This document shows, piece after piece, positions 1 through 64,000 of a stretch of 64,000 nt of DNA. The position numbers were made by a program, and so were the translations under genes. This stretch comes from Streptomyces sp. 11x1. GTDB lineage: Bacteria > Actinomycetota > Actinomycetes > Streptomycetales > Streptomycetaceae. Numbering within the stretch: the first letter of the stretch is position 1; every line of letters begins with the position of its first letter. Location: contig NZ_CP122458.1 of the NCBI RefSeq assembly GCF_032598905.1, positions 4,216,001-4,280,000 of the forward strand. Direction: 5' to 3'. The notes beneath the pieces are model-generated. The model was not told where the DNA came from. It saw nothing but the letters and a program-made list of their open reading frames with translations, and ran no database searches.

Positions 1-424
1 GTTCGGTGAACTCCGGTGACTCCACCAGCGAGGTGATCACCTGGTGGTTGACCAGCCGGGCGGGCACCATCTCCGCACGCTCACGCAGCTTCGGCCGGAC
101 TTTGTACGCGGCCAGGAACACATCACTGAGGAGGTCGGAGACGCCTTCACGGTCGGCGGTCCGGTCCTGCTCGGCGGTCCGGTCGTAGTCGACGGTGTGG
201 CCGTGGTTCCCGCCGTCGTGCCAGTTCAGCTCCGCGGCCAGTTCGCGCAGACCGGCCGACTGCTCGTAGGTGTCATGCCAGGCGATCCGGTCGAACCGGT
301 CCCCGACCACGGCGCCCGTGTACCGCTCGGCCCCGGCGGCCGACAGCCCCACCCACTCCCCGGCCCGGCCCGCCAACTCGTCCAGCCTGCTCGATGCCAC
401 GTCCGTATCCACATCCACATCCAC
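1..424 (-). CDS. VWA-domain (CoxE-like) protein, N-terminal part
   Basis: About 141 codons are open from a GTG at 424, which follows a GGAGGGGG ribosome site, and the frame runs off the left edge of the window. The N-terminus is a short Val-Asp repeat. Later there is a small Asp-Arg-Thr-Ala duplication around residues 95-105. No MIDAS motif falls inside the visible part. The VWA assignment is therefore inferred from position: MoxR-type ATPases are nearly always followed by a VWA protein that acts as their metal-binding partner. The gap to the upstream ATPase is 25 bp on the same strand, so the two probably form one operon. Confidence 0.6.
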   Translation of the reverse strand, partial: MDVDVDTDVASSRLDELAGRAGEWVGLSAAGAERYTGAVVGDRFDRIAWHDTYEQSAGLRELAAELNWHDGGNHGHTVDYDRTAEQDRTADREGVSDLLSDVFLAAYKVRPKLRERAEMVPARLVNHQVITSLVESPEFTE

Positions 425-449
425 GGTTGTCCCCCTCCTCTCCCTGATG

Positions 450-1640
450 TCAGAGCCTCGCCTGCACCGTGCTCGCGTCCACGCCGAGGGCCTCGGTGAG
501 GACGCGGGCGCGGACGGCCCGCTGGCGGCCGGTGACACGGTCGATGACGGTGGTGGAGCGGCCGGCGCTCATCGCCTCTTCGCGCAGTTGCTCCAGCCGC
601 TTCCCCGCCGTGGCCAGCTTGTTGTGGGCCTTCTTGATGACCCATTCGCTCAGTGCCTCGCGGGACTGCCCTGCCATGGCGTCGAGTTGGGCCTCCAGTT
701 CGTCCATGGCGTCGGCCAGGTCGAGCGCCTCCCTGGCGTCGGGGTTGACCAGGTGCAGCACCTCGCGCTCGACGGTGGGGCGTTCGGCCGGGGAGTCCCA
801 CAGCACATGGGTCAGGATCGACAGGTCCATCTCGGCGACCGCCGGGCGGCCGTCGAGGTACGCGGACGCCTGGAGCAGGCCCACCGCCTGCCGCCAACGG
901 CGGTCGGAGGCGATGAGTTCCCGGCGCCGCAGTGCGGCTCGCAGGGTGCACACCGCGTCCACGATGCCGTCGGGCACCTCCACGGCCGGGACATCCTCGG
1001 TGACGGCCTGCCGCAGCGCGGTCAGCTCGACGGTGGTCCGTGTCGGTGGCTTCGGGCGGCGGACTGCGGAGCGGACCAGCGCGGCGAAGTTCGAGGGGTC
1101 TTCCAGATAGCGGACCTCGATCCGCACCAGCAGCCGGTCGTAGATCGCTGCGGAGTCCTCTCCCGTGGGCAGTTCGTTGCTGGCCGTGATGGCCCCGATC
1201 AGGGGGCAGCGGATCGGCTCGCCGCCGTTCTCGGGGTGGTAGATCCGCTCGTTGAGATAGCCCAGGGTCTCGTTGAGCGCGGCCGTGGAGCATTTGAAGA
1301 TCTCGTCGATGAAGGCGACATGCGCGGTCGTCGCGCGGCCTTCGTACACCTGGCGGTACTCGCCCCGGGTCAGCGCGGCGACGTCGATGGGGCCGAACAT
1401 CCTGGTCGGCGCGGTGAACTTCGACAGCAGGATCTCCCAGTACGCCGCCCCGTCGAACCTGGCGGTGAGTTCCCTGGCCATCTCGGACTTCGCCGTGCCG
1501 GGCGGCCCGAGCAGCAGCGAGTGCTGCCCGGCCAGCAGGGTCACCACGAGCGTGCGCACCACGTCGGCCCGCTCGTAGAAGCGGTCCGCCAGCTCCCCGG
1601 TGATCGTCCGCAGCCTCTGTGCCGTGTCCTGCGCCTCCAT
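450..1640 (-). CDS. MoxR/RavA-type AAA+ ATPase
   Basis: This is a 396-residue AAA+ protein. Walker A reads GPPGTAKS near residue 48 and Walker B reads HVAFIDEIFK near residue 107. Sensor I is the ASNELP segment. A C-terminal helical region follows, as in RavA-type MoxR proteins. The ATG at 1640 was chosen because GGGAGGGGG precedes it; a start 21 bp upstream is possible but weaker. MoxR proteins act as chaperone-like ATPases together with VWA partners in metal loading or complex maturation. The substrate here is unknown. The VWA gene lies directly downstream. Confidence 0.85.
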   Translation of the reverse strand: MEAQDTAQRLRTITGELADRFYERADVVRTLVVTLLAGQHSLLLGPPGTAKSEMARELTARFDGAAYWEILLSKFTAPTRMFGPIDVAALTRGEYRQVYEGRATTAHVAFIDEIFKCSTAALNETLGYLNERIYHPENGGEPIRCPLIGAITASNELPTGEDSAAIYDRLLVRIEVRYLEDPSNFAALVRSAVRRPKPPTRTTVELTALRQAVTEDVPAVEVPDGIVDAVCTLRAALRRRELIASDRRWRQAVGLLQASAYLDGRPAVAEMDLSILTHVLWDSPAERPTVEREVLHLVNPDAREALDLADAMDELEAQLDAMAGQSREALSEWVIKKAHNKLATAGKRLEQLREEAMSAGRSTTVIDRVTGRQRAVRARVLTEALGVDASTVQARL

Positions 1641-1679
1641 GGTCCGGCCCCCTCCCCTCACCGCCGGGTCGCGTGTCCC

Positions 1680-3821
1680 CTACGCCCAGTCGTCGAACTC
1701 GGGCTCCGGCTCATCGTCCGGCCAGTCGAAGACGTCCGCCTCCGTGGAGGCGCCGCGCGCCGTGCCCCGCGCCCCGCCGGAGGCGACGGCCGACGCCCCG
1801 TCCGCGGCCCCTGCCCCACTTCCGCTCGTGCCTCCGGACCCAGCCGCGCCCCCGCTCCCAGCCCCGGCCATGGCCCCTGCCCCGGCTGTGGTTCCGGTTC
1901 CGGCGCCGTCCAGCGAGGCCAGCACCCCCAACACGCCCTCCCCGTACGTCGCCAGCTTCTTCTCGCCGATTCCGCTGATCGTGCCGAGTTCGGCGACGGA
2001 CCCGGGCGCGGTGGCCGCGATCTCGCGGAGGGTGGCGTCGTGGAAGATGACGTAGGCGGGGACGCCCTGTTCACGGGCCTGTTCGGCGCGCCAGGCGCGG
2101 AGGGCCTCGAAGACGGGGATCAGGTCGTCCGACAGCTCGACGGCCGCCGCCTTGGCCTTGCGCTCGCCCCGGCCGGAGCCTGAGCCACCTGAACCGCCGC
2201 CCGACGCCGCCCGCGAGGTCACCGGCTTCTTCGGTTCCTTGCGCAGCGGCACGTCCCGCTCGCGCCGCAGCACCGCTCCGCTCTCCTCGGTGAGCACGAG
2301 CGTGCCGTACTCGCCCTCGACCGCGAGGAGCCCCTGGGCGAGCAACTGCCGTACGACGCCCCGCCATTCGCCCTCGGCCAATTCCTCGCCGATGCCGAAG
2401 ACGGAGAGCTGGTCGTGGTCGAACTGGATGACCTTCGCGGTCCGCCGCCCCAGCAGGATGTCGACGATCTGCACGGCGCCGAACTTCTGCCCCCGCTCGC
2501 GCTGGAGCCGCACCACCGTGGAGAGCACCTTCTGCGCGGCGACGGTGCCGTCCCAGGTCTCCGGCGGTACAAGGCAGGTGTCACAGTTGCCGCAGCCCGC
2601 GGCCTGGGGTTCCTGGCCGAAATACTGCAGGAGCTGGCCTCGCCGGCACTGCGCGGTCTCGCAGAGCGCCAGCGTGGCGTCGAGGTGACTGGCGGCCCGG
2701 CGGCGGAACGCCTCGTCGCCCTCGCTGCCCTGGATCATCTTGCGCTGCTGTATGACGTCGTTGAGGCCGTACGCCATCCAGGCCGTGGACGGCAGTCCGT
2801 CACGGCCGGCGCGGCCGGTCTCCTGGTAGTAGCCCTCGACGGACTTCGGCAGGTCCAGGTGGGCGACGAACCGTACGTCGGGTTTGTCGATGCCCATGCC
2901 GAAGGCGATCGTGGCGACGACCACGAGCCCTTCCTCACGCAGGAACCTCGACTGGTGTGCCGCGCGGGTGCCCGCGTCGAGGCCCGCGTGGTACGGCACC
3001 GCCTCCACGCCGTTCTTGCTGAGGAACTCGGCGGTCCGCTCGACGGAGTTGCGGGAGAGGCAGTAGACGATGCCGGCGTCGCCCGGGTGTTCCTGGCGCA
3101 GGAAGGACAGGAGCTGCTTCTTCGGGTCGGCCTTGGGCACGATGCGGTACTGGATGTTGGGCCGGTCGAAGCTGGCCTCGAAGTGCCTGGCCCGGGGCAT
3201 GTCCAGCCGCTCGGTGATCTCGCGGTGCGTGGCGCGGGTGGCGGTGGCGGTGAGCGCGATGCGCGGCACGTCGGGCCAGCGCCGGCCCAGGAGGGAGAGG
3301 GAGAGGTAGTCGGGCCGGAAGTCGTGGCCCCACTGGGAGACGCAGTGTGCCTCGTCGATCGCGAAGACGGAGATCTTGCCGCGGCCGAGCAGATCGAGGG
3401 TGGCGTCGAGCCGCAGGCGCTCCGGCGCGAGGTAGAGGAGATCCAGCTCGCCCGCGAGGAACTCGGCCTCGACCACGCGCCGCTCGTCGAAGTCCTGGGT
3501 GGAGTTGATGAACCCGGCGCGCACGCCGAGGGCCCGCAGGGCGTCCACCTGGTCCTGCATGAGCGCGATCAGCGGGGAGACCACGATGCCCGTGCCGGGC
3601 CTGACCAGGGACGGGATCTGGTAGCACAGGGACTTTCCGCCGCCGGTCGGCATGAGGACGACGGCGTCGCCGCCCGCGACCACGTGCTCGATGATCGCTT
3701 CCTGCTCGCCCCGGAAGGCGTCGTATCCGAAGACCCGGTGGAGCACGGCCAGCGCCTCGCTGTCCGTCCCGGTCGTCCTGTCCTCGTCCGCCATCACACT
3801 CGTCCCGCCCGTCCCGATCAT
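1680..3821 (-). CDS. recQ: RecQ-family ATP-dependent DNA helicase
   Basis: A 713-residue 3'-5' superfamily 2 helicase. Walker A is TGGGKS (about 59-64) and the DEAH box is followed by [13 protein letters not shown]. The helicase C-terminal half has GRAGRDG. A RecQ zinc-binding part has C-RRG and CGNCDTC. A winged-helix region and an HRDC domain (about residues 560-630) follow. The last ~75 residues are a Gly/Ala/Ser/Thr linker ending in a short acidic tail rich in Asp, Glu and Trp. The start at 3821 has a GGGGGAC site; ATG 3794 is an alternative. It lies downstream of nuo on the same strand but behind a hairpin terminator. Confidence 0.93.
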
Positions 3822-3977
3822 GGCCCGTCCCCCGCGCCCTTGCGTCCTGTGCCGTCCGTGCTTCCTCCAGCCCTTGCCACCATAGGCGCCCGCACCGACA
3901 GCCTCAGAGTTATCCACAGGCTCCACCCGTGCGGGCCGTATCCGACCGCGCCACCGCTCGCTCATACGTACGACAGC

Positions 3978-4014
3978 GACGGGCCCGGTCCCCGTGGAGG
4001 AGACCAGGCCCGTC
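3978..4014 (-). terminator. Hairpin terminator after nuoN
   Basis: An inverted repeat pairs GACGGGCC (3978-3985) with GGCCCGTC (4007-4014), continuing after one mismatch into GGTC/GACC, with an 11-nt loop. It lies about 60 bp past the nuoN stop and before recQ, so it probably ends the nuo transcript. There is no U-tract, which is common in Streptomyces. Confidence 0.6.
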
Positions 4015-4076
4015 GTACGAGCCGTGGCCGAGCGCGTCCATGCCGTGACGGAGCGCGCCCAGCCGGGGGCGGAGCC

Positions 4077-5726
4077 TCAGCGCACGAACACTCCCGCCTG
4101 CCCCGCCAGGTCCAGGAAGTACTGCGGTGCGACGCCGAGCACCAGGGTGACGGCGACGCCGACCGCGATCGCGGTCATGGTCAGCGGCGACGGCACGGCG
4201 ACCGTCGGCCCCTCGGGGCGGGGCTCGCTGAAGAACATGAGCACGATGACGCGGATGTAGAAGAACGCGGCGATGGCCGAGGAGATCACACCGACCACGA
4301 CGATCGCGCCCGCGCCGCCTTCGGCCGCCGCCTTGAACACGGCGAACTTGCCCGCGAACCCGGAGGTCAGCGGAATGCCCGCGAAGGCCAGCAGGAAGAC
4401 CGCGAACACGGCCGCCACCAGCGGTGACCTGCGGCCGAGCCCGGCCCACTTGGACAGGTGCGTGGCCTCGCCGCCCGCGTCGCGCACCAGCGTCACCACG
4501 GCGAACGCGCCGATGGTCACGAAGGAGTAGGCGCCCAGATAGAACAGCACGGACGAGACGCCGTCGGGCGAGGCCGCGATGACACCGGCGAGGATGAAGC
4601 CGGCGTGCGCGATCGACGAATAGGCGAGCAGGCGCTTGATGTCGGTCTGGGTGATGGCCACGATCGCGCCGGCCAGCATGGTGACGATGGCGACGGCCCA
4701 CATGACCGGCCGCCAGTCCCAGCGCAGGCCGGGCAGGACGACGTACAGCAGTCGCAGCAGCGCGCCGAAGGCGGCCACCTTGGTCGCGGCGGCCATGAAG
4801 CCGGTGACCGGGGTGGGGGCGCCCTGGTAGACGTCCGGGGTCCACATGTGGAACGGCACCGCGCCGACCTTGAACAGCAGGCCCATGACGAGCATCGCGG
4901 CACCGATGAGCAGCAGCGCGTCGTTGCCCATGGTGCCGGCGAGGGCGGGGTTGATGTCGCCGATGGTGCCGTCGACGACCTGGGCGATCGTCGCGTACTT
5001 CACCGAGCCCGCGTAGCCGTAGAGCAGGGCGATGCCGAAGAGGGTGAAGGCGGAGGCGAAGGCGCCGAGGAGGAAGTACTTGACCGCGGCCTCCTGGGAC
5101 ATGAGCCGCTTGCGGCGGGCCACGGCGCACAGCAGGTAGAGCGGGAGGGAGAAGACCTCCAGGGCGATGAAGAGGGTCAGCAGGTCGTTGGCCGCCGGGA
5201 AGATCAGCATGCCGCCGATCGCGAAGAGCAGCAGCGGGAAGACCTCGGTGGTGGTGAACCCGGCCTTGACGGCGGCCTTCTCGCTGTCGCTGCCGGGCAC
5301 GGAGGCGGCCTGTGCGGCGAAGGAGTCGACCTTGTTGCCGTGGGTCTCGGGGTCGAGGCGGCGTTCGGCGAAGGTGAAGACGCCGAGGATGCCGGCGAGG
5401 AGGATCGTGCCCTGGAGGAACAGGGCCGGTCCGTCCACGGCGATGGCGCCCATGGCCGCGATGCCGGCCTTCGTGGTGCCGTATCCACCCGCCGCGAGGG
5501 CGACGACCGCGGCGAAGGAGGCCGTGAGGGCGACCACGGAGACGAACACCTGCACGTAGTAGCGGGACTTGCGTGGCACGAAGGCCTCGATCAGGATCCC
5601 GATGATCGCCGCGCCGATGACGATCAGGGTGGGCGACAGTTGCCCGTATTCGATCTTCGGCGCGTCGATCTTGGTGATCGGGTCGGCCGCGGTTGTCCAC
5701 AGGCTGTGGACGGCTGATGCGCTCAC
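4077..5726 (-). CDS. nuoN: NADH-quinone oxidoreductase subunit N
   Basis: A 549-residue polytopic membrane protein, one of the three antiporter-like proton-pumping subunits of complex I. It has many hydrophobic helices and the conserved GAVPFHMWTPDVYQGAP segment of NuoN. It is the last gene of the nuo operon, and its ATG overlaps the nuoM stop by 4 bp (ATGA). Length and sequence are typical for the family. Confidence 0.97.
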   Translation of the reverse strand: MSASAVHSLWTTAADPITKIDAPKIEYGQLSPTLIVIGAAIIGILIEAFVPRKSRYYVQVFVSVVALTASFAAVVALAAGGYGTTKAGIAAMGAIAVDGPALFLQGTILLAGILGVFTFAERRLDPETHGNKVDSFAAQAASVPGSDSEKAAVKAGFTTTEVFPLLLFAIGGMLIFPAANDLLTLFIALEVFSLPLYLLCAVARRKRLMSQEAAVKYFLLGAFASAFTLFGIALLYGYAGSVKYATIAQVVDGTIGDINPALAGTMGNDALLLIGAAMLVMGLLFKVGAVPFHMWTPDVYQGAPTPVTGFMAAATKVAAFGALLRLLYVVLPGLRWDWRPVMWAVAIVTMLAGAIVAITQTDIKRLLAYSSIAHAGFILAGVIAASPDGVSSVLFYLGAYSFVTIGAFAVVTLVRDAGGEATHLSKWAGLGRRSPLVAAVFAVFLLAFAGIPLTSGFAGKFAVFKAAAEGGAGAIVVVGVISSAIAAFFYIRVIVLMFFSEPRPEGPTVAVPSPLTMTAIAVGVAVTLVLGVAPQYFLDLAGQAGVFVR

Positions 5727-7294
5727 TTGGCCGCCTCCACCTCGGGCTGGGGGTCCTTCTTCTGGACGTCGGACATGGTGTGCTCGACCGCCGGGTTGAC
5801 GATGTCGGTGAGGGGCTTCGGGAAGACACCCAGGAAGATCAGCAGCGCCACCAGCGGGGCGACGACCACGAGCTCGCGCACCCTCAGGTCGGGCATCCCC
5901 TCGACCTCGGCCTTCACCGGGCCCGTCATCGTCCGCTGGTAGAGGACGAGGGTGTAGAGCGCGGCGAGGACGATGCCGACGGTGGCGATGATCCCGACCA
6001 CCGGGTAGCGCGCGAACGTGCCGACCAGGACGAGGAACTCACTGACGAACGGGGCGAGTCCGGGCAGCGACAGCGTCGCGAGACCGCCGATCAGGAAGGT
6101 ACCGGCGAGCACCGGCGCGACCTTCTGCACCCCGCCGTAGTCGGCGATGAGCCGGGAGCCGCGCCGGGAGATCAGGAATCCGGCGACCAGCATCAGGGCG
6201 GCGGTCGAGATGCCGTGGTTGACCATGTAGAGCGTCGCGCCGGACTGACCCTGGCTGGTCATCGCGAAGATGCCGAGGATGATGAAGCCGAAGTGCGAGA
6301 TCGACGCGTACGCCACCAGCCGCTTGATGTCGCGCTGGCCGACGGCGAGCAGCGCCCCGTAGATGATGCTGATCAGCGCGAGGACGAGGATCGCGGGCGT
6401 CGCCCAGGTGCTGGCCTCGGGGAAGAGTCCGAGGCAGAAGCGGAGCATCGCGAAGGTGCCGACCTTGTCGACGACGGCCGTGATGAGGACGGCGACCGGG
6501 GCGGTGGACTCCTGCATGGCATTGGGCAGCCAGGTGTGCAGCGGCCACAGCGGCGCCTTCACCGCGAACGCGAAAAAGAAGCCGAGGAACAGCCACCGTT
6601 CGGTGGTGGTCGCCATCTCCAGCGTGCCGTTGGCACGGGCCTCGGCGATCTCCGGGAGCGAGAAGTTCCCGGCGACCACATACAGGCCGATGACCGCGGC
6701 CAGCATGATCAGACCGCCGACCAGGTTGTAGAGGAGGAACTTCACGGCGGCGTACGAGCGTTGCGTGGCCGCCGTCTCCTCTCCGTGCTCGTGGGCACGG
6801 TCCCCGAAGCCGCCGATGAGGAAGTACATCGGGATGAGCATGGCTTCGAAGAAGATGTAGAAGAGGAAGACGTCGGTGGCCTCGAAGGAGATGATCACCA
6901 TCGCCTCGACGGCCAGGATCAGGGCGAAGAAGCCCTGGGTCGGCCGCCACCGCTTGCTGCCGGTCTCCAGCGGGTCGGCGTCGTGCCAGCCCGCGAGGAT
7001 GATGAACGGGATCAGCAGGGCGGTGAGCCCGATCAGCGCCACCGCGATGCCGTCGACGCCCAGTTCGTAGCGCACCCCGAAGTCCGCGATCCAGGCGTGG
7101 GACTCGGTGAGCTGGTACCGGTCGCCGCCGGGGTCGAAGCGGACCGCGACGATCGCGGCGAGCACCAGCGTGCCCAGCGAGACGATCAGCGCCAGCAGTT
7201 TCGCGGCGTTGCGCCGCTGGGCCGGGACGGCGGCCGTGGCGATCGCCCCGAGGGCCGGGAGCGCCGCCGTCGCTGTCAGCAGAGGAAAGGACAT
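5723..7294 (-). CDS. nuoM: NADH-quinone oxidoreductase subunit M
   Basis: A 523-residue antiporter-like membrane subunit of complex I. The start is the ATG at 7294 (MSFPLLTAT), 5 bp after the nuoL stop. The frame is open further upstream, but that part only shadows nuoL. It carries the family segments around PLWPLHTWLPNAMQEST and the conserved Lys/His residues in membrane helices used for proton translocation. It sits between nuoL and nuoN in the usual order. Confidence 0.97.
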   Translation of the reverse strand: MSFPLLTATAALPALGAIATAAVPAQRRNAAKLLALIVSLGTLVLAAIVAVRFDPGGDRYQLTESHAWIADFGVRYELGVDGIAVALIGLTALLIPFIILAGWHDADPLETGSKRWRPTQGFFALILAVEAMVIISFEATDVFLFYIFFEAMLIPMYFLIGGFGDRAHEHGEETAATQRSYAAVKFLLYNLVGGLIMLAAVIGLYVVAGNFSLPEIAEARANGTLEMATTTERWLFLGFFFAFAVKAPLWPLHTWLPNAMQESTAPVAVLITAVVDKVGTFAMLRFCLGLFPEASTWATPAILVLALISIIYGALLAVGQRDIKRLVAYASISHFGFIILGIFAMTSQGQSGATLYMVNHGISTAALMLVAGFLISRRGSRLIADYGGVQKVAPVLAGTFLIGGLATLSLPGLAPFVSEFLVLVGTFARYPVVGIIATVGIVLAALYTLVLYQRTMTGPVKAEVEGMPDLRVRELVVVAPLVALLIFLGVFPKPLTDIVNPAVEHTMSDVQKKDPQPEVEAAK

Positions 7295-7299
7295 CGGTA

Positions 7300-9195
7300 T
7301 CAGACCGCCCTCATCAGCAGGGTCGCGGCGATGAGGATCGCAGCGCCGCCGAACATCGAGACCGCGTACGACCGGGCATAGCCGTTCTGGATCCGGCGCA
7401 GCCGCCCGGAGAGGCCGCCCATCGAGGCCGCCGTGCCGTTGACGACGCCGTCGACCAGGGTGTGGTCGACGTAGACGAGGGAGCGCGTGAGGTGCTCTCC
7501 GCCGCGGACGAGGACGACGTGGTTGAAGTCGTCCTGGAGAAGGTCGCGCCGGGCGGCCCGGGTGAGCAGCGATCCGCGCGGGGCGACGACGGGGACGGGC
7601 TTGCGCCCGTACTGGAGCCAGGCGAGGCCGACACCGATGACCATCACGGCGACCGTGGAGATCGTCACCGTCAGGGCGCTGATCGGCGGGTGGCCGTGCT
7701 TGTGGCCGGTGACGGGCTCCAGCCAGTGGATGAACCGGTCGCCGATGCTGAAGTAGGCACCGCCGAAGACCGATCCGACGGCCAGGACGATCATGGGGAT
7801 CGTCATGACCCTGGGCGACTCGTGCGGGTGCGGTTCGTGGCCGTGCTCGTCGGGCTGCCAGCGCTTCTCGCCGAAGAACGTCATCAGCATCACGCGCGTC
7901 ATGTAGAAGGCGGTGATGGCCGCGCCCAGCAGGGCCACGCCGCCGAGGATCCAGCCCTCGGTGCCGCCCTTGGCGAAGGCCGCCTCGATGATCTTGTCCT
8001 TGGAGAAGAAGCCGGACAGACCGGGGAAGCCGATGATGGCGAGGTAGCCGAGGCCGAAGGTGACGAAGGTGACCGGCATGTACTTCCTGAGGCCGCCGTA
8101 CTTGCGCATGTCGACCTCGTCGTTCATGCCGTGCATGACCGAACCGGCGCCGAGGAAGAGACCGGCCTTGAAGAAGCCGTGTGTCACCAGGTGCATGATC
8201 GCGAAGACGTAGCCGATGGGGCCGAGGCCCGCGGCCAGCACCATGTACCCGATCTGCGACATCGTCGAGCCGGCGAGGGCCTTCTTGATGTCGTCCTTCG
8301 CGCAACCGACGATCGCACCGAAGAGGAGCGTGACCGCACCCACGACGGTGGTGACGAGCTGTGCGTCCGGGGCGGCGTTGAAGATGTTCGCGGAGCGGAC
8401 GATCAGGTAGACACCGGCGGTGACCATGGTCGCGGCGTGGATGAGGGCGGAGACCGGGGTCGGGCCCTCCATCGCGTCCCCGAGCCAGGACTGCAGCGGC
8501 ACCTGGGCGGACTTGCCGCACGCGGCGAGCAGCAGCATGAGGGCGATCGCGGTGAGCGTGCCCTCGCTGCTCTCGCCGACGGAGCCCAGGACCGGCCCGA
8601 AGGCGAAGGTCCCGAAGGTGGTGAACATCAGCATGATGGCGATGGACAGCCCGACGTCGCCGACGCGGTTGACCAGGAAGGCCTTCTTCGCGGCGGTGGC
8701 GGCGCTGGGCTTGTGCTGCCAGAAGCCGATCAGCAGGTAGGAGGCGAGGCCGACGCCCTCCCAGCCGACGTACAGCAGCAGGTAGTTGTCGGCGAGGACC
8801 AGCAGCAGCATCGCCGCGAGGAACAGGTTCAGATAGCCGAAGAAGCGGCGTCGGCGCTCGTCATGCTCCATGTACCCGATGGAGTAGACGTGGATGAGCG
8901 AGCCGACTCCGGTGATCAGCAGCACGAACGTCATCGACAGCTGGTCGAGCTGGAAGGCGACGTCGGCCTGGAAGCCCTCGACGGGGATCCAGCTGAACAG
9001 GTGCTGACCGATCTCACGGTGTTCGGCGTCCTTGCCGAGCATGTCGGCGAAGAGGACCACACCGACGACGAAGGAGGCGGCGGCGAGGGCCGTGCCGATC
9101 CAGTGGCCGACGGCGTCGAGGCGCCGGCCGCCGCACAGCAGGACGGCGGCTCCGAGCAGGGGCGCCGCGACCAGCAGCGCAATCAGGTTCTCCAC
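7300..9195 (-). CDS. nuoL: NADH-quinone oxidoreductase subunit L
   Basis: A 631-residue antiporter-like subunit at the distal end of the complex I membrane arm. Typical NuoL features include the [26 protein letters not shown] segment (shown here only as identification) and the long C-terminal amphipathic helix region that clamps the membrane arm. It lies 15 bp after nuoK. Confidence 0.97.
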
Positions 9196-9210
9196 GATTC
9201 TTCCGACCCC

Positions 9211-9510
9211 TTACAGCTTCATCAGGCTGGCGTCGTCGACCGAGGCCGAGTGGCGGGACCGGAAGAGCGACACGATGATCGCGAGTCCGACCACGACCTC
9301 CGCGGCGGCGACGACCATCGTGAAGAAGGCGATGATCTGGCCGTCGAGATTGCCGTGCATACGGGCGAAGGCGACCAGGGCGAGGTTGCAGGCGTTGAGC
9401 ATCAGCTCGACGCACATGAACACCACGATCGCGTTCCGCCTGATCAGGACGCCGGTGGCGCCGATCGTGAACAGCAGGGCGGCGAGATACAGGTAGTTGA
9501 CGGGATTCAC
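9211..9510 (-). CDS. nuoK: NADH-quinone oxidoreductase subunit K
   Basis: A 99-residue protein with three transmembrane helices, the MrpC-like subunit of complex I. The conserved membrane Glu lies in the [14 protein letters not shown] segment. The GTG start at 9510 overlaps the nuoJ stop by 4 bp (GTGA). Its length equals the family norm, which supports this start over longer readings of the frame. Confidence 0.96.
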
Positions 9511-10349
9511 TTCGATGCCTCCCCGCTGTTGCCGCCGTTCGCGCCATGGCCGCTGTTGGTGCGCTCCAGGCGGTCCTCGGCGCGCTGCTCCAGGGCCTTG
9601 AGGTCGTTGAGTGCCTCGGTCGACACGTCGCGGATCTGGCCCCGGTCCCGCAGGGTCTTGCTGACGGTCAGCTCGGACGTGGTGCCGTCGGGCAACAGGC
9701 CCGGAACGTCGACCGCGTTGTGCCGGGCGTAGACGCCGGGGGCCGGCAGCGGCGGCAGGTGCTTGCCCTCGCGTACCCGCTGTTCGGCCAGCTCGCGCTG
9801 GGTCTTGGCGCGCTCGGTGCGCTCTCGGTGGGTGAGGACCATGGCGCCGACGGCGGCCGTGATGAGCAGGGCGCCGGTGAGTTCGAAGGCGAACACGTAG
9901 TCGGTGAAGATCAGGGCCGCGAGGCCCTCCACGTTGCCGCCGGCGTTCGCCGTGCCGAGGCCGTTGAACTCCGACAGCGAGGCGTTGCCGATGCCCGCGA
10001 TCAGCAGGATGCCGAAGCCGGCGCCGCACAGGAGGGCCAGCCAGCGCTGGCCCTTGATGGTCTCCTTCAGGGAGTCCGCCGCGGTGACACCGACGAGCAT
10101 GACCACGAAGAGGAACAGCATCATGATCGCGCCGGTGTAGACGACGATCTGCACGACGCCGAGGAAGTAGGCGCCGTTGGCGAGGTAGAACACCGCCAGG
10201 ATCACCATCGTGCCGGCGAGGCAGAGGGCGCTGTGCACGGCCTTCTTCATGAAGACGGTGCACAGGGCGCCGATCACCGCGATCGTACCGAGCACCCAGA
10301 ACTGGAACGCCTCACCGGTGGAGGTGGTGTAGGCCGCGAGCGCGCTCAT
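9507..10349 (-). CDS. nuoJ: NADH-quinone oxidoreductase subunit J
   Basis: A 280-residue subunit with about five N-terminal membrane helices, including the [13 protein letters not shown] helix typical of NuoJ. It has a long hydrophilic C-terminal tail (about residues 190-280) that short proteobacterial NuoJ proteins lack. The ATG overlaps the nuoI stop by 4 bp. Confidence 0.96.
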
Positions 10350-10948
10350 ACGTCCACCTCCTCGTCTTCCGGCTTCTCACCCTTGGAGACGGCGACCTGG
10401 CGCACCGTGCCGGGCGCGGCCTCGGTGACCAGGCCCCGGTAGTAGTCCTGCTCGTCGGTGCCCGGAAAGATCGAGTGGGGCGAGTCGACCATGCCCTCCT
10501 CAAGGCCGGCGAGCAGCTGCTCCTTGGTGTAGATGAGGTTGGCGCGGCTGGAGTCGGCCAGCTCGAACTCGTTGGTCATCGTGAGCGCGCGCGTGGGGCA
10601 CGCCTCGATGCACAGGCCGCACAGGATGCAGCGGGCGTAGTTGATCTGGTAGACGCGGCCGTACCGCTCGCCCGGGGAGTAGCGCTCCTCGTCCGTGTTG
10701 TCGGCGCCCTCGACGTAGATGGCGTCGGCGGGACACGCCCAGGCGCACAGTTCGCAGCCGACGCACTTCTCCAGGCCGTCCGGATGGCGGTTGAGCTGGT
10801 GCCTGCCGTGGAACCGCGGGGCCGTGGTCTTCGGCTGCTCCGGATACTGCTCGGTCAGCCGCTTCTTGAACATGGCCTTGAAGGTCACGCCGAAGCCGGC
10901 GACGGGGTTCTGGAACCCCTGCTTGTTCTCTTTCGGCTCCTCAGCCAT
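10346..10948 (-). CDS. nuoI: NADH-quinone oxidoreductase subunit I
   Basis: A 200-residue ferredoxin-like subunit with two 4Fe-4S motifs, [12 protein letters not shown] and [12 protein letters not shown], which relay electrons to cluster N2. The ATG at 10948 (MAEEPKENK) was chosen because it gives the usual length and a GGGAGG site lies just upstream. It overlaps the nuoH 3' end by 8 bp. Confidence 0.96.
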
Positions 10949-12305
10949 CGGACGCCTCCCTCCCATTCGAAGATCCGTCACTCTCAGTATCGGACCCACC
11001 ACTGACAATCAGCTCCCGCTCCCGGCGCGGGCGCCTGCGCGGCACCGGCGGGAGGGTCTGTCCGGGCAGGGGCGGTACGGGGAACCCGCCGGCCATCGGG
11101 TCGAAGCCGGCCGGTTCGGCGGGCTGGTCCTGTGCCTCGCGCCGGTCGCGGAACATGTCGGCGACGACGGACAGCAGGAACAGGACGATGACGGCGCCGG
11201 CGACGTACAGCGCGATCTCGGCGAAGTCGTAGTTCTCGTTCCGGAGGGTCCGTACGGTCGCGACGAGCATCAGCCAGACCACGGAGACCGGCAGGAGGAC
11301 CTTCCAGCCGAGCTTCATCAGCTGGTCGTAGCGGACGCGCGGGAGGGTGCCGCGCAGCCAGATGAAGAAGAACAGCAGCAGCTGCACCTTCACCACGAAC
11401 CAGAGCATCGGCCACCAGCCGTGGTTGGCGCCCTCCCAGAAGGTGCTGATGGGGTAGGGGGCCCGCCAGCCGCCGAGGAACAGCGTCACCGACACGGCGG
11501 AGACGGTCACCATGTTGACGTACTCGGCGAGCATGAACATCGCGAACTTGATCGACGAGTACTCGGTGTTGAAGCCGCCGACCAGGTCGCCTTCGGACTC
11601 CGGCATGTCCAGGGGGGCGCGGTTGGTCTCACCGACCATGGTCACGATGTAGATCACGAAGGAGACCGGCAGCAGCACGATGTACCAGCGGTCCTGCTGC
11701 GCCTCCACGATCGCGGAGGTCGACATCGACCCCGAGTAGAGGAAGACGGAGGCGAACGCGGCACCCATGGCGATCTCGTACGAGATCATCTGCGCGCAGG
11801 CACGGAGACCACCCAGCAGCGGGTAGGTGGAGCCGGAGCTCCAGCCCGCCAGGACGATGCCGTAGATGCCGACCGAGGCGACGGCGAGGATGTAGAGCAT
11901 CGCGATCGGCAGGTCGGTGAGCTGCATCGTGGTGCGCTGACCGAAGATCGAGATCTCGTTGCCGGCGGGTCCGAAGGGGATCACCGCGATCGCCATGAAG
12001 GCCGGGATGGCCGCGACGATCGGCGCGAGGACGTAGACGACCTTGTCCGCGCGTTTGACGATGACGTCTTCCTTGAGCATCAGCTTGATGCCGTCGGCGA
12101 GCGACTGGAGCATGCCCCAGGGGCCGTGCCGGTTGGGGCCGATGCGCAGCTGCATCCAGGCGACGACCTTGCGCTCCCACACGATGGAGAACAGCACGGT
12201 GATCATCAGGAAGGCGAAGCAGAACACCGCCTTGACGACGACCAGCCACCAGGGGTCGCGGCCGAACATCGAGAGGTCTTCCGCGGCGAGGTACATCGGG
12301 CTCAC
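10941..12305 (-). CDS. nuoH: NADH-quinone oxidoreductase subunit H
   Basis: A 454-residue membrane subunit that helps form the quinone site. It carries the [19 protein letters not shown] signature and the [20 protein letters not shown] loop. A hydrophilic C-terminal extension of about 70 residues, Pro/Arg-rich, goes beyond the core. The GTG at 12305 overlaps the nuoG stop (GTGA); an ATG lies three codons downstream. Confidence 0.96.
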
Positions 12306-14806
12306 GCCTCCACCTCCTCGGGGGCCTCGGCGGCGAGCGTCGCGGGGCCGATACGGACGAGTGCACCGGGCAGCGCCCCGGTGTCGGAGGCGACGCCCGA
12401 GCCGGTGGAGTTCAGCGGCAGCCAGACGACGCGGTCGGGCATCTCGGCGATCAGCAGCGGCAGTTCGACGACCCCGGCGGGGCCGCTGACCGCGAGGAGG
12501 TCGCCGTTCTTGACGCCCGTCTCGGCGGCCGTGGCGGCCGACACGCGCGCGTGGGCGGCGTGCCGGGTCCCGGCGAGCGCCTCGTCGCCGTCCTGGAGGC
12601 GGCCCTGGTCGAGCAGCAGCCGGTGTCCTGCGAGGACGGCCTCCCCGGCGGCCGGGCGGGGCAGCGCGGCCCCGACCTCCACCGGCTCGTTGGCCCGTGC
12701 CCCCTCCCAGGCCCCGAGGCGGTCCAGCTCCGCGCGCGTGGTGCGCAGGTCCGGCAGCCCGAGGTGGACGTCCATGGCGTCGGCCAGCATCTGCAGGACG
12801 CGCCCGTCGGTGGGTGCCACCCGGCGGGTCATCTGGTCGGGCTTCAGCGCGGCTTCGAACATCCGCACCCGGCCCTCCCAGTTGACGAAGGTGCCCGCCT
12901 TCTCGGCGACGGCGGCGACCGGGAGGACGACGTCCGCGCGGTCGGTGACCTCGCTGGGCCGCAGTTCCAGTGACACCAGGAAGCCCACCGCGGAGAGCGC
13001 CTCGCGCGCGCGTGCCGGGTCGGGCAGATCGCCGACTTCCACACCCGCCACCACCAGGGCCCCGAGCTCTCCGGTGGCGGCGGCCTCGACGATCTGCCCG
13101 GTGTCCCGGCCGTAGCGCGCGGGGAGTTCGGCGACGCCCCAGGCGGCGGCGACCTCCTCCCGCGCGCGCGGGTCTGTGGCCGGGCGCCCGCCCGGCAGCG
13201 CCGACGGCAGCGCGCCCGCCTCGACGGCGGCGCGCTCCCCGGCCCGGCGCGGGATCCACACCAGCTTCGCGCCGGTCAGCGACGCGGCGCGGACGGCGGC
13301 GGTGAGCCCGCCCGCGACGCCCGCGAGACGCTCCCCGACGACGATCACGGCGCCCTCGGTACGCAGCGCCTCGGCGGCCCTGGTGCCGTCGTCGTCGAGG
13401 CCGAAGCCGCTCGCGAGGGCGTCCAGCCACTCGGTCTCGGTGCCGGGCGCGGCGGGCAGCAGCGTGCCGCCGGCCTTCTCCAGGCCCCGGGTGGCGTGCG
13501 TGGCCAGCGAGAACACCCGCTGCTTGTGCTTGCGCCAGGCCTTGCGCAGCCGCAGGAAGACGCCGGGCGCCTCCTCCTCGGCCTCGAACCCGACCAGCAG
13601 GACGGCGGGCGCCTTCTCCAGCGAGGTGTACGTGACGCCCGTGCCGTCGAGGTCGCGTCCGCGTCCGGCGACCCGGGCGGCCAGGAAGTCGGCCTCCTCG
13701 CCGCTGTGCACGCGCGCGCGGAAGTCGATGTCGTTGGTGTCGAGGGCCACGCGCGCGAACTTGCTGTACGCGTAGGCGTCCTCGACGGTGAGCCGGCCGC
13801 CGGTCAGGACACCGGCCCTGCCGCGCGCGGCGAGCAGCCCCCGGGCGGCGGCCTCCAGGGCCTCCGGCCAGGACGCGGGTTCCAGGACGCCCTCGGCGTT
13901 GCGGACGAGCGGGGTGGTGAGCCGGTCGGGTCGCTGCGCGTACCGGAACGCGAAGCGGCCCTTGTCGCAGATCCACTCCTCGTTGACCTCGGGGTCGTCG
14001 GCCGCGAGGCGGCGCATGACCTTGCCGCGCCGGTGGTCGGTGCGGGTGGCGCAGCCGCCGGAGCAGTGCTCGCAGACGGACGGCGAGGAGACCAGGTCGA
14101 AGGGGCGGGAGCGGAATCGGTACGCCGCCGAGGTCAGCGCGCCGACGGGGCAGATCTGGATGGTGTTGCCGGAGAAGTACGACTCGAAGGGGTCGCCCTC
14201 GCCGGTGCCGACCTGCTGCAGCGCGCCCCGCTCGATCAGCTCGATCATCGGGTCGCCGGCGACCTGGTTGGAGAACCGGGTGCAGCGGGCGCACAGCACG
14301 CACCGCTCACGGTCGAGCAGGACCTGTGTGGAGATCGGGACGGGCTTCTCGTACGTCCGCTTGCGGCCCTCGAAGCGGGACTCGGAGTGGCCGTGCGACA
14401 TAGCCTGGTTCTGCAGCGGGCACTCGCCGCCCTTGTCGCAGACGGGGCAGTCCAGCGGGTGGTTGATGAGCAGGAGCTCCATCACACCCTTCTGGGCCTT
14501 CTCCGCGACCGGGGAGGTGAGGTGAGTCCTGACGACCATCCCGTCCGTACAGGTGATCGTGCAGGACGCCATGGGCTTGCGCTGGCCCTCGACCTCGACG
14601 ATGCACTGGCGGCAGGCGCCGGCCGGGTCGAGGAGGGGGTGGTCGCAGAAGCGGGGGATCTCGATGCCGAGCTGTTCGGCGGCCCGGATGACCAGGGTGC
14701 CCTTGGGCACGCTGAGTTCGACGCCGTCGATGGTCAGCGAGACGAGATCTTCCGGCGGGACCGCCGCCTCCCCGCTCCCGGAGGGAGCGCCGGTGGTCAC
14801 GGTCAT
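12302..14806 (-). CDS. nuoG: NADH-quinone oxidoreductase subunit G
   Basis: An 834-residue iron-sulfur subunit of the complex I peripheral arm. The N-terminal 2Fe-2S domain has [15 protein letters not shown]. The following 4Fe-4S ligands are seen in [14 protein letters not shown] and RCVLCARC. The rest is the molybdopterin-oxidoreductase-like fold without known cofactor chemistry. Its ATG overlaps the nuoF stop by 4 bp. Confidence 0.96.
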
Positions 14807-16158
14807 GCGTTCACCTCCGCGTGCTTGTCCTTGTCGGCCCAGGCCGTCGACCTGGCCGGGTCGAAGGGGCAGCCCCGGCCCGTGATGTGGTCCTCGTACT
14901 CCGCGCGGAAGTACTTGAGTGAGGAGAAGATCGGCGAGGCGGCGCCGTCGCCGAGGGCGCAGAAGGACTTGCCGTTGATGTTGTCGGCGATGTCGTTCAG
15001 CTTGTCGAGGTCGCTCATGACGCCCTTGCCGGCCTCGATGTCACGCAGCAACTGGACCAGCCAGTAGGTGCCTTCGCGGCAGGGGGTGCACTTGCCGCAG
15101 GACTCGTGGGCGTAGAACTCGGTCCAGCGGGTGACGGCCCGGACGACGCAGGTGGTCTCGTCGAAGCACTGGAGAGCCTTGGTGCCGAGCATGGAACCCG
15201 CGGCGCCCACTCCCTCGTAGTCGAGGGGGACGTCGAGGTGCTCGTCGGTGAACATCGGGGTGGAGGAGCCGCCCGGCGTCCAGAACTTGAGGCGGTGTCC
15301 GGGCCTCATGCCGCCGCTCATCTCCAGGAGTTGGCGGAGCGTGATGCCGAGCGGGGCCTCGTACTGGCCGGGGGAGGCGACATGGCCGCTGAGCGAGTAG
15401 AGCGTGAAGCCGGGGGACTTCTCGCTGCCCATCGACCTGAACCATTCCTTGCCCCTGTGCAGGATGGCGGGAACCGACGCGATCGATTCGACGTTGTTCA
15501 CGACAGTCGGGCACGCGTAGAGGCCCTCGACAGCCGGGAAGGGAGGACGCAGCCGCGGTTGACCACGGCGGCCTTCGAGCGAGTCGAGCAGCGCGGTCTC
15601 CTCACCGCAGATGTACGCGCCGGCGCCCGCGTGCACGGTGATGTCGAGGTCGAGTCCGCTGCCCAGGATGTTCTCGCCGAGGAGACCCGCCTCGTAGGCC
15701 TCGCGGACGGCCTCGTGCAACCGCCGCAGAACGGGGACGACTTCACCCCGCAGATAGATGAAGGCGTGCGAGGACCGAATGGCGTAGCACGCGATGATCA
15801 TGCCCTCGATGAGGCTGTGCGGGTTCGCGAAGAGGAGCGGAATGTCCTTGCACGTTCCGGGCTCCGACTCGTCGGCGTTGACAACGAGATAGTGCGGTTT
15901 TCCATCGCCTTGGGGAATGAACTGCCATTTCATCCCGGTCGGGAACCCCGCGCCGCCACGGCCGCGCAGTCCCGACTCCTTGACGTACGCGATGACGTCG
16001 TCCGGTGTCATGGCCAGCGCCTTGCGCAGTCCCTCGTAGCCGTCGTGCCTGCGGTAGACGTCGAGCGTCCAGGGCCTGTCCTCGTCCCAGAAGGACGACA
16101 GCACCGGTGCGAGCAGCTTCTCCGGGCTGCTGCCCTTGATCTCGGGTGCCAACGTCAT
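14803..16158 (-). CDS. nuoF: NADH-quinone oxidoreductase subunit F
   Basis: A 451-residue flavoprotein that oxidises NADH. The NADH/FMN glycine-rich segments [13 protein letters not shown] and [14 protein letters not shown] are present. The 4Fe-4S ligands lie in [12 protein letters not shown] plus a downstream Cys (FCALGD). The ATG at 16158 shares one base with the nuoE stop; the GTG three bases earlier would give the 4-bp overlap used elsewhere in the operon and is an equal alternative. Confidence 0.96.
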
Positions 16159-17024
16159 CACTCCCCCTCCTCGGCGGCGGGCCCTGCCGGGTGGGCCGGG
16201 TCGGAGGCCGATGTCTCCTGTGGCGCGTCGTGCGAGCTGAGGTGTTCGGTCGGCGACGGCTCGTGCACCTTGCGGTCCTGCGGCTCGTCGTGCGGACCGC
16301 CGTCCCGCGGGTGGACCACGCGCGCGGCTCCGGCCTCTCCCCTGGCCAGGCGGAGGCCGACCAACGACGCGGGGCCCGCGCCGCCGCTCGCCTCGACGGC
16401 ACCGGGCCGCTCGTCGGGGAAGCCGGCGAGGATCCGCGCGGTGTCCTTGAAGGTGCACAGCGGCGCCCCGCGCGTGGGCCGGACCTCGGCTCCCTCGCGC
16501 AGGTCGTCGACGAGTCGCTTGGCGCTGTCGACGGTCTGGTTGTCGAAGAACTCCCAGTTGACCATCACGACCGGGGCGAAGTCGCAGGCCGCGTTGCACT
16601 CGATGTGCTCCAGGGTGACCTTGCCGTCGTCGGTGGTCCCCCCGTTGCCGACGCCCAGGTGCTCCTGCAGCGCCTCGAAGATCGCGTCGCCGCCCATCAC
16701 CGCGCACAGGGTGTTGGTGCAGACGCCCACCTGGTAGTCGCCGGAGGGGCCCCGCCGGTACATGGAGTAGAAGGTGGCGACGGCGGTGACCTCGGCCGTG
16801 GTCAGGCCGAGCACCTCGGCGCAGAACCGCATGCCGGTGCGGGTGACATGGCCCTCCTCCGACTGCACGAGGTGCAGCAGCGGCAGCAGGGCGGACCGGG
16901 AGTCCGGGTAGCGGGCGACGACGGCGGCCGCGTCCCGCTCCAGCCGGGCCCGAACGTCGTCCGGGTAGTCGGGCGCGGGCAGTTGGGGCATGCCCAGGCT
17001 GACGCCCTCGGGGGTGGTGGTCAC
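16158..17024 (-). CDS. nuoE: NADH-quinone oxidoreductase subunit E
   Basis: A 288-residue thioredoxin-fold subunit carrying cluster N1a. The ligands are CTNTLC (Cys102, Cys107) and ECNAAC (Cys143, Cys147). The GTG at 17024 overlaps the nuoD stop (GTGA). The core ends near residue 205. About 80 further residues, rich in Gly, Asp, His and Glu, form a hydrophilic tail not found in standard 160-200-residue NuoE. Confidence 0.95.
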
Positions 17025-18361
17025 CGGTCGACGCCTCCCATCACGGGGTCGATGGACGCGACGGCGACGATGACGTCGGCGACCTGGCCGCCCTCGCACA
17101 TCGCCGCCATGGCCTGCAGGTTGGTGAAGGACGGGTCGCGGAAGTGGACCCGGAAGGGGCGGGTGCCTCCGTCGGAGACGGCGTGCACCCCGAGTTCGCC
17201 CTTGGGCGACTCGACGGCCGCGTAGGCCTGTCCCGGCGGGACGCGGAAGCCCTCGGTCACCAGCTTGAAGTGGTGGATCAGGGCCTCCATGGAGGTGCCC
17301 ATGATCTTCTTGATGTGGTCCAGGGAGTTGCCGAGTCCGTCCGGTCCCAGGGCGAGCTGCGCGGGCCAGGCGATCTTCTTGTCGGCGACCATGACCGGGC
17401 CGGGCTGCAGCCGGTCCAGGCACTGCTCGACGATCCTGAGGGACTGGCGCATCTCTTCGAGGCGGATCAGGAAGCGGCCGTAGGAGTCGCAGCTGTCGGC
17501 GGTCGGGACGTCGAAGTCGTACGTCTCGTAGCCGCAGTACGGCTGGGCCTTGCGCAGGTCGTGCGGGAGGCCGGCGGAGCGCAGGATCGGTCCGGTGGCG
17601 CCTAGGGCCATGCAGCCGGACAGGTCGAGGTAGCCGACGTCCTGCATACGGGCCTTGAAGATGGGGTTCCCGGTGGCGAGCTTGTCGTACTCGGGCAGGT
17701 TCTTCTGCATCTTCTTCACGAACTCGCGGATCTGATCCACCGCGCCGGGCGGCAGGTCCTGGGCGAGTCCGCCGGGCCGGATGTACGCGTGGTTCATGCG
17801 CAGGCCGGTGATCAGCTCGTAGATGTCGAGAATGAGTTCACGATCACGGAAGCCGTAGATCATGATCGTGGTGGCGCCCAGCTCCATGCCGCCGGTGGCG
17901 ATGCACACCAGGTGGGAGGAGAGCCGGTTCAGCTCCATCAGGAGCACCCGGATGATCGTGGCGCGGTCGGGGATCTGGTCCTCGATGCCGAGGAGCTTCT
18001 CCACGGCGAGGCAGTACGCCGTCTCGTTGAAGAACGGCGTCAGGTAGTCCATGCGCGTCACGAACGTGGTGCCCTGGGTCCACGTGCGGTATTCGAGGTT
18101 CTTCTCGATGCCGGTGTGGAGGTAGCCGATGCCGCAGCGGGCCTCGGTGACGGTCTCGCCGTCGATCTCCAGGATCAGCCGGAGCACACCGTGGGTGGAC
18201 GGGTGCTGGGGGCCCATGTTGACGATGATGCGCTCGTCGTCGGACCTGGCCGCGGTCTCGGCGACCTCGTCCCAGTCGCCGCCGGTGACCGTGTAGACGG
18301 TGCCCTCGGTGGTCTCGCGCGCCGAGGCGGCGGACTCCGCCGATGCGTGCTGCGTGCTCAT
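17021..18361 (-). CDS. nuoD: NADH-quinone oxidoreductase subunit D
   Basis: A 446-residue subunit related to the large subunit of NiFe hydrogenase, which forms the quinone pocket with NuoB. The [14 protein letters not shown] segment is present, and the quinone-site His lies in it. The ATG at 18361 overlaps the nuoC stop by 4 bp. The first ~45 residues are a variable extension. Confidence 0.96.
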
Positions 18362-19124
18362 GAGTACGACCTCCGCTGGTCCGGAGCCGGGATCTGGGCG
18401 CCCTTGTACTCGACGGGGATGCCGCCGAGGGGGTAGTCCTTGCGCTGCGGGAAGCCCTGCCAGTCGTCCGGCATCATGATCCGCGTCAGCGCGGGGTGGC
18501 CGTCGAAGACGATGCCGAAGAAGTCGTACGCCTCGCGCTCGTGCCAGTCGTTGGTCGGGTAGACGGGGACGAGCGACGGGATGTGCGGGTCGGCGTCCGG
18601 GGCGGAGACCTCCAGGCGGATCAGCCGGTTGTGGGTGATCGAGCGCAGGTGGTAGACGGCGTGCAGCTCGCGGCCCTTGTCGCCGGGGTAGTGGACGCCC
18701 GAGACGCCGGTGCACAGCTCGAAGCGGAGGGCCGGGTCGTCGCGGAGGGTGCGGGCGACGGTCGGCAGGTGCTCGCGCTCGATGTGGAAGGTGAGCTCGC
18801 CCCGGTCGACGACGGTCCTGTCGATCACGTTCTCGGGGACGAGGCCCTGTTCCTCCAGGGCGCCCTCCAGCTCGTCGGCGACCTCGTCGAACCAGCCGCC
18901 GTAGGGGCGGACGGCCTCCCCGGGGAGCCGGATGGAGCGCACCAGGCCGCCGTAGCCGGAGGTGTCGCCGCCGTTGTTCGCGCCGAACATGCCGCGCTGG
19001 ACGCGGATCTCCTCGCCGCCGTCGCCGCGCTGGCCGGGGAGGTTGGAGGCGGCGAGGTCCTTCTCCGGGTTCACCCCGTTCGAGCCGCCGGTGCCGTTCG
19101 CATCGTTATTGCCGTTCGCGTCGC

Positions 19125-19128
<4 letters not shown>
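18358..19128 (-). CDS. nuoC: NADH-quinone oxidoreductase subunit C
   Basis: A 256-residue subunit of the peripheral arm. The 30-kDa-subunit signature is seen as [16 protein letters not shown] and the downstream [11 protein letters not shown] segment. The first ~60 residues are an Asn/Gly-rich extension. The ATG overlaps the nuoB stop by 4 bp. Confidence 0.95.
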
Positions 19129-19679
<551 letters not shown>

Positions 19680-19693
19680 GGTCTAAAGGCCCC

Positions 19694-20053
19694 TCAGTCC
19701 CATTCCAGGCCGCCGCGGCGCCAGACGTACGCGTAGGCGACGAAGACGGTGAGCACGAAGAGCAGCATCTCCACGAGCCCGAAAACACCCAGGGCGTCGA
19801 AGGTGACGGCCCAGGGGTAGAGGAAGACGATCTCGATGTCGAAGACGATGAAGAGCATCGCCGTCAGGTAGTACTTGATGGGGAAACGCCCGCCGCCGGC
19901 CGGCGTGGGGGTGGGCTCGATCCCGCACTCGTAGGCCTCTAGCTTGGCCCGGTTGTAACGCTTCGGGCCGATCAGCGTGGCCATGATCACGGAGAAGATC
20001 GCAAAGCCTGCCCCGAGGGCTCCCAGTACGAGGATGGGCGCATAGGCGTTCAC
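19694..20053 (-). CDS. nuoA: NADH-quinone oxidoreductase subunit A
   Basis: A 119-residue subunit with three membrane helices. The conserved Cys-containing loop reads YECGIEPTP. It is the first gene of the operon. The GTG at 20053 follows a GAGGAGCG site. The leader upstream holds a Rex-like operator. Confidence 0.96.
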
Positions 20054-20161
20054 CGCTCCTCGCTCCTCTCAGTCGGCACTGACTGCTGGCGGATTGCGTC
20101 GGCCCTGCTCTCCGCCCCACCGGCCACACGAGCCCCGTCCGTCTCGACGAAGATCGCGAAC

Positions 20162-20179
20162 ATGTGAAGCAGGTCACAA
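20162..20179 (-). promoter_or_regulatory. Rex/CRP-like operator in the nuo leader
   Basis: The sequence aTGTGAAgcaggTCACAA is an inverted repeat, TGTGA-N6-TCACA. It lies 109-126 bp upstream of the nuoA start. It matches the outer half-sites of the Rex operator TTGTGAAC...TTCACAA at 12 of 18 positions, and it also fits the generic CRP TGTGA-N6-TCACA. Rex, the NADH/NAD+ sensor, controls respiratory genes in Streptomyces, which makes it the better candidate. Confidence 0.6.
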
Positions 20180-20194
20180 GCCCAACTGCCCCGC

Positions 20195-20200
20195 ATCCTA
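20195..20200 (-). promoter_or_regulatory. Candidate -10 box of the nuo promoter
   Basis: On the minus strand this reads TAGGAT, a good Streptomyces -10 hexamer. No convincing -35 lies 16-19 bp upstream. If used, transcription would start near 20188 and the Rex-like site would fall at about +9 to +26, where binding would block elongation or open-complex formation. Confidence 0.35.
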
Positions 20201-20797
20201 TGCCTGCCGGTCTGTGATCTGCGACACGGGTGCAGCACCGAGTTTGTGATCTCCACCACCTGACGAAGGATCATGAAGTCGGATGAGCGTCGATCTTCAT
20301 ACACGAAGCGCCAGACTGATCACCACAAGTGACATTTTCGCTCGTTACCGCTGGTCACGCAGGGCGTCTCCATATCAAGAGAGTTCCGCTGCATGCAAAT
20401 TGGTGTTGGACCGGGCCGCTTGATAGAGCCCGCGTTCACACCCCGGAGGGAGGTCCGATGACAGATGTGGACACGTGCACGCGTTCACGAGCGCCACAAG
20501 GGCGCCCTCCCGCGCGGGACGCCCCGGGAACGGGTGACCGTTCCGTGACCTGCGCCACATCGGACTGAGATCGAATCAACGGACCTTGGCCACTCGCTGC
20601 GATCAGTGGTAAGCGCAGGGCAATTCGGGCGTAATCACGAAAGCGCATGATCAAAGGCCTGTTCGACCATGTCCGCTATGCCCGTTACGGCGTCAATAAA
20701 GAGTGACGCGCGACGAATTCAGCGCCTCCATTGAACAACTGTGGCGCAGCACACGTTTCTTGTAGGTATGGAGGAGTCGCTGGTACCGCTTGTACCC

Positions 20798-21601
20798 ATG
20801 TCCCACACCGCTCACATACGCAGCCACCGGAAACCCCGCCGCAACGCGTCCTCGATCGCGATGCGCGCCGGAGTCGCCGGCGGCGTTCTCAGCACCGTGG
20901 CAGTGGCCGGCGCGTCCACGTCGGCCTTCGCGGCGGAGCCGGTGACGCAGACGCTCGAACTGCCCACCCTCACGGCCGACCTGGCCACGCAGGCCGCGCA
21001 GTCCGCGGACGCCACGAAGGTGATGGCGGCCGAGTACCAGCTGCAGGCCGAGCGTGACGCCGCCGCCCAGGAGGCGGCCAAGCAGGCCGACAAGGACCTC
21101 GCCAAGGCGAAGAAGGAAGAGGCCCGCAAGAAGGCCGCCGAGGAGGCCGAGCGCAAGGCCGCCGCCGAGCGCGCCTCGCGCGACACCGAGCGGGCCACCC
21201 TCTCGACCAACTCGGCGTCGACGACGACCACGACGGCGTCGGCCTCCGGCAGCGTCGGCACGGTCATCAGCTTCCTGAAGGCCCAGCTCGGCGACGCCTA
21301 CGTGCTGGGTGCCACGGGCCCCAACGCGTGGGACTGCTCCTCGCTCGTGCAGGCCGCCTTCAAGCAGGTCGGCGTGGACCTCCCCCGGGTCTCGCAGGAC
21401 CAGTCGATGCAGGGCACCGAGGTCTCGCTGTCGAACCTCCAGGTGGGCGACATCCTGTACTGGGGCGCGAAGGGCTCGGCCTACCACGTGGGTGTCTACG
21501 TCGGTAACGGCCAGTACCTCGACGCGGCGAACCCCTCCAAGGGCGTCGTCATCCAGGACCTCTCCGGCTACCCGGCGACGGGTGCGGTGCGCGTGCTCTG
21601 A
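20798..21601 (+). CDS. Secreted NlpC/P60 peptidoglycan endopeptidase
   Basis: A 267-residue exported cell-wall hydrolase. A signal peptide ends near residue 45 (AFA-A). Residues ~60-130 form an Ala/Lys/Glu-rich coiled coil, as in RipA-type hydrolases. The C-terminal NlpC/P60 domain has the catalytic Cys170 in DCSSL and His230 in AYHVGVYVG. The start is uncertain: ATG 20798 gives a clean signal peptide, while ATG 20768 would add ten residues. A GGAGGAG sits between the two. It is transcribed divergently from nuo. Confidence 0.88.
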   Translation: MSHTAHIRSHRKPRRNASSIAMRAGVAGGVLSTVAVAGASTSAFAAEPVTQTLELPTLTADLATQAAQSADATKVMAAEYQLQAERDAAAQEAAKQADKDLAKAKKEEARKKAAEEAERKAAAERASRDTERATLSTNSASTTTTTASASGSVGTVISFLKAQLGDAYVLGATGPNAWDCSSLVQAAFKQVGVDLPRVSQDQSMQGTEVSLSNLQVGDILYWGAKGSAYHVGVYVGNGQYLDAANPSKGVVIQDLSGYPATGAVRVL

Positions 21602-21629
21602 CCCGCGCGGTCGCCCAGGGCGTTTTCGA

Positions 21630-21662
21630 AGGGCCGCTCTCCCCGTGGGGGACAGCGGCCCT
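21630..21662 (+). terminator. Hairpin terminator after the NlpC/P60 gene
   Basis: AGGGCCGCT (21630-21638) pairs with AGCGGCCCT (21654-21662), and an inner TCCCC/GGGGA stem closes a 3-nt loop. It lies 28 bp past the stop codon. Confidence 0.65.
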
Positions 21663-21771
21663 CGGGCTGCCCGCACAAAGGCCACAGGCGCCCCACAGGG
21701 CGCCTGTCGTCCCGCACTTGTGGTGTACCGCACCCCGGGGCGGCAGTGAGCCTCTCAGGGGCGTACAGCGC

Positions 21772-21809
21772 GTTCGGCCGGCCACGGGGCACTCCGTGGC
21801 CGGCCGAAC
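21772..21809. terminator. Long perfect inverted repeat between convergent genes
   Basis: A perfect 16-bp stem, GTTCGGCCGGCCACGG against CCGTGGCCGGCCGAAC, encloses a 6-nt loop. It lies between the NlpC/P60 gene and the convergent flavoprotein gene, so it probably works as a bidirectional terminator. Confidence 0.7.
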
Positions 21810-21851
21810 ACGGTCATACGCGGCGGTACGGGGCATACACCCCGGGGCGGG

Positions 21852-23144
21852 TCACGCCTTCGGGGCCACCTTGCTCAGGCCGTTGATGATGCGGTCCATC
21901 GCGTCGCCGCCGGTGGGGTCGGTGAGGTTCGCCAGCATCTTCAGGGTGAACTTCATCAGCAGCGGATGGGTCAGGCCCCGCTGGGTGGCGAGCTTCATGA
22001 TCTTCGGGTTGCCGATGAGCTTCACGAAGGCGCGGCCCATCGTGTAGTAGCCGCCGAAGGTGTCCTTGAGGACCTGCGGGTAGCGCTGGAGGGCGAGTTC
22101 ACGCTGCCCGGGGGTGGCGCGGGCGTGGGCCTGGACGATGACCTCGGCGGCGATCTGGCCGGATTCCATCGCGTAGGCGATGCCCTCGCCGTTGAACGGG
22201 TTCACCATGCCGCCGGCGTCGCCGACCAGCAGCAGGCCCTTGGTGTAGTGGGGTTGGCGGTTGAAGGCCATCGGGAGGGCGGCGCCGCGGATGGGGCCGG
22301 TCATGTTCTCGGGGGTGTAGCCCCACTCCTCCGGCATGGACGCGCACCAGGCCTTCAGGACGTCGCGCCAGTCCAGCTCCTTGAAGGCGGACGAGGTGTT
22401 GAGGACGCCCAGGCCGACGTTGGACGTGCCATCGCCCATGCCGAAGATCCAGCCGTAGCCGGGGAGCAGACGGTCCTCGCCCGGACCGCGCTTGTCCCAC
22501 AGCTCCAGCCAGGACTCCAGGTAGTCGTCGTCGTGGCGCGGGGAGGTGAAGTACGTGCGGACCGCGACGCCCATCGGACGGTCCTCCCGGCGATGCAGTC
22601 CCATCGCGAGGGAGAGCCGGGTGGAGTTGCCGTCGGCCGCCACCACCAGCGGGGCGTGGAAGGTGACTTCGCGCTTCTCGTCGCCGAGCTTGGCGTGCAC
22701 CCCGGTGATCCGGCCCGTGCGGTCGTCGACGATCGGCGCGCCCACGTTGCAGCGCTCGTACAGCCGGGCACCCGCCTTCTGGGCCTGGCGGGCGAGCTGC
22801 TCGTCGAAGTCGTCGCGCTTGCGGACGAGTCCGTAGTTCGGGTAGGCGGCGAGATCAGGCCAGTCGAGCTGGAGGCGGACGCCGCCGCCGATGATCCGCA
22901 GCCCCTTGTTGCGGAGCCAGCCGGCCTCCTCGGAGATGTCGATGCCCATCGCGACCAGCTGTTTGGTGGCGCGCGGGGTGAGGCCGTCGCCGCAGACCTT
23001 CTCCCTCGGGAAGCTGGTCTTCTCCAGGAGCAGCACGTCGAGCCCGGCCTTCGCCAGGTAGTACGCGGTGGTGGAACCGGCTGGCCCGGCCCCGACGACG
23101 ATCACATCGGCGGTGTGTTCGGTAAGGGGCTGGGGCTCGGTCAC
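21852..23144 (-). CDS. Geranylgeranyl reductase family FAD oxidoreductase (MenJ-like candidate)
   Basis: A 430-residue flavoprotein. The N-terminal Rossmann motif is VVGAGPAGSTTAYYLAKAG (Gly18-Gly23). The family motif FPREKVCGDGLTPRA follows, and a second FAD motif reads LLVGDAGGMVNPFNGEGI. The GTG at 23144 has a GGGGAGAA site. The family reduces isoprenoid double bonds. In Mycobacterium the homologue MenJ saturates one unit of the menaquinone tail and lies near menG. Streptomyces make partly hydrogenated MK-9, so a menaquinone role is likely here but inferred from context. Confidence 0.85.
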   Translation of the reverse strand: MTEPQPLTEHTADVIVVGAGPAGSTTAYYLAKAGLDVLLLEKTSFPREKVCGDGLTPRATKQLVAMGIDISEEAGWLRNKGLRIIGGGVRLQLDWPDLAAYPNYGLVRKRDDFDEQLARQAQKAGARLYERCNVGAPIVDDRTGRITGVHAKLGDEKREVTFHAPLVVAADGNSTRLSLAMGLHRREDRPMGVAVRTYFTSPRHDDDYLESWLELWDKRGPGEDRLLPGYGWIFGMGDGTSNVGLGVLNTSSAFKELDWRDVLKAWCASMPEEWGYTPENMTGPIRGAALPMAFNRQPHYTKGLLLVGDAGGMVNPFNGEGIAYAMESGQIAAEVIVQAHARATPGQRELALQRYPQVLKDTFGGYYTMGRAFVKLIGNPKIMKLATQRGLTHPLLMKFTLKMLANLTDPTGGDAMDRIINGLSKVAPKA

Positions 23145-23290
23145 GACGGGTTCTCCCCAAGAAGTAGATGGATCGGAGCAAAGCCTGCCGGACGTCCGGG
23201 GCGCCGGACGGCCGGAAAACATGTGCCGACCGGGGTCGGACATGGGCAGTCTATTCAGCGGTACCGATCATCGGCTGAAGGGCTGCCCCT

Positions 23291-23797
23291 GTGAACCGAG
23301 CTCTGCCCGACGTACGGCTGCGTGTCCCCACCGACGAGGACGCCTTCGCCTGGCACCGGATCTTCGACGATCCCGACGTCATGGAGTTCCACGGCGGCCG
23401 GTCCGCCGAGCTGTCCGTCTACGAGGAGCTCACCGCGCGCCAGCGCCGCCACGACGCCGAGCACGGGTTCTGTCTGTGGACCCTGCTCGACGAGGAGGGC
23501 CGGGCCATCGGCTTCACCGGTGCCCAGCCGTGGCCCCGGGAGTGGGGCCCGGCCGGCGAGATCGAGATCGGCTGGCGGCTCGCCCGCGACCACTGGGGCA
23601 AGGGCTATGTGACCGCCGCCGCGCTCCAGACCCTGGAGCGGGTGCGGGCGGCCGGTGTGGGCCGGGTGGTCGCCATGGTCGACGCCCGCAACGAGCGGTC
23701 CATCGCCGTCACCCGGCGGCTGGGCATGGAACTGGCGGAGACGTTCACCACGCCCGTGTCGCAGCGGGCGGGACACTGCTACCGACTGACGCTCTAG
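23291..23797 (+). CDS. GNAT acetyltransferase (RimJ/RimL type)
   Basis: A 168-residue GNAT. The acetyl-CoA motif A is in WRLARDHWGKGYVTAAAL (about residues 97-114), and the C-terminal NERSIAVTRRLGM segment is typical of the RimJ/RimL group. The GTG start follows an AAGGG site. It is divergent from the flavoprotein gene. The substrate is unknown. Confidence 0.85.
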   Translation: MNRALPDVRLRVPTDEDAFAWHRIFDDPDVMEFHGGRSAELSVYEELTARQRRHDAEHGFCLWTLLDEEGRAIGFTGAQPWPREWGPAGEIEIGWRLARDHWGKGYVTAAALQTLERVRAAGVGRVVAMVDARNERSIAVTRRLGMELAETFTTPVSQRAGHCYRLTL

Positions 23798-23812
23798 CGG
23801 TCCGACGGTTCA

Positions 23813-23827
23813 GGACCACGGTGGTCC
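23813..23827. repeat. Short inverted repeat
   Basis: GGACCAC-G-GTGGTCC lies 16 bp after the acetyltransferase stop, next to three GGCGGTTC-like direct repeats. It may form a terminator stem. Confidence 0.35.
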
Positions 23828-23966
23828 GGCGGTTCAAGGACTCCGGCGGTTCGGGATTTCGACAACTCGTCACTCAGCGTAGCGATTTGCCGCAGATTGC
23901 CACGCAGTGCTTCCGAGCGGGGGCGCCCGGCGGTTACCCTGCCGGTACCGCTGGGGGTGAACATCT

Positions 23967-24290
23967 GTGCGCATGACACCCAAGTCATCCGAAGTGCGTG
24001 TGCCACGGTTCGTCGGGCTGATGGCCGTGGACGCGCGCGAGACGGCCGAGGCGGGCGGGGTGCTCCTCGTCGCGCCCGACCGCCCCGACTTCCCACGCAC
24101 CGTCGTGGACCACGTCGTACGCCAGTACCCGCCACCGGGGGTGCAGGTGCCGCGCGGCGCCGCCGTGACCGTGTGGTTCGAGCCGGGGGACGACGGCGGG
24201 GGTGTGCGGGAGCCCCGGCGCGGTGGGCCTCCGCCAGGGTTGCGCAGGGCGCTGGACGAGCCGGGGGACCCGTTCGCGGTGCTCCGCTAG
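23967..24290 (+). CDS. Small PASTA-domain protein
   Basis: A 107-residue protein with one PASTA-like module: VPRFVGLMAVDARETAEAGG, then DHVVRQYPPPGVQVPRGAAVTVWF (family pattern V-x-G-x3-xA, P-x-G, G-x-V-x-V). There is no signal peptide or membrane helix. The GTG at 23967 has a GGGGGTGA site 6 nt upstream; an ATG lies two codons in. Such cytoplasmic single-PASTA proteins are common in Streptomyces, with no defined function. Confidence 0.65.
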   Translation: MRMTPKSSEVRVPRFVGLMAVDARETAEAGGVLLVAPDRPDFPRTVVDHVVRQYPPPGVQVPRGAAVTVWFEPGDDGGGVREPRRGGPPPGLRRALDEPGDPFAVLR

Positions 24291-24322
24291 CTCGACGGGC
24301 GCCCGGTCCGGTGTTCCGCCTC

Positions 24323-24670
24323 CTACCTCTGCCAGAGCAGGATCGCCGCCGCCCCTCCCCCGCCGATCACGAAGGCCGCCGCGATGGTGAGGGCCCAGAT
24401 CAGCGCGCGGCTGCGGGACTTGGGCGGCTCGGCGGGCGGCAGGTGGTGTTGGCCCATTTCCACGAGCGGAGGTTCGTAGGGGGCTGGCGTCGGCGCGGGG
24501 GCCTGCTGCGGGAGCCCGGGCTGTGCCGAAGGCGCCAAGACCATCGGGGAGGGCGGGGGCGTCCCGGGTGGCGCGGTCGAGGGGACCGGCACCCGTACGC
24601 GTCCGCACTCCATGCAGAAGCGCTCCTCGTCAGGGCCTGGTGTCCCGCAGTGCGGGCAGCAGGACGTCAT
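24323..24670 (-). CDS. Zinc-ribbon membrane-anchored protein
   Basis: A 115-residue protein. The N-terminal zinc ribbon has CPHCG and CMECG. A Pro-rich linker (about residues 28-80) follows, and one membrane helix lies near the C-terminus (ALIWALTIAAAFVIGGGG). The ATG at 24670 has an AAGGAACGG site. That upstream part, and the first 41 bp of the gene, are shared with the 3' end of the TnpB-like ORF, so the mobile element appears to abut this gene's start. The function is not known. Confidence 0.7.
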   Translation of the reverse strand: MTSCCPHCGTPGPDEERFCMECGRVRVPVPSTAPPGTPPPSPMVLAPSAQPGLPQQAPAPTPAPYEPPLVEMGQHHLPPAEPPKSRSRALIWALTIAAAFVIGGGGAAAILLWQR

Positions 24671-26312
24671 GGAACCGTTCCTTGGGACTGAGCGGGAGTG
24701 AGTCCTGTTGCCAGGTCTCATGCTCGGCCGAACGCCCCGGACGGTGTTGGGCGTTCTGGTTGCCCGCGTTCGCTCCGCGTCCGGGCGGCACGGATCGTGT
24801 CCGTGGTCCGGGAATGCGGGGGCGGGTTTCCTCACGCCCGGGAACACCTGGTCGGGCCTGGACGGTCCGATGCCCCACCGCATCGCTCCGGTGCTGTGGG
24901 GGCGGTGCCGTCCGTCGCCGGACCGGGTGTTGCTGGGCGCGCCTTCCGATCGCCACGGCGGCAGCCTCGTGGCGAGTGGTCCTACGTGTCGTGGTGGTGA
25001 GGGGCTTCTGCCAGTGCTGGGCGCCCCCCTTCGAGGTGTAGGCCGGGTCGACGGCGATAACCGAGATACCCGTCTGAGCCGCCATCGAGGCCAGCCGGGC
25101 GCGGAGTCTGCCGGTGGGCATGCCGGAGATCAGTCGGCGAAAGCGGGTGCGGCGGCCGTGTTTCTCCCGGGTCTTCTCGGCGGTGAAGTCCAGGTCCTCG
25201 ACCGCGATCGCCTTCACACCGCAGGCGCGGGCCCAGTGCAGGAGGCGGGTGAGGGCGTGGCGGACCTGGGCGTCACGGTGCTGGGCGGTGCCGGTCAGGT
25301 CGTAGGAGAAGCGGCGCGGGGCGCCGGTGGGGTTGCCGTGAGCGTCCAGGCGCCAGGCGGCCAGGTGGTCGGCGTTCATGTCGACGCCGACCACCCCGTG
25401 GGCGAGCGCGGCCTCGATAGGAAGGGCGCGGGTGGGCGGGATCTGCCAGGACGCCGTCAGATACCAGCGGTCCCGGCCGGTGTCGTAGTGAATGCGGTAG
25501 GCGATCGCCCGGTTGGTTTCGACGCGATCCGCCCAATCACCGCCCCGGTGCGCGAACGCGACCCGGCTCGCAAGGACGTACCGGCCGTGCGGGGCGTTCG
25601 CCAGATGGGCCAGCGGGGCGGGCAGCTTGATACTCACCTCACCCTCGGGGCTGACGCGGATCGTCTCGTTGCCGTAGCGCTTGCCGGACTCCCCGTCCGC
25701 CTGGCAGAACCAGCGCTCCGCCTCCCACCGCCCACGCCACGCGGACTCGCTCAGCCCGGCCGCCTCCAGGTGATGCAGGGTACGGGCCAGGCGCTTGCCG
25801 CCGCGCACCACGCGCACGATGCCAGCCTCCCGGTCGGCCCTCGCGGCGGCCAGCCGGTCCCGCAGCACCCGCAGCCGCCGCGACTTCGCATGCCACTCCC
25901 GCCGCGACCGGTAACCCCCCGGCGCCTTCCGCGTCCCCTTCTGCCCGACCGGCAGCGCCAGCCGGTCCTCGATGGTGCGGATACCGGCTTCCAGGGTGTG
26001 GATGTGTGCGAGCTGGCCACGGCGGGCCAGCGCCCACTGCTCATGCGTGGCCTTGGTGATACTGCCCGCCCACCGCGACGACGACAACGGCGTCAGCTCC
26101 CGCTTACGCACCGCCCACGCCTGAGCGCAGTGGTCCACGCCGTCGCGGCAGCGCGCCTTGAGATCCCGCGAAGCCAGCGCCCCCAGATGCCCGCCCACCA
26201 CGCGCAGCACCTTCTCGTCCCCGGTCGACAGGCCTTTGAGACGGGTCCGGACGGCCGCACCAGACGGGCCGGACACGACAAACGGCGCCGCGATGCTCCG
26301 CAGCTCACCCAC
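24630..26312 (-). mobile_element. TnpB-like (IS200/IS605 OrfB-related) RuvC-fold protein
   Basis: About 560 residues from a GTG at 26312; the frame is open to 26465. It belongs to a Streptomyces TnpB-related family. RuvC-I Asp311 lies in GVVGVDMNADH and RuvC-II Glu372 in AIAVEDLDF. The third acidic position falls in TRHEAAAVAIG, where Glu449 (GAG at 24966-24968) stands where relatives I recall have Asp. The CxxC zinc ribbon normally found between RuvC-II and RuvC-III is absent. A Pro/Arg-rich tail of ~100 residues follows. No TnpA is nearby. It could be an RNA-guided nuclease, or an inactivated derivative. Confidence 0.75.
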
Positions 26313-26663
26313 CCCGCCACCCCCGCCCCGGCTCGAAGAACCCCTTGCCCTGGGAAACGAGCACCGTCCATGAAGGTCACGTATTCGATGAGAGAACGTC
26401 AGTTCCCACCGGAAACCGGCATCACAAGCAAGGAGCGCGGCACGACACAGGCCACCCACACTCACTCCAGCTCACCAGAATGCTCTTGAATGCACTCCAA
26501 CTTCACCAGGCAAACCCCCGCCGTCAGATATCACCGGTGCGTACCAATGTCCGACGGACGGTGATTACTCTTGGCCGGTTCCCGTCAACAGGATTCTCCG
26601 GCCGACGACCCTCGTGCGGGTGAACTCCGCTTCCGGCGGCCGGACTTCATCCCCGTGCGGCCC
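26313..26663. other. Left flank of the TnpB-like element
   Basis: 351 bp between the TnpB-like start and the menG stop. It is locally less GC-rich than its surroundings (26370-26580), consistent with element-end or transferred DNA. Short repeats of CACTCCA(G/A)CT(C/T) occur near 26463 and 26492. No gene is seen. The exact element boundary cannot be fixed without relatives. Confidence 0.4.
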
Positions 26664-27362
26664 CTACGCCTGGGCCTTGAACCCCCGGTGCAACGCGACG
26701 ATGCCGCCCGAGAGGTTGCGCCACGCGACCTTCTCCCAGCCGGCCTTGCCGAGGCGCTCGGCGAGACCCGCCTGGTCGGGCCAGGCGCGGATGGACTCGG
26801 CGAGATAGACGTACGCGTCCGGGTTGGAGGACACCGCGCGGGCGACCGGCGGCAGCGCGCGCATCAGGTACTCGGTGTAGACGGTGCGGAACGGCGTCCA
26901 GGTGGGGTGGGAGAACTCGCAGATCACGACGCGGCCGCCGGGCTTCGTCACCCGGTACAGCTCGCGCAGCGCGGTGTCGGTGTCCTGCACGTTGCGCAGG
27001 CCGAAGGAGATGGTGACCGCGTCGAAGGTGTCGTCCTTGAACGGCAGCCTCGTGGCGTCGCCCGCGGTGAACGGCAGCCAGGACAGGCGCTCCTTGCCGA
27101 CCTGGAGCATGCCGAGGGAGAAGTCGCACGGCACGACGTACGCGCCGGTCTGCGCGAAGGGCAGTGAGGAGGTGCCGGTGCCGGCGGCGAGGTCCAGGAC
27201 CTTCTGCGCGGGGCGGGCGTCGACGGCCCGCGCGACCTCCTTGCGCCAGCGCCGGTCCTGTCCGAGGGACAGCACGTCGTTGGTCAGGTCGTACCGTTTC
27301 GCCACTCGGTCGAACATCGAGGCGACTTCGTGCGGCTGCTTGTCCAGGGATGCGCGGGTCAC
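26664..27362 (-). CDS. menG: Demethylmenaquinone methyltransferase
   Basis: A 232-residue SAM-dependent C-methyltransferase (UbiE/MenG) that makes menaquinone from demethylmenaquinone, the last ring step. Motif I reads [12 protein letters not shown] (about 55-66). Family signatures are [18 protein letters not shown] near the N-terminus and [14 protein letters not shown] in the middle. The GTG at 27362 gives the usual length; the frame continues upstream without homology. It lies between the quinone-related flavoprotein and mqnC. Confidence 0.93.
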
Positions 27363-27532
27363 GGGCCCATTGTGGCAGTACGGGCCGGGCGCCGGTGCGG
27401 CGCCTGGCGCGACGCCCGGAGTCGTCGACGAAGACGGACTCGGCGGTGGGATTTTCGTTGGCGGACTCGGATTGCATTCCCGGGACCGAAGAACCACACA
27501 TGCGGCACATGCGCCTCTGCTTCATTGCCTTC

Positions 27533-28561
27533 ATGAGCACCGTGAGGAATTCCCTGAAACCGGCCGTCGGACTGCTGTGTCTGGTGACCCTGGCCTGCGC
27601 GGGCTGCACGACGGACACCCGGGAGGCGGCGACGGGGGCGGCCGCGTCCACCGCGACGACGACGCCCACGGTGCCCACCACCTCCGCGCCGTCCACGGCC
27701 TACGCGCCGTACGTGAACGCGACCGAGGCCTCCGACCTCGACGACGCCGGGTCGGCCGCCGCGTACAACCTGGCGTTCGTGATCGCCGACGGTGACGCGT
27801 GCACGCCGATGTGGAACGGCACCGACGCGATCGACGACACGGCGGTGAAGTCCCGTGTCTCGGTGCTCACCGGCGCGGGGGCGTCGGTGCGGGTCTCGTT
27901 CGGCGGTGCCTCGGGCACGGAGCTGGCACAGGCCTGCGACAGCGCGACCGAACTCGCCGAGGCGTACGGCGCGGCGCTCGACGCGGCCGGCTCGACCCAG
28001 GCGGACTTCGACGTCGAGGGCGACGCGTTGCAGGACTCCGACTCCGTCGCCCTGCGCTCCGCGGCGATCGCGCTCCTCCAAATGGACCGCCCCGACCTCT
28101 CCGTCTCCTTCACCCTCCCCGTCATGCCGTCCGGCCTCGACGACGACGGTCTGGCCCTGCTGAACTCGGCCAACGACCACGCCGTCCAGGTCGGCACGGT
28201 CAACATCATGACCATGAACTACGCCAGTTCGTACGACGGTGACATGGGCGACTACGCGGAACAGGCGGCCGAGGCGACGCACGAGCAGCTGATGGACGTC
28301 TTCGGCACGAGCGCGTCGACGGCGTGGCGGGCGTTGGCGTTGACCTCGATGCTGGGCGTCAATGACGTCGACGACGAGACGTTCACGCTGGAGGACGCGG
28401 CGCAGGTGCGGGAGTTCGCGGAGGAGAAGGGCATCGCCTGGGTGTCGATGTGGGCGACGTTCCGGGACCGGGAGTGCGGGGACGGGGCGAGTGACGCACT
28501 GGTCGACTGCAGCGGGGTCGATCAGGCGGACGGGGCGTTCGGGGAGGCGTTCTCGGGCTGA
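27533..28561 (+). CDS. GH18-like (chitinase-fold) lipoprotein
   Basis: A 342-residue exported protein. A lipoprotein signal precedes a Cys in ACAGC. A Thr/Pro-rich spacer follows, then a TIM-barrel GH18-like domain with TQADFDVEG (the DxDxE catalytic pattern, Glu in place), a SFGG strand and VNIMTMNY. These features match actinobacterial chitinase-like proteins. The start is uncertain: ATG 27500, 27509 or 27533 all lack a strong ribosome site, and 27533 gives the cleanest signal peptide. Substrate unproven. Confidence 0.75.
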   Translation: MSTVRNSLKPAVGLLCLVTLACAGCTTDTREAATGAAASTATTTPTVPTTSAPSTAYAPYVNATEASDLDDAGSAAAYNLAFVIADGDACTPMWNGTDAIDDTAVKSRVSVLTGAGASVRVSFGGASGTELAQACDSATELAEAYGAALDAAGSTQADFDVEGDALQDSDSVALRSAAIALLQMDRPDLSVSFTLPVMPSGLDDDGLALLNSANDHAVQVGTVNIMTMNYASSYDGDMGDYAEQAAEATHEQLMDVFGTSASTAWRALALTSMLGVNDVDDETFTLEDAAQVREFAEEKGIAWVSMWATFRDRECGDGASDALVDCSGVDQADGAFGEAFSG

Positions 28562-28580
28562 GCGGGCGCGGCGTCGCCCC

Positions 28581-29030
28581 TCAGCGGCGACGGTGGACCA
28601 GGCGCCCCGCGCACACCGTGGCCGTGCAGACGCCTGCCCCGTCGTAGACCGCCAGGTCGGCGCGGCCCGCCTCGGCGAGCACCGGAGGCGCCGGGTGCGG
28701 CAGTATCGAGACGTGGTTGCGCTCGGCGGCCGACCGGAGTTCCGGGGTGTTCGCGTGCTGTCGCAGGATCGCCACCGCGCCCGACTTCAGCACCGCGTGG
28801 ACCTGTTCGCGGGGCGAGGGGGCGTCCGGGAGCGGGCCCTCGTGCACCCGGCCGGGCCCGAGGACGCCGGACCACTGGCGGACGCGGGCGCCCGGGAACC
28901 GCAGGCGGAGGTCCTCCGCCGGGCCCACCGCCCGGACCCGGGTGCCGTCCACCACGACGGCGCCGTCCTTGATCGGCTCCGGGTCGTCCCAGGTGCGCCG
29001 CACCTCGTCGGCGGCGTGCATCGTCAGCAA
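28581..29030 (-). CDS. Amidohydrolase-like (imidazolonepropionase-like) short protein
   Basis: A 149-residue protein resembling the small beta-sandwich part of amidohydrolases such as imidazolonepropionase: IKDGAVVVDGTRVRAVG at the N-terminus and GRADLAVYDGAGVCTATVCAGRLV at the end. The metal-binding TIM barrel (HxH motif) is missing between them. It starts 8 bp after the mqnC stop, so it is probably co-translated. Its constant place behind mqnC, if confirmed elsewhere, would suggest a link to futalosine metabolism. No catalytic role is evident. Confidence 0.65.
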   Translation of the reverse strand: MLTMHAADEVRRTWDDPEPIKDGAVVVDGTRVRAVGPAEDLRLRFPGARVRQWSGVLGPGRVHEGPLPDAPSPREQVHAVLKSGAVAILRQHANTPELRSAAERNHVSILPHPAPPVLAEAGRADLAVYDGAGVCTATVCAGRLVHRRR

Positions 29031-29038
29031 GGCCGAAC

Positions 29039-30238
29039 CTAGTTGGAGGCGAGGATCTTCAGCTCGGGGTGCGCCGTGCCGCCCTCGATCGCCGTGGAGG
29101 AGATGTGGGACATCACGCGCGCGTCGACGGGGTCGTTCGCCGGGTCGTCGTGGACGACGAGGTGCTCGTACGTCGTGGAGCGCTGGGCCGGGACCCGCCC
29201 CGCCGTACGGATCATGTCGATCATTTCCTGGAGGTTGGAGCGGTGCTTGGCACCGGCCGCCGAGACGACGTTCTCCTCCAGCATGACCGAGCCGAGGTCG
29301 TCCGCGCCGTAGTGCAGCGTCAGCTGGCCCGCGTCCTGGCCGGTGGTCAGCCAGGAGCCCTGGATGTGGGCGATGTTGTCCATGAAGAGCCGGGAGATCG
29401 CGATCATCCGCAGGTACTCGAAGATCGTGGCCTGGGTGCGGCCCTTCAGATGGTTGTTCATCGGCTGGTAGAGGTACGGGATGAAGGCCCGGAAGCCGCC
29501 TGTGCGGTCCTGGACGTCACGGATCATCCGCAGGTGCTCGATGCGCTCGGCGTTGGTCTCGCCGGTGCCCATGAGCATGGTCGAGGTGGACTCCACGCCC
29601 AGGTTGTGCGCGGTCTCCATGATCTCCAGCCAGCGCTCGCCGGACTCCTTGAGGGGGGCGATGGCCTTGCGGGGCCGCTCGGGCAGCAGCTCCGCGCCCG
29701 CGCCCGCGAAGGAGTCGAGACCGGCGGCGTGGATCCGCTGGATCGCCTCCTCGACGCCCACCTTGGAGATCCGGGCCATGTGCTCGACCTCGGACGCGCC
29801 GAGGGAGTGGATGACCAGCTGGGGGAAGGCCTTCTTGATCGCGGCGAAGTGCGTCTCGTAGTACTCCACCCCGTAGTCCGGGTGGTGGCCGCCCTGGAAC
29901 ATGATCTGCGTACCGCCCAGCTCGACGGTCTCCGCGCAGCGGCGCAGGATGTCGTCGAGATCGCGCGTCCAGCCCTTGTCCTTGGCCTTCGGCGGGGCGT
30001 AGAACGCGCAGAACTTGCACGCCGTGACGCACACGTTCGTGTAGTTGATGTTCCGCTCGATGATGTACGTCGCGATGTGCTCCGTGCCCGCGTACCGGCG
30101 CTTGCGTACGGCGTCGGCGGCGGCGCCGAGCGCGTGCAGCGGGGCGTCGCGGTAGAGGGCGAGCGCCTCCTCCGGCGTGATTCTCCCGCCCTCGGCGGCA
30201 CGGTCGAGAACGGACTGGAGATCGGCCTTCTCGGTCAC
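29039..30238 (-). CDS. mqnC: Cyclic dehypoxanthinyl futalosine synthase
   Basis: A 399-residue radical SAM enzyme of the futalosine route. It cyclises dehypoxanthine futalosine. The 4Fe-4S motif CxxxCxxC is CVTACKFC (Cys70, 74, 77). The following segments (KDKGWTRDLDDIL, GGHHPDYGVEYY, TMLMGTGETNAER) match MqnC rather than MqnE. It starts at ATG 30238 and is coupled to the amidohydrolase-like gene. Confidence 0.94.
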   Translation of the reverse strand: MTEKADLQSVLDRAAEGGRITPEEALALYRDAPLHALGAAADAVRKRRYAGTEHIATYIIERNINYTNVCVTACKFCAFYAPPKAKDKGWTRDLDDILRRCAETVELGGTQIMFQGGHHPDYGVEYYETHFAAIKKAFPQLVIHSLGASEVEHMARISKVGVEEAIQRIHAAGLDSFAGAGAELLPERPRKAIAPLKESGERWLEIMETAHNLGVESTSTMLMGTGETNAERIEHLRMIRDVQDRTGGFRAFIPYLYQPMNNHLKGRTQATIFEYLRMIAISRLFMDNIAHIQGSWLTTGQDAGQLTLHYGADDLGSVMLEENVVSAAGAKHRSNLQEMIDMIRTAGRVPAQRSTTYEHLVVHDDPANDPVDARVMSHISSTAIEGGTAHPELKILASN

Positions 30239-30338
30239 CGGGGGCGTCCCTTTCGTAAGGGTTGAACTGACCGGGCCAGCCTACGCCAGGGGCTCTGACC
30301 GGCCGACGTCAGGCCGTCCGCCTGTGGACAACTTCGCG

Positions 30339-31091
30339 TCAGGCCGCGTACGACTCCAGCAGGAGGCCGACGTACGCTCCCGCGATCATGAACGGGCCCA
30401 GCGCCACCAGTTGGCGGCGTACGGCGCGGCGCCTGGCCAGCGCGACCACCGTGTACGCGCTGCCGATGAGCGCACCGGCGAACGTGCCGAGGTACAGCGC
30501 GCCCCAGCCGTACCAGCCGAGGACGGCGCCGAGGCCGAGGGCCAGCTTCACGTCGCCGAAGCCGAGGGCCATGGGTCTGATGAGGAAGAAGAGGAAGTAC
30601 AGGCCGCCGAGGGCGAGGGCGCCGTACAGCGCCGTGCGCCACTGGCCGGCGTGCTCGGGTACGAGGGCGACCGCGCCCAGGAGGGTGAGCGCGAGCGCCG
30701 CGAAGGGGAGGGTCAGGGGGTCCGGGAGGCGTTGGGCGCCGAGGTCCACGAGGGTGAGGAGCACGCCGAGGGGGGCGAGGAGCAGCCATACGGCGAGTTC
30801 GGGGCGGGTGCCGGTGGTCAGGGCGAGGGTGGCGCAGATCAGGGCGGTGGTGAGGGCGACGGGGGGTGTGCGCGGGCCGTAGGAGCAGGTGGGGGGTGCG
30901 GTGCAGCGGGCGGGGCCCAGCCAGCCGTTCGCCGGGCCGGTGATGTGGTGGCCGGCGGGGCAGGTGCGGTGCCAGGGGTGGTCCTCGTCGACCGTGAAGC
31001 GGTAGGCGGGGCGGGGGAGGAGGGTGCCGGTGGCTGCGCCCCAGAGTGCGGCGGCCAGGGTGAGTGCGATCAGCCAGGGGTCCAGTGCCAC
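30339..31091 (-). CDS. Type IV prepilin peptidase (A24 family)
   Basis: A 250-residue polytopic membrane aspartyl protease. The two catalytic Asp are in LVDLGAQRLPD and GFGDVKLALG (GxGD). The N-terminal part has Cys residues but not the canonical methyltransferase CxxC pairs. In Streptomyces such proteins process prepilin-like or Tad-type pseudopilins. No pilin genes lie in the window. Confidence 0.88.
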   Translation of the reverse strand: MALDPWLIALTLAAALWGAATGTLLPRPAYRFTVDEDHPWHRTCPAGHHITGPANGWLGPARCTAPPTCSYGPRTPPVALTTALICATLALTTGTRPELAVWLLLAPLGVLLTLVDLGAQRLPDPLTLPFAALALTLLGAVALVPEHAGQWRTALYGALALGGLYFLFFLIRPMALGFGDVKLALGLGAVLGWYGWGALYLGTFAGALIGSAYTVVALARRRAVRRQLVALGPFMIAGAYVGLLLESYAA

Positions 31092-31218
31092 GGGGGCAGC
31101 CTAGAGGGATCTCGCCCCCGCCGCCCCTACCCGTCCCTCCCCCACTCTCGGCTTCGCTCGAGCGGGAGGTGCCCCCACCCAGGGGCTGCGCCCCTTCGAC
31201 CCCCACACGTCCGCCCGG

Positions 31219-31338
31219 TGGGGGCTGGTCGCGCAGTTCCCCACGCCCCTCAAAAGGCAGGGGCTGCGCCCCGTGCCTTTTGCCCCTGAGGGCCGGAGGC
31301 CCGACAGGGGCGCGGGGAACTGCGCGAGAAGCCCCACT
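31219..31338. repeat. Streptomyces intergenic palindromic repeat, copy 1
   Basis: Two long arms face each other. The left arm is GTGGGGGCTGGTCGCGCAG followed by TTCCCCACGCCCCT; the right arm is AGGGGCGCGGGGAACTGCG followed by CGAGAAGCCCCAC. Between them is a second GGGGCTGCGCCCC palindrome. It fills the gap between two minus-strand genes. Copies or single arms recur at 36469, 47328 and 54201. Confidence 0.75.
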
Positions 31339-31367
31339 CAGCCGCAGCCAAAAGCCGGCCCCTCACT

Positions 31368-33032
31368 TCACCTTTTCGTCTTTGCCAGGCGGGCCGTCGG
31401 GTCGCCCGCGTCCGCGTTGTCCGCGGTGTACTGGAGTTCGTCGCCCACGGGGGTGAGCGTGACCTCGTGGGTGTTGCTGGTGCAGGTCTTGGGGTTGTTC
31501 TTCGCGTCGGCGATGCTCGTGACGACGACGTGGTCCTCGGTGACCTTCTTGAGGACGAACGTGTCGTCGCAGGCCCCGCCCAGCAGGTCGACGGAGCGGA
31601 ACGTGCCCAACCGGTCGCCGACGGAGCCCTGTTCGAGAGTGATGGTGAAGGTGCCCGCCGGGAGGTTGCCGCCGAGGGCGTAGCCGTCGCCCTCCCACGT
31701 GCCCAGGTACTTCTTGGGCAGGTCGCCCGCCCCGTCCTGCGGTTCCGGGTCCTTGTTCCCCTCGCTCGGGCTGCTGCCGGCCGAGGGGGCCTTGCCGGCC
31801 GCCTCTTCGCCCTTCTCGTCGCCGTTCAGCATGTTCAGCCCGAACACCAGACCTAGGCCCACCACCGCGAACGCGCCCGCGACGGCCAGGGCGACCGAGC
31901 AACTCACCCGTCGGCCCCGCCCGTTCGCCGTGGTCGTGGACGCCGCCGCCACACTCAGCGACAGCTTGCCCGGCGGTGGGACCGTGTCCGCCGACGCGGA
32001 GTCGGTCCGCTGCCCCGGCACGTGGGTCACGGGCGGCGACATCACCGGAGGCGGGCCGAACACCCCACTCGCGGACGGGGCTTCGACGCCGACCGACGGG
32101 CTGCTGAACTCCACCGGTCCGGACGGGACTTCCTCCGCCGCGTCCAGGTTCAGGAGGTGCACCGCGCTGCGGCCGACCTGTTCCACCAGGGGGCCCGGCA
32201 GCCAGCCCGCCGCCACCAGCGGGGCCGCGCCCTGGGGAGCCAGCATGCGGGCGACCTCGTCGGGGGCCGGGCGCGCGGCGGGGTCCTTGGACAGGCAGCG
32301 CTCCACGAGGGCGCGCAGGTCGCCCTCCACGCCGTCGAGCCGGGGTTCCTCGTGGACGACCTTGTAGAGGAGGGCGGCCGAGGAGTCACCGGGGAACGGG
32401 GACTGGCCGGTCGCGGCGTACGCGAGGACCGCGCCGAGGGAGAAGACGTCCGCCGCGCCGGTGATGCCCTTGCCGAGGATCTGCTCGGGGGACATGTAGC
32501 CGGGGGAGCCGATCGAGACGCCCGTCGAGGTCAGGGACGCCGTGCCGTCCGTGGCGCGGGCGATGCCGAAGTCGATGAGGAGGGGGCCGTCGACCGTGAG
32601 CAGGACGTTCGACGGCTTCACGTCCCGGTGGACCAGGTCCAGCGCGTGCACCGCCGACAGCGCTTCCGCCAGGCCCGCGCCCAGGACCCGTACGGAGTGG
32701 GGAGGCAGGGCACCGCCGTCCGTCACCGCCGTCGCCAGTGAGGGACCGGCCGCGTAGCCCGTCGCCACCCAGGGGACCGACGCCTCCGGGTCCGCGTCCA
32801 GGACGGGGGCGGTCCAGGCTCCGCCCACCCGGCGGGCGGCGTCGACCTCCCGCCGGAAGCGGGCACGGAACTCCTCGTCGAGGGCGAAGTGCGGGTGCAC
32901 GACCTTGACGGCGACGGTACGGCCGCCCGCGCTCCGCCCCAGATAGACGCGGCCCATCCCGCCCGCCCCGAGCCGGCCGAGCAGCCGGTAGGGCCCCACG
33001 ACCGTGGGTTCGCCGACATCGAGCGGTCGCAT
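31368..33032 (-). CDS. Eukaryotic-type Ser/Thr protein kinase, membrane-anchored
   Basis: A 554-residue Hanks-type kinase. Gly-loop GAGGMGRV (22-29), Lys43, HRDVKPSN (Asp137) and DFG (154-156) are all intact, so it should be active. A Pro-rich linker leads to one membrane helix (about 378-402). An external domain of ~130 residues follows, starting YLGTWEGDGYALGG, with two Cys that could form a disulfide and a lipocalin-like beta pattern. The ATG at 33032 has GGGAGGTG. The sensed ligand is unknown. Confidence 0.92.
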   Translation of the reverse strand: MRPLDVGEPTVVGPYRLLGRLGAGGMGRVYLGRSAGGRTVAVKVVHPHFALDEEFRARFRREVDAARRVGGAWTAPVLDADPEASVPWVATGYAAGPSLATAVTDGGALPPHSVRVLGAGLAEALSAVHALDLVHRDVKPSNVLLTVDGPLLIDFGIARATDGTASLTSTGVSIGSPGYMSPEQILGKGITGAADVFSLGAVLAYAATGQSPFPGDSSAALLYKVVHEEPRLDGVEGDLRALVERCLSKDPAARPAPDEVARMLAPQGAAPLVAAGWLPGPLVEQVGRSAVHLLNLDAAEEVPSGPVEFSSPSVGVEAPSASGVFGPPPVMSPPVTHVPGQRTDSASADTVPPPGKLSLSVAAASTTTANGRGRRVSCSVALAVAGAFAVVGLGLVFGLNMLNGDEKGEEAAGKAPSAGSSPSEGNKDPEPQDGAGDLPKKYLGTWEGDGYALGGNLPAGTFTITLEQGSVGDRLGTFRSVDLLGGACDDTFVLKKVTEDHVVVTSIADAKNNPKTCTSNTHEVTLTPVGDELQYTADNADAGDPTARLAKTKR

Positions 33033-33202
33033 GGACGACACCTCCCCCGTCCCTCCCCCGTACTCCCCGCGCTTCCAGCGTAGTGCCGTACGCCCGAAAG
33101 GAAATGTGAGCGTCGGCGACGGATCCGCAACCGATCCCACAGAACAGCGAATTCGTCAACCGGAATTCCGGGAAGTTCACCGGGACTTCGCCGGAAAGGG
33201 GC

Positions 33203-34057
<855 letters not shown>

Positions 34058-34240
34058 CTAGCCCTCATGGGGTACGGTGCGGGCTCCGGGGGCCGGGAGG
34101 TGCCCCCGAAACCGGACGTACACCCCGTGTCAACACTGTCGACGGCGTGTCGTCGGTGGGACAGAAGAGGAAGTAGAGGCGGTCCGTCAAGCCGGAACCC
34201 GAGCGGTTCAAACATCCGGGTGACGTGATCTTGCCCTCTA

Positions 34241-34268
34241 TTGCATTCCCCTGCCTGCGTGCTAGGCT
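34241..34268 (+). promoter_or_regulatory. Candidate promoter of the cold-shock gene
   Basis: TTGCAT (34241-34246), a 16-bp spacer and TAGGCT (34263-34268) form a credible housekeeping-type promoter. Transcription from about 34275 would give a leader of ~150 nt, which is usual for cold-shock mRNAs. Confidence 0.5.
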
Positions 34269-34306
34269 CGCCGCAAGTTGCAGTTTGGTTTCCCTTGCAG
34301 TACAGA

Positions 34307-34335
34307 GCCTGCGGAGCATGTGACCGCGGGCTCTC
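34307..34335 (+). promoter_or_regulatory. Hairpin in the cold-shock gene leader
   Basis: GAGCCtGCGG pairs with CCGCgGGCTC around a 9-nt loop, inside the long 5' leader. It may be a structural, possibly temperature-responsive, element. This is an inference from the sequence only. Confidence 0.35.
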
Positions 34336-34426
34336 GTCTTTTCAGACGTATGCAGTTGTGCGGCATCTTGTTTTCACACTTGCAGGGTTCTGGAGCAGGG
34401 CAACCCTTTGGGCCCAAGGAGGGCTT

Positions 34427-34630
34427 ATGGCTACCGGAACCGTGAAGTGGTTCAACGCCGAAAAGGGCTTTGGCTTCATCGCCCAGGAGGGTGGCGGCCC
34501 GGACGTCTTCGTCCACTACTCCGCCATCAACGCGAGCGGTTTCCGTTCGCTGGAGGAGAACCAGCAGGTCTCCTTCGACGTGACGCAGGGCCCGAAGGGT
34601 CCGCAGGCGGAGAACGTCACCCCCGTCTGA
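34427..34630 (+). CDS. Cold-shock protein (CspA family)
   Basis: A 67-residue OB-fold RNA chaperone. RNP1 is KGFGFI (13-18) and RNP2 is VFVHY (27-31). The ATG at 34427 has a strong AAGGAGG site. It is a single gene with its own leader and terminator. Streptomyces carry several such genes, and which paralogue this is cannot be settled here. Confidence 0.96.
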
Positions 34631-34681
34631 TCCGTTCGATCCGAGGGATGCCCCTCTGACGACGTCTGAGAGCACCACCCA

Positions 34682-34714
34682 AGGAGCCCCTCGCCTTTCG
34701 GCGCAGGGGCTCCT
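34682..34714 (+). terminator. Terminator of the cold-shock gene
   Basis: AGGAGCCCCT and AGGGGCTCCT form a 10-bp stem, with an inner CGCC/GGCG stem and a TTTC loop, followed by GCCTTTTC. This is a strong intrinsic terminator. Confidence 0.85.
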
Positions 34715-34751
34715 GCCTTTTCGCCGCCCTTTCCCCGCCCCCCGCCCGCTC

Positions 34752-35336
34752 CTACATGTGCTGCATCACCAGGACGAACGTCGTCCCCGGAGCCAGCGCC
34801 TCGTACGAGTGCGGCACGTCGCCGCGGAACGCCATGTAGTCACCGGGGCCGAGTTCGACCTCCTCGCCCCTCGGGCCCGCCTTCACCCGGCCCGTGCTCA
34901 CGGTGAGGTGCTCGACCGTTCCCAGGATGTGCGGCTCCGACTCCCGCACCGACCCCGGTTCGAGCCGGGTCCGGTAGATGTCGCGGCGCGCGCCCGGCGG
35001 ACTGGCGGACAGCAGGACCGCCGTGTAGCTGGAGTGCTCCGAGTGGACGGTGGGCCCCTCCCCCGCCCGGACCACCTGCACCGCCGGCATCGGCGGCTCG
35101 ATCAGCACGCTGAACGGCACCCCGAGCGCCACGCCCAGCGCCCACAGCGTCTCCATGCTCGGATTGCCGCTCGCCGCCTCCAGCTGGGACAGCGTCGACT
35201 TCGCGATCCCGGCGCGCTTGGCCAGCTCGGAGAGGGAGAGACCGGCGCGGGTGCGCTCCCGGCGGAGGGCGGCGGCGATCCAGTCGAGCGGGAGCCGGGA
35301 CGGGGGCTTCGCTTCCGAGGGTGCTGCGTCGGACAT
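34752..35336 (-). CDS. XRE-family regulator with cupin sensor domain
   Basis: A 194-residue repressor-like protein. An N-terminal helix-turn-helix (SLSELAKRAGIAKSTLSQLE) is joined to a C-terminal cupin domain (GDYMAFRGDVPHSYEAL). The ATG at 35336 has a GGAGC site. It is divergent from azlCD, and a perfect palindrome lies between them. By analogy with other XRE-cupin regulators next to AzlC exporters, it probably controls that pair. The ligand is unknown. Confidence 0.88.
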   Translation of the reverse strand: MSDAAPSEAKPPSRLPLDWIAAALRRERTRAGLSLSELAKRAGIAKSTLSQLEAASGNPSMETLWALGVALGVPFSVLIEPPMPAVQVVRAGEGPTVHSEHSSYTAVLLSASPPGARRDIYRTRLEPGSVRESEPHILGTVEHLTVSTGRVKAGPRGEEVELGPGDYMAFRGDVPHSYEALAPGTTFVLVMQHM

Positions 35337-35372
35337 GTCGTTCGCTCCAGAAGTACGATCGTTCGCCTTGAC

Positions 35373-35392
35373 GAACATGAGGGCTCATGTTC
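35373..35392. promoter_or_regulatory. Palindromic operator between the XRE-cupin gene and azlC
   Basis: GAACATGA-GGGC-TCATGTTC is a perfect 8-bp inverted repeat, with a further GAACATG at 35401-35407. It overlaps the likely ribosome site and start of azlC, fitting a repressor site for the divergent regulator. Confidence 0.55.
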
Positions 35393-36118
35393 ATTGTAGA
35401 GAACATGCGTTCGCTGCTCCGAACACCTCAGGTCCGTGATCCCGCCCTGTTCCGGGACGTCTCCCTCGTCTGCGCCGCCGGGGGTGTCGTCGGTGTCTCC
35501 TTCGGGGCGATCTCGGTGGCGGGCGGGCTGCCCGTGTGGGTGCCGGTGGTGATGTCTCTGATCGTGTACGCGGGGGCGGCGCAGTTCAGCGCGGTCGGGA
35601 TCCTGTTGGCCGGGGGTGGCCCGTTCGCGGCGGCGGCCACCGGCCTGCTGCTCAACACCCGCAACGCCGCGTTCAGCCTGGCGGTCGCCGACCTCCTGGG
35701 GCCGGGGAGGACCGCCCGGTTCGTGGGCGCGCATCTCGTCACCGACGAGACGGTGGCCTTCGCCCTGGCGCAGAGCGATCCGGTACGGCGGCGGGTCGCG
35801 TTCTGGGTCTCGGGGCTCGGCCTCTTCACCGTCTGGAACGTGTGCGTCCTGGCCGGGGCCCTGGCCGGCACCGCGCTGGGCGACACCGCCACGTACGGCC
35901 TCGATGCCGCCTTCCCGGCGGTGCTCGCCGCGCTGGTCCTGCCGGCCCTGCGGGAGCGGCCGCCCGTACGGCGGGCCGCGCTGCTCGGGGCGCTCGTCGC
36001 GCTGGCGGCGACCACGGTCACGCCGACAGGTGTTCCCGTGCTGCTGGCGCTGGCCGGGCTGCTGGTCTGGCGGGCGTCGCCGGAAGGGAAAGGCGCGGCG
36101 GACGGGAGGACGTCGTGA
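35387..36118 (+). CDS. azlC: AzlC-family branched-chain amino acid exporter, large subunit
   Basis: A 243-residue polytopic membrane protein of the AzlC family. Signatures are SFGAISVAGGLP and VYAGAAQFSAVG, followed by LLLNTRNAAFSLAV and HLVTDETVAFAL. With AzlD it forms an exporter for branched-chain amino acids or analogues. The ATG at 35387 follows GAGGG; ATG 35405 is an alternative. Its stop overlaps the azlD GTG. Confidence 0.9.
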   Translation: MFIVENMRSLLRTPQVRDPALFRDVSLVCAAGGVVGVSFGAISVAGGLPVWVPVVMSLIVYAGAAQFSAVGILLAGGGPFAAAATGLLLNTRNAAFSLAVADLLGPGRTARFVGAHLVTDETVAFALAQSDPVRRRVAFWVSGLGLFTVWNVCVLAGALAGTALGDTATYGLDAAFPAVLAALVLPALRERPPVRRAALLGALVALAATTVTPTGVPVLLALAGLLVWRASPEGKGAADGRTS

Positions 36119-36432
36119 GCGGCAGGGTCGTCGGCGCGATGCTCGCGCTCGCCGTGGGGACGTACGCCTTGCGGCTCACCGGGCCCGCGCTGCACGGGCG
36201 GGTGGAGATCCCCGTACGGGTGCGGGAGTTGCTGGCCGGGGCCGCCGTGGTGCTGCTGGTGGCACTGCTGGCCACGGGCGCCCTGACGGAGGGCGGCGCT
36301 TTCGCGGGGTGGGCACGGCCCGCCGGGGTGCTGGCGGGCGGGGTGCTGGCGTGGCGGAAAGCCCCGTTCGCGGTGGTGGTCCTGGGCGCGGCGGCGACCA
36401 CGGCGGGGCTGCGGGCACTGGGGATCGGGTAG
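36115..36432 (+). CDS. azlD: AzlD-family transporter, small subunit
   Basis: A 105-residue membrane protein with about four helices and the N-terminal TYALRLTGPAL segment of AzlD. The GTG at 36115 overlaps the azlC stop by 4 bp (GTGA), indicating translational coupling. It completes the two-part exporter. Confidence 0.88.
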   Translation: MSGRVVGAMLALAVGTYALRLTGPALHGRVEIPVRVRELLAGAAVVLLVALLATGALTEGGAFAGWARPAGVLAGGVLAWRKAPFAVVVLGAAATTAGLRALGIG

Positions 36433-36468
36433 CCATCACGGCCGGGGCCCGGCGACAGCGCGCCCGAA

Positions 36469-36496
36469 AAGGGCGCGGGGAACTGCGCGACCAGCC
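36469..36496. repeat. Intergenic repeat, single arm, copy 2
   Basis: The arm AGGGCGCGGGGAACTGCGCG followed by ACCAGCC appears once, 36 bp after azlD, without its partner arm. Confidence 0.6.
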
Positions 36497-36566
36497 ACGA
36501 CGAACCGACGGCCGGAAACCAACCCTTAAGCCCCCCCTCCCCTCCCGGCCCTCCCCCGGCCCGCCC

Positions 36567-37349
36567 TCAGGCGGCCCCCTCCGCGGCCAGCGACTCCATG
36601 ACCCGCCGCAGTCGGACGCCCCGCCCCAGGTCCGGTTCGAGTCCCTTCCCCCTCAGCAGCGCGGTCAAGGACGCCTGGACGACCTCCGCGCCCTCGGGAG
36701 CGACCCGCTTGGAGACCTCCAACCACTCCAGAGGCTGGTCCGCTCCCACCGTGCAGTGCTCCACGGTCACTTCATGGTGGTCCAGACGCACTCCGCGCCA
36801 GCGGACCGTGTGGACGGGACCGAGGACGTCGAGCGAGCCGAGACCGACGTCGATGTCGGCACAGTCGGCGAGGAAGGCACGCTGACGGTCGGAGAAGACG
36901 AGGTCCAGGGGCTTGGCGCCGAGCGCGGCGGCCTCCACGGCCGTACCTCCGCAGTCGGAGACGAGAGCGGCGGAAAGCACCCGGCGGTCGCCCGACCAGA
37001 CGGCCGCCAGGTGGAAGGAATCCGGTCCCTGCTCACGGAAGCGCAGCCAACGTTCCGAGAGCCGGGACCGGCGACAGGGCCGCAGTTCCGCGGTCGCGGC
37101 CCCTCCCCGCCCGCTCCCCGCCCGTAGGCGCAGGATCAGCCCCGCATCCAGAAGCGGCAGGTGTCCTGGCGCCGTGGAGCGGGCGAGGGCCTCACAGAAG
37201 TAGACGCGGCGCCGGGCTCCCCCGGTGTCCGGCGCCAGCGCCCCAGTCGCGGCGGCCGCGCCCGCACCCGAGAACGTCACCTTGATCTCGACCGAGTCGA
37301 GCCGGTCGGATCCCGAGGCGAGATCCCCGCGTCCCACGGATGCCGGCAT
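36567..37349 (-). CDS. CYTH-like domain protein
   Basis: A 260-residue protein. VEIKVTF near the start, then GLILRLRAG and AELRPCRRS, resemble the CYTH triphosphate-tunnel fold (E-x-E/K-x-K, then L-R-x-R). The match is partial, so the enzyme type is open: adenylate cyclase-like, triphosphatase, or neither. The ATG at 37349 was chosen for its GGGGGAC site. The frame continues up to 37469 through a T-rich tract with codon use unlike this genome, which argues against that part being coding. Confidence 0.5.
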   Translation of the reverse strand: MPASVGRGDLASGSDRLDSVEIKVTFSGAGAAAATGALAPDTGGARRRVYFCEALARSTAPGHLPLLDAGLILRLRAGSGRGGAATAELRPCRRSRLSERWLRFREQGPDSFHLAAVWSGDRRVLSAALVSDCGGTAVEAAALGAKPLDLVFSDRQRAFLADCADIDVGLGSLDVLGPVHTVRWRGVRLDHHEVTVEHCTVGADQPLEWLEVSKRVAPEGAEVVQASLTALLRGKGLEPDLGRGVRLRRVMESLAAEGAA

Positions 37350-37369
37350 GGGCCGTCCCCCTAGTTCCG

Positions 37370-37465
37370 CGACCTGGTTCATTTCCCCTGTTTCCCTTGG
37401 TTCTTCTGTTTCTTGTGATTCTTTGGTTCCTGCTGTTTCCTTCGGTTCCTGCTTTCCTACGTTCT
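37370..37465. other. T-rich tract in a divergent promoter region
   Basis: On the plus strand this is a run of TTC, TTT, CCT and GTTTC units, far below the local GC level. It contains imperfect repeats such as TTTCC-TT-GGTTC. It separates the CYTH-like gene from the LuxR-family gene and probably carries promoter or regulator sites for one or both. Confidence 0.45.
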
Positions 37466-37539
37466 CCATTGAAGAGCCGGGGCGACCCCCGTCGCTTCGG
37501 GGAAGTCCCTACATCTCCCCTGACAACTCCCCCTGGGGG

Positions 37540-40380
37540 ATGATGGACGGGCGGGGCCGGGCACGGCGGGCACCAGGGGGTGGCGCATTGTTACGGGGAC
37601 TCGTCGGTCGGGAGCGGGAACGCCGACTGATGGACGACCTGCTCGTGGCGGGTGGGGCGGGTGGGGCGGCACTGCTGTTGTGGGGCGAACCCGGTATCGG
37701 GAAGACCGCCCTGCTCGACTACGCGGCGGAGCGGGCGGCGGCCGGCGGCTCCGGCGCGGCCCCGGCCACGGTCCTGCGCGCCCGGGGCATCGAGACCGAG
37801 ACCGTGCTCCCCTTCGCCACCCTCGGCGACCTACTGATGCCCCATTCGTCCCTTTTCAGGGAACTCCCCGGCGCCCAGCGCGCCGCCCTGGAGTCCTGTC
37901 TGGCCCTGAGCGGCGACCCGGCGGACCCGCCGGGCAACCCCTACGCCGCCTGCATGGGCGCCCTCAACGTGCTCGCGGCGCTCGGCGACGAGCGCCCGGT
38001 CGTGGTCCTCGTCGACGACCTGCACTGGGTGGACCCCTCCTCCCAGCGCGTCCTGTTGTTCGTCGCCCGCCGCCTCTCCAGCGAACGTGTCGCCCTGGCC
38101 CTGGGCTCCCGCGAGGACCACGGCGAGTCGGGGCCGCGCCGCAGCATCCCCGCCGTGCAGGTGGGCGGGCTGGCCCCGGAGGAGTGCGCCGCCCTGCTGG
38201 AGGGCCGCGTGACCCCCGACGTGCTCGCCGACCTCGTACGCGTCAGCGGAGGCAATCCGCTCGCCCTGCGGGAGATCGCGGGCGCGCTGACGGACGAACA
38301 GGCGCGCGGGGAGCGGCCGTTGCTCGATCCGCCGTCCCTCGGCAGTCATCTGGAGCGTGCCTGGGCGGCCCGGATCGACGGACTGCCGGACACCGCCCGC
38401 CGGGCCCTGGTCGTGCTGGCCGCCAGTCGCTCCACGGCGGCGGGTCCGTTGCGCAAGGCCCTGGAGGTGGCCGGGCTCTCCCTCGACGCGCTCTCCCCCG
38501 CCGAGGAGGACGGCCTGATCACGGCCACGGCGGACGGGCTGGACTTCCACCACCCGGTGCTGCGCGCGCTGGTGCTGGGCCGCGCCCCTCTCGCGCACCG
38601 GTACGCCGCGTTCCAGGCGCTGGCCGAGGTGAGCACCGGCTCGCTGCACGCCTGGTACCGGGCGTCCGCGACCCCCGGCCCCGACGAGGAGGCCGCGGCG
38701 GCGCTCGCCGACGCCGCGCGGGAGGCCCGTCGGCGCAGCGCCTTCGGCGAGTCGGCGCTGGCCTGGCGGCGCGCCGCCGAGCTCACCCCGGACCCCGCGC
38801 CGCGCGCGGACCGCCTCCACCACGCCGCCTCCGACGCCCTGCTCAGCGGTTCCCCGGCGGGCCCGCAGTGGTGCGAGGAGGCCCTGCGCATCACCCCCGA
38901 CCCGGCCGTACGCGCCGCCATCCAGGGCCTGTTGGGCCGTATGTACACCTGGAAGGGCGAGACGGCCCAGGCGTACGCCCTGCTCATGAACGCCGCCGAC
39001 GCCGTGCGCGGCTCGGACCGTACCCGGGCCTGTCTGCTGCTGGCGGAGGCGACGGCCGCCGCGCGCCTGGACGGCCATGTCCCGGCGGCGGTCCGTGTCG
39101 CGGAGGAGTCCCTCGCCCTCGCCTCCGAGTCCGGGCCCGAACGCTGGTACAGCCTGTCGATGCTGGGCGGGGCCCTGATCATGTCCGGCCGTACGGCGCG
39201 GGGGCGCGAGATGCTGGAGGCCGCCGACCGGCACGGCGGCGGTGACCCCGTCCGCGACCAGCAGGTGTACGCGATCGCGGGGCAGGCCTGGAGCCGGGCG
39301 GAGGAGTTCGTCCGGGGGCGCCGGCTCCTCAACACGGCCGTGGAGTCCGCCAGGCGGCACAGCGCGGTGGGCGTGCTGGGCTTCACCCTCGCCGTACGCG
39401 GGGAGCTGGAGACCCGGATCGGCCAATGGGCGTCCGCGCGGGGCGACTTGACGGAGTCCCTGCGCTGGGCGGAGGAACTGGGCCAGCTGACGTGCGTGAG
39501 CTACACGCTGTACTGCCTCGCCCGGCTCGAAGCCCTGCGCGGTGAGCGGGTCGAGTGCGAGGAACATGTGGCGCGGGCCCGGCGGGAGTGCGGGACGTAC
39601 GGCATCGGCTGCCAGGAGTTCCACATGACGGCGGTGCTCGGGCTGTCGGCCCTGGCCCACGGTGACCACGACGCGGCCGTCGACCAGCTGGAGCAAACGT
39701 TGTCACTGGCGGTCGAGCAGGGCATCGGGAACCCCGAGGTGGTGCCCTTCGCGGCGGACCTGGCCGAGGCGCACGTACGGGCGGGGAACGCGACGCGTGC
39801 CGCCGAGGTCGTGTCCTGGCTGGAGGAGCGGGCCCGGGAGACGGGCCTGGCGTCGGCGGAGGCGGCGGCCGCCCGGGTCCGGGGGCTGCTCGCGGGGACG
39901 CCGGAGGAGGCCGAGGCGTTCTTCGGGGTCGCGCTGAAGGCCCACCAGCGGACGACGGGGCCGTTCGACTGGGCGCGGACCCTGCTGTGCGAGGCGGAGG
40001 TCCTGCGACGTTACCGCCGCCCGGGGGCCGCGCGCGCCCCGCTGGCCTCCGCCCTGGCCTGCTTCGAACGGCTGGGCGCGGTGCCGTGGGCCCGGCGGGC
40101 CGCCGGTGAACTCGCGGCGGCGGGCGGCGTCCTCGGCACCGCCCGGTCCGCCGGCAGCGGCACCGGCGGCATGGGCGGCGCCCTGAACCAGCTGACCCCT
40201 CAGGAGTTCCAGGTGTCGCGGGCGATCGCCCGTGGCCTCAACAACACGGAGGCGGCGGCCTCGTTGTTCGTCTCCCGGAAGACGGTGGAGGCCCATCTCA
40301 CCCGGATCTACCGCAAGTTGCACGTCCGCTCCCGGACAGACCTGACGCGCCTGCTGACGGCGGCGGACCTGGTGGATTGA
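37540..40380 (+). CDS. LuxR-family LAL transcriptional regulator with TTA codon
   Basis: A 946-residue large ATP-binding regulator. Walker A is GEPGIGKT (49-56) and Walker B VVLVDDLHWVD (about 155-165). A TPR-like helical middle follows. The C-terminal LuxR helix-turn-helix is LTPQEFQVSRAIARGLNN and onward. The start is ATG 37540 (or 37543) without a clear ribosome site. Codon 18 is TTA (37591-37593), the rare leucine codon read by the bldA tRNA, so expression probably depends on development. Targets are unknown; no biosynthetic cluster is adjacent. Confidence 0.88.
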   Translation: MMDGRGRARRAPGGGALLRGLVGRERERRLMDDLLVAGGAGGAALLLWGEPGIGKTALLDYAAERAAAGGSGAAPATVLRARGIETETVLPFATLGDLLMPHSSLFRELPGAQRAALESCLALSGDPADPPGNPYAACMGALNVLAALGDERPVVVLVDDLHWVDPSSQRVLLFVARRLSSERVALALGSREDHGESGPRRSIPAVQVGGLAPEECAALLEGRVTPDVLADLVRVSGGNPLALREIAGALTDEQARGERPLLDPPSLGSHLERAWAARIDGLPDTARRALVVLAASRSTAAGPLRKALEVAGLSLDALSPAEEDGLITATADGLDFHHPVLRALVLGRAPLAHRYAAFQALAEVSTGSLHAWYRASATPGPDEEAAAALADAAREARRRSAFGESALAWRRAAELTPDPAPRADRLHHAASDALLSGSPAGPQWCEEALRITPDPAVRAAIQGLLGRMYTWKGETAQAYALLMNAADAVRGSDRTRACLLLAEATAAARLDGHVPAAVRVAEESLALASESGPERWYSLSMLGGALIMSGRTARGREMLEAADRHGGGDPVRDQQVYAIAGQAWSRAEEFVRGRRLLNTAVESARRHSAVGVLGFTLAVRGELETRIGQWASARGDLTESLRWAEELGQLTCVSYTLYCLARLEALRGERVECEEHVARARRECGTYGIGCQEFHMTAVLGLSALAHGDHDAAVDQLEQTLSLAVEQGIGNPEVVPFAADLAEAHVRAGNATRAAEVVSWLEERARETGLASAEAAAARVRGLLAGTPEEAEAFFGVALKAHQRTTGPFDWARTLLCEAEVLRRYRRPGAARAPLASALACFERLGAVPWARRAAGELAAAGGVLGTARSAGSGTGGMGGALNQLTPQEFQVSRAIARGLNNTEAAASLFVSRKTVEAHLTRIYRKLHVRSRTDLTRLLTAADLVD

Positions 40381-40949
40381 CGTAGGCGGCACCGCCCCCG
40401 GTGGGCGACGGCACCGCGGAGGCGCGGTTCCCCGACGGCGGGGCCTACGTCGCGACCTCGCCGACCCTCCTGGCACGTATTTGCACAGTAACGCCTTGTA
40501 GTCGCTGCCGAGCGACAGTGTCGTCTCCCGCCACCTGATGGTGTCCCCGGGTTCGGCACGGAGATTCAGTTCGGCCCCCGACGTGCCGACGATGTGGCCG
40601 CGTCGAACGCGATCAGGACGTTGAGATCAGCCATTTCCTGTTCCTGCCGCACGAGCAAAGTCTGGAAAACACCGATCACCTCTCTTGACGGAATTCGACT
40701 TGCTCGCCTCTTCTCACCGGGGCCGGAGTTCCGCCAGGGGCGGAAGGGAGAGATGACGAACCCGAGGCGGAGAATTCACGGACTGAATGTGGCCGTCCTG
40801 AGCACGAGACGACGAAGGCTCCGCCCCCGCTTTTCCGGCGCCGCCCTTCGATGGCCCTTTCGACACGGATCACCCCGACGGCATCGCGCCAAGAACCCGA
40901 AGTTCCGCCAAAGATCGCAGAAACGTGCCGCCGAGGGGCGACTGCGGAT
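40381..40949. other. Intergenic region with a degraded gene
   Basis: 569 bp after the LAL regulator. Apart from the AidA/PixA-like remnant at 40470-40634, I see only a weak inverted repeat (CGTAGGC near 40381 and GCCTACG near 40442) that could end the LAL transcript. 40640-40949 shows no coding pattern. Confidence 0.5.
40470..40634 (-). pseudogene. AidA/PixA (inclusion body protein family) remnant
   Basis: From an ATG at 40634 with an AGGAA site, the frame reads MADLNVLIAFDA, then hits a stop at codon 23. Switching frame near 40600 restores a coherent peptide, HIVGTSGAELNLRAEPGDTI and onward through DYKALLCKY, which resembles the AidA/PixA pattern (G-x-G-x-A-D-L-x3-A-x-x-G-D-x-R-W). The middle of the normal protein is missing. 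An internal deletion plus frameshift best explains this. Similarity was judged by eye. Confidence 0.45.
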
Positions 40950-41440
40950 TCAGCGGCGTTCCTTGAAATGCACACCGACGAAGAGGGCCCCGATCACGCA
41001 GCTGAGTGTTCCGGCCCGGACGAAGAGTTCTCCGCCGTCGGCGTCCGGCACCCCCGGCAGGTCCCAGCCCAGCCACCGCACGCACACCCACGCGTACGCC
41101 CATCCGGCCACCCCGAGGGCGGCGAAGGCCAGGGCGACCTTCCCGTTGGCCGAGGCGGGAAGGGAACGGAGGTCGGCCGCCACCCGTCGTACATCAAGGG
41201 GTTCCGCCTCTCCTCGGCGCGCCCTCAGATGCAGGTCGTGGAGGCCGAGGAACAGGAAGCCGATGAGGCCCATGGCCACCGAGGCGGTGAAGAGGGGACC
41301 GGTGAGGTGGTCGTCCCGACCCGCCGAGGTGAAGGTCCGCACCATGGACCAGCCCCCACGACGACGGTCAGGAGCGTGCAGGCGGTGTAGAGCCTGCCCC
41401 ACGGCGAGGAGTGCAGGTGCGCGACGCGTCTTCGGATCAT
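40950..41440 (-). pseudogene. Small polytopic membrane protein with a single-base frameshift
   Basis: Frame 1 starts at ATG 41440 and reads MIRRRVAHLHSSPWGRLYTA plus a first membrane helix (CTLLTVVVGAG). Frame 2 then runs to 40950 with three more hydrophobic segments (GPLFTASVAMGLIGFLFLGL, GKVALAFAALGVAGWAYAWV, GTLSCVIGALFVGVHF). The switch lies at a run of five C (41353-41357). One more base in that run would join the frames as VVVGGWSMVRTF. Either a real frameshift or a homopolymer sequencing error. Confidence 0.6.
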
Positions 41441-41487
41441 GCGGTCGTACAGTATCGGCCTCGGTTGTGCGGGAAAGGCGGGGGACG

Positions 41488-41970
41488 ATGACGAAGCGGG
41501 GCGTTCTGCTGGGCTGGGGCGGGCTGGTGGTCCTGCTCGGGGTGGGTGTGGGCGTGTGGTGGGGCTGGTTCCGGGCGCCGTACGCGCTCGCCGACTCGCC
41601 CCGGGTCGACGTGACCGTGCGGGCCGCGAAGTCCGAGTACCCGGATGTGCGGGTGACCGCCGAGGACGTCGACACCCTGGTGCGGGTCTATGTCCAACGG
41701 CTCAAGGCCGGTGACGTGGAAGGGCTGATGGAGCTGGCCGGGCCCGCGTACGACGGCACCCGGGGTGCCGCCTACGAGCAGGTGCGGGAGTTCGGCGAGG
41801 GCGCGCGCGGGCCTGTCGAGGTCACCGTGCTGGAGGGAGACGTCGACTACTTCAACCCCGTCCGGCTGACGTACGACCGGACCGGCCAGGAGCAGGAGTT
41901 GCTGCTGGTCAAGGACGACGGGTACTGGTGGGTCGGACTGGGAGAGGGCGACCCGGCCGCGGGGATGTAG
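41488..41970 (+). CDS. Membrane-anchored hypothetical protein
   Basis: A 160-residue protein. One N-terminal helix (LLGWGGLVVLLGVGVGVWWG) anchors or exports it. The external part resembles small NTF2-like/DUF4878 domains: VRVYVQRLKAGDVEGLMELAGPAY, then EVTVLEGDV and LLLVKDDGYWWVGLG. The ATG at 41488 has a GGCGGGGGAC site. Divergent from the frameshifted membrane gene. Function unknown. Confidence 0.75.
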   Translation: MTKRGVLLGWGGLVVLLGVGVGVWWGWFRAPYALADSPRVDVTVRAAKSEYPDVRVTAEDVDTLVRVYVQRLKAGDVEGLMELAGPAYDGTRGAAYEQVREFGEGARGPVEVTVLEGDVDYFNPVRLTYDRTGQEQELLLVKDDGYWWVGLGEGDPAAGM

Positions 41971-42005
41971 GGCGGAGGAGGGTCCGTCGCCGCGGGCCGG
42001 CGGGC

Positions 42006-43919
42006 CTACTTCTCGTACAGCCCCTCGATCTCCGTCGCGAAGGCCTTCTCCACGACCTCCCGCCGTAGCTTCATCGACGGCGTGAGGTGGCCCGCCTCCT
42101 CGCTGAAACCGTCGGGGACGATCGTGAACCGGCGGATGGACTCGGGGCGCGAGACCAGGCGGTTGGCCTCGTCCACCGCGCGTTGCAGGACGGCCCGCAG
42201 ATCCGGGTCCTCGGCCAGGCGGTCGACGGGGGTGTCCTGCTTGGCGTTCATCTGGGACCAGTGGCTGATGCCCTCGGGGTCCAGGGTCAGCAGCGCGGTG
42301 ACGTACGGGCGGCGGTCGCCGATCACCATGGCGTGGGCGATGAGGGGGTGGGAGCGCAGCCAGTTCTCCAGCGGCGCCGGGGCCACGTTCTTGCCGCTGT
42401 CGGTGACCAGGATCTCCTTCTTGCGGCCGGTGATCGTGAGGTAGCCCCCGTCGTCCAGGTGACCGATGTCGCCGGTGGCGAACCAGCCGTCGGGCCCTGC
42501 GGGGACTACACCGCCGGCCTGCGGGTCCCAGTAGCCGCGGAAGATCTGACCGCCGTGCAGCAGGATCTCTCCGTCGGCGGCTATCCGGACCCGGGTGCCG
42601 GGGAGGGGGCGGCCGACCGTGCCCAGACGGGGCCGGTCCGGCGGGGTCACGGTGACGGCGGCGGTCGTCTCCGTCATGCCGTAGCCCTCGAAGACGTCGA
42701 TGCCCGCGCCCGCGTAGAAGGCGGCCAGCCGACGGCCGAGCGGGCTGCCGCCGGAGATGACGTAACGGACCCGGCCGCCCAGCGCCTTGCGGATGCGCCT
42801 GTAGACCAGCGGGTCGTAGAAGGTGCGGGCCGCCTTCAGGAAGGCGGACGGGCCGGGCCCGGTGCCGTGCTGCTCGGCTTCCAGGGCCTCGCCGTAGCGG
42901 CGGGCCACGGCCGAGGCTCGGTCGTACGAGGAGGCGCGGCCCATGCGTTCGGCGGAGGCCCGGGCCGTGTTGAAGACCTTCTCCAGCACATAGGGGATGA
43001 CCAGCAGGAACGTCGGGCGGAAGGACTTGAGGTCGGCGAGGAGGTCCTCCGTGCGGAAGCTCGGCGAATGGCCGAGGCGCACCCTCGCCCGCATACAGCC
43101 GATCGCGACCATGCGGCCGAACACATGGGCGAGCGGGAGGAAGAGGAGGGTGGAGGCCTCCTCGTCCGTCTTCGCGCGGAAGATGGGGTAGAGCAGGTTG
43201 ATCGCGTTGTCGACCTCGGCGTAGAAGTTGCCGTGGGTGAGCGCGCAGCCTTTGGGGCGGCCGGTCGTGCCCGAGGTGTAGATCAGGGTCGCGAGGGTGT
43301 CGGGGCCCAACACCCCACGCCGTACGGCCACTTCCTGGTCCGACACATCACGGCCCAGCTCGGCGAGCCGGTCCAGGTGCTTCTTCTCGAAGACCCACAT
43401 ATGGCGCAGGTCGGGGATGCGGTCGAGTTCGGGGCCGAGGGCGGCGGCCTGGGCGGCGGTCTCGACGGCGAGGGCCACCGCGCCCGAGTCCTGGAGGATC
43501 CAGCGGGTCTGGAAGACGGAGGAGGTGGGGTAGACGGGGACCGTGACCAGGCCCGCCGCCCAGGCCGCGAAGTCCAGGAGGGTCCACTCGTACGTCGTCC
43601 GCGCCATGATCGCGATCCGGTCGCCCGGCATGAGGCCCTCGGCGATCAGGCCCTTCGCCAGCGCGAGCACCTCGGCGGCGAAGGCGGCGGCCGTGACGTC
43701 CCGCCACCGGCCGTCGCCCTCTCCGTCCGTCCCGCCGTGCTTCCGGCTGAGGACGACCGAGTCGGGGGCGTGGGTCGCGTTGTCGAACGGGATGTCCGCG
43801 AGCGAGCCGTAGGTCACGGGCGCGGCGAGCGCGGGGACGTACGCCTCCCGCACGATGCCGTCCAGCCGCTTCAACTCGGTTTCCACCAGGGCGGGTTCGG
43901 TGCTTTCGAGGTTGGACAC
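42006..43919 (-). CDS. Long-chain fatty acyl-CoA synthetase (AMP-binding)
   Basis: A 637-residue ANL-superfamily ligase. The P-loop motif is TLIYTSGTTGRPKG, A5 is EGYGMTETTAAV, and the hinge/A8 region is DGWFATGDIGHLDDGGYLTITGRKKE. A10 lysine lies near PSMKLRR. It activates fatty acids with ATP and CoA. The GTG at 43919 has AGGAGCC. Divergent from the MaoC gene, and near a TetR gene, which suggests a lipid-metabolism unit. Confidence 0.92.
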   Translation of the reverse strand: MSNLESTEPALVETELKRLDGIVREAYVPALAAPVTYGSLADIPFDNATHAPDSVVLSRKHGGTDGEGDGRWRDVTAAAFAAEVLALAKGLIAEGLMPGDRIAIMARTTYEWTLLDFAAWAAGLVTVPVYPTSSVFQTRWILQDSGAVALAVETAAQAAALGPELDRIPDLRHMWVFEKKHLDRLAELGRDVSDQEVAVRRGVLGPDTLATLIYTSGTTGRPKGCALTHGNFYAEVDNAINLLYPIFRAKTDEEASTLLFLPLAHVFGRMVAIGCMRARVRLGHSPSFRTEDLLADLKSFRPTFLLVIPYVLEKVFNTARASAERMGRASSYDRASAVARRYGEALEAEQHGTGPGPSAFLKAARTFYDPLVYRRIRKALGGRVRYVISGGSPLGRRLAAFYAGAGIDVFEGYGMTETTAAVTVTPPDRPRLGTVGRPLPGTRVRIAADGEILLHGGQIFRGYWDPQAGGVVPAGPDGWFATGDIGHLDDGGYLTITGRKKEILVTDSGKNVAPAPLENWLRSHPLIAHAMVIGDRRPYVTALLTLDPEGISHWSQMNAKQDTPVDRLAEDPDLRAVLQRAVDEANRLVSRPESIRRFTIVPDGFSEEAGHLTPSMKLRREVVEKAFATEIEGLYEK

Positions 43920-44226
43920 GGGCGGCTCCTGGGCGTTCGGTGTGTCCGGATCGTACGGGGTTGGTGTGTGAGGTTCGTGTGAGTGTGGCGATGGTCCGGA
44001 GATGGAACGGGGCCGGGGATGTGCAGTGTCGCAGACCGCCCGGTCGTGACTCCGCCGCAGGTCAAGGGCGCGCCAAGTTACCTGAGGGTCATTCAGCTCC
44101 CGGGGTGCACGGGAGGCTCGACCCGCCCTTACCTCGGGTAACCTGACTGCGGAGTAAGAATGTGGAGCAAGGAAGCGGAATCCGGCGCGGGAGCAGAGCC
44201 CGGCGCGGGGAAGGGGAGACCGTCCG
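43920..44226. other. Divergent promoter region of the acyl-CoA synthetase and MaoC genes
   Basis: 307 bp without a gene. It holds two TTACC-type elements, TTACCTGAGGGT (44078-44089) and TTACC-TCG-GGTAA (44129-44141). No -35/-10 pair stands out. Confidence 0.5.
44129..44141. promoter_or_regulatory. TTACC-TCG-GGTAA palindrome
   Basis: A perfect 5-bp inverted repeat with a 3-bp spacer, and a related TTACCTGAGGGT 51 bp away. It is a plausible operator, perhaps for the TetR regulator encoded 1.3 kb downstream of this region. Confidence 0.4.
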
Positions 44227-45300
44227 ATGCACACCGTCACCCTCGTACGACCGCCCTCCCTCGGCCCGCTGCTCGCCAGGGGCGCGCTCCTCTCACCGGG
44301 CAGAAGCCGCAGGCTCCCGCGCGCGTCGGCCTCCGGGTTCGTCTCCCCCTCCCGACTCCCCCGACTGGTCCTCCCCGGCGTCCGGATCGACCTCGCGCGG
44401 CTCGCCGCGTACGAGCGGGTCTGCGGGTTCCCGACCGGGGAGGACGCCGTTCCGCTGACGTATCCGCATGTCCTCGGGTTTCCGGCGGCCATGCGGATCA
44501 TGGCCGGGCGGGGCTTCCCGTTGCCCCTGCTCGGGCTCGTGCACACATCGATCGAGATCACCCGACGTCGACGGCTGCCCGCCACCGGGGTGTACGAGAT
44601 CACCGTGTACGTCGCCGAGTTGACGCCCCACCGACGCGGCACCGAGGCGACGGTCGTCACGGAGCTGCGGGACGGGGCGGAGACGGAAGGCAGGACCGGG
44701 ATCGCGTGGGAGTCCCGCAGCACGTACCTCGCCAGGCACCGGCGTGAGCGGGGGGAGCCGGGTGAGCAGGGGGCCGGAGGTGCGGTGGCGGGCGAGAGGG
44801 GAGCGCGGGCCGACGGGGGTGGGAGCCAGCGGGACGGGGGCGGCGGGAGCCGTGGCGTACGGGACGGTGAGGGCGGCGGGAGTGGGTCGGCGGGGAGTGG
44901 GCGGCCGGATGTGCCTGCTGTCGTCGAGTGGCGGTTGGGTGGGGATGTGGGGCGGCGGTACGGGGCGGTGTCCGGTGACCGGAACCCGATCCATCTGCAT
45001 CCGCTCGGCGCCCGGCTGTTCGGCTTCCCCCGGGCCATCGCGCACGGCATGTGGACCGTGGCCCGCTGCCTCGCCGAGCACGGTGCGCCTCCGGCGGCCC
45101 TTGTCCGCGCGGAGTTCCGGGCGCCGGTGCCGTTGCCGGGCACGGTGACGTACACGGCGGACGGGCAGGCGTGGGGTGGGTTCGAGCTGCGCGGGGGCAG
45201 TGCCCCTGGGTCGGCCGAGACCCCCGGATCAGATGGGTCGGGGGGTATGGATGGAGGGCGGGTTCACGTGAGGGGGCAGGTGTATCCGCTGGTGGGCTGA
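44227..45300 (+). CDS. MaoC-like double hot-dog dehydratase
   Basis: A 357-residue protein with two hot-dog halves. The C-terminal half has the MaoC signature RYGAVSGDRNPIHLHPLGA then GFPRAIAHGMW. A Gly/Arg/Ser-rich linker (about 170-230) splits the halves. MaoC proteins hydrate enoyl-CoA/ACP thioesters. The ATG at 44227 has a GGGGAGACC site. With the acyl-CoA synthetase it suggests fatty acid or polyketide-CoA metabolism. Confidence 0.85.
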   Translation: MHTVTLVRPPSLGPLLARGALLSPGRSRRLPRASASGFVSPSRLPRLVLPGVRIDLARLAAYERVCGFPTGEDAVPLTYPHVLGFPAAMRIMAGRGFPLPLLGLVHTSIEITRRRRLPATGVYEITVYVAELTPHRRGTEATVVTELRDGAETEGRTGIAWESRSTYLARHRRERGEPGEQGAGGAVAGERGARADGGGSQRDGGGGSRGVRDGEGGGSGSAGSGRPDVPAVVEWRLGGDVGRRYGAVSGDRNPIHLHPLGARLFGFPRAIAHGMWTVARCLAEHGAPPAALVRAEFRAPVPLPGTVTYTADGQAWGGFELRGGSAPGSAETPGSDGSGGMDGGRVHVRGQVYPLVG

Positions 45301-45339
45301 GCGGGTGGGTGGGGGTGGGCGAGGGTGCGTTGCCGGGTG

Positions 45340-45376
45340 CGGCTGAGTGGGGCTTCTCGCACCCGAAAACGCGCCC
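45340..45376. repeat. Decayed intergenic repeat arm
   Basis: AGTGGGGCTTCTCGC followed by ...GCGCCCC resembles the ends of the palindromic repeat with its centre lost. It lies between convergent MaoC and TetR genes. Confidence 0.35.
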
Positions 45377-45400
45377 CAACCACCCCCGCACCTCCCCCTC

Positions 45401-46048
45401 TCACACCACAGCCGGCGGTGTCCACGGACGCCCCTCCATCAGGTCTCCCAGGCCCGCCCACGCGAAGTTCATCAGCGTCGTGGCGGCCTGGCGTGCGGTG
45501 ATGCCGGGCGTGGCGTTGGCCCAGGCGGCAAGCGCCTCGGCGGCGCCGACGAGGCCCTCGGCGAGACCGGCGACCTCCCGTTCCGGCAGGGACGGGTCCC
45601 GACGTGCCTCCCGCGCCGCGACCAGGATCAGCCCGGTCACGAACGCGACCATCTCCTCCCGCATCGCCGCCACTTCGGCGGCGAACGGCTCCCCGTGCGT
45701 ACGGGCCTGGAGGTGCAGCACGGCCCAGGCGTCGGGGTTGCGCGCGGTGTGCGTGAAGAACGCGCCCAGCCCGTCCCAGAGTTGGCGGTCGGCCGGCAGT
45801 TCGGGGTCCACACCCGCCCGTACGGCCGTGGTGAGCGCCTTGGCCTCGCGGCGGATGCAGGCCGTGAAGAGGTCTTCCTTGGAGTTCAGGTACAGGTACA
45901 CCAACGGCTTGGACACGCCCGCCAGTTCGGCGATCTCGTCCATCGAGGCCGCCCTGTACCCCCGCTGCCCGAACGTCCGCACCGCCGCGTCCAGCATTTG
46001 CTGTTCCCGCACCGCACGAGGCATCCGTTTGCTCTTCACCGCACCCAT
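45401..46048 (-). CDS. TetR-family regulator
   Basis: A 215-residue regulator. The N-terminal helix-turn-helix is MDEIAELAGVSKPLVYLYL, preceded by AVRTFGQRGYRAAS. The C-terminal ligand domain is helical. The ATG at 46048 was chosen because the upstream frame shows no homology. TetR proteins beside acyl-CoA synthetases often sense acyl-CoA, and the neighbouring acyl-CoA synthetase/MaoC pair is the likely target. Confidence 0.88.
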   Translation of the reverse strand: MGAVKSKRMPRAVREQQMLDAAVRTFGQRGYRAASMDEIAELAGVSKPLVYLYLNSKEDLFTACIRREAKALTTAVRAGVDPELPADRQLWDGLGAFFTHTARNPDAWAVLHLQARTHGEPFAAEVAAMREEMVAFVTGLILVAAREARRDPSLPEREVAGLAEGLVGAAEALAAWANATPGITARQAATTLMNFAWAGLGDLMEGRPWTPPAVV

Positions 46049-46175
46049 GCGGGCAAGCGTACGGTTCCGACGCCGTGGAGGGACCTGGGCGTCAGGCGGT
46101 TGATCCCTTTTGGCGGACCGGCGAACGCTCCCGCCGGACGGTCCGCGTACGGCCTGCGTAGCCTCTACGAAGCCG

Positions 46176-46589
46176 CTACGAGGCCTTGCCGGAGCCCGAC
46201 TGGACGGCGGCCGTGTCATCGGCCTCGCGAGCCTCGTCGGCCCCGGCAGCCGTGTCGGCCTCGGCCGTGGTCTCGGCGGAGGCCTCCGCGCTCGGGGTCC
46301 GGGCCGCGTCGTCGGCCTCGTCCTCCTGGCTGCGGTTGGCCGCGAGGTTGGACTTGACGCGGCCGATGGAGCGGTCGAGGCGGGGGGCGATCTGCTCGGA
46401 GGCGCGGTCGCGCTCCTTGCGGAGGGCGACGAAGCTGATCGGCGCGGAGACCAGGAGCGCGAGGACGACCATCCACATGCCGTTGGACGCGCCGAGGCCG
46501 CGCGGGGCGACGCCGGAGTAGACGAGGGCCCAGACGACCACGAAGCAGCCCACGAAGATACCGAGGCGCATCAGTGTGTAGCGGAGCAT
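46176..46589 (-). CDS. DUF4229 membrane protein
   Basis: A 137-residue protein with two N-terminal membrane helices (RLGIFVGCFVVVWALVYSG and GMWMVVLALLVSAPISF), then a basic stretch and a long Ala/Glu/Asp-rich tail. This is the DUF4229 layout seen in Streptomyces. The ATG at 46589 is the only sensible start. Function unknown. Confidence 0.8.
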   Translation of the reverse strand: MLRYTLMRLGIFVGCFVVVWALVYSGVAPRGLGASNGMWMVVLALLVSAPISFVALRKERDRASEQIAPRLDRSIGRVKSNLAANRSQEDEADDAARTPSAEASAETTAEADTAAGADEAREADDTAAVQSGSGKAS

Positions 46590-46688
46590 CTCAATCCACT
46601 CTTCCGTTTCCGTTCCGGACGTTTTCGAAGACCGTCGTCCAGTGAAGCACGATCGGGGGGCGATCTTGCACGGGGGTGTTGGCCCGGC

Positions 46689-47213
46689 TCACGTCAGGGG
46701 CAGCAGCATCGTGATGTCGTCGCGGTGGTCGTCGGGGGCGACCCGTATGGCGCCGGGGACCCGGCCGACCTCCTTGTAGCCGCAGGAGGCGTAGAAGTGC
46801 TCCAGGCCGAGGCCGCCTCGGCAGGTGAGGCGGATGGCGTCTATGCCGTCGAAGTCGCGGGCCGCGGTCTCAGCCGCCCTCATGAGGTCGCGGCCGTAGC
46901 CCTTGCCCTGGTGGGAGGGGTGGACCATCACCGTGTAGAGCCAGACCCAGTGGGCCATCAGGCGGTGGGTGTTGAAGCTGAAGAAGGCGGTGGCGGCGGG
47001 GGTGCCGGTGTCGTCGAGGCCGAGGAGGAGGCGGTGTCTGCCCTCCGCCATGGCGGTGAGGTGCCTGAGGAGTTCCGGGCGGATCGCTTCGCGGGTGGTC
47101 GGGGGGACGAAACCGACGGCTCCGCCGGTGTTGGTGACGGCTGTCCAGAGGGTGAGGATGCCGTCGTGGAGGGTGGGGGTGAGGGGTGGGTCCAGGTGGA
47201 ACGTAAGGGGCAT
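46689..47213 (-). CDS. GNAT acetyltransferase
   Basis: A 174-residue GNAT with motif A VWLYTVMVHPSHQGKGYGRDLM. The family's C-terminal strand is seen in GLEHFYASCGYKEVG. The start is ATG 47213 (MPLTFHLDP); the earlier frame overlaps repeat DNA. Substrate unknown. Confidence 0.85.
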   Translation of the reverse strand: MPLTFHLDPPLTPTLHDGILTLWTAVTNTGGAVGFVPPTTREAIRPELLRHLTAMAEGRHRLLLGLDDTGTPAATAFFSFNTHRLMAHWVWLYTVMVHPSHQGKGYGRDLMRAAETAARDFDGIDAIRLTCRGGLGLEHFYASCGYKEVGRVPGAIRVAPDDHRDDITMLLPLT

Positions 47214-47327
47214 GGGGGGACCGTAGTCATTACGTGGGACTCGCCTCAAGAGGGTTCTCGCCCCCGCCGCCCCTACCCGTCCCATCTTTCAGGGGCTGCG
47301 CCCCTTCGACCCCCAGGCGTCCGTCCG

Positions 47328-47424
47328 GTGGGGGCTGGTCGCGCAGTTCCCCGCGCCCCTGAAAAGCGGGGGCTGCGCCCCACGCTTTTCAGGGGCGCGG
47401 GGAACTGCGCGAGAAGCCCCACTC
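47328..47424. repeat. Intergenic palindromic repeat, copy 3
   Basis: The fullest copy: GGTGGGGGCTGGTCGCGCAG... faces ...GGGGCGCGGGGAACTGCGCG, with CTGAAAAGCG/CGCTTTTCAG extending the stem around a GGGGCTGCGCCCC core. Its left flank (AGGGGCTGCGCCCCTTCGAC) also matches the flank of copy 1. Confidence 0.75.
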
Positions 47425-47458
47425 ACCCCACTCACCCGCACCCGAACAACCTGCCCCC

Positions 47459-48622
47459 TCAGACCCGCATCGGCTGCGGGGACTCCCTGCGCGCCGGGTC
47501 CGGGCCCTCGTACTCGCGGATGATCTCGTACCTCGTGTTGCGTTCCACGGGGCGGAAGCCCGCGTCGCGGATGAGGTCCAGCAGGTCCTCGCGGGTCAGC
47601 TTGTTCGGCGTGCCGTAGTTGTCCGCGTCGTGGGTGATCTTGTACTCGACGACCGAGCCGTCCATGTCGTCCGCGCCGTGCTGGAGCGCCAGTTGCGCTG
47701 TCTGGACGCCGTGCATGACCCAGAAGACCTTGACGTGGGGGACGTTGTCGAAGAGCAGGCGGGAGACCGCGAAGGTCTTCAGCGCCTCCGCGCCGGTCGC
47801 CATCTGGGTACGGGCCTGCAGCCTGTTGCGGACCTTGCCGTCCTTCACGTCCACGAAGTCGTGCTGGTAGCGCAGCGGGATGAAGACCTGGAAGCCGTTC
47901 GTCTCGTCCTGGAGTTCACGCAGGCGCAGGACGTGGTCGACCCGGTGGCGGGGCTCCTCGATGTGGCCGTACAGCATGGTGCACGGGGTCTTGAGCCCCT
48001 TCTCGTGCGCCAGGCGGTGGATCCGCGACCAGTCCTCCCAGTGGGTGCGGTGGTCCACGATGTGCCGGCGGACCTCCCAGTCGAAGATCTCCGCGCCGCC
48101 GCCCGTCAACGACTCCAGGCCCGCGTCGATCAGTTCGTCCAGGATCTCCGACGCCGTCAGACCGCTGATCGTCTCGAAGTGGTGGATCTCCGTGGCCGTG
48201 AAGGCCTTCAGCGAGACGTTCGGGAGGGCGGCCTTCAGCTCCTTCAGGGAGCGCGGGTAGTAGCGCCACGGGAGGTTCGGGTGCAGGCCGTTGACGATGT
48301 GCAGCTCGGTGAGGTTCTCGCCCTCCATCGCCTTGGCGAGCTTCACCGCCTCCTCGATGCGCATCGTGTACGCGTCCTTCTCCCCCGGCTTGCGCTGGAA
48401 GGAGCAGTACGCGCAGGAAGCGGTGCACACGTTGGTCATGTTGAGGTGGCGGTTGACGTTGAAGTGGACGACGTCGCCGTTCTTCCGTGTCCGCACCTCG
48501 TGCGCCAGACCGCCCAGCCAGGCCAGGTCGTCCGACTCGTACAGCGCGATGCCGTCCTCGCGGGTCAGCCGCTCACCGGAGCGGACCTTCTCCTCCAGCT
48601 CGCGCTTGAGCCCGACGTCCAT
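47459..48622 (-). CDS. mqnE: Aminodeoxyfutalosine synthase
   Basis: A 387-residue radical SAM enzyme. It joins 3-enolpyruvylbenzoate with SAM to give aminodeoxyfutalosine, the second futalosine step. The cluster motif is CTASCAYC (Cys66, 70, 73). MqnE marks are NLTELHIVNGLHPNLPW and SLTGGGAEIFDWEVR. ATG 48622 follows an AAGGG site; a GTG 15 bp upstream is possible. Confidence 0.94.
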   Translation of the reverse strand: MDVGLKRELEEKVRSGERLTREDGIALYESDDLAWLGGLAHEVRTRKNGDVVHFNVNRHLNMTNVCTASCAYCSFQRKPGEKDAYTMRIEEAVKLAKAMEGENLTELHIVNGLHPNLPWRYYPRSLKELKAALPNVSLKAFTATEIHHFETISGLTASEILDELIDAGLESLTGGGAEIFDWEVRRHIVDHRTHWEDWSRIHRLAHEKGLKTPCTMLYGHIEEPRHRVDHVLRLRELQDETNGFQVFIPLRYQHDFVDVKDGKVRNRLQARTQMATGAEALKTFAVSRLLFDNVPHVKVFWVMHGVQTAQLALQHGADDMDGSVVEYKITHDADNYGTPNKLTREDLLDLIRDAGFRPVERNTRYEIIREYEGPDPARRESPQPMRV

Positions 48623-48681
48623 GCCCACACCCTTCACCGATCAACCGCCTCTACGACCTCACCCACCGTACGCCCATCGCC

Positions 48682-49137
48682 CTACTCCTCCTCCGGCAGC
48701 TCTCCCACCCGGTTCTCCCACTTCGTGGAGAGGATGATCGTCGTACGGGTGCGGGAGACGCCCTTGGTGCCGGAGAGCCGGCGGATGGTCTTCTCCAGAC
48801 CGTCGACGTCGGGGGCGCGCACCTTGAGCATGTACGAGTCGTCGCCCGCGATGAACCAGCAGTCCTCGATCTCGGCCAGTTCCCGCAGCCGGTCCGCCAC
48901 GTCCTCGTGGTCGGCGGCGTCGGAGAGCGAGATGCCGATGAGCGCGGTCACACCGAGGCCGAGGGAGGCCGCGTTCACGGTGGCGCGATAGCCGGTGATG
49001 ACGCCGGCCGCCTCCAGCCGGTTGATGCGGTCGGTGACACTGGGTCCCGACAGTCCGACGAGGCGTCCCAGCTCCGCGTAGGAGGCCCGGCCGTTCTCCC
49101 TCAGGGCCTGGATGAGCTGCCTGTCCACCGCGTCCAT
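48682..49137 (-). CDS. Lrp/AsnC-family regulator
   Basis: A 151-residue feast/famine regulator. The N-terminal helix-turn-helix is ASYAELGRLVGLSGPSVTDRI and the C-terminal RAM ligand domain follows. It lies between mqnE and ubiX on the same strand, 59 bp upstream of mqnE, so it may control menaquinone genes. The effector is unknown. Confidence 0.9.
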   Translation of the reverse strand: MDAVDRQLIQALRENGRASYAELGRLVGLSGPSVTDRINRLEAAGVITGYRATVNAASLGLGVTALIGISLSDAADHEDVADRLRELAEIEDCWFIAGDDSYMLKVRAPDVDGLEKTIRRLSGTKGVSRTRTTIILSTKWENRVGELPEEE

Positions 49138-49234
49138 GCGATCGGTTGCCTTCCGACTAAGAATTGCGTTGTGGGTGATGGGTGTTCGGTGATGCCCGGT
49201 CATGTACGACGAGACGAGAGCGGTGCGGGTGAGG

Positions 49235-49936
49235 TCACCTGTGGGACTCGCGCGCCCGGCCGACCTCGCCCTCCCAGCGCCGGTACAGGGTGTGCGGGAC
49301 GCCCGCCGCGTCCAGCGCCCGTCCGGCGACGAAGTCCACCAGGTCCTGGATGTGCGTGGCCCCCGCGTAGAACGCCGGCGACGCGGGCAGTACGGTCGCG
49401 CCCGCCTCGTCCAGGGTCACCAGGTGCCGCAGAGTCTGCCCGTTCAAAGGGGTCTCGCGGACGACGACCACGAGCCGGCGACTTTCCTTGAGGGTGACGC
49501 TCGCCGCCCGTTGCAGCAGGTCCTTGGAGAGTCCGAGGGCCACGCCCGCGACGCACGCCGTCGATGCGGGGACGATCAGCATCCCCTTGACGGGGTACGA
49601 GCCCGAGGACGGTCCGGCTGCCAGGTCGCCGGGGTTCCAGTACCGGACCCGGTCGCCGTGGTCGCCGTCGAGGTCCACGGCGAACGTGCCGGGCTTGCCG
49701 TCCGCGCCACGGGACAGCCATTCCCGCAGGTCGTCACGCCAGTGTGCGTCCCGGAAGGCGATGCCCGTCTCGTCGAGCAGGGTCAGCCGCGAGGCCCGGG
49801 ACACCACGAGGTCGACACTCTCGCCCGCGGCGAGGAGCGCGCGCAGCACGGCCGCGGCGTATGGGGTGCCGGATGCGCCGGACACCCCTACGATCCAAGG
49901 CGTACGCGGCGTCTTCCCTGGCTTGACTGGGTTCAC
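49235..49936 (-). CDS. ubiX: UbiX-family flavin prenyltransferase
   Basis: A 233-residue flavoprotein. The GVSGASGTPYA motif binds FMN and PVKGMLIVPASTACVAGVALG is the family core. It makes prenylated FMN for UbiD-type decarboxylases. In the futalosine pathway this homologue is called MqnM. The GTG at 49936 starts the protein. Its partner ubiD lies 2.2 kb away on the same strand. Confidence 0.9.
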   Translation of the reverse strand: MNPVKPGKTPRTPWIVGVSGASGTPYAAAVLRALLAAGESVDLVVSRASRLTLLDETGIAFRDAHWRDDLREWLSRGADGKPGTFAVDLDGDHGDRVRYWNPGDLAAGPSSGSYPVKGMLIVPASTACVAGVALGLSKDLLQRAASVTLKESRRLVVVVRETPLNGQTLRHLVTLDEAGATVLPASPAFYAGATHIQDLVDFVAGRALDAAGVPHTLYRRWEGEVGRARESHR

Positions 49937-50031
49937 GACACCGAGCCTATCCGGCGCCGCGCGGTGGGAACCGGCCAAGGGGGCCCGGCCGTTTCCACGA
50001 AGGACGGGTGAGGTCGGGACGGGGGTTCGAC

Positions 50032-50700
50032 ATGGCGGGTGGAATGCGCGGGACGCTGGGTCCCGAGCGGCAGTGGTCGCGCGGGGACCGTGCGAAGGCG
50101 GCGGCCAAGCTGATGGTGGGCTGGGTCGCGCTGCTGTGGATCCTGGAGGTCGTCGACGTGGCGACCGGCCACGCGCTGGACGACTTCGGGATAGTGCCGC
50201 GCTCGGTGCCCGAACTGGTCGACGTCGTGCCCGCTTCCTTCATCCACTTCGGCTTCGGCCATGTCGCGGCGAACAGCGTGCCGCTGCTGGTGCTGGGCTT
50301 CCTCGCGGCGCTGGGCGGACTGCGCCGCTTCGCCGCCGTCTGCGCGCTGATCATCGTCGCGGACGGGCTGGGGGTCTGGCTGATATCCCCGGACAACACC
50401 AACACCGCCGGTGCCTCCGGCGTCGTCTTCGGGCTCTTCGGGTTCCTCGTCGTCACCGGCTTCGTCGAGCGCCGGCTGCTGGGGGTCGCGGTAGGTGTCC
50501 TGGTCGCGGCCGTCTGGGGCGGCGCGATCCTCGGCGGCATCGCCCCGAACGCGACCGGGATCAGCTGGCAGGGCCATCTGATCGGGCTGGTGACGGGCGT
50601 GGTGGCGGCGTTCTTGTTCCGCCGCCGGGCGGACGGGGCCGCGCTCAGGGCGCGCCGGGCGACGCGGGGTCCACAGGAAGACGGCTCGTATCGACCGTAA
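50032..50700 (+). CDS. Rhomboid-family intramembrane serine protease
   Basis: A 222-residue polytopic protein. The catalytic Ser129 is in GASG (127-130) and the catalytic His182 in SWQGHLIGL. An N-terminal loop has FIHFGFGHVAANS. About six helices are visible. The ATG at 50032 follows GGGACGGGGG; a GTG 24 bp upstream exists. Its end overlaps the convergent Uma2 gene by 56 bp. Confidence 0.88.
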   Translation: MAGGMRGTLGPERQWSRGDRAKAAAKLMVGWVALLWILEVVDVATGHALDDFGIVPRSVPELVDVVPASFIHFGFGHVAANSVPLLVLGFLAALGGLRRFAAVCALIIVADGLGVWLISPDNTNTAGASGVVFGLFGFLVVTGFVERRLLGVAVGVLVAAVWGGAILGGIAPNATGISWQGHLIGLVTGVVAAFLFRRRADGAALRARRATRGPQEDGSYRP

Positions 50701-51217
50701 GGCGGCCGATCTTGGTCTCCACGGCGAGCTTGCCGCCGTACGCAAGCGTGTCTCGTCCGCGGTAGCCGTCGGGGCCGGGGTTCCAGAGCGTGACGAGATG
50801 AGCCTTCTGCGGGTCGAAGATCAGGTAGTTGGGGATGCCCCGAGAGGCGTACTGCCTGTTCTTGACCTCGTAGTCGTTGCGGATGCTGCTCGGGGAGACC
50901 ACCTCGATGGCGAGCTCAATGAGGTCGGGTGCATAGAAGGTCAGATTCCGGTTCTTCTCGGCTGCTGGGATGAGCGCGAGATCGGGGCAGAACTCGAAGT
51001 CGTCGCTGAAGGGAATGGCCACATCGCTGATGAATCCCCACTCCGGGCCCAGCTGGGCTTCCATCTGTGTCCAGAGCCGCACGATGGTCTCGTTGTGGAA
51101 CGGCCTCAGCGGACTCATCACGATGTTGCCCTCGACAATCTCCATCCGGTATCCGCGGAACATGTCCTCGTACCGGGCGAGCTGCGAGTGCAGGCGGTCA
51201 CTGTCCGAGATGGTCAC
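50645..51217 (-). CDS. Uma2-family (DUF820) PD-(D/E)XK-like protein
   Basis: A 190-residue protein of the Uma2/DUF820 group. The nuclease-fold core is seen in CPDLALIP, PDLIELAIEVVSPSS and KNRQYASRGIPNYLIFDP. The GTG at 51217 has GGGAGGC. These proteins are abundant in Streptomyces and cyanobacteria, with no established role. Confidence 0.85.
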   Translation of the reverse strand: MTISDSDRLHSQLARYEDMFRGYRMEIVEGNIVMSPLRPFHNETIVRLWTQMEAQLGPEWGFISDVAIPFSDDFEFCPDLALIPAAEKNRNLTFYAPDLIELAIEVVSPSSIRNDYEVKNRQYASRGIPNYLIFDPQKAHLVTLWNPGPDGYRGRDTLAYGGKLAVETKIGRLTVDTSRLPVDPASPGAP

Positions 51218-51261
51218 GTCAGCCTCCCTCTCTCTGCACTCGATGGTAGGCCGCACCATAT

Positions 51262-52167
51262 TCAGAAGGTCAGACCCCGAACCAGAAGGTCCAGCAGCGC
51301 ACACACGAACAGGGCAATGCCGATGAACCCGTTGACGGAGAAGAACGCGCGGTTCAGGCGGGACAGGTCGTGCGGGCGCACGATCGTGTGCTCGTACACG
51401 AACGCGCCCGCGACGATCGCCAGCCCCAGCCACAGGAACGCGCCCGCGTCGGTGAGGATCGCGTACCAGACGAAGAGGGCCGTGGTCAGCGTGTGGCAGA
51501 CCCGGGCCGCCCAGACCGCCGCCGGGATGCCGAAGCGGGCCGGGACCGACAGCACGCCGGACTCGCGGTCGGAGTCGACGTCCTGGCAGGCGTAGATGAG
51601 GTCGAAGCCGCCGATCCAGACGCCGACGGCCAGGCCGAGGACGACCGCCTCCCAGGACCACTCCCCCGTGATGGCGAGCCAGCCGCCGACCGGGCCCATG
51701 GCCTGGGCGAGACCGAGGATGGCCTGCGGGTAGTTCGTGAAGCGTTTGCCGTACGGGTAGACCACCATCGGGATCACGGCGACGGGGGCCAGCGCGAGGC
51801 AGAGCGGATTCAGCAGCGCCGCCGAGCCGAGGAAGATCACGACCGCGATCAGGGCGCCGGTCCACGCGTGCTTGACCGACATCGCGCCGGTCACCAGCTC
51901 GCGGTGCGCCGTGCGCGGGTTCCGCGCGTCGATCTCGCGGTCGATGATCCGGTTGACCGCCATCGCGAACGTGCGCAGGCCCACCATGCAGACGGTGACC
52001 AGGAGCAGCCGGACCCAGTGGATGTTGCCGTCCAGCCGGAACATGGCCGTGAGCGCGGCGATGTACGCGAAGGGCAGCGCGAAGATCGAGTGTTCGATCA
52101 TCACGAGGCGGAGGAAGGCCTTGGTGCGGCCCGGTTGCTGCGGAAGGGCCGCCGACGCGCTGGTCAC
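51262..52167 (-). CDS. mqnP: UbiA-family polyprenyltransferase of menaquinone synthesis
   Basis: A 301-residue membrane prenyltransferase. The first Asp-rich motif is NRIIDREIDARNPRT and the second is DLIYACQDVDSDRESG. About eight helices are present. It prenylates 1,4-dihydroxy-6-naphthoate or its derivative in the futalosine pathway. The GTG at 52167 overlaps the ubiD stop by 4 bp, so the two are coupled. Confidence 0.92.
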   Translation of the reverse strand: MTSASAALPQQPGRTKAFLRLVMIEHSIFALPFAYIAALTAMFRLDGNIHWVRLLLVTVCMVGLRTFAMAVNRIIDREIDARNPRTAHRELVTGAMSVKHAWTGALIAVVIFLGSAALLNPLCLALAPVAVIPMVVYPYGKRFTNYPQAILGLAQAMGPVGGWLAITGEWSWEAVVLGLAVGVWIGGFDLIYACQDVDSDRESGVLSVPARFGIPAAVWAARVCHTLTTALFVWYAILTDAGAFLWLGLAIVAGAFVYEHTIVRPHDLSRLNRAFFSVNGFIGIALFVCALLDLLVRGLTF

Positions 52168-53621
52168 AGGCCGTACTCCTTCCAGCGGCGGTCGACGAGC
52201 GCCGCCGTGGCCGGGTCGGACTCGACCATGTCGGGCCAGCCGCCGTCCCGGGTGTAGCCCTCCTCGATCCACTTCCTGGTGGCGTCGATGCCGGCCTTGC
52301 CGCCCCAGAACTGCTGGTAGGAAGCGTGGTCCAGATGGTCCACCGGGCCCTCGACGATCGACAGGTCGCGGGAGTAGTCCGTGTTGCCCAGCGCCCGCCA
52401 GGCCACCTCGTGCAGGTCGTGCACGTCACAGTCGGAGTCGACCACCACGATCAGCTTGGTCAGGGACATCATGTGGGCGCCCCAGATCGCGTGCATGACC
52501 TTCTGCGCGTGCTTGGGGTACTTCTTGTCGATCGAGATGATCGCGCAGTTGTGGAAGCCGCCCGCCTCGGGGAGGTGGTAGTCCACGATGTCCGGCACGA
52601 TGATTTTGAGGAGGGGGAGGAAGAAGCGTTCCGTCGCCCGTCCCAGCGGTCCGTCCTCGGTCGGCGGCCGACCGACCACGATCGACTGGAGCAACGGCCG
52701 CTTCCGCATCGTCACACAGTCGATCTTCAGCGCGGGGAACGGTTCCTGCGGGGTGTAGAAGCCGGTGTGGTCGCCGAACGGGCCCTCGGGGAGCATCTCG
52801 CCGGGCTCCAGCCAGCCCTCGATCACGACCTCGGCGTTCGCCGGCACCTGCAGCGGCACCGTCTTGCAGTCGACCATCTCGATCCGCTTGCCCGCGACGA
52901 ACCCGGCGAACAGGTACTCGTCGATGTCTCCGGGGAGCGGGGCGGTGGAGGCGTAGGTCACGGCGGGCGGGCAGCCGAAGGCGATGGCGACCGGCAGGCG
53001 TTCGCCGCGCTTGGCGGCCACCTGGTAGTGGTTGCGGCTGTCCTTGTGGATCTGCCAGTGCATGCCGATGGTGCGCTTGTCGTGGCGCTGGAGGCGGTAG
53101 AGGCCGAGGTTGCGTACGCCGGTCTCGGGGTGCTTGGTGTGGGTGAGCCCCAGGTTGAAGAAGGAGCCGCCGTCCTTGGGCCAGGTGAAGAGGGCCGGGA
53201 GCAGGTCCAGGTCCACGTCGTCGCCCTGGAGGACCACCTCCTGCACGGGCGCGCTGTCCGCCTTCACCTTCTTCGGCGGGACGTGCGCCATCGCGCCGAG
53301 CTTGCCGAACGCCTCACGCACGCCCACGAAGCCCTGGGGCAGTTCGGGCTTGAGCAGGCCGCCGATCTTCTCGCTGATCTCGCCGTACGACTTCAGGCCG
53401 AGGGCCTTCAGCAGGCGGCGGTCGGTGCCGAAGACGTTCATCGCGAGGGGCATCGAGGAGCCCTTCACGTTCTCGAAGAGCAGGGCGGGGCCGCCGGCCT
53501 TGTTGACCCGGTCGACGATCTCCCCGACCTCCAGGTAGGGGTCGACTTCGGCCTTGATGCGCTTGAGATCGCCCTCGCGCTCCAGTGCGCGGAGCAGGGA
53601 GCGAAGATCGTCGTAAGCCAT
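52164..53621 (-). CDS. ubiD: UbiD-family decarboxylase of menaquinone synthesis
   Basis: A 485-residue prenyl-FMN-dependent decarboxylase. Family marks include the metal/phosphate-binding NLGLYRLQ and MHWQIHKDSRNHY segments and the EGPFGDHTGFYTP motif. In the futalosine route the homologue is MqnL. It starts at ATG 53621. It needs the cofactor made by UbiX, encoded nearby. Confidence 0.93.
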   Translation of the reverse strand: MAYDDLRSLLRALEREGDLKRIKAEVDPYLEVGEIVDRVNKAGGPALLFENVKGSSMPLAMNVFGTDRRLLKALGLKSYGEISEKIGGLLKPELPQGFVGVREAFGKLGAMAHVPPKKVKADSAPVQEVVLQGDDVDLDLLPALFTWPKDGGSFFNLGLTHTKHPETGVRNLGLYRLQRHDKRTIGMHWQIHKDSRNHYQVAAKRGERLPVAIAFGCPPAVTYASTAPLPGDIDEYLFAGFVAGKRIEMVDCKTVPLQVPANAEVVIEGWLEPGEMLPEGPFGDHTGFYTPQEPFPALKIDCVTMRKRPLLQSIVVGRPPTEDGPLGRATERFFLPLLKIIVPDIVDYHLPEAGGFHNCAIISIDKKYPKHAQKVMHAIWGAHMMSLTKLIVVVDSDCDVHDLHEVAWRALGNTDYSRDLSIVEGPVDHLDHASYQQFWGGKAGIDATRKWIEEGYTRDGGWPDMVESDPATAALVDRRWKEYGL

Positions 53622-53715
53622 GGGGTCCAGTATCCCCGAGGGGCTACCCTGGCCCCGTCACGGGGCCCCGAGCACGGCCCCGATGTCACTTCCACCGCTT
53701 CCAGGGGGCCGTTCC

Positions 53716-54162
53716 ATGCTCAGGCTGTTGATGTACCTCGTGCCGTGGGCGCTGACCATCTACGCGTTCATCGACTGCCTCAACACCCCCGAGGACGAGG
53801 CGAAGCACCTGCCGAAGATCGCATGGGTCTTCATCATCCTGCTCTTCTGGATCGTCGGCCCGATCGCCTGGCTCGCCGCGGGCAAGCTCCGCAACGTGCC
53901 GGCCGGCGGCCGCACGCCCTCCGAATGGCACCGCAACCACCGCACGCAGTACGTCGCGCCCGACGACAACCCCGAGTTCCTGAAGTCGCTCGCCGAGGAC
54001 AACAAGAAGGACGATTCGCTGCTCAAGAGCTGGGAGGCCGACCTGCGCCGCCGCGAGGAGGAACTGAAGCGGGGGGAGCGGAAGGAGCCGGAGGGCGGCG
54101 CGAAGGGTGAGAAGGGCGAGACCGGCGAGAAGCGGGACAGGAAGGACGGCGAGGAGGCGTAG
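53716..54162 (+). CDS. PLDc_N-domain membrane protein
   Basis: A 148-residue protein with two membrane helices (LLMYLVPWALTIYAFIDCL and IAWVFIILLFWIVGPIAWLA), the layout of the cardiolipin synthase N-terminal (PLDc_N) domain without the phospholipase part. A charged Lys/Glu-rich tail follows. The ATG at 53716 is preceded by GGGGGCC. Divergent from ubiD. Function unknown. Confidence 0.82.
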   Translation: MLRLLMYLVPWALTIYAFIDCLNTPEDEAKHLPKIAWVFIILLFWIVGPIAWLAAGKLRNVPAGGRTPSEWHRNHRTQYVAPDDNPEFLKSLAEDNKKDDSLLKSWEADLRRREEELKRGERKEPEGGAKGEKGETGEKRDRKDGEEA

Positions 54163-54200
54163 CGCGGGGGCGGACAGCGGTCGGAGGTCAGCTGTCGCCG

Positions 54201-54235
54201 AGTGGGGGCTGGTCGCGCAGTTCCCCGCGCCCGAT
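54201..54235. repeat. Intergenic repeat, single arm, copy 4
   Basis: AGTGGGGGCTGGTCGCGCAG followed by TTCCCCGCGCCC, directly next to the stop codon of the following minus-strand gene. The partner arm is missing. Confidence 0.6.
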
Positions 54236-54237
54236 GG

Positions 54238-54672
54238 TCAGTCGGTCGGCTCGTGCCCCTTCTTGTCCACGACGCCGACCTCCACGGAGACCTTCGACAC
54301 GCCCTGGGTCCTGATGCACAGGAACTGGTCGTCGCGTACGGGCGTGGGTTCGCCCTCCGTCGCGGCCCCGGCGACGCGCTGGAGCAGCCCGGCCACGTCC
54401 TCGTCGTCGGCGGGTCCCCGGTCGACCAACCCGGTCGCGACCGCGGTGGCGAGGACGGTGGCCACGCCGAGCGGGAGCGTGACGGCGGCGAAGCGGCGGC
54501 GCGTGCGCGTGCGGGCCGTCGGCTCACGCGTGCCGGTGATCCGGACGGTGACCTCGCCGGTCAGCTCCTGCATGAGGTGGTCCTCCAGCCGTGTCAGCCG
54601 GTCGTCGGAGAGGCGCGGGTCGCCCGGACTCGGCAACAGCCGTGCCAGTTCGTCATGTTCCGCAGCACTCAC
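54238..54672 (-). CDS. Short membrane protein of CU044_5270-like type, possibly truncated
   Basis: A 144-residue protein. An N-terminal cytoplasmic part (SAAEHDELARLLPSPGD) is followed by one membrane helix (AAVTLPLGVATVLATAVATG) and an external segment with DDQFLCIRTQGVSKVSVEV. That pattern begins like larger anti-sigma-like CU044_5270 proteins but ends early, exactly at the repeat arm at 54201-54235. A longer gene may have lost its 3' half. The GTG at 54672 is the start. Confidence 0.5.
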   Translation of the reverse strand: MSAAEHDELARLLPSPGDPRLSDDRLTRLEDHLMQELTGEVTVRITGTREPTARTRTRRRFAAVTLPLGVATVLATAVATGLVDRGPADDEDVAGLLQRVAGAATEGEPTPVRDDQFLCIRTQGVSKVSVEVGVVDKKGHEPTD

Positions 54673-54751
54673 CCTGAGCCCCCGGTCACTCAGGAATCCG
54701 CCTCGTTCCCTCGCCACACCCGCACGCCGAATAGCCTTAGCCTTCCACTCG

Positions 54752-55552
54752 ATGCCTGAACCCGGACCACCTCCCAGTGCCCCCGCCCCCGCCCCCGTCT
54801 CCACCCCCGTCCGCCTCCGTCCCGTCGACCTCGCCCGGCTCTCCGGTGTCTCCACGCAGCAGATCCGCAACTACGAGGAGGCGGGGGTGCTGCCGCCGGT
54901 GCCGCGTACGGACTCGGGGTACCGGATCTTCGGCGACGCGCACCGGCGGGCGCTGCTGACGTACCGGGCGCTGTCGAAGGGGTACGGGGCGGTCGTGGCC
55001 ACGCGGATCATGCGGACCGTGCACGAGGGGGACGTACCGGGGGCGCTGGCGCTGGTGGACGAGGCGCACGCGGCGCTGCACGCGGAGCGGGTGTCGTTGC
55101 GCACGACCGGGGAGGCGCTCCGGGCGCTGGCCGGGGAGCCGCCCGAGGACGACGTGCCCGCGGCCGACCTGCTGATCGGCGAGGTCGCGGCGCTGCTCGG
55201 CGTGCGGACGTCGACGCTGCGGGTCTGGGAGGCCGCCGGCCTGCTCTCCCCCGTGCGGGACCGGGGCACCGGCTACCGCCACTACGCCCCCGACGAGGTA
55301 CGCGACGCCCGTTTCATCCTCGCCCTCCGCCGCAGCCACTACCTCCTCGACGACATCCGGCCCATCCTCGAAGACCTCCGCGCGGAGGGCGGCACGGAGG
55401 CCCTCCGCACCGCGATCACCACCCGCGGCGCCGAGCTGACCGCCCGCACGGCGGCCATGCTGGAGGGCGCCGGCCACCTGCACACGTACCTGTGCCCGCC
55501 CGCCGCCGAGCCGCCCGCGGCGGCCCCGGAGCGCCCGCCGCGCGACCTCTGA
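54752..55552 (+). CDS. Tandem MerR-family regulator
   Basis: A 266-residue protein with two MerR helix-turn-helix units. The first is RPVDLARLSGVSTQQIRNYE at about 22-90, and the second is IGEVAALLGVRTSTLRVWE at about 136-205. Each has the MerR Gly-Tyr-Arg motif (SGYRIFG, TGYRHYA). No Cys-rich metal site is visible. The ATG at 54752 is the start. Divergent from the membrane protein gene. The ligand is unknown. Confidence 0.88.
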   Translation: MPEPGPPPSAPAPAPVSTPVRLRPVDLARLSGVSTQQIRNYEEAGVLPPVPRTDSGYRIFGDAHRRALLTYRALSKGYGAVVATRIMRTVHEGDVPGALALVDEAHAALHAERVSLRTTGEALRALAGEPPEDDVPAADLLIGEVAALLGVRTSTLRVWEAAGLLSPVRDRGTGYRHYAPDEVRDARFILALRRSHYLLDDIRPILEDLRAEGGTEALRTAITTRGAELTARTAAMLEGAGHLHTYLCPPAAEPPAAAPERPPRDL

Positions 55553-55946
55553 GCGCCACCCCGCGCGCCCATGAGCATCACCCGTGGTGGCGTATACCTC
55601 ATCCAGGCTTGATGATGGACAAAGGGTAAGAAAGCGACGATTGCGAACGGCCGGGAGTCGGAGAAGCGCCGCTCCTCCTCGCGGCGGGCGTCCGCCGAGG
55701 AGCGGGCCTCCGTACCCGAGGCCATGCGGAGCGCGATCGAACAGCTCTCCCCCAGTCACTCGGGCGCGCTCGCGAGTCCGGTTCCCACGACGGAACTCTG
55801 CGACCGCTACGACCTCAGCTTCGACGACCTCAACCCCGGCCTCGGCCCCCACCTGGGCACCCTCCTCCTCCCCCGCCCCTCCCGCTCCCCCGATCCCGCG
55901 TCGCGTCGCGCACGTGACCGCGGCGCGACGCGGGCAGAGTGAGTTC
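55553..55946. other. Region between the MerR gene and the deaminase gene
   Basis: 394 bp. A plus-strand frame from about 55622 to 55942 has Streptomyces-like codon use (an ATG at 55724 would give MRSAIEQLSPSHSG and onward, 72 aa), but it has no start with a ribosome site upstream and no recognisable family. It may be a gene remnant. Nothing else is seen. Confidence 0.35.
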
Positions 55947-56474
55947 ATGGACCAGGACAAGGACCGGGACCAAGGTCAAGGCCAGGTACGCGCGTGGCTC
56001 GCCACCGCCGTCGAGGAGGCGCGGGCTGGGCTGGCCGAGGGTGGCATCCCGATCGGGGCCGCGCTCTACGGACCGGACGGCCGCCTGCTCGGGCGCGGGC
56101 ACAACCGCCGCGTCCAGGACGGCGATCCGTCCACGCACGCCGAGACGGCGGCGTTCCGCGCGGCGGGGCGGCAGAGGACGTACCGCGGTACGACGATGGT
56201 GACGACGCTCTCGCCCTGCTGGTACTGCTCCGGCCTGGTGCGGCAGTTCGGGATCTCGCGGGTGGTGGTCGGCGAGGCCACCACCTTCCATGGCGGCCAC
56301 GACTGGCTCGCCGAGCACGGCGTGGAGGTCCTGGTGCTGGACGACCCGGAGTGCGTGGCCCTGATGCGGGACTTCATCGAGCACCACCCGGCTCTATGGA
56401 ACGAGGACATCGGTGACGCGAGTGACGCCAAAGACATCATCGAAGCCGGAGACATCAGTGACGCCGGGCGTTAG
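55947..56474 (+). CDS. Cytidine/deoxycytidylate-type nucleoside deaminase
   Basis: A 175-residue zinc deaminase. The zinc/catalytic motif is HAE (His64, Glu66) with PCWYC (Cys91, Cys94), as in yeast-type cytosine deaminases and guanine/tRNA-type relatives. The ATG at 55947 starts the protein. The last ~25 residues are an acidic Asp/Ile/Ala tail that overlaps the next gene by 17 bp. Substrate not determinable by eye. Confidence 0.85.
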   Translation: MDQDKDRDQGQGQVRAWLATAVEEARAGLAEGGIPIGAALYGPDGRLLGRGHNRRVQDGDPSTHAETAAFRAAGRQRTYRGTTMVTTLSPCWYCSGLVRQFGISRVVVGEATTFHGGHDWLAEHGVEVLVLDDPECVALMRDFIEHHPALWNEDIGDASDAKDIIEAGDISDAGR

Positions 56475-57435
56475 GCCACCCCGGGTCCCCACCATCGATC
56501 TGCACCCCTGGCTCGGCGGCGGCCCCGAGGACCGCGCCAGGATCGCCCGGACCGTGGACGAGGCGCTCCAGAGCGCCGGTTTCCTGCTCGTCACCGGCCA
56601 CGGGGTCGACCCGGCGCTCCGGACGCGTGTCCGGGAGGCCGCCCGGAGATTCTTCGTCCTGCCCGTCGAGGCCAAGCAGGCGTACGAGGTGAAGGTCGGC
56701 GGGCGCGGCTGGCTGGGGCCCGGCGCCGAGGCGAACGGGTACGCCGAGGGTACGGAGACCCCGCCGGACCTCAAGGAGTCGCTGACGTTCGCGACGCACG
56801 AGCCGTTCGACGACCCGGCCGTGAACGCGGAGTGGTACGCGCCGAACGTGTGGCCGGCGGAGGTGCCGGAGCTGCGGGCGCTCTGCGAGGAGTACCTGGC
56901 GCGGATGGGCGAGTTGGAGAACCTGCTGCTCTCGCTCCTCGGGGAGGCGCTCGGGCTGGAGCCGGACTTCTTCTCCCGCCACATGAGCCACCCCACCTAC
57001 GGCTTCAACATCAACTGGTACCCGGGCACGGACGTCATCGGCGACCCCGTGCCGGGCCAGTTCCGGATCGGCCCGCACACCGACTTCGGCACGGTGACCA
57101 TCCTCGACCGGCAGGCCGGCAAGGGCGGGCTCCAGGTGTACACGGACGAGGGCGGCTGGGAGGACGCCCCGTACGACCCGGACGCCCTCACCATCAACAT
57201 CGGTGATCTGATGGCCCGTTGGACCGGTGACCGCTGGCGTTCCGGGCGCCACCGCGTCCTGCCGCCCCCGGCCGACGAGCCGTCCGAGGAGCTGATGTCG
57301 CTGGTCTACTTCGGTGAGTGCACGCCCGGCACGATCGTGGAGTCCGTACCGGCGCCGGTCGGACGGGTGGCGTATCCGCCGGTGGACTCGCACGTGTACC
57401 TGCGGGCGCAACTGGACTCGATCACCGTCGACTGA
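56458..57435 (+). CDS. Isopenicillin-N-synthase-like 2OG/Fe(II) oxygenase
   Basis: A 325-residue non-haem iron oxygenase. The N-terminal DIOX_N part contains DLHPWLGG and FLLVTGHGV. The iron ligands are His207 and Asp209 (GPHTDFG) and His265 (SGRHRVL). The downstream Arg-x-Ser of classic 2OG enzymes is replaced by a SLVYF segment. The GTG at 56458 has a GGAG site. Overlap with the deaminase suggests the two act together. Confidence 0.88.
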   Translation: MTPGVRPPRVPTIDLHPWLGGGPEDRARIARTVDEALQSAGFLLVTGHGVDPALRTRVREAARRFFVLPVEAKQAYEVKVGGRGWLGPGAEANGYAEGTETPPDLKESLTFATHEPFDDPAVNAEWYAPNVWPAEVPELRALCEEYLARMGELENLLLSLLGEALGLEPDFFSRHMSHPTYGFNINWYPGTDVIGDPVPGQFRIGPHTDFGTVTILDRQAGKGGLQVYTDEGGWEDAPYDPDALTINIGDLMARWTGDRWRSGRHRVLPPPADEPSEELMSLVYFGECTPGTIVESVPAPVGRVAYPPVDSHVYLRAQLDSITVD

Positions 57436-57485
57436 CCGCCCCTGGGGAACCCGTACGCCCCGCATCCCGTCTTCCCCCGCGTCAC

Positions 57486-57509
57486 CTTGTATCGAGTGTT
57501 TGACACAAG
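57486..57509. promoter_or_regulatory. YtrA-type operator 1
   Basis: CTTGTATC-N8-GACACAAG is a near-perfect palindrome of 24 bp. It contains TTGACA (57500-57505), a likely -35 box. Its centre is 40 bp from operator 2. Confidence 0.6.
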
Positions 57510-57525
57510 ATCCCACCCACGGCAT

Positions 57526-57549
57526 CTTGTACTCACCGCTTGATACAAG
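57526..57549. promoter_or_regulatory. YtrA-type operator 2
   Basis: CTTGTACT-N8-GATACAAG repeats the same motif. It lies across the likely -10/+1 region, just before the start of the membrane protein gene. Together the two sites form an autorepressed promoter for the downstream GntR operon. Confidence 0.6.
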
Positions 57550-57570
57550 ATGATCCGGGGGGATCTCTCC

Positions 57571-58365
57571 ATGCTCGACACCGCCCCGCTCCAGGACCGG
57601 CTCCTCGACCACGCCGACCACTACGCCCGCTGGTCCGGCCTGGCCGTCGGCCTGGTCGTCGCGCAGGCGCTGTCCACACTCGGGCACATCGAGTTCGAGC
57701 AGCGCGTGGTGTTCTGCCTCACGGCCTTCGGCCTGTGCGCGGTGGCCGGTGTCCTCCTCGCCGACGCCCTGACCCTGCGCCCCCAGGAGGCCGTACGCAC
57801 CGCGAGTCTCGCCCCGCGCCTGGTCAGAGACCATGTGCCACCGCGCATGGGTCCGCTGATCGCCCTCCAGGGCGTCTCCCTCGTCGTCCTGCTCATGATC
57901 ACGGCCGCCACGGCGTCCAAGGACGGCGACCGGATGCTCATCACCGGCAAGGTCGTCGACATCACCTGCAACGGGATGCGCGCCACCCTCGGCCCGTGGC
58001 CCGGCCTGTACTACAGCCTCCCGATGTTCGGCGCGCTCGCCATAGCCACCCCCACCTGCGTCTGGGCCTTGCGTCACATCGCGCACGGGCCGGGCGAGGA
58101 ACAGCAGCGCCTCGACCGCGCGTGGGCGGTCACCGGGGCCTGGGGCCTGCTGGTGTCGAGCCAGCAGCTGTACGCCGTCCTGATGATCTCCGTCGCGCTG
58201 ACGGAGACCGGCTGCGCCGGCACGCTGGGCGCGATCACCTTCTGGGTCTTCTACCCCCTGGCCCTGCTGAACCTCTTCACCGTCGTCTGGTCCCTGGTCA
58301 CCGTGGTCGCGCCCCGCGCGGTCGAGAACGAGCACGCCGAGGACGGGGCACCCGACGATGAGTGA
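57571..58365 (+). CDS. Polytopic membrane protein in a YtrA operon
   Basis: A 264-residue protein with about six membrane helices and no recognised domain. The ATG at 57571 follows GGGGGGATC; ATG 57550 is less likely because it sits inside operator 2. Its 3' end overlaps the GntR gene by 8 bp. YtrA-type regulators usually control membrane or ABC-type transporters, so this may be an integral partner of such a system. Function unknown. Confidence 0.75.
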   Translation: MLDTAPLQDRLLDHADHYARWSGLAVGLVVAQALSTLGHIEFEQRVVFCLTAFGLCAVAGVLLADALTLRPQEAVRTASLAPRLVRDHVPPRMGPLIALQGVSLVVLLMITAATASKDGDRMLITGKVVDITCNGMRATLGPWPGLYYSLPMFGALAIATPTCVWALRHIAHGPGEEQQRLDRAWAVTGAWGLLVSSQQLYAVLMISVALTETGCAGTLGAITFWVFYPLALLNLFTVVWSLVTVVAPRAVENEHAEDGAPDDE

Positions 58366-58744
58366 CCCCGCCGTCCGCGTCGACACCACCAGCCAGGTCC
58401 CGCCGTACGAGCAGATCCGGGCGCAGCTCGCCGCGCTGATCGTCACCGGCCGCCTGGCCGAGGGCGAACGGCTGCCGACCGTGCGCCAGTTGGCCACGGA
58501 TCTCGGTCTGGCGCCGGGCACCGTAGCCCGCGCCTACCGCGAGCTGGAGGCCGCCGAGCTGATCCGCACCCGCCGTGGCGCGGGCACCCGCGTGGCGGCG
58601 CCCCGGACCGGACCGACCCGCCCGCACGCCCACCAACTCGCCACCCTGGCCCGCGACTTCACCGCCTCCGCCCGCGCCCTGGGCGCCGACACCGAAGCCA
58701 TCCTGACCGCCGTCCGCGAGGCCCTGGGCCCGGACCGGCCCTGA
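58358..58744 (+). CDS. GntR-family regulator, YtrA subfamily
   Basis: A 128-residue regulator. The winged helix-turn-helix reads YEQIRAQLAALIVTGRLAEG and LPTVRQLATDLGLAPGTVARAYRELE. The short helical C-terminus is typical of YtrA. The ATG overlaps the membrane protein stop by 8 bp. The two upstream TTGTATC palindromes are its probable binding sites. Confidence 0.9.
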   Translation: MSDPAVRVDTTSQVPPYEQIRAQLAALIVTGRLAEGERLPTVRQLATDLGLAPGTVARAYRELEAAELIRTRRGAGTRVAAPRTGPTRPHAHQLATLARDFTASARALGADTEAILTAVREALGPDRP

Positions 58745-58957
58745 CTAGAGCCGTGCTCTCCTGAAGGTGACGCCGAGGACTCCGCCCACGCCGCTGCCGA
58801 GCGCCACCCCCATCGCCAGGTTGTCGAAGACCGCCACTCCCAGCGCGATCCCGACGGCGATGCCGAACAACGCGCCCACGGTAAGCCCGACAGCGATGGA
58901 CGGCGTCCCGTCGCCCGAGCCACTCCCAGAACCCTCGCCAACCTCGTCGTTCGCCAC
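58745..58957 (-). CDS. Small glycine-rich membrane protein
   Basis: A 70-residue protein with two hydrophobic glycine-rich segments (AVGLTVGALFGIAVGIALGV and LAMGVALGSGVGGVLGVTF). The GTG at 58957 is the most likely start. Its stop abuts the GntR stop. Function unknown. Confidence 0.55.
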   Translation of the reverse strand: MANDEVGEGSGSGSGDGTPSIAVGLTVGALFGIAVGIALGVAVFDNLAMGVALGSGVGGVLGVTFRRARL

Positions 58958-59011
58958 GCGATCATTCTGTCGATCCGGTCGAATCGAGGGCAAGGGCCGA
59001 TACGGCCACCC

Positions 59012-59446
59012 TCACGAGGGCACCTCCTCCAGCGGCTCCAGCACCGAGTAGTCGCCGAAGCTCCGGCGATAGCGCAGGTGCCGCGTCTCCTGCGTGTGCC
59101 TGCGCTGCCACTCCTCCACGTCCGCCGGGTCACCGCGCACGCCCGACTCCGCGCCGCACTCCGTCTCGTCGCCCGACACACACCGCGCCTCGTACTCCGG
59201 TTCCGCCGTCGTGTCCTGTGCGATGACGTAGGGCACGTAGCGGAAGACACGGCGGCTACGGGGGCGGGGGGCAGCGGCGTGCTCCCGTCGCTGATGGTGA
59301 CGGAGCAGCACGTTCGCGTCCGTCTCCGCGCTCCGGTCGTACCGGGCCCGCGCCTCGTCCCGCCGCACGGCCAGCTCCGCGCACGCCGCACATCCGTTCA
59401 CCGGAACGGGGGGCGGACCCAAGGGCTCAAGTTGACGCAACGTCAC
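59012..59446 (-). CDS. DUF7848-like hypothetical protein
   Basis: A 144-residue protein. The C-terminal half resembles the DUF7848 pattern: FRYVPYVIAQDTTAEPEYEA then CVSGDETECGA and WQRRHTQETRHLRYRR. The N-terminus has CAAC. The GTG at 59446 overlaps the next gene's stop by 4 bp (GTGA). These proteins commonly sit beside WhiJ-type XRE genes in Streptomyces. Confidence 0.65.
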   Translation of the reverse strand: MTLRQLEPLGPPPVPVNGCAACAELAVRRDEARARYDRSAETDANVLLRHHQRREHAAAPRPRSRRVFRYVPYVIAQDTTAEPEYEARCVSGDETECGAESGVRGDPADVEEWQRRHTQETRHLRYRRSFGDYSVLEPLEEVPS

Positions 59447-59658
59447 ACCCTCCTCTTCGTACGGCGGTTGGCGGCCCTGACCTGCGCCCCGAGCCGCTCC
59501 GCCGGTGTCGCCGGCCGCAGCGTCGCCGGATCCGCCTCCCACTCCCGGCCGCCGCCCACCGGACGCAGCATCGCGTACGGCCCGACCCTGTCCCGGTACT
59601 CCCCCACGCGCCGCGTCCGCGGATCGTAGACAAGCTGCCCCTCTGGTTCCACGCACAC
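59443..59658 (-). CDS. Short hypothetical protein of the WhiJ-type neighbourhood
   Basis: A 71-residue protein: VEPEGQLVYDPRTRRVGEY, then GPYAMLRPVGGGREWE and PATPAERLGA. It is a family common next to DUF397/XRE genes. The GTG at 59658 is preceded by GTGGA. It overlaps the DUF7848-like gene and is divergent from the XRE gene. Confidence 0.6.
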   Translation of the reverse strand: MCVEPEGQLVYDPRTRRVGEYRDRVGPYAMLRPVGGGREWEADPATLRPATPAERLGAQVRAANRRTKRRV

Positions 59659-59772
59659 TCCACAGCCCTGTTCGTCACTCTGGGTGTATCCAGCGTCGCC
59701 CACGGGAACGGTCGATATCAACGCGGGACGTGTGGCACTGGACCATTGCCACACGCGGTACGAGGGGGCGGC

Positions 59773-60777
59773 ATGACGAGGCGGAACGCGGACGGGGCCG
59801 TCGGGGCCGGGAGTTCGGTGCTGTTCGGCGAGGTGCTGCGGCACTACCGCGAGGGCGCGCTGCTGACCCAGGAGGCGCTGGCGCGGCAGATCCCGTGCGA
59901 CCGCTCCCAGGTGGCGAAGATCGAGGCGGGCACGAGGGTCCCGAGCGACCAGTTCGCGAAGCGGTGCGACGACGTGCTGTGCACGGGTGGGGTGTTGGCC
60001 CGGATGTGGGCCAAGGTGGACTGGTATCCGCAGGTGGAGCACCCGGATTGGTTCAAGCGCCGGGCCGAGATGGACACTCAGGTCGTTGATCTGCGGGCCT
60101 ACCACGAGCGAGTCGTCCCGGGCCTGTTGCAGACCGTGGACTACATGGAGGCGCTGTTCAGCCGCCGCCGCAGGAGTGCCGAGGAGGTGGAGGAGCGAGT
60201 ACGAGCGCGGCTGAGTCGACAGCAACGCTTCCTGGAGCCCGACGGCCCGTTTTACGCCGTGGTGCTCGACGAGAGCTGTCTGCGCAACCTCGTCGGCAGC
60301 CCATCGGTCATGCGGGGCCAGTGCGCGCATCTGCTGAGCGTCGCCGAGCGGGCCAACATCCACATCCAGGTCGCCCCGGCCGCCCTTCCCGGGCTCATCC
60401 GCCCCAGCGGCTCGATGTCGCTGATCACGCTGCCGGACGGGCACAAGTGGGTCTACTCAGAGACCCTGGATCGCGGCTACTTCAGCGACGATCCGGCCGT
60501 CTTCGTACGACATAGCCAGACCTATGATGTGCTCAGGGCCGACGCTCCGTCAGCTCGCGAGTCCGTCGCGCTGATCAGCGATGTGATGGAGGGGTACGGG
60601 GATCATGGACAAGTACCAGCTGAACACGGCGACCTGGACCAAGAGCAGCTACAGCGACGACAACGGCGGCGACTGTGTCGAAGTGGCGACCTGGATCAAG
60701 AGCAGCCACAGCGGCGAGGACGGCGGCAACTGCATCGAAATCGCCCCCGATATCCCCGCCGTCGTCCCCGTTCGTGA
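59773..60777 (+). CDS. WhiJ-type XRE regulator (DUF5753) with read-through tail
   Basis: A 334-residue protein. The N-terminal helix-turn-helix (LLTQEALARQIPCDRSQVAK) precedes a DUF5753 domain (WYPQVEHPDWFKRRAEMDTQ, VPGLLQTVDYMEALF). The ATG at 59773 has GAGGGGGCGG. The conserved part ends near ALISDVMEGYG at about residue 276. The next ~58 residues, Gln/Arg-rich and repetitive, are the DUF397 gene read in another frame, so a stop codon seems to have been lost. These pairs resemble WhiJ/toxin-antitoxin-like modules. Confidence 0.85.
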   Translation: MTRRNADGAVGAGSSVLFGEVLRHYREGALLTQEALARQIPCDRSQVAKIEAGTRVPSDQFAKRCDDVLCTGGVLARMWAKVDWYPQVEHPDWFKRRAEMDTQVVDLRAYHERVVPGLLQTVDYMEALFSRRRRSAEEVEERVRARLSRQQRFLEPDGPFYAVVLDESCLRNLVGSPSVMRGQCAHLLSVAERANIHIQVAPAALPGLIRPSGSMSLITLPDGHKWVYSETLDRGYFSDDPAVFVRHSQTYDVLRADAPSARESVALISDVMEGYGDHGQVPAEHGDLDQEQLQRRQRRRLCRSGDLDQEQPQRRGRRQLHRNRPRYPRRRPRS

Positions 60778-60862
60778 CAGCAAGAACCCCGACGGCCCCA
60801 TCCTGGTCATCAACCGTCCCGCCTGGCTCTCCTTCATAGCCGCCGTTCGGTCGGAGTCGTAA
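60605..60862 (+). CDS. DUF397 protein with an internal tandem duplication
   Basis: An 85-residue DUF397 protein, partner of the XRE gene. The usual W-x-KSS-YS-x5-CVEVA unit is duplicated: a 19-residue block at 10-28 is followed by a near copy at 29-47 (57-bp DNA repeats at 60632-60688 and 60689-60745). The conserved C-terminal part RDSKNPDGPILVI follows. The ATG lies in the 3' end of the XRE frame, giving a 173-bp overlap. Confidence 0.85.
   Translation: MDKYQLNTATWTKSSYSDDNGGDCVEVATWIKSSHSGEDGGNCIEIAPDIPAVVPVRDSKNPDGPILVINRPAWLSFIAAVRSES
60632..60745 (+). repeat. 57-bp tandem duplication inside the DUF397 gene
   Basis: Two adjacent 57-bp units beginning ACCTGGA(C/T)CAAGAGCAGC, with several mismatches between them. 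They code for the doubled W-x-KSS block. Confidence 0.8.
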
Positions 60863-60935
60863 GCGAACGGGCAGGGATCGTCGTACTCCGAAGCAACTGC
60901 CCCTCTCCCCACAGCTGTTGATAACACCAGCAGCT

Positions 60936-62837
60936 ATGACTACGGCAACCATCCAGCCCCACGCCCTCCTCGACATACCCAAGGCGTTCCGCCCCCCGGA
61001 GGGCCCCCCGTTCGTGGTGCTGGCGGGAGCCCGTGGGCTCGGCAGGAGCACGGTGCTGCGGGAGCTGTGCGCGGCCTACCGGGGACGCAGCCCCGTCGCG
61101 TTGATCGACGGGGAGGAGACCCGGTTCGACCGACCTCCCCCGGGCCGGCCCCCGGCGTCGTGGTCACCGGCGTACGAGGCGCTGACCGTGGTCGCCGAGC
61201 AGCTGGCGGAGCCGCTGGGCGGGGCGGGGCGGATCACGTTCCCCCGGCTGGCGTGCGGGCTGCTCGCCGTCGCGGCCGGGGGGTGGGGGGATCGCGGGCT
61301 GTCGCGGGTCTGCGCGGAGGCGGAGCGGGTCCTGCTGCTGAGCGACACGGGTGGCTGGCTGGCGGGGCGGTGGGTGGGGAGGACCGTGGCCCGGCTGGTG
61401 TCGTCGCTGTCGGACCAGGGTCCGGTGGTCGAGGCGATCGTCGAGACCGCGCTGGAGGCGTTCAGCGAGGGGATGTCGTCCTCGCACCGGCGGCTGCGCC
61501 GGGGGGCCGTCTGGTACCGCGACCATCCGCACGCGGCCGGGAACCCCAAGCTGGGCATGGTCCTGCTCTCCCGGCACTTCCACGCGGGCGGCGACGCCCG
61601 GACCCACGCCGAGCACCATCTCGTACGGGCGCTGCTGGCGGACCTCGACGACGCGTACGCGGGGGTCGCGGGGGTCGTACCGCGCCCGCAGCGAGGCGGG
61701 CGGCCGGTGGTGCTGCTGGACAACGTGCAGGAGGCGGCGGGGCGGCGGCTGATGGAATCCGTGCTGCGGGCGCGGGCGGACGGCCGGGCGGACCAGGTGG
61801 CGTTCTTCGCGGGGCTGCGGGGGCAGGGCCACCCCGCCCTGCGGAACGCGGCCCGCCGCACGCTCGCGGAGGCCACCCGGGGGACCGACTGGACGCCGGG
61901 TGGTACGCCGTCGTCGCACGCGCTGCTGGTGTCGCTGCCGCCGTTCTCCCCCGACGACACCCGGCAGGCAGTGGAGGCGGCCTGTCCCGGGCAGTCGGTC
62001 CCGCCCGCTCTCCCCTTCGCCGTCCACCGGCTGACCGGCGGCAATCCCCTCGGCACGGCACTGCTCGCCGCGTCGGCCGGCCGGAACCTCGCCCGGGGGC
62101 TCGGCACACCGGCCGATCTGCTGCTGGCGGAGGACACCGGACGCCGCGCCTACGAGACCGTGTTGGACCGTCTCCTCCCGGACGAGGACCACCTCGACGA
62201 GCTGGCCGTCCTCTCCCTCGCCCACGACCACGCCTCGGCGGTCGTCCTGGCCGAGTCCCAACTGCCGGTCGGCTTCGGCGAGTCGGGCGTACGGGCCCTG
62301 TCGAGCCGGTTGGCGGCGCAGGGTCACGCCCCCGCCCCGGACCACTTCGTGAGCGACCCCTTCCTCCGGGCCCTGCTCCTGCTGCACCTGCGCCACGGAC
62401 ACACCGCCGGCTCGGGCCGCCCGGCCTGGCGGGAGGCCCACCGCGCCCTGGCGGCCCACTACGGCGGCGCCCACCCCCTGCACCGCGCGCACCACGAACT
62501 CGCCCTCGGCAACGCGGACTTCGCGGTGTCCCATCTCCGGGAGACCCTCCCCGCGCTGGACCTCCGCGAGTGGCTCGCGGCTCTGACCTTCATCACGTCG
62601 GCCCCGCACCACTCCTCCGACGACCACCGCGCGGCCATCGCCGTCGGCCGCACGGACGCGTCCCACCGCCCACCACCGGGCACGGACCCGGGCCTCCACC
62701 TCTGTGTACGCCGCGCACTCCACGCGACCTGGTACGAGGCGGACCCCCTGACCCCACCGGCCCCCGAGGTGACCGCCCGTCTCCAAAGGGACCTGGGCCG
62801 CCTCGGCCCCGGCGCCTCACACCCCTGGGCGAGGTGA
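60936..62837 (+). CDS. Large P-loop NTPase-like protein
   Basis: A 633-residue protein. Near the N-terminus is VVLAGARGLGRSTVLREL (31-48), a P-loop of GxxGxGRST form, with Arg in place of the usual Lys. GRPVVLLDNVQEA (about residues 251-263) may be Walker B. The C-terminal half is helical and rich in His and Ala. It resembles STAND-type ATPases in layout only. The ATG at 60936 has no ribosome site and lies 15 bp after TTGATAAC, so it could be a leaderless transcript. Function unknown. Confidence 0.65.
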   Translation: MTTATIQPHALLDIPKAFRPPEGPPFVVLAGARGLGRSTVLRELCAAYRGRSPVALIDGEETRFDRPPPGRPPASWSPAYEALTVVAEQLAEPLGGAGRITFPRLACGLLAVAAGGWGDRGLSRVCAEAERVLLLSDTGGWLAGRWVGRTVARLVSSLSDQGPVVEAIVETALEAFSEGMSSSHRRLRRGAVWYRDHPHAAGNPKLGMVLLSRHFHAGGDARTHAEHHLVRALLADLDDAYAGVAGVVPRPQRGGRPVVLLDNVQEAAGRRLMESVLRARADGRADQVAFFAGLRGQGHPALRNAARRTLAEATRGTDWTPGGTPSSHALLVSLPPFSPDDTRQAVEAACPGQSVPPALPFAVHRLTGGNPLGTALLAASAGRNLARGLGTPADLLLAEDTGRRAYETVLDRLLPDEDHLDELAVLSLAHDHASAVVLAESQLPVGFGESGVRALSSRLAAQGHAPAPDHFVSDPFLRALLLLHLRHGHTAGSGRPAWREAHRALAAHYGGAHPLHRAHHELALGNADFAVSHLRETLPALDLREWLAALTFITSAPHHSSDDHRAAIAVGRTDASHRPPPGTDPGLHLCVRRALHATWYEADPLTPPAPEVTARLQRDLGRLGPGASHPWAR

Positions 62838-63223
62838 GGCGCCCGTCGAGAAGGGCCCGCACCCCGTCCACCGGCGGTTTCCGGGGATCGTCGCCCCCTG
62901 TGATCGGATCCGGTCGGCGATGCGGATGCGGTCGGCTTCCCGCAGGCACCGGGACGCACCGGACGGCGGCAGCACCGGTCTGGCCTGTGCTGCCGCCTTC
63001 CGGCGGCCGGAGGGGTTCCGGCCATTGCGCCGTCGCTTTCCCGGGCGGAGGTCGATGCCGACGGCCTCGGCCTCCTCTCTGTCACCGACGCCTCGCCGCA
63101 CGAGCCGGACGTATTCCTCAGCCCCTCCGGACGGAAGGAGCGTCTGACCTCCAGCGCAGGCCGTGCCCCGGCAGGAACGGGAAGCGGGCCGGGCCGGGCG
63201 GTAGCCCGCTGGTCCTCCGGCCG
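62838..63223. other. Region between the P-loop gene and the MarR gene
   Basis: 386 bp. A plus-strand frame at about 63024-63150 reads VDADGLGLLSVTDASPHEPD and onward, which loosely recalls the start of luciferase-like monooxygenases. It has no start codon with a ribosome site and is only a possible remnant. Nothing else is seen. Confidence 0.3.
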
Positions 63224-63730
63224 TCAGCCGTGGTGCCACCCCGTCAAGGAGGCGAGCCCGTCCTCCAGGCCCTGACGGAACGCGGACCGCCGCGTCTCCG
63301 GCATGTCGAGAAGCAGCTGGTCCTCCAGCTTCTGCACCGCCGGCGCGCACGCCCTCAGCAGTTCCTCCCCCTCCCAGGTCAGCCGGGCCTCCATGATCCG
63401 CCGGTTTCCCGGGGCATGGGCACGCTCGATCAGCCCGCGCTCCTCCAGCGCGCGCACCATCTCGTGCATCGTCTGGGGCCTGACGAAGGAGCGGCGGGCC
63501 AACTGGGCGGAGGAGAGCCCGCCTCGGTGCCGCAGCACGGTCAGGGCCGTGTACTGGAACGTGGTGAGCCCGTACGGCCGCAGGGCCTCGTCCATGAACG
63601 AGCGGATGGCCAGTTCGAGTTGCTTGACGAGATAGATCGTCAGCGGGCCCTTGTGGCCTCCGGAGTCCGGAGCGGGATCCGTATCCGGCCCCGGAGCCGA
63701 CGCCGGGTCCCGATCGGCTGCCTCCGCCAT
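63224..63730 (-). CDS. MarR-family regulator
   Basis: A 168-residue regulator. The winged helix-turn-helix is LSSAQLARRSFVRPQTMHEM, then EMVRALEERGLIER and the RRIMEARLT wing. The first ~30 residues are a Pro/Asp-rich extension. The ATG at 63730 is preceded by GCGAACG; a GTG 9 bp upstream exists. It follows the LivM-type permease gene on the same strand. Ligand unknown. Confidence 0.88.
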   Translation of the reverse strand: MAEAADRDPASAPGPDTDPAPDSGGHKGPLTIYLVKQLELAIRSFMDEALRPYGLTTFQYTALTVLRHRGGLSSAQLARRSFVRPQTMHEMVRALEERGLIERAHAPGNRRIMEARLTWEGEELLRACAPAVQKLEDQLLLDMPETRRSAFRQGLEDGLASLTGWHHG

Positions 63731-63784
63731 CGTTCGCACCTCACGGTCTGTCGTCGGGGAGGTCGGGCGAGACCGTCGCCCAGG

Positions 63785-64000
63785 TCAGACGGCCGGTGTC
63801 TTCACCCGATAGCCGACAGGTAGGAGTTCAAGGTCATGTCGGCGAGCCACGGTACCCCACAGCCCATGGGGCATCCACAGCGTCATCCCGATGGCCAGGG
63901 CACCGAGCCCGATCAGGTACCAGGTGCCTCCGGTGTCGCCGAACCAGTCCTGCACCAGGAAGAACACGATCGCCCCGATGATCGGTCCCTCGAAGGTACC
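63785..64000 (-). CDS. LivM-type branched-chain amino acid ABC permease, C-terminal end
   Basis: The last 71 residues of a permease whose start lies beyond the right edge. GTFEGPIIGAIVFFLVQD matches the end of LivM-family permeases. A final hydrophobic helix (YLIGLGALAIGMTLWMP) and a short basic tail follow. The gene is cut by the window and reads leftward towards the MarR gene, 54 bp away. Confidence 0.75.
   Translation of the reverse strand, partial: GTFEGPIIGAIVFFLVQDWFGDTGGTWYLIGLGALAIGMTLWMPHGLWGTVARRHDLELLPVGYRVKTPAV

Follow-up and report, generated by a model that had tools for sequence, protein, structure and literature searches.

The question raised by this locus is whether a TnpB-like protein that has no zinc ribbon, and a Glu where an Asp was expected at the third RuvC position, is a divergent RNA-guided nuclease or a nuclease-dead, TldR-like repressor. 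The gene lies in a window of 64,000 nucleotides from Streptomyces sp. 11x1 (the whole stretch of DNA that was analysed), in which a sequence-only reading had marked the open reading frame (ORF) and had proposed both functions. The ORF is real, being located on the minus strand and encoding 560 amino acids (Table 1). Based on the present data, we consider it probable that it belongs to a non-autonomous IS607-type element made up of a solo tnpB and an omega RNA, and that its product represents a TnpB lineage with a D-E-H triad and without a zinc ribbon.

Table 1. Features of the solo-tnpB element and its surroundings, in window coordinates
Feature	Position	Strand	Basis or remark
Whole solo-tnpB IS607-type element	24674..26516	minus	empty site in L112, shared right end and left-end consensus
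Core GGT copies	26516-26514 (left), 24676-24674 (right)	minus	
Non-coding left end preceding the ORF	26313..26513	minus	
TnpB-family ORF, 560 aa	24630..26312	minus	GTG at 26312 to stop at 24630
RuvC-I Asp311 codon (GVDMN)	25380..25382	minus	D in 317/318
RuvC-II Glu372 codon (VEDLDF)	25197..25199	minus	E in 317/318
Gly429 codon	25026..25028	minus	W in 316/316 other copies compared (W429G here)
His448 codon, proposed third RuvC ligand, canonical-Asp position	24969..24971	minus	H in 316/318
Glu449 codon (RHEAAAVAIG)	24966..24968	minus	flagged by the sequence-only reading
Omega RNA (reRNA) scaffold, overlapping the ORF 3' end	24674..24950	minus	codon-position test, covariation; 5' limit approximate
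Internal pseudoknot arm ACCGTCC	24739..24745	minus	341/356 cells paired over 51 rows
Terminal pseudoknot arm GAACGGT	24674..24680	minus	last bases are the recombination core
Predicted 20-nt guide from host flank	24654..24673	minus	position directly after right end
Host gene, zinc-ribbon and membrane-segment protein	24323..24670	minus	predicted start ATG 24670

A TnpB-family protein without a zinc ribbon

The ORF product scored 33.3 bits against TIGR01766, which is above the cut-off of 32, and 53.7 bits against NF040570, which is below the cut-off of 100; its match to a Cas12f-like domain was under the Pfam cut-off. In a protein database search, 5771 of the 8000 candidates scored had E-values of at most 0.001, and among the 120 matches listed the named species was almost always a Streptomyces and the usual label 'TnpB-related protein' or 'transposase'. 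A PDB search with the single sequence gave no match up to E 1 (Cas12f included), a PDB search by profile gave weak matches (best E 0.038), and the defence-system models gave weak matches to Cas12f and nothing else. The predicted fold, taken from a model of middling quality (pLDDT 69.5, pTM 0.54), resembles Cas12f/TnpB folds according to its structure matches. When the family was compared by profile with 14 zinc-ribbon TnpBs, a probability of 97 and an E-value of 2.9e-11 were obtained, the alignment being confident only to about residue 438, short of RuvC-III. The RuvC-I Asp and the RuvC-II Glu that characterize the RuvC-like fold of the TnpB superfamily are both present, as had been claimed.

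Also in agreement with the earlier claim, the stretch of the window protein that separates RuvC-II from RuvC-III is free of Cys, and the C4 zinc ribbon of the superfamily is absent. To place this in a wider context, 318 aligned sequences were inspected, a set that holds the window copy twice (P0001 and P0002) and some other genes twice, with 307 sequences unique over residues 3-444. The segment contains no Cys in 300 of the 318 and a single one in 18, so that no CxxC pair is possible in any of them, and CxxC was likewise found in 0 of the 120 proteins of a second family. Since the ribbon is missing from all relatives examined, the lack characterizes the lineage and is not peculiar to the window copy. 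PMC3627910 describes the motif as strictly conserved, but PMC10711439 attributes it to 'many', not all, TnpBs. For ISDra2 TnpB, PMC10097598 gives a zinc finger (C331/C334/C351/C354) and the triad D191-E278-D361.

The third RuvC ligand

The sequence-only reading had taken Glu449 as the third acidic position. The stretch RHEAAAVAIG with Glu449 is indeed present, but the conserved column is the preceding one: residue 448 is His in 316 of the 318 sequences, while residue 449 is D in 271, E in 41, H in 4, N in 1 and A in 1, which argues that column 449 is not the conserved catalytic column. His occupies position 449 in L051, L060, L071 and L074, and Ala in L069. In a tree of 307 sequences, residue 449 switches repeatedly, with 25 separate E-only clades. 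Glu is thus a recurrent state among relatives, as the reading had allowed, although Asp is far more frequent. Purifying selection is similar across the D, E and H copies (dN/dS of 0.232 for 21 EE pairs and 0.220 for 130 DD pairs). A 77-row alignment that reaches down to 17% identity has 17 invariant columns, D311, E372 and H448 among them. In wider relatives, H448 is found in all 53 rows that have a letter at this position, and residue 449 is H in 5 of them and Q in 1. In the second family of 120 proteins, the equivalent of 449 is E in 109, Q in 9 and N in 1, with a His directly before it in 118.

To locate the canonical Asp, the flanking residues were scored with the catalytic position itself omitted. 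Placing this Asp on H448 gave +0.54; the second-best register scored −4.33 and the 449 register −16.45. Because the flanking residues place the canonical Asp on His448, the RuvC triad is best read from these sequences as D311-E372-H448, with His448 the more likely third ligand. Such a triad brings to mind RuvC resolvases and Cas9, which also have a His. The possibility that another residue supplies the third ligand had been raised with an Asp in mind; the neighbouring His, which had not been considered, is the more likely one. In either register, the third catalytic Asp of RuvC-III is missing from the window protein, the residue being His448 or Glu449.

We regard it as rather unlikely that residue 449 is the ligand after all, in which case H448 would be conserved for some other reason and the family would be a D-E-D/E nuclease with occasional dead H, N or A copies. 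The presence of D or E in 312 of the 318 sequences fits this idea, as does a structural alignment with ISFba1 TnpB, in which extrapolation from the end points puts the canonical Asp (D371, according to PMC11061315) on 449 and not on 448, provided that the last helix is ungapped. Conversely, it is at odds with the H and Q residues of wider relatives that all retain H448, with the Q and N residues that accompany a nearly constant preceding His in the second family, and with the rejection of the 449 register by the flanking residues.

A predicted omega RNA at the 3' end of the ORF

A Pro/Arg-rich tail of about 100 residues had been described as part of the protein. The tail exists, but it behaves as an omega RNA scaffold and not as a protein domain, as judged from the collapse of codon bias after residue 455 together with covariation in the RNA. 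The ratio of differences at third codon positions to the mean of those at first and second positions was 2.3-5.5 up to residue 455 and 0.9-1.8 thereafter in 18 close copies, and 2.1-3.2 followed by 0.8-1.7 in all 78 copies; 5 broken loci, L001 (the window copy) and L004 had been left out before the codon and state counts. In an alignment of 51 right ends, 97.0% of the cells of the RNA structure were paired, compared to a mean of 90.0% after shuffling and 43.2 for the best slid version. Double-changed cells numbered 253 against a shuffled mean of 84, a level reached by 0 of 500 shuffles, and the count of pair types was not significant (64 against 60.9 in shuffles, reached by 46 of 500). By these two tests, the locus has a predicted right-end omega RNA with a flank-derived guide, as is characteristic of the TnpB superfamily.

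Next to the guide, a pseudoknot is predicted in which the terminal GAACGGT pairs with ACCGTTC further inside the RNA; over 51 rows, 341 of the 356 cells are paired. Its weak pair, 225/286, is broken in the window copy and in 12 other rows, and one row (L019) restores it by a compensating change. RNAalifold paired columns 12-15 with columns 288-291, which competes with the pseudoknot. The 51-row alignment includes the four copies with His449, and their RNA structure is retained. A covariance model covering the first 118 nt, for which 31 of the 51 rows were dropped, matched L145 (E 1.8e-10) and L142 (E 9.5e-8), in both of which the protein shares about 45% identity; it gave no match in L141, L144, L148 and L149, and in L143 only one with an E-value of 0.45. 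The region is terminated by GGAACGG in all 5 far relatives printed. The 20-mer that starts one base before the predicted guide matched the own genome within 2 mismatches at its own locus alone.

An Rfam scan of positions 19000-32000 gave one sub-threshold chance match (MIR5387), and a tRNA-Gln called by ARAGORN on the plus strand (24723-24813), opposite the omega RNA, is probably a false call from complementary RNA stems. Elsewhere in the genome, L004 (1510-1858) is a 5'-truncated relic of the right end (349 bp, 95% identical); its scaffold is intact and is followed by a guide from its own flank. It could be an orphan guide RNA that is used in trans.

Element ends and insertion site

The element measures 1840 bp counting one core (about 1.84 kb). 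DNA alignments with relatives break off at its right end in 63 of 83 loci, at query position 2927 or 2928, which corresponds to window position 24674 or 24673 (manual table count). Most of the 20 copies printed end in TAGGAACGGT on the right, followed by a variable base. The left end is GGGTTTGG-like and is preceded by variable DNA. Wherever the left end was clear (33 loci), it starts with GGG, a number that is partly built in because the search pattern requires GGG; a G directly precedes it in 23 of the 33.

A search over 295 genomes revealed an empty orthologous site, ATCTGACGACGGGGGTTCGATGACG, in a related genome (L112), whereas the window junctions read ATCTGACGGCGGGGGTT on the left and GGTTCCATGACG on the right. 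From this comparison it follows that the element is mobile and that it inserted precisely into a GG(T) core and duplicated no target sequence; L112 is the one exact case, and there is a second, related site for L003, the autonomous relative. An empty-site search with the downstream flank in 41 relatives returned short chance matches alone outside the own genome. In L046 and L064 the right end occurs in tandem, next to runs of N, and these repeats look like assembly artefacts. The 89% identical copy in the own genome (L002) and a copy in S. caniscabiei (L008) are flanked on both sides by almost the same DNA; the two therefore share an insertion site.

Affiliation with IS607

The own genome contains four matches to the element, namely the window copy, the 89% copy L002, the 69% copy L003 and the right-end fragment L004. 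In L003, an ORF of 199 amino acids lies upstream of tnpB and overlaps it by a few bases. Its predicted product matches a resolvase domain (PF00239, E 4e-17) and, weakly, a helix-turn-helix, the combination that makes up an IS607 TnpA, a serine transposase. A serine TnpA was found in 3 of 84 loci (L003, L044 and L016), most of which are therefore solo tnpB loci, and TnpA-type ORFs are also found in the far relatives L143, L145 and L149. No transposase ORF adjoins the window tnpB in the ORF listing for 20000-31000, as had been noted, and the window copy is accordingly at most a non-autonomous IS607 derivative. Matches to Y1 TnpA occur at two places in the own genome, both far from the window. 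A second, partial serine TnpA match in this genome (C1:7358936-7359547, 48% identical) adjoins a TnpB-profile match.

The unoccupied sites for L003, found in relatives, read AGGGGT followed by TGGTGAGC (L229) and AGGGGC followed by TGGTGAGC (L215), and its junctions are AGGGGT on the left and GGT followed by TGGTGAGC on the right. For ISXfa1, PMC10711439 gives GGG as the TAM and places the crossover at GG dinucleotides, and it assigns one base of the right flank to the RNA scaffold; PMC11061315 gives AGGAG or GAGGG as TAM for other IS607 TnpBs. The ends of the window element and of L003 fit the ISXfa1 features. According to the same two reports, the present lineage shares with ISXfa1 and ISFba1 the serine TnpA (here found in relatives), the GG core, a G-rich TAM-like left flank and a right-end RNA with a flank guide. 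It differs in the missing zinc ribbon, the His at or beside the third ligand, the long REC region, a scaffold that overlaps about 90 ORF codons, and the prevalence of solo tnpB loci. ISDra2 TnpB (IS200/IS605) likewise has a split RuvC and a right-end RNA, but it is accompanied by a Y1 TnpA, unlike the serine TnpA of the window relatives. Cas12f proteins, in contrast to the window element, are CRISPR effectors.

Nuclease, repressor or decaying copy

The TnpB profile matches, the predicted Cas12f/TnpB-like fold, the covarying scaffold and the invariant D311 and E372 make an RNA-guided nuclease with a noncanonical triad the likeliest interpretation, in line with the first of the two functions proposed at the outset. 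The second proposal, a nuclease-dead, TldR-like RNA-guided repressor, now appears improbable. TldRs are a TnpB-derived type with noncanonical RuvC residues like those seen here, and the missing zinc ribbon and the lack of an adjoining transposase point in the same direction; moreover, Cas12m is described in PMC11013384 as binding without cutting even in D-E-D proteins. Cas12m also resembles the window protein in having a His in a noncanonical triad, but this His replaces the first Asp (H-D-D) and the zinc finger is kept (PMC10442227 and PMC11013384). D311 and E372 are kept and are invariant in the 77-row alignment, the third RuvC residue being the noncanonical one, and copies with E are under the same purifying selection as copies with D. 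TldRs are moreover domesticated beside non-transposon genes and nuclease dead (PMC13418256), whereas the window copy, judged by its DNA context, resides in a mobile element with intact-looking ends that exclude the neighbouring genes. Its predicted guide comes from its own flank instead of addressing a promoter, and within 2 mismatches the 20-mer described above matches the own genome at this site alone.

A different issue is whether the window copy is still functional. The relatives encode 543 residues, and their usual TAG stop is AAG in the window copy, so that the last 17 residues of the 560 are read-through, partly into host DNA. This lost stop, the W429G substitution at a position where 316 of 316 other copies have W, and a left end that has drifted from the consensus are what one would expect if the element is active in general but this copy of it is inactive and decaying. 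On the other hand, 560 codons are still in open frame, and the protein departs from near-invariant columns at 2 of 219 positions, exactly the median for the 121 sequences in which such departures were counted. We consider decay a serious possibility, albeit with somewhat less than even chances; W429G and the lost stop may have impaired the copy.

Proposed mechanism and implications

In the explanation favoured here, the element carries tnpB and, overlapping its 3' end, the omega RNA scaffold, and nothing else. A serine transposase would have mobilised it in trans at GG(T) sites. The scaffold, together with about 20 nt of host DNA from the right flank, would guide TnpB to an empty copy of the site, where the target would adjoin a G-rich, GGG-like TAM, and cleavage followed by repair would keep or restore the element. 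Asp311, Glu372 and presumably His448 would be catalytic, residue 449 (Glu here) being a tolerated neighbour. For the lineage as a whole, we find it about evenly balanced whether a large group of IS607-type TnpBs has lost the zinc ribbon, has exchanged the third Asp for an invariant His with 449 varying freely (D/E/H/Q), and still acts as a nuclease or nickase.

If true, two TnpB hallmarks, the D-E-D triad and the zinc ribbon, would be dispensable in an abundant natural lineage, and one-residue swaps among natural D, E and H neighbours could directly test what the third ligand and the zinc ribbon do. A verdict of 'dead' that is read from a single column can be misleading for a TnpB, and an unusually long tail on a TnpB ORF may be guide RNA. 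The interest rests in the lineage more than in the window copy. No description of this Streptomyces lineage or of any D-E-H TnpB was found in the literature searched, the coverage of which was partial, and no priority is claimed.

The downstream host gene

The insertion point lies 3 nt before the predicted start of the host zinc-ribbon gene, and the region around ATG 24670 corresponds to the orthologous start region in L112-L116. The element has displaced the gene's own G-rich ribosome-binding stretch. As read from the sequence, its right end brings an AAGGA 8 nt before ATG 24670, and the host gene may now be expressed from the transcript of the element by means of this AAGGA.
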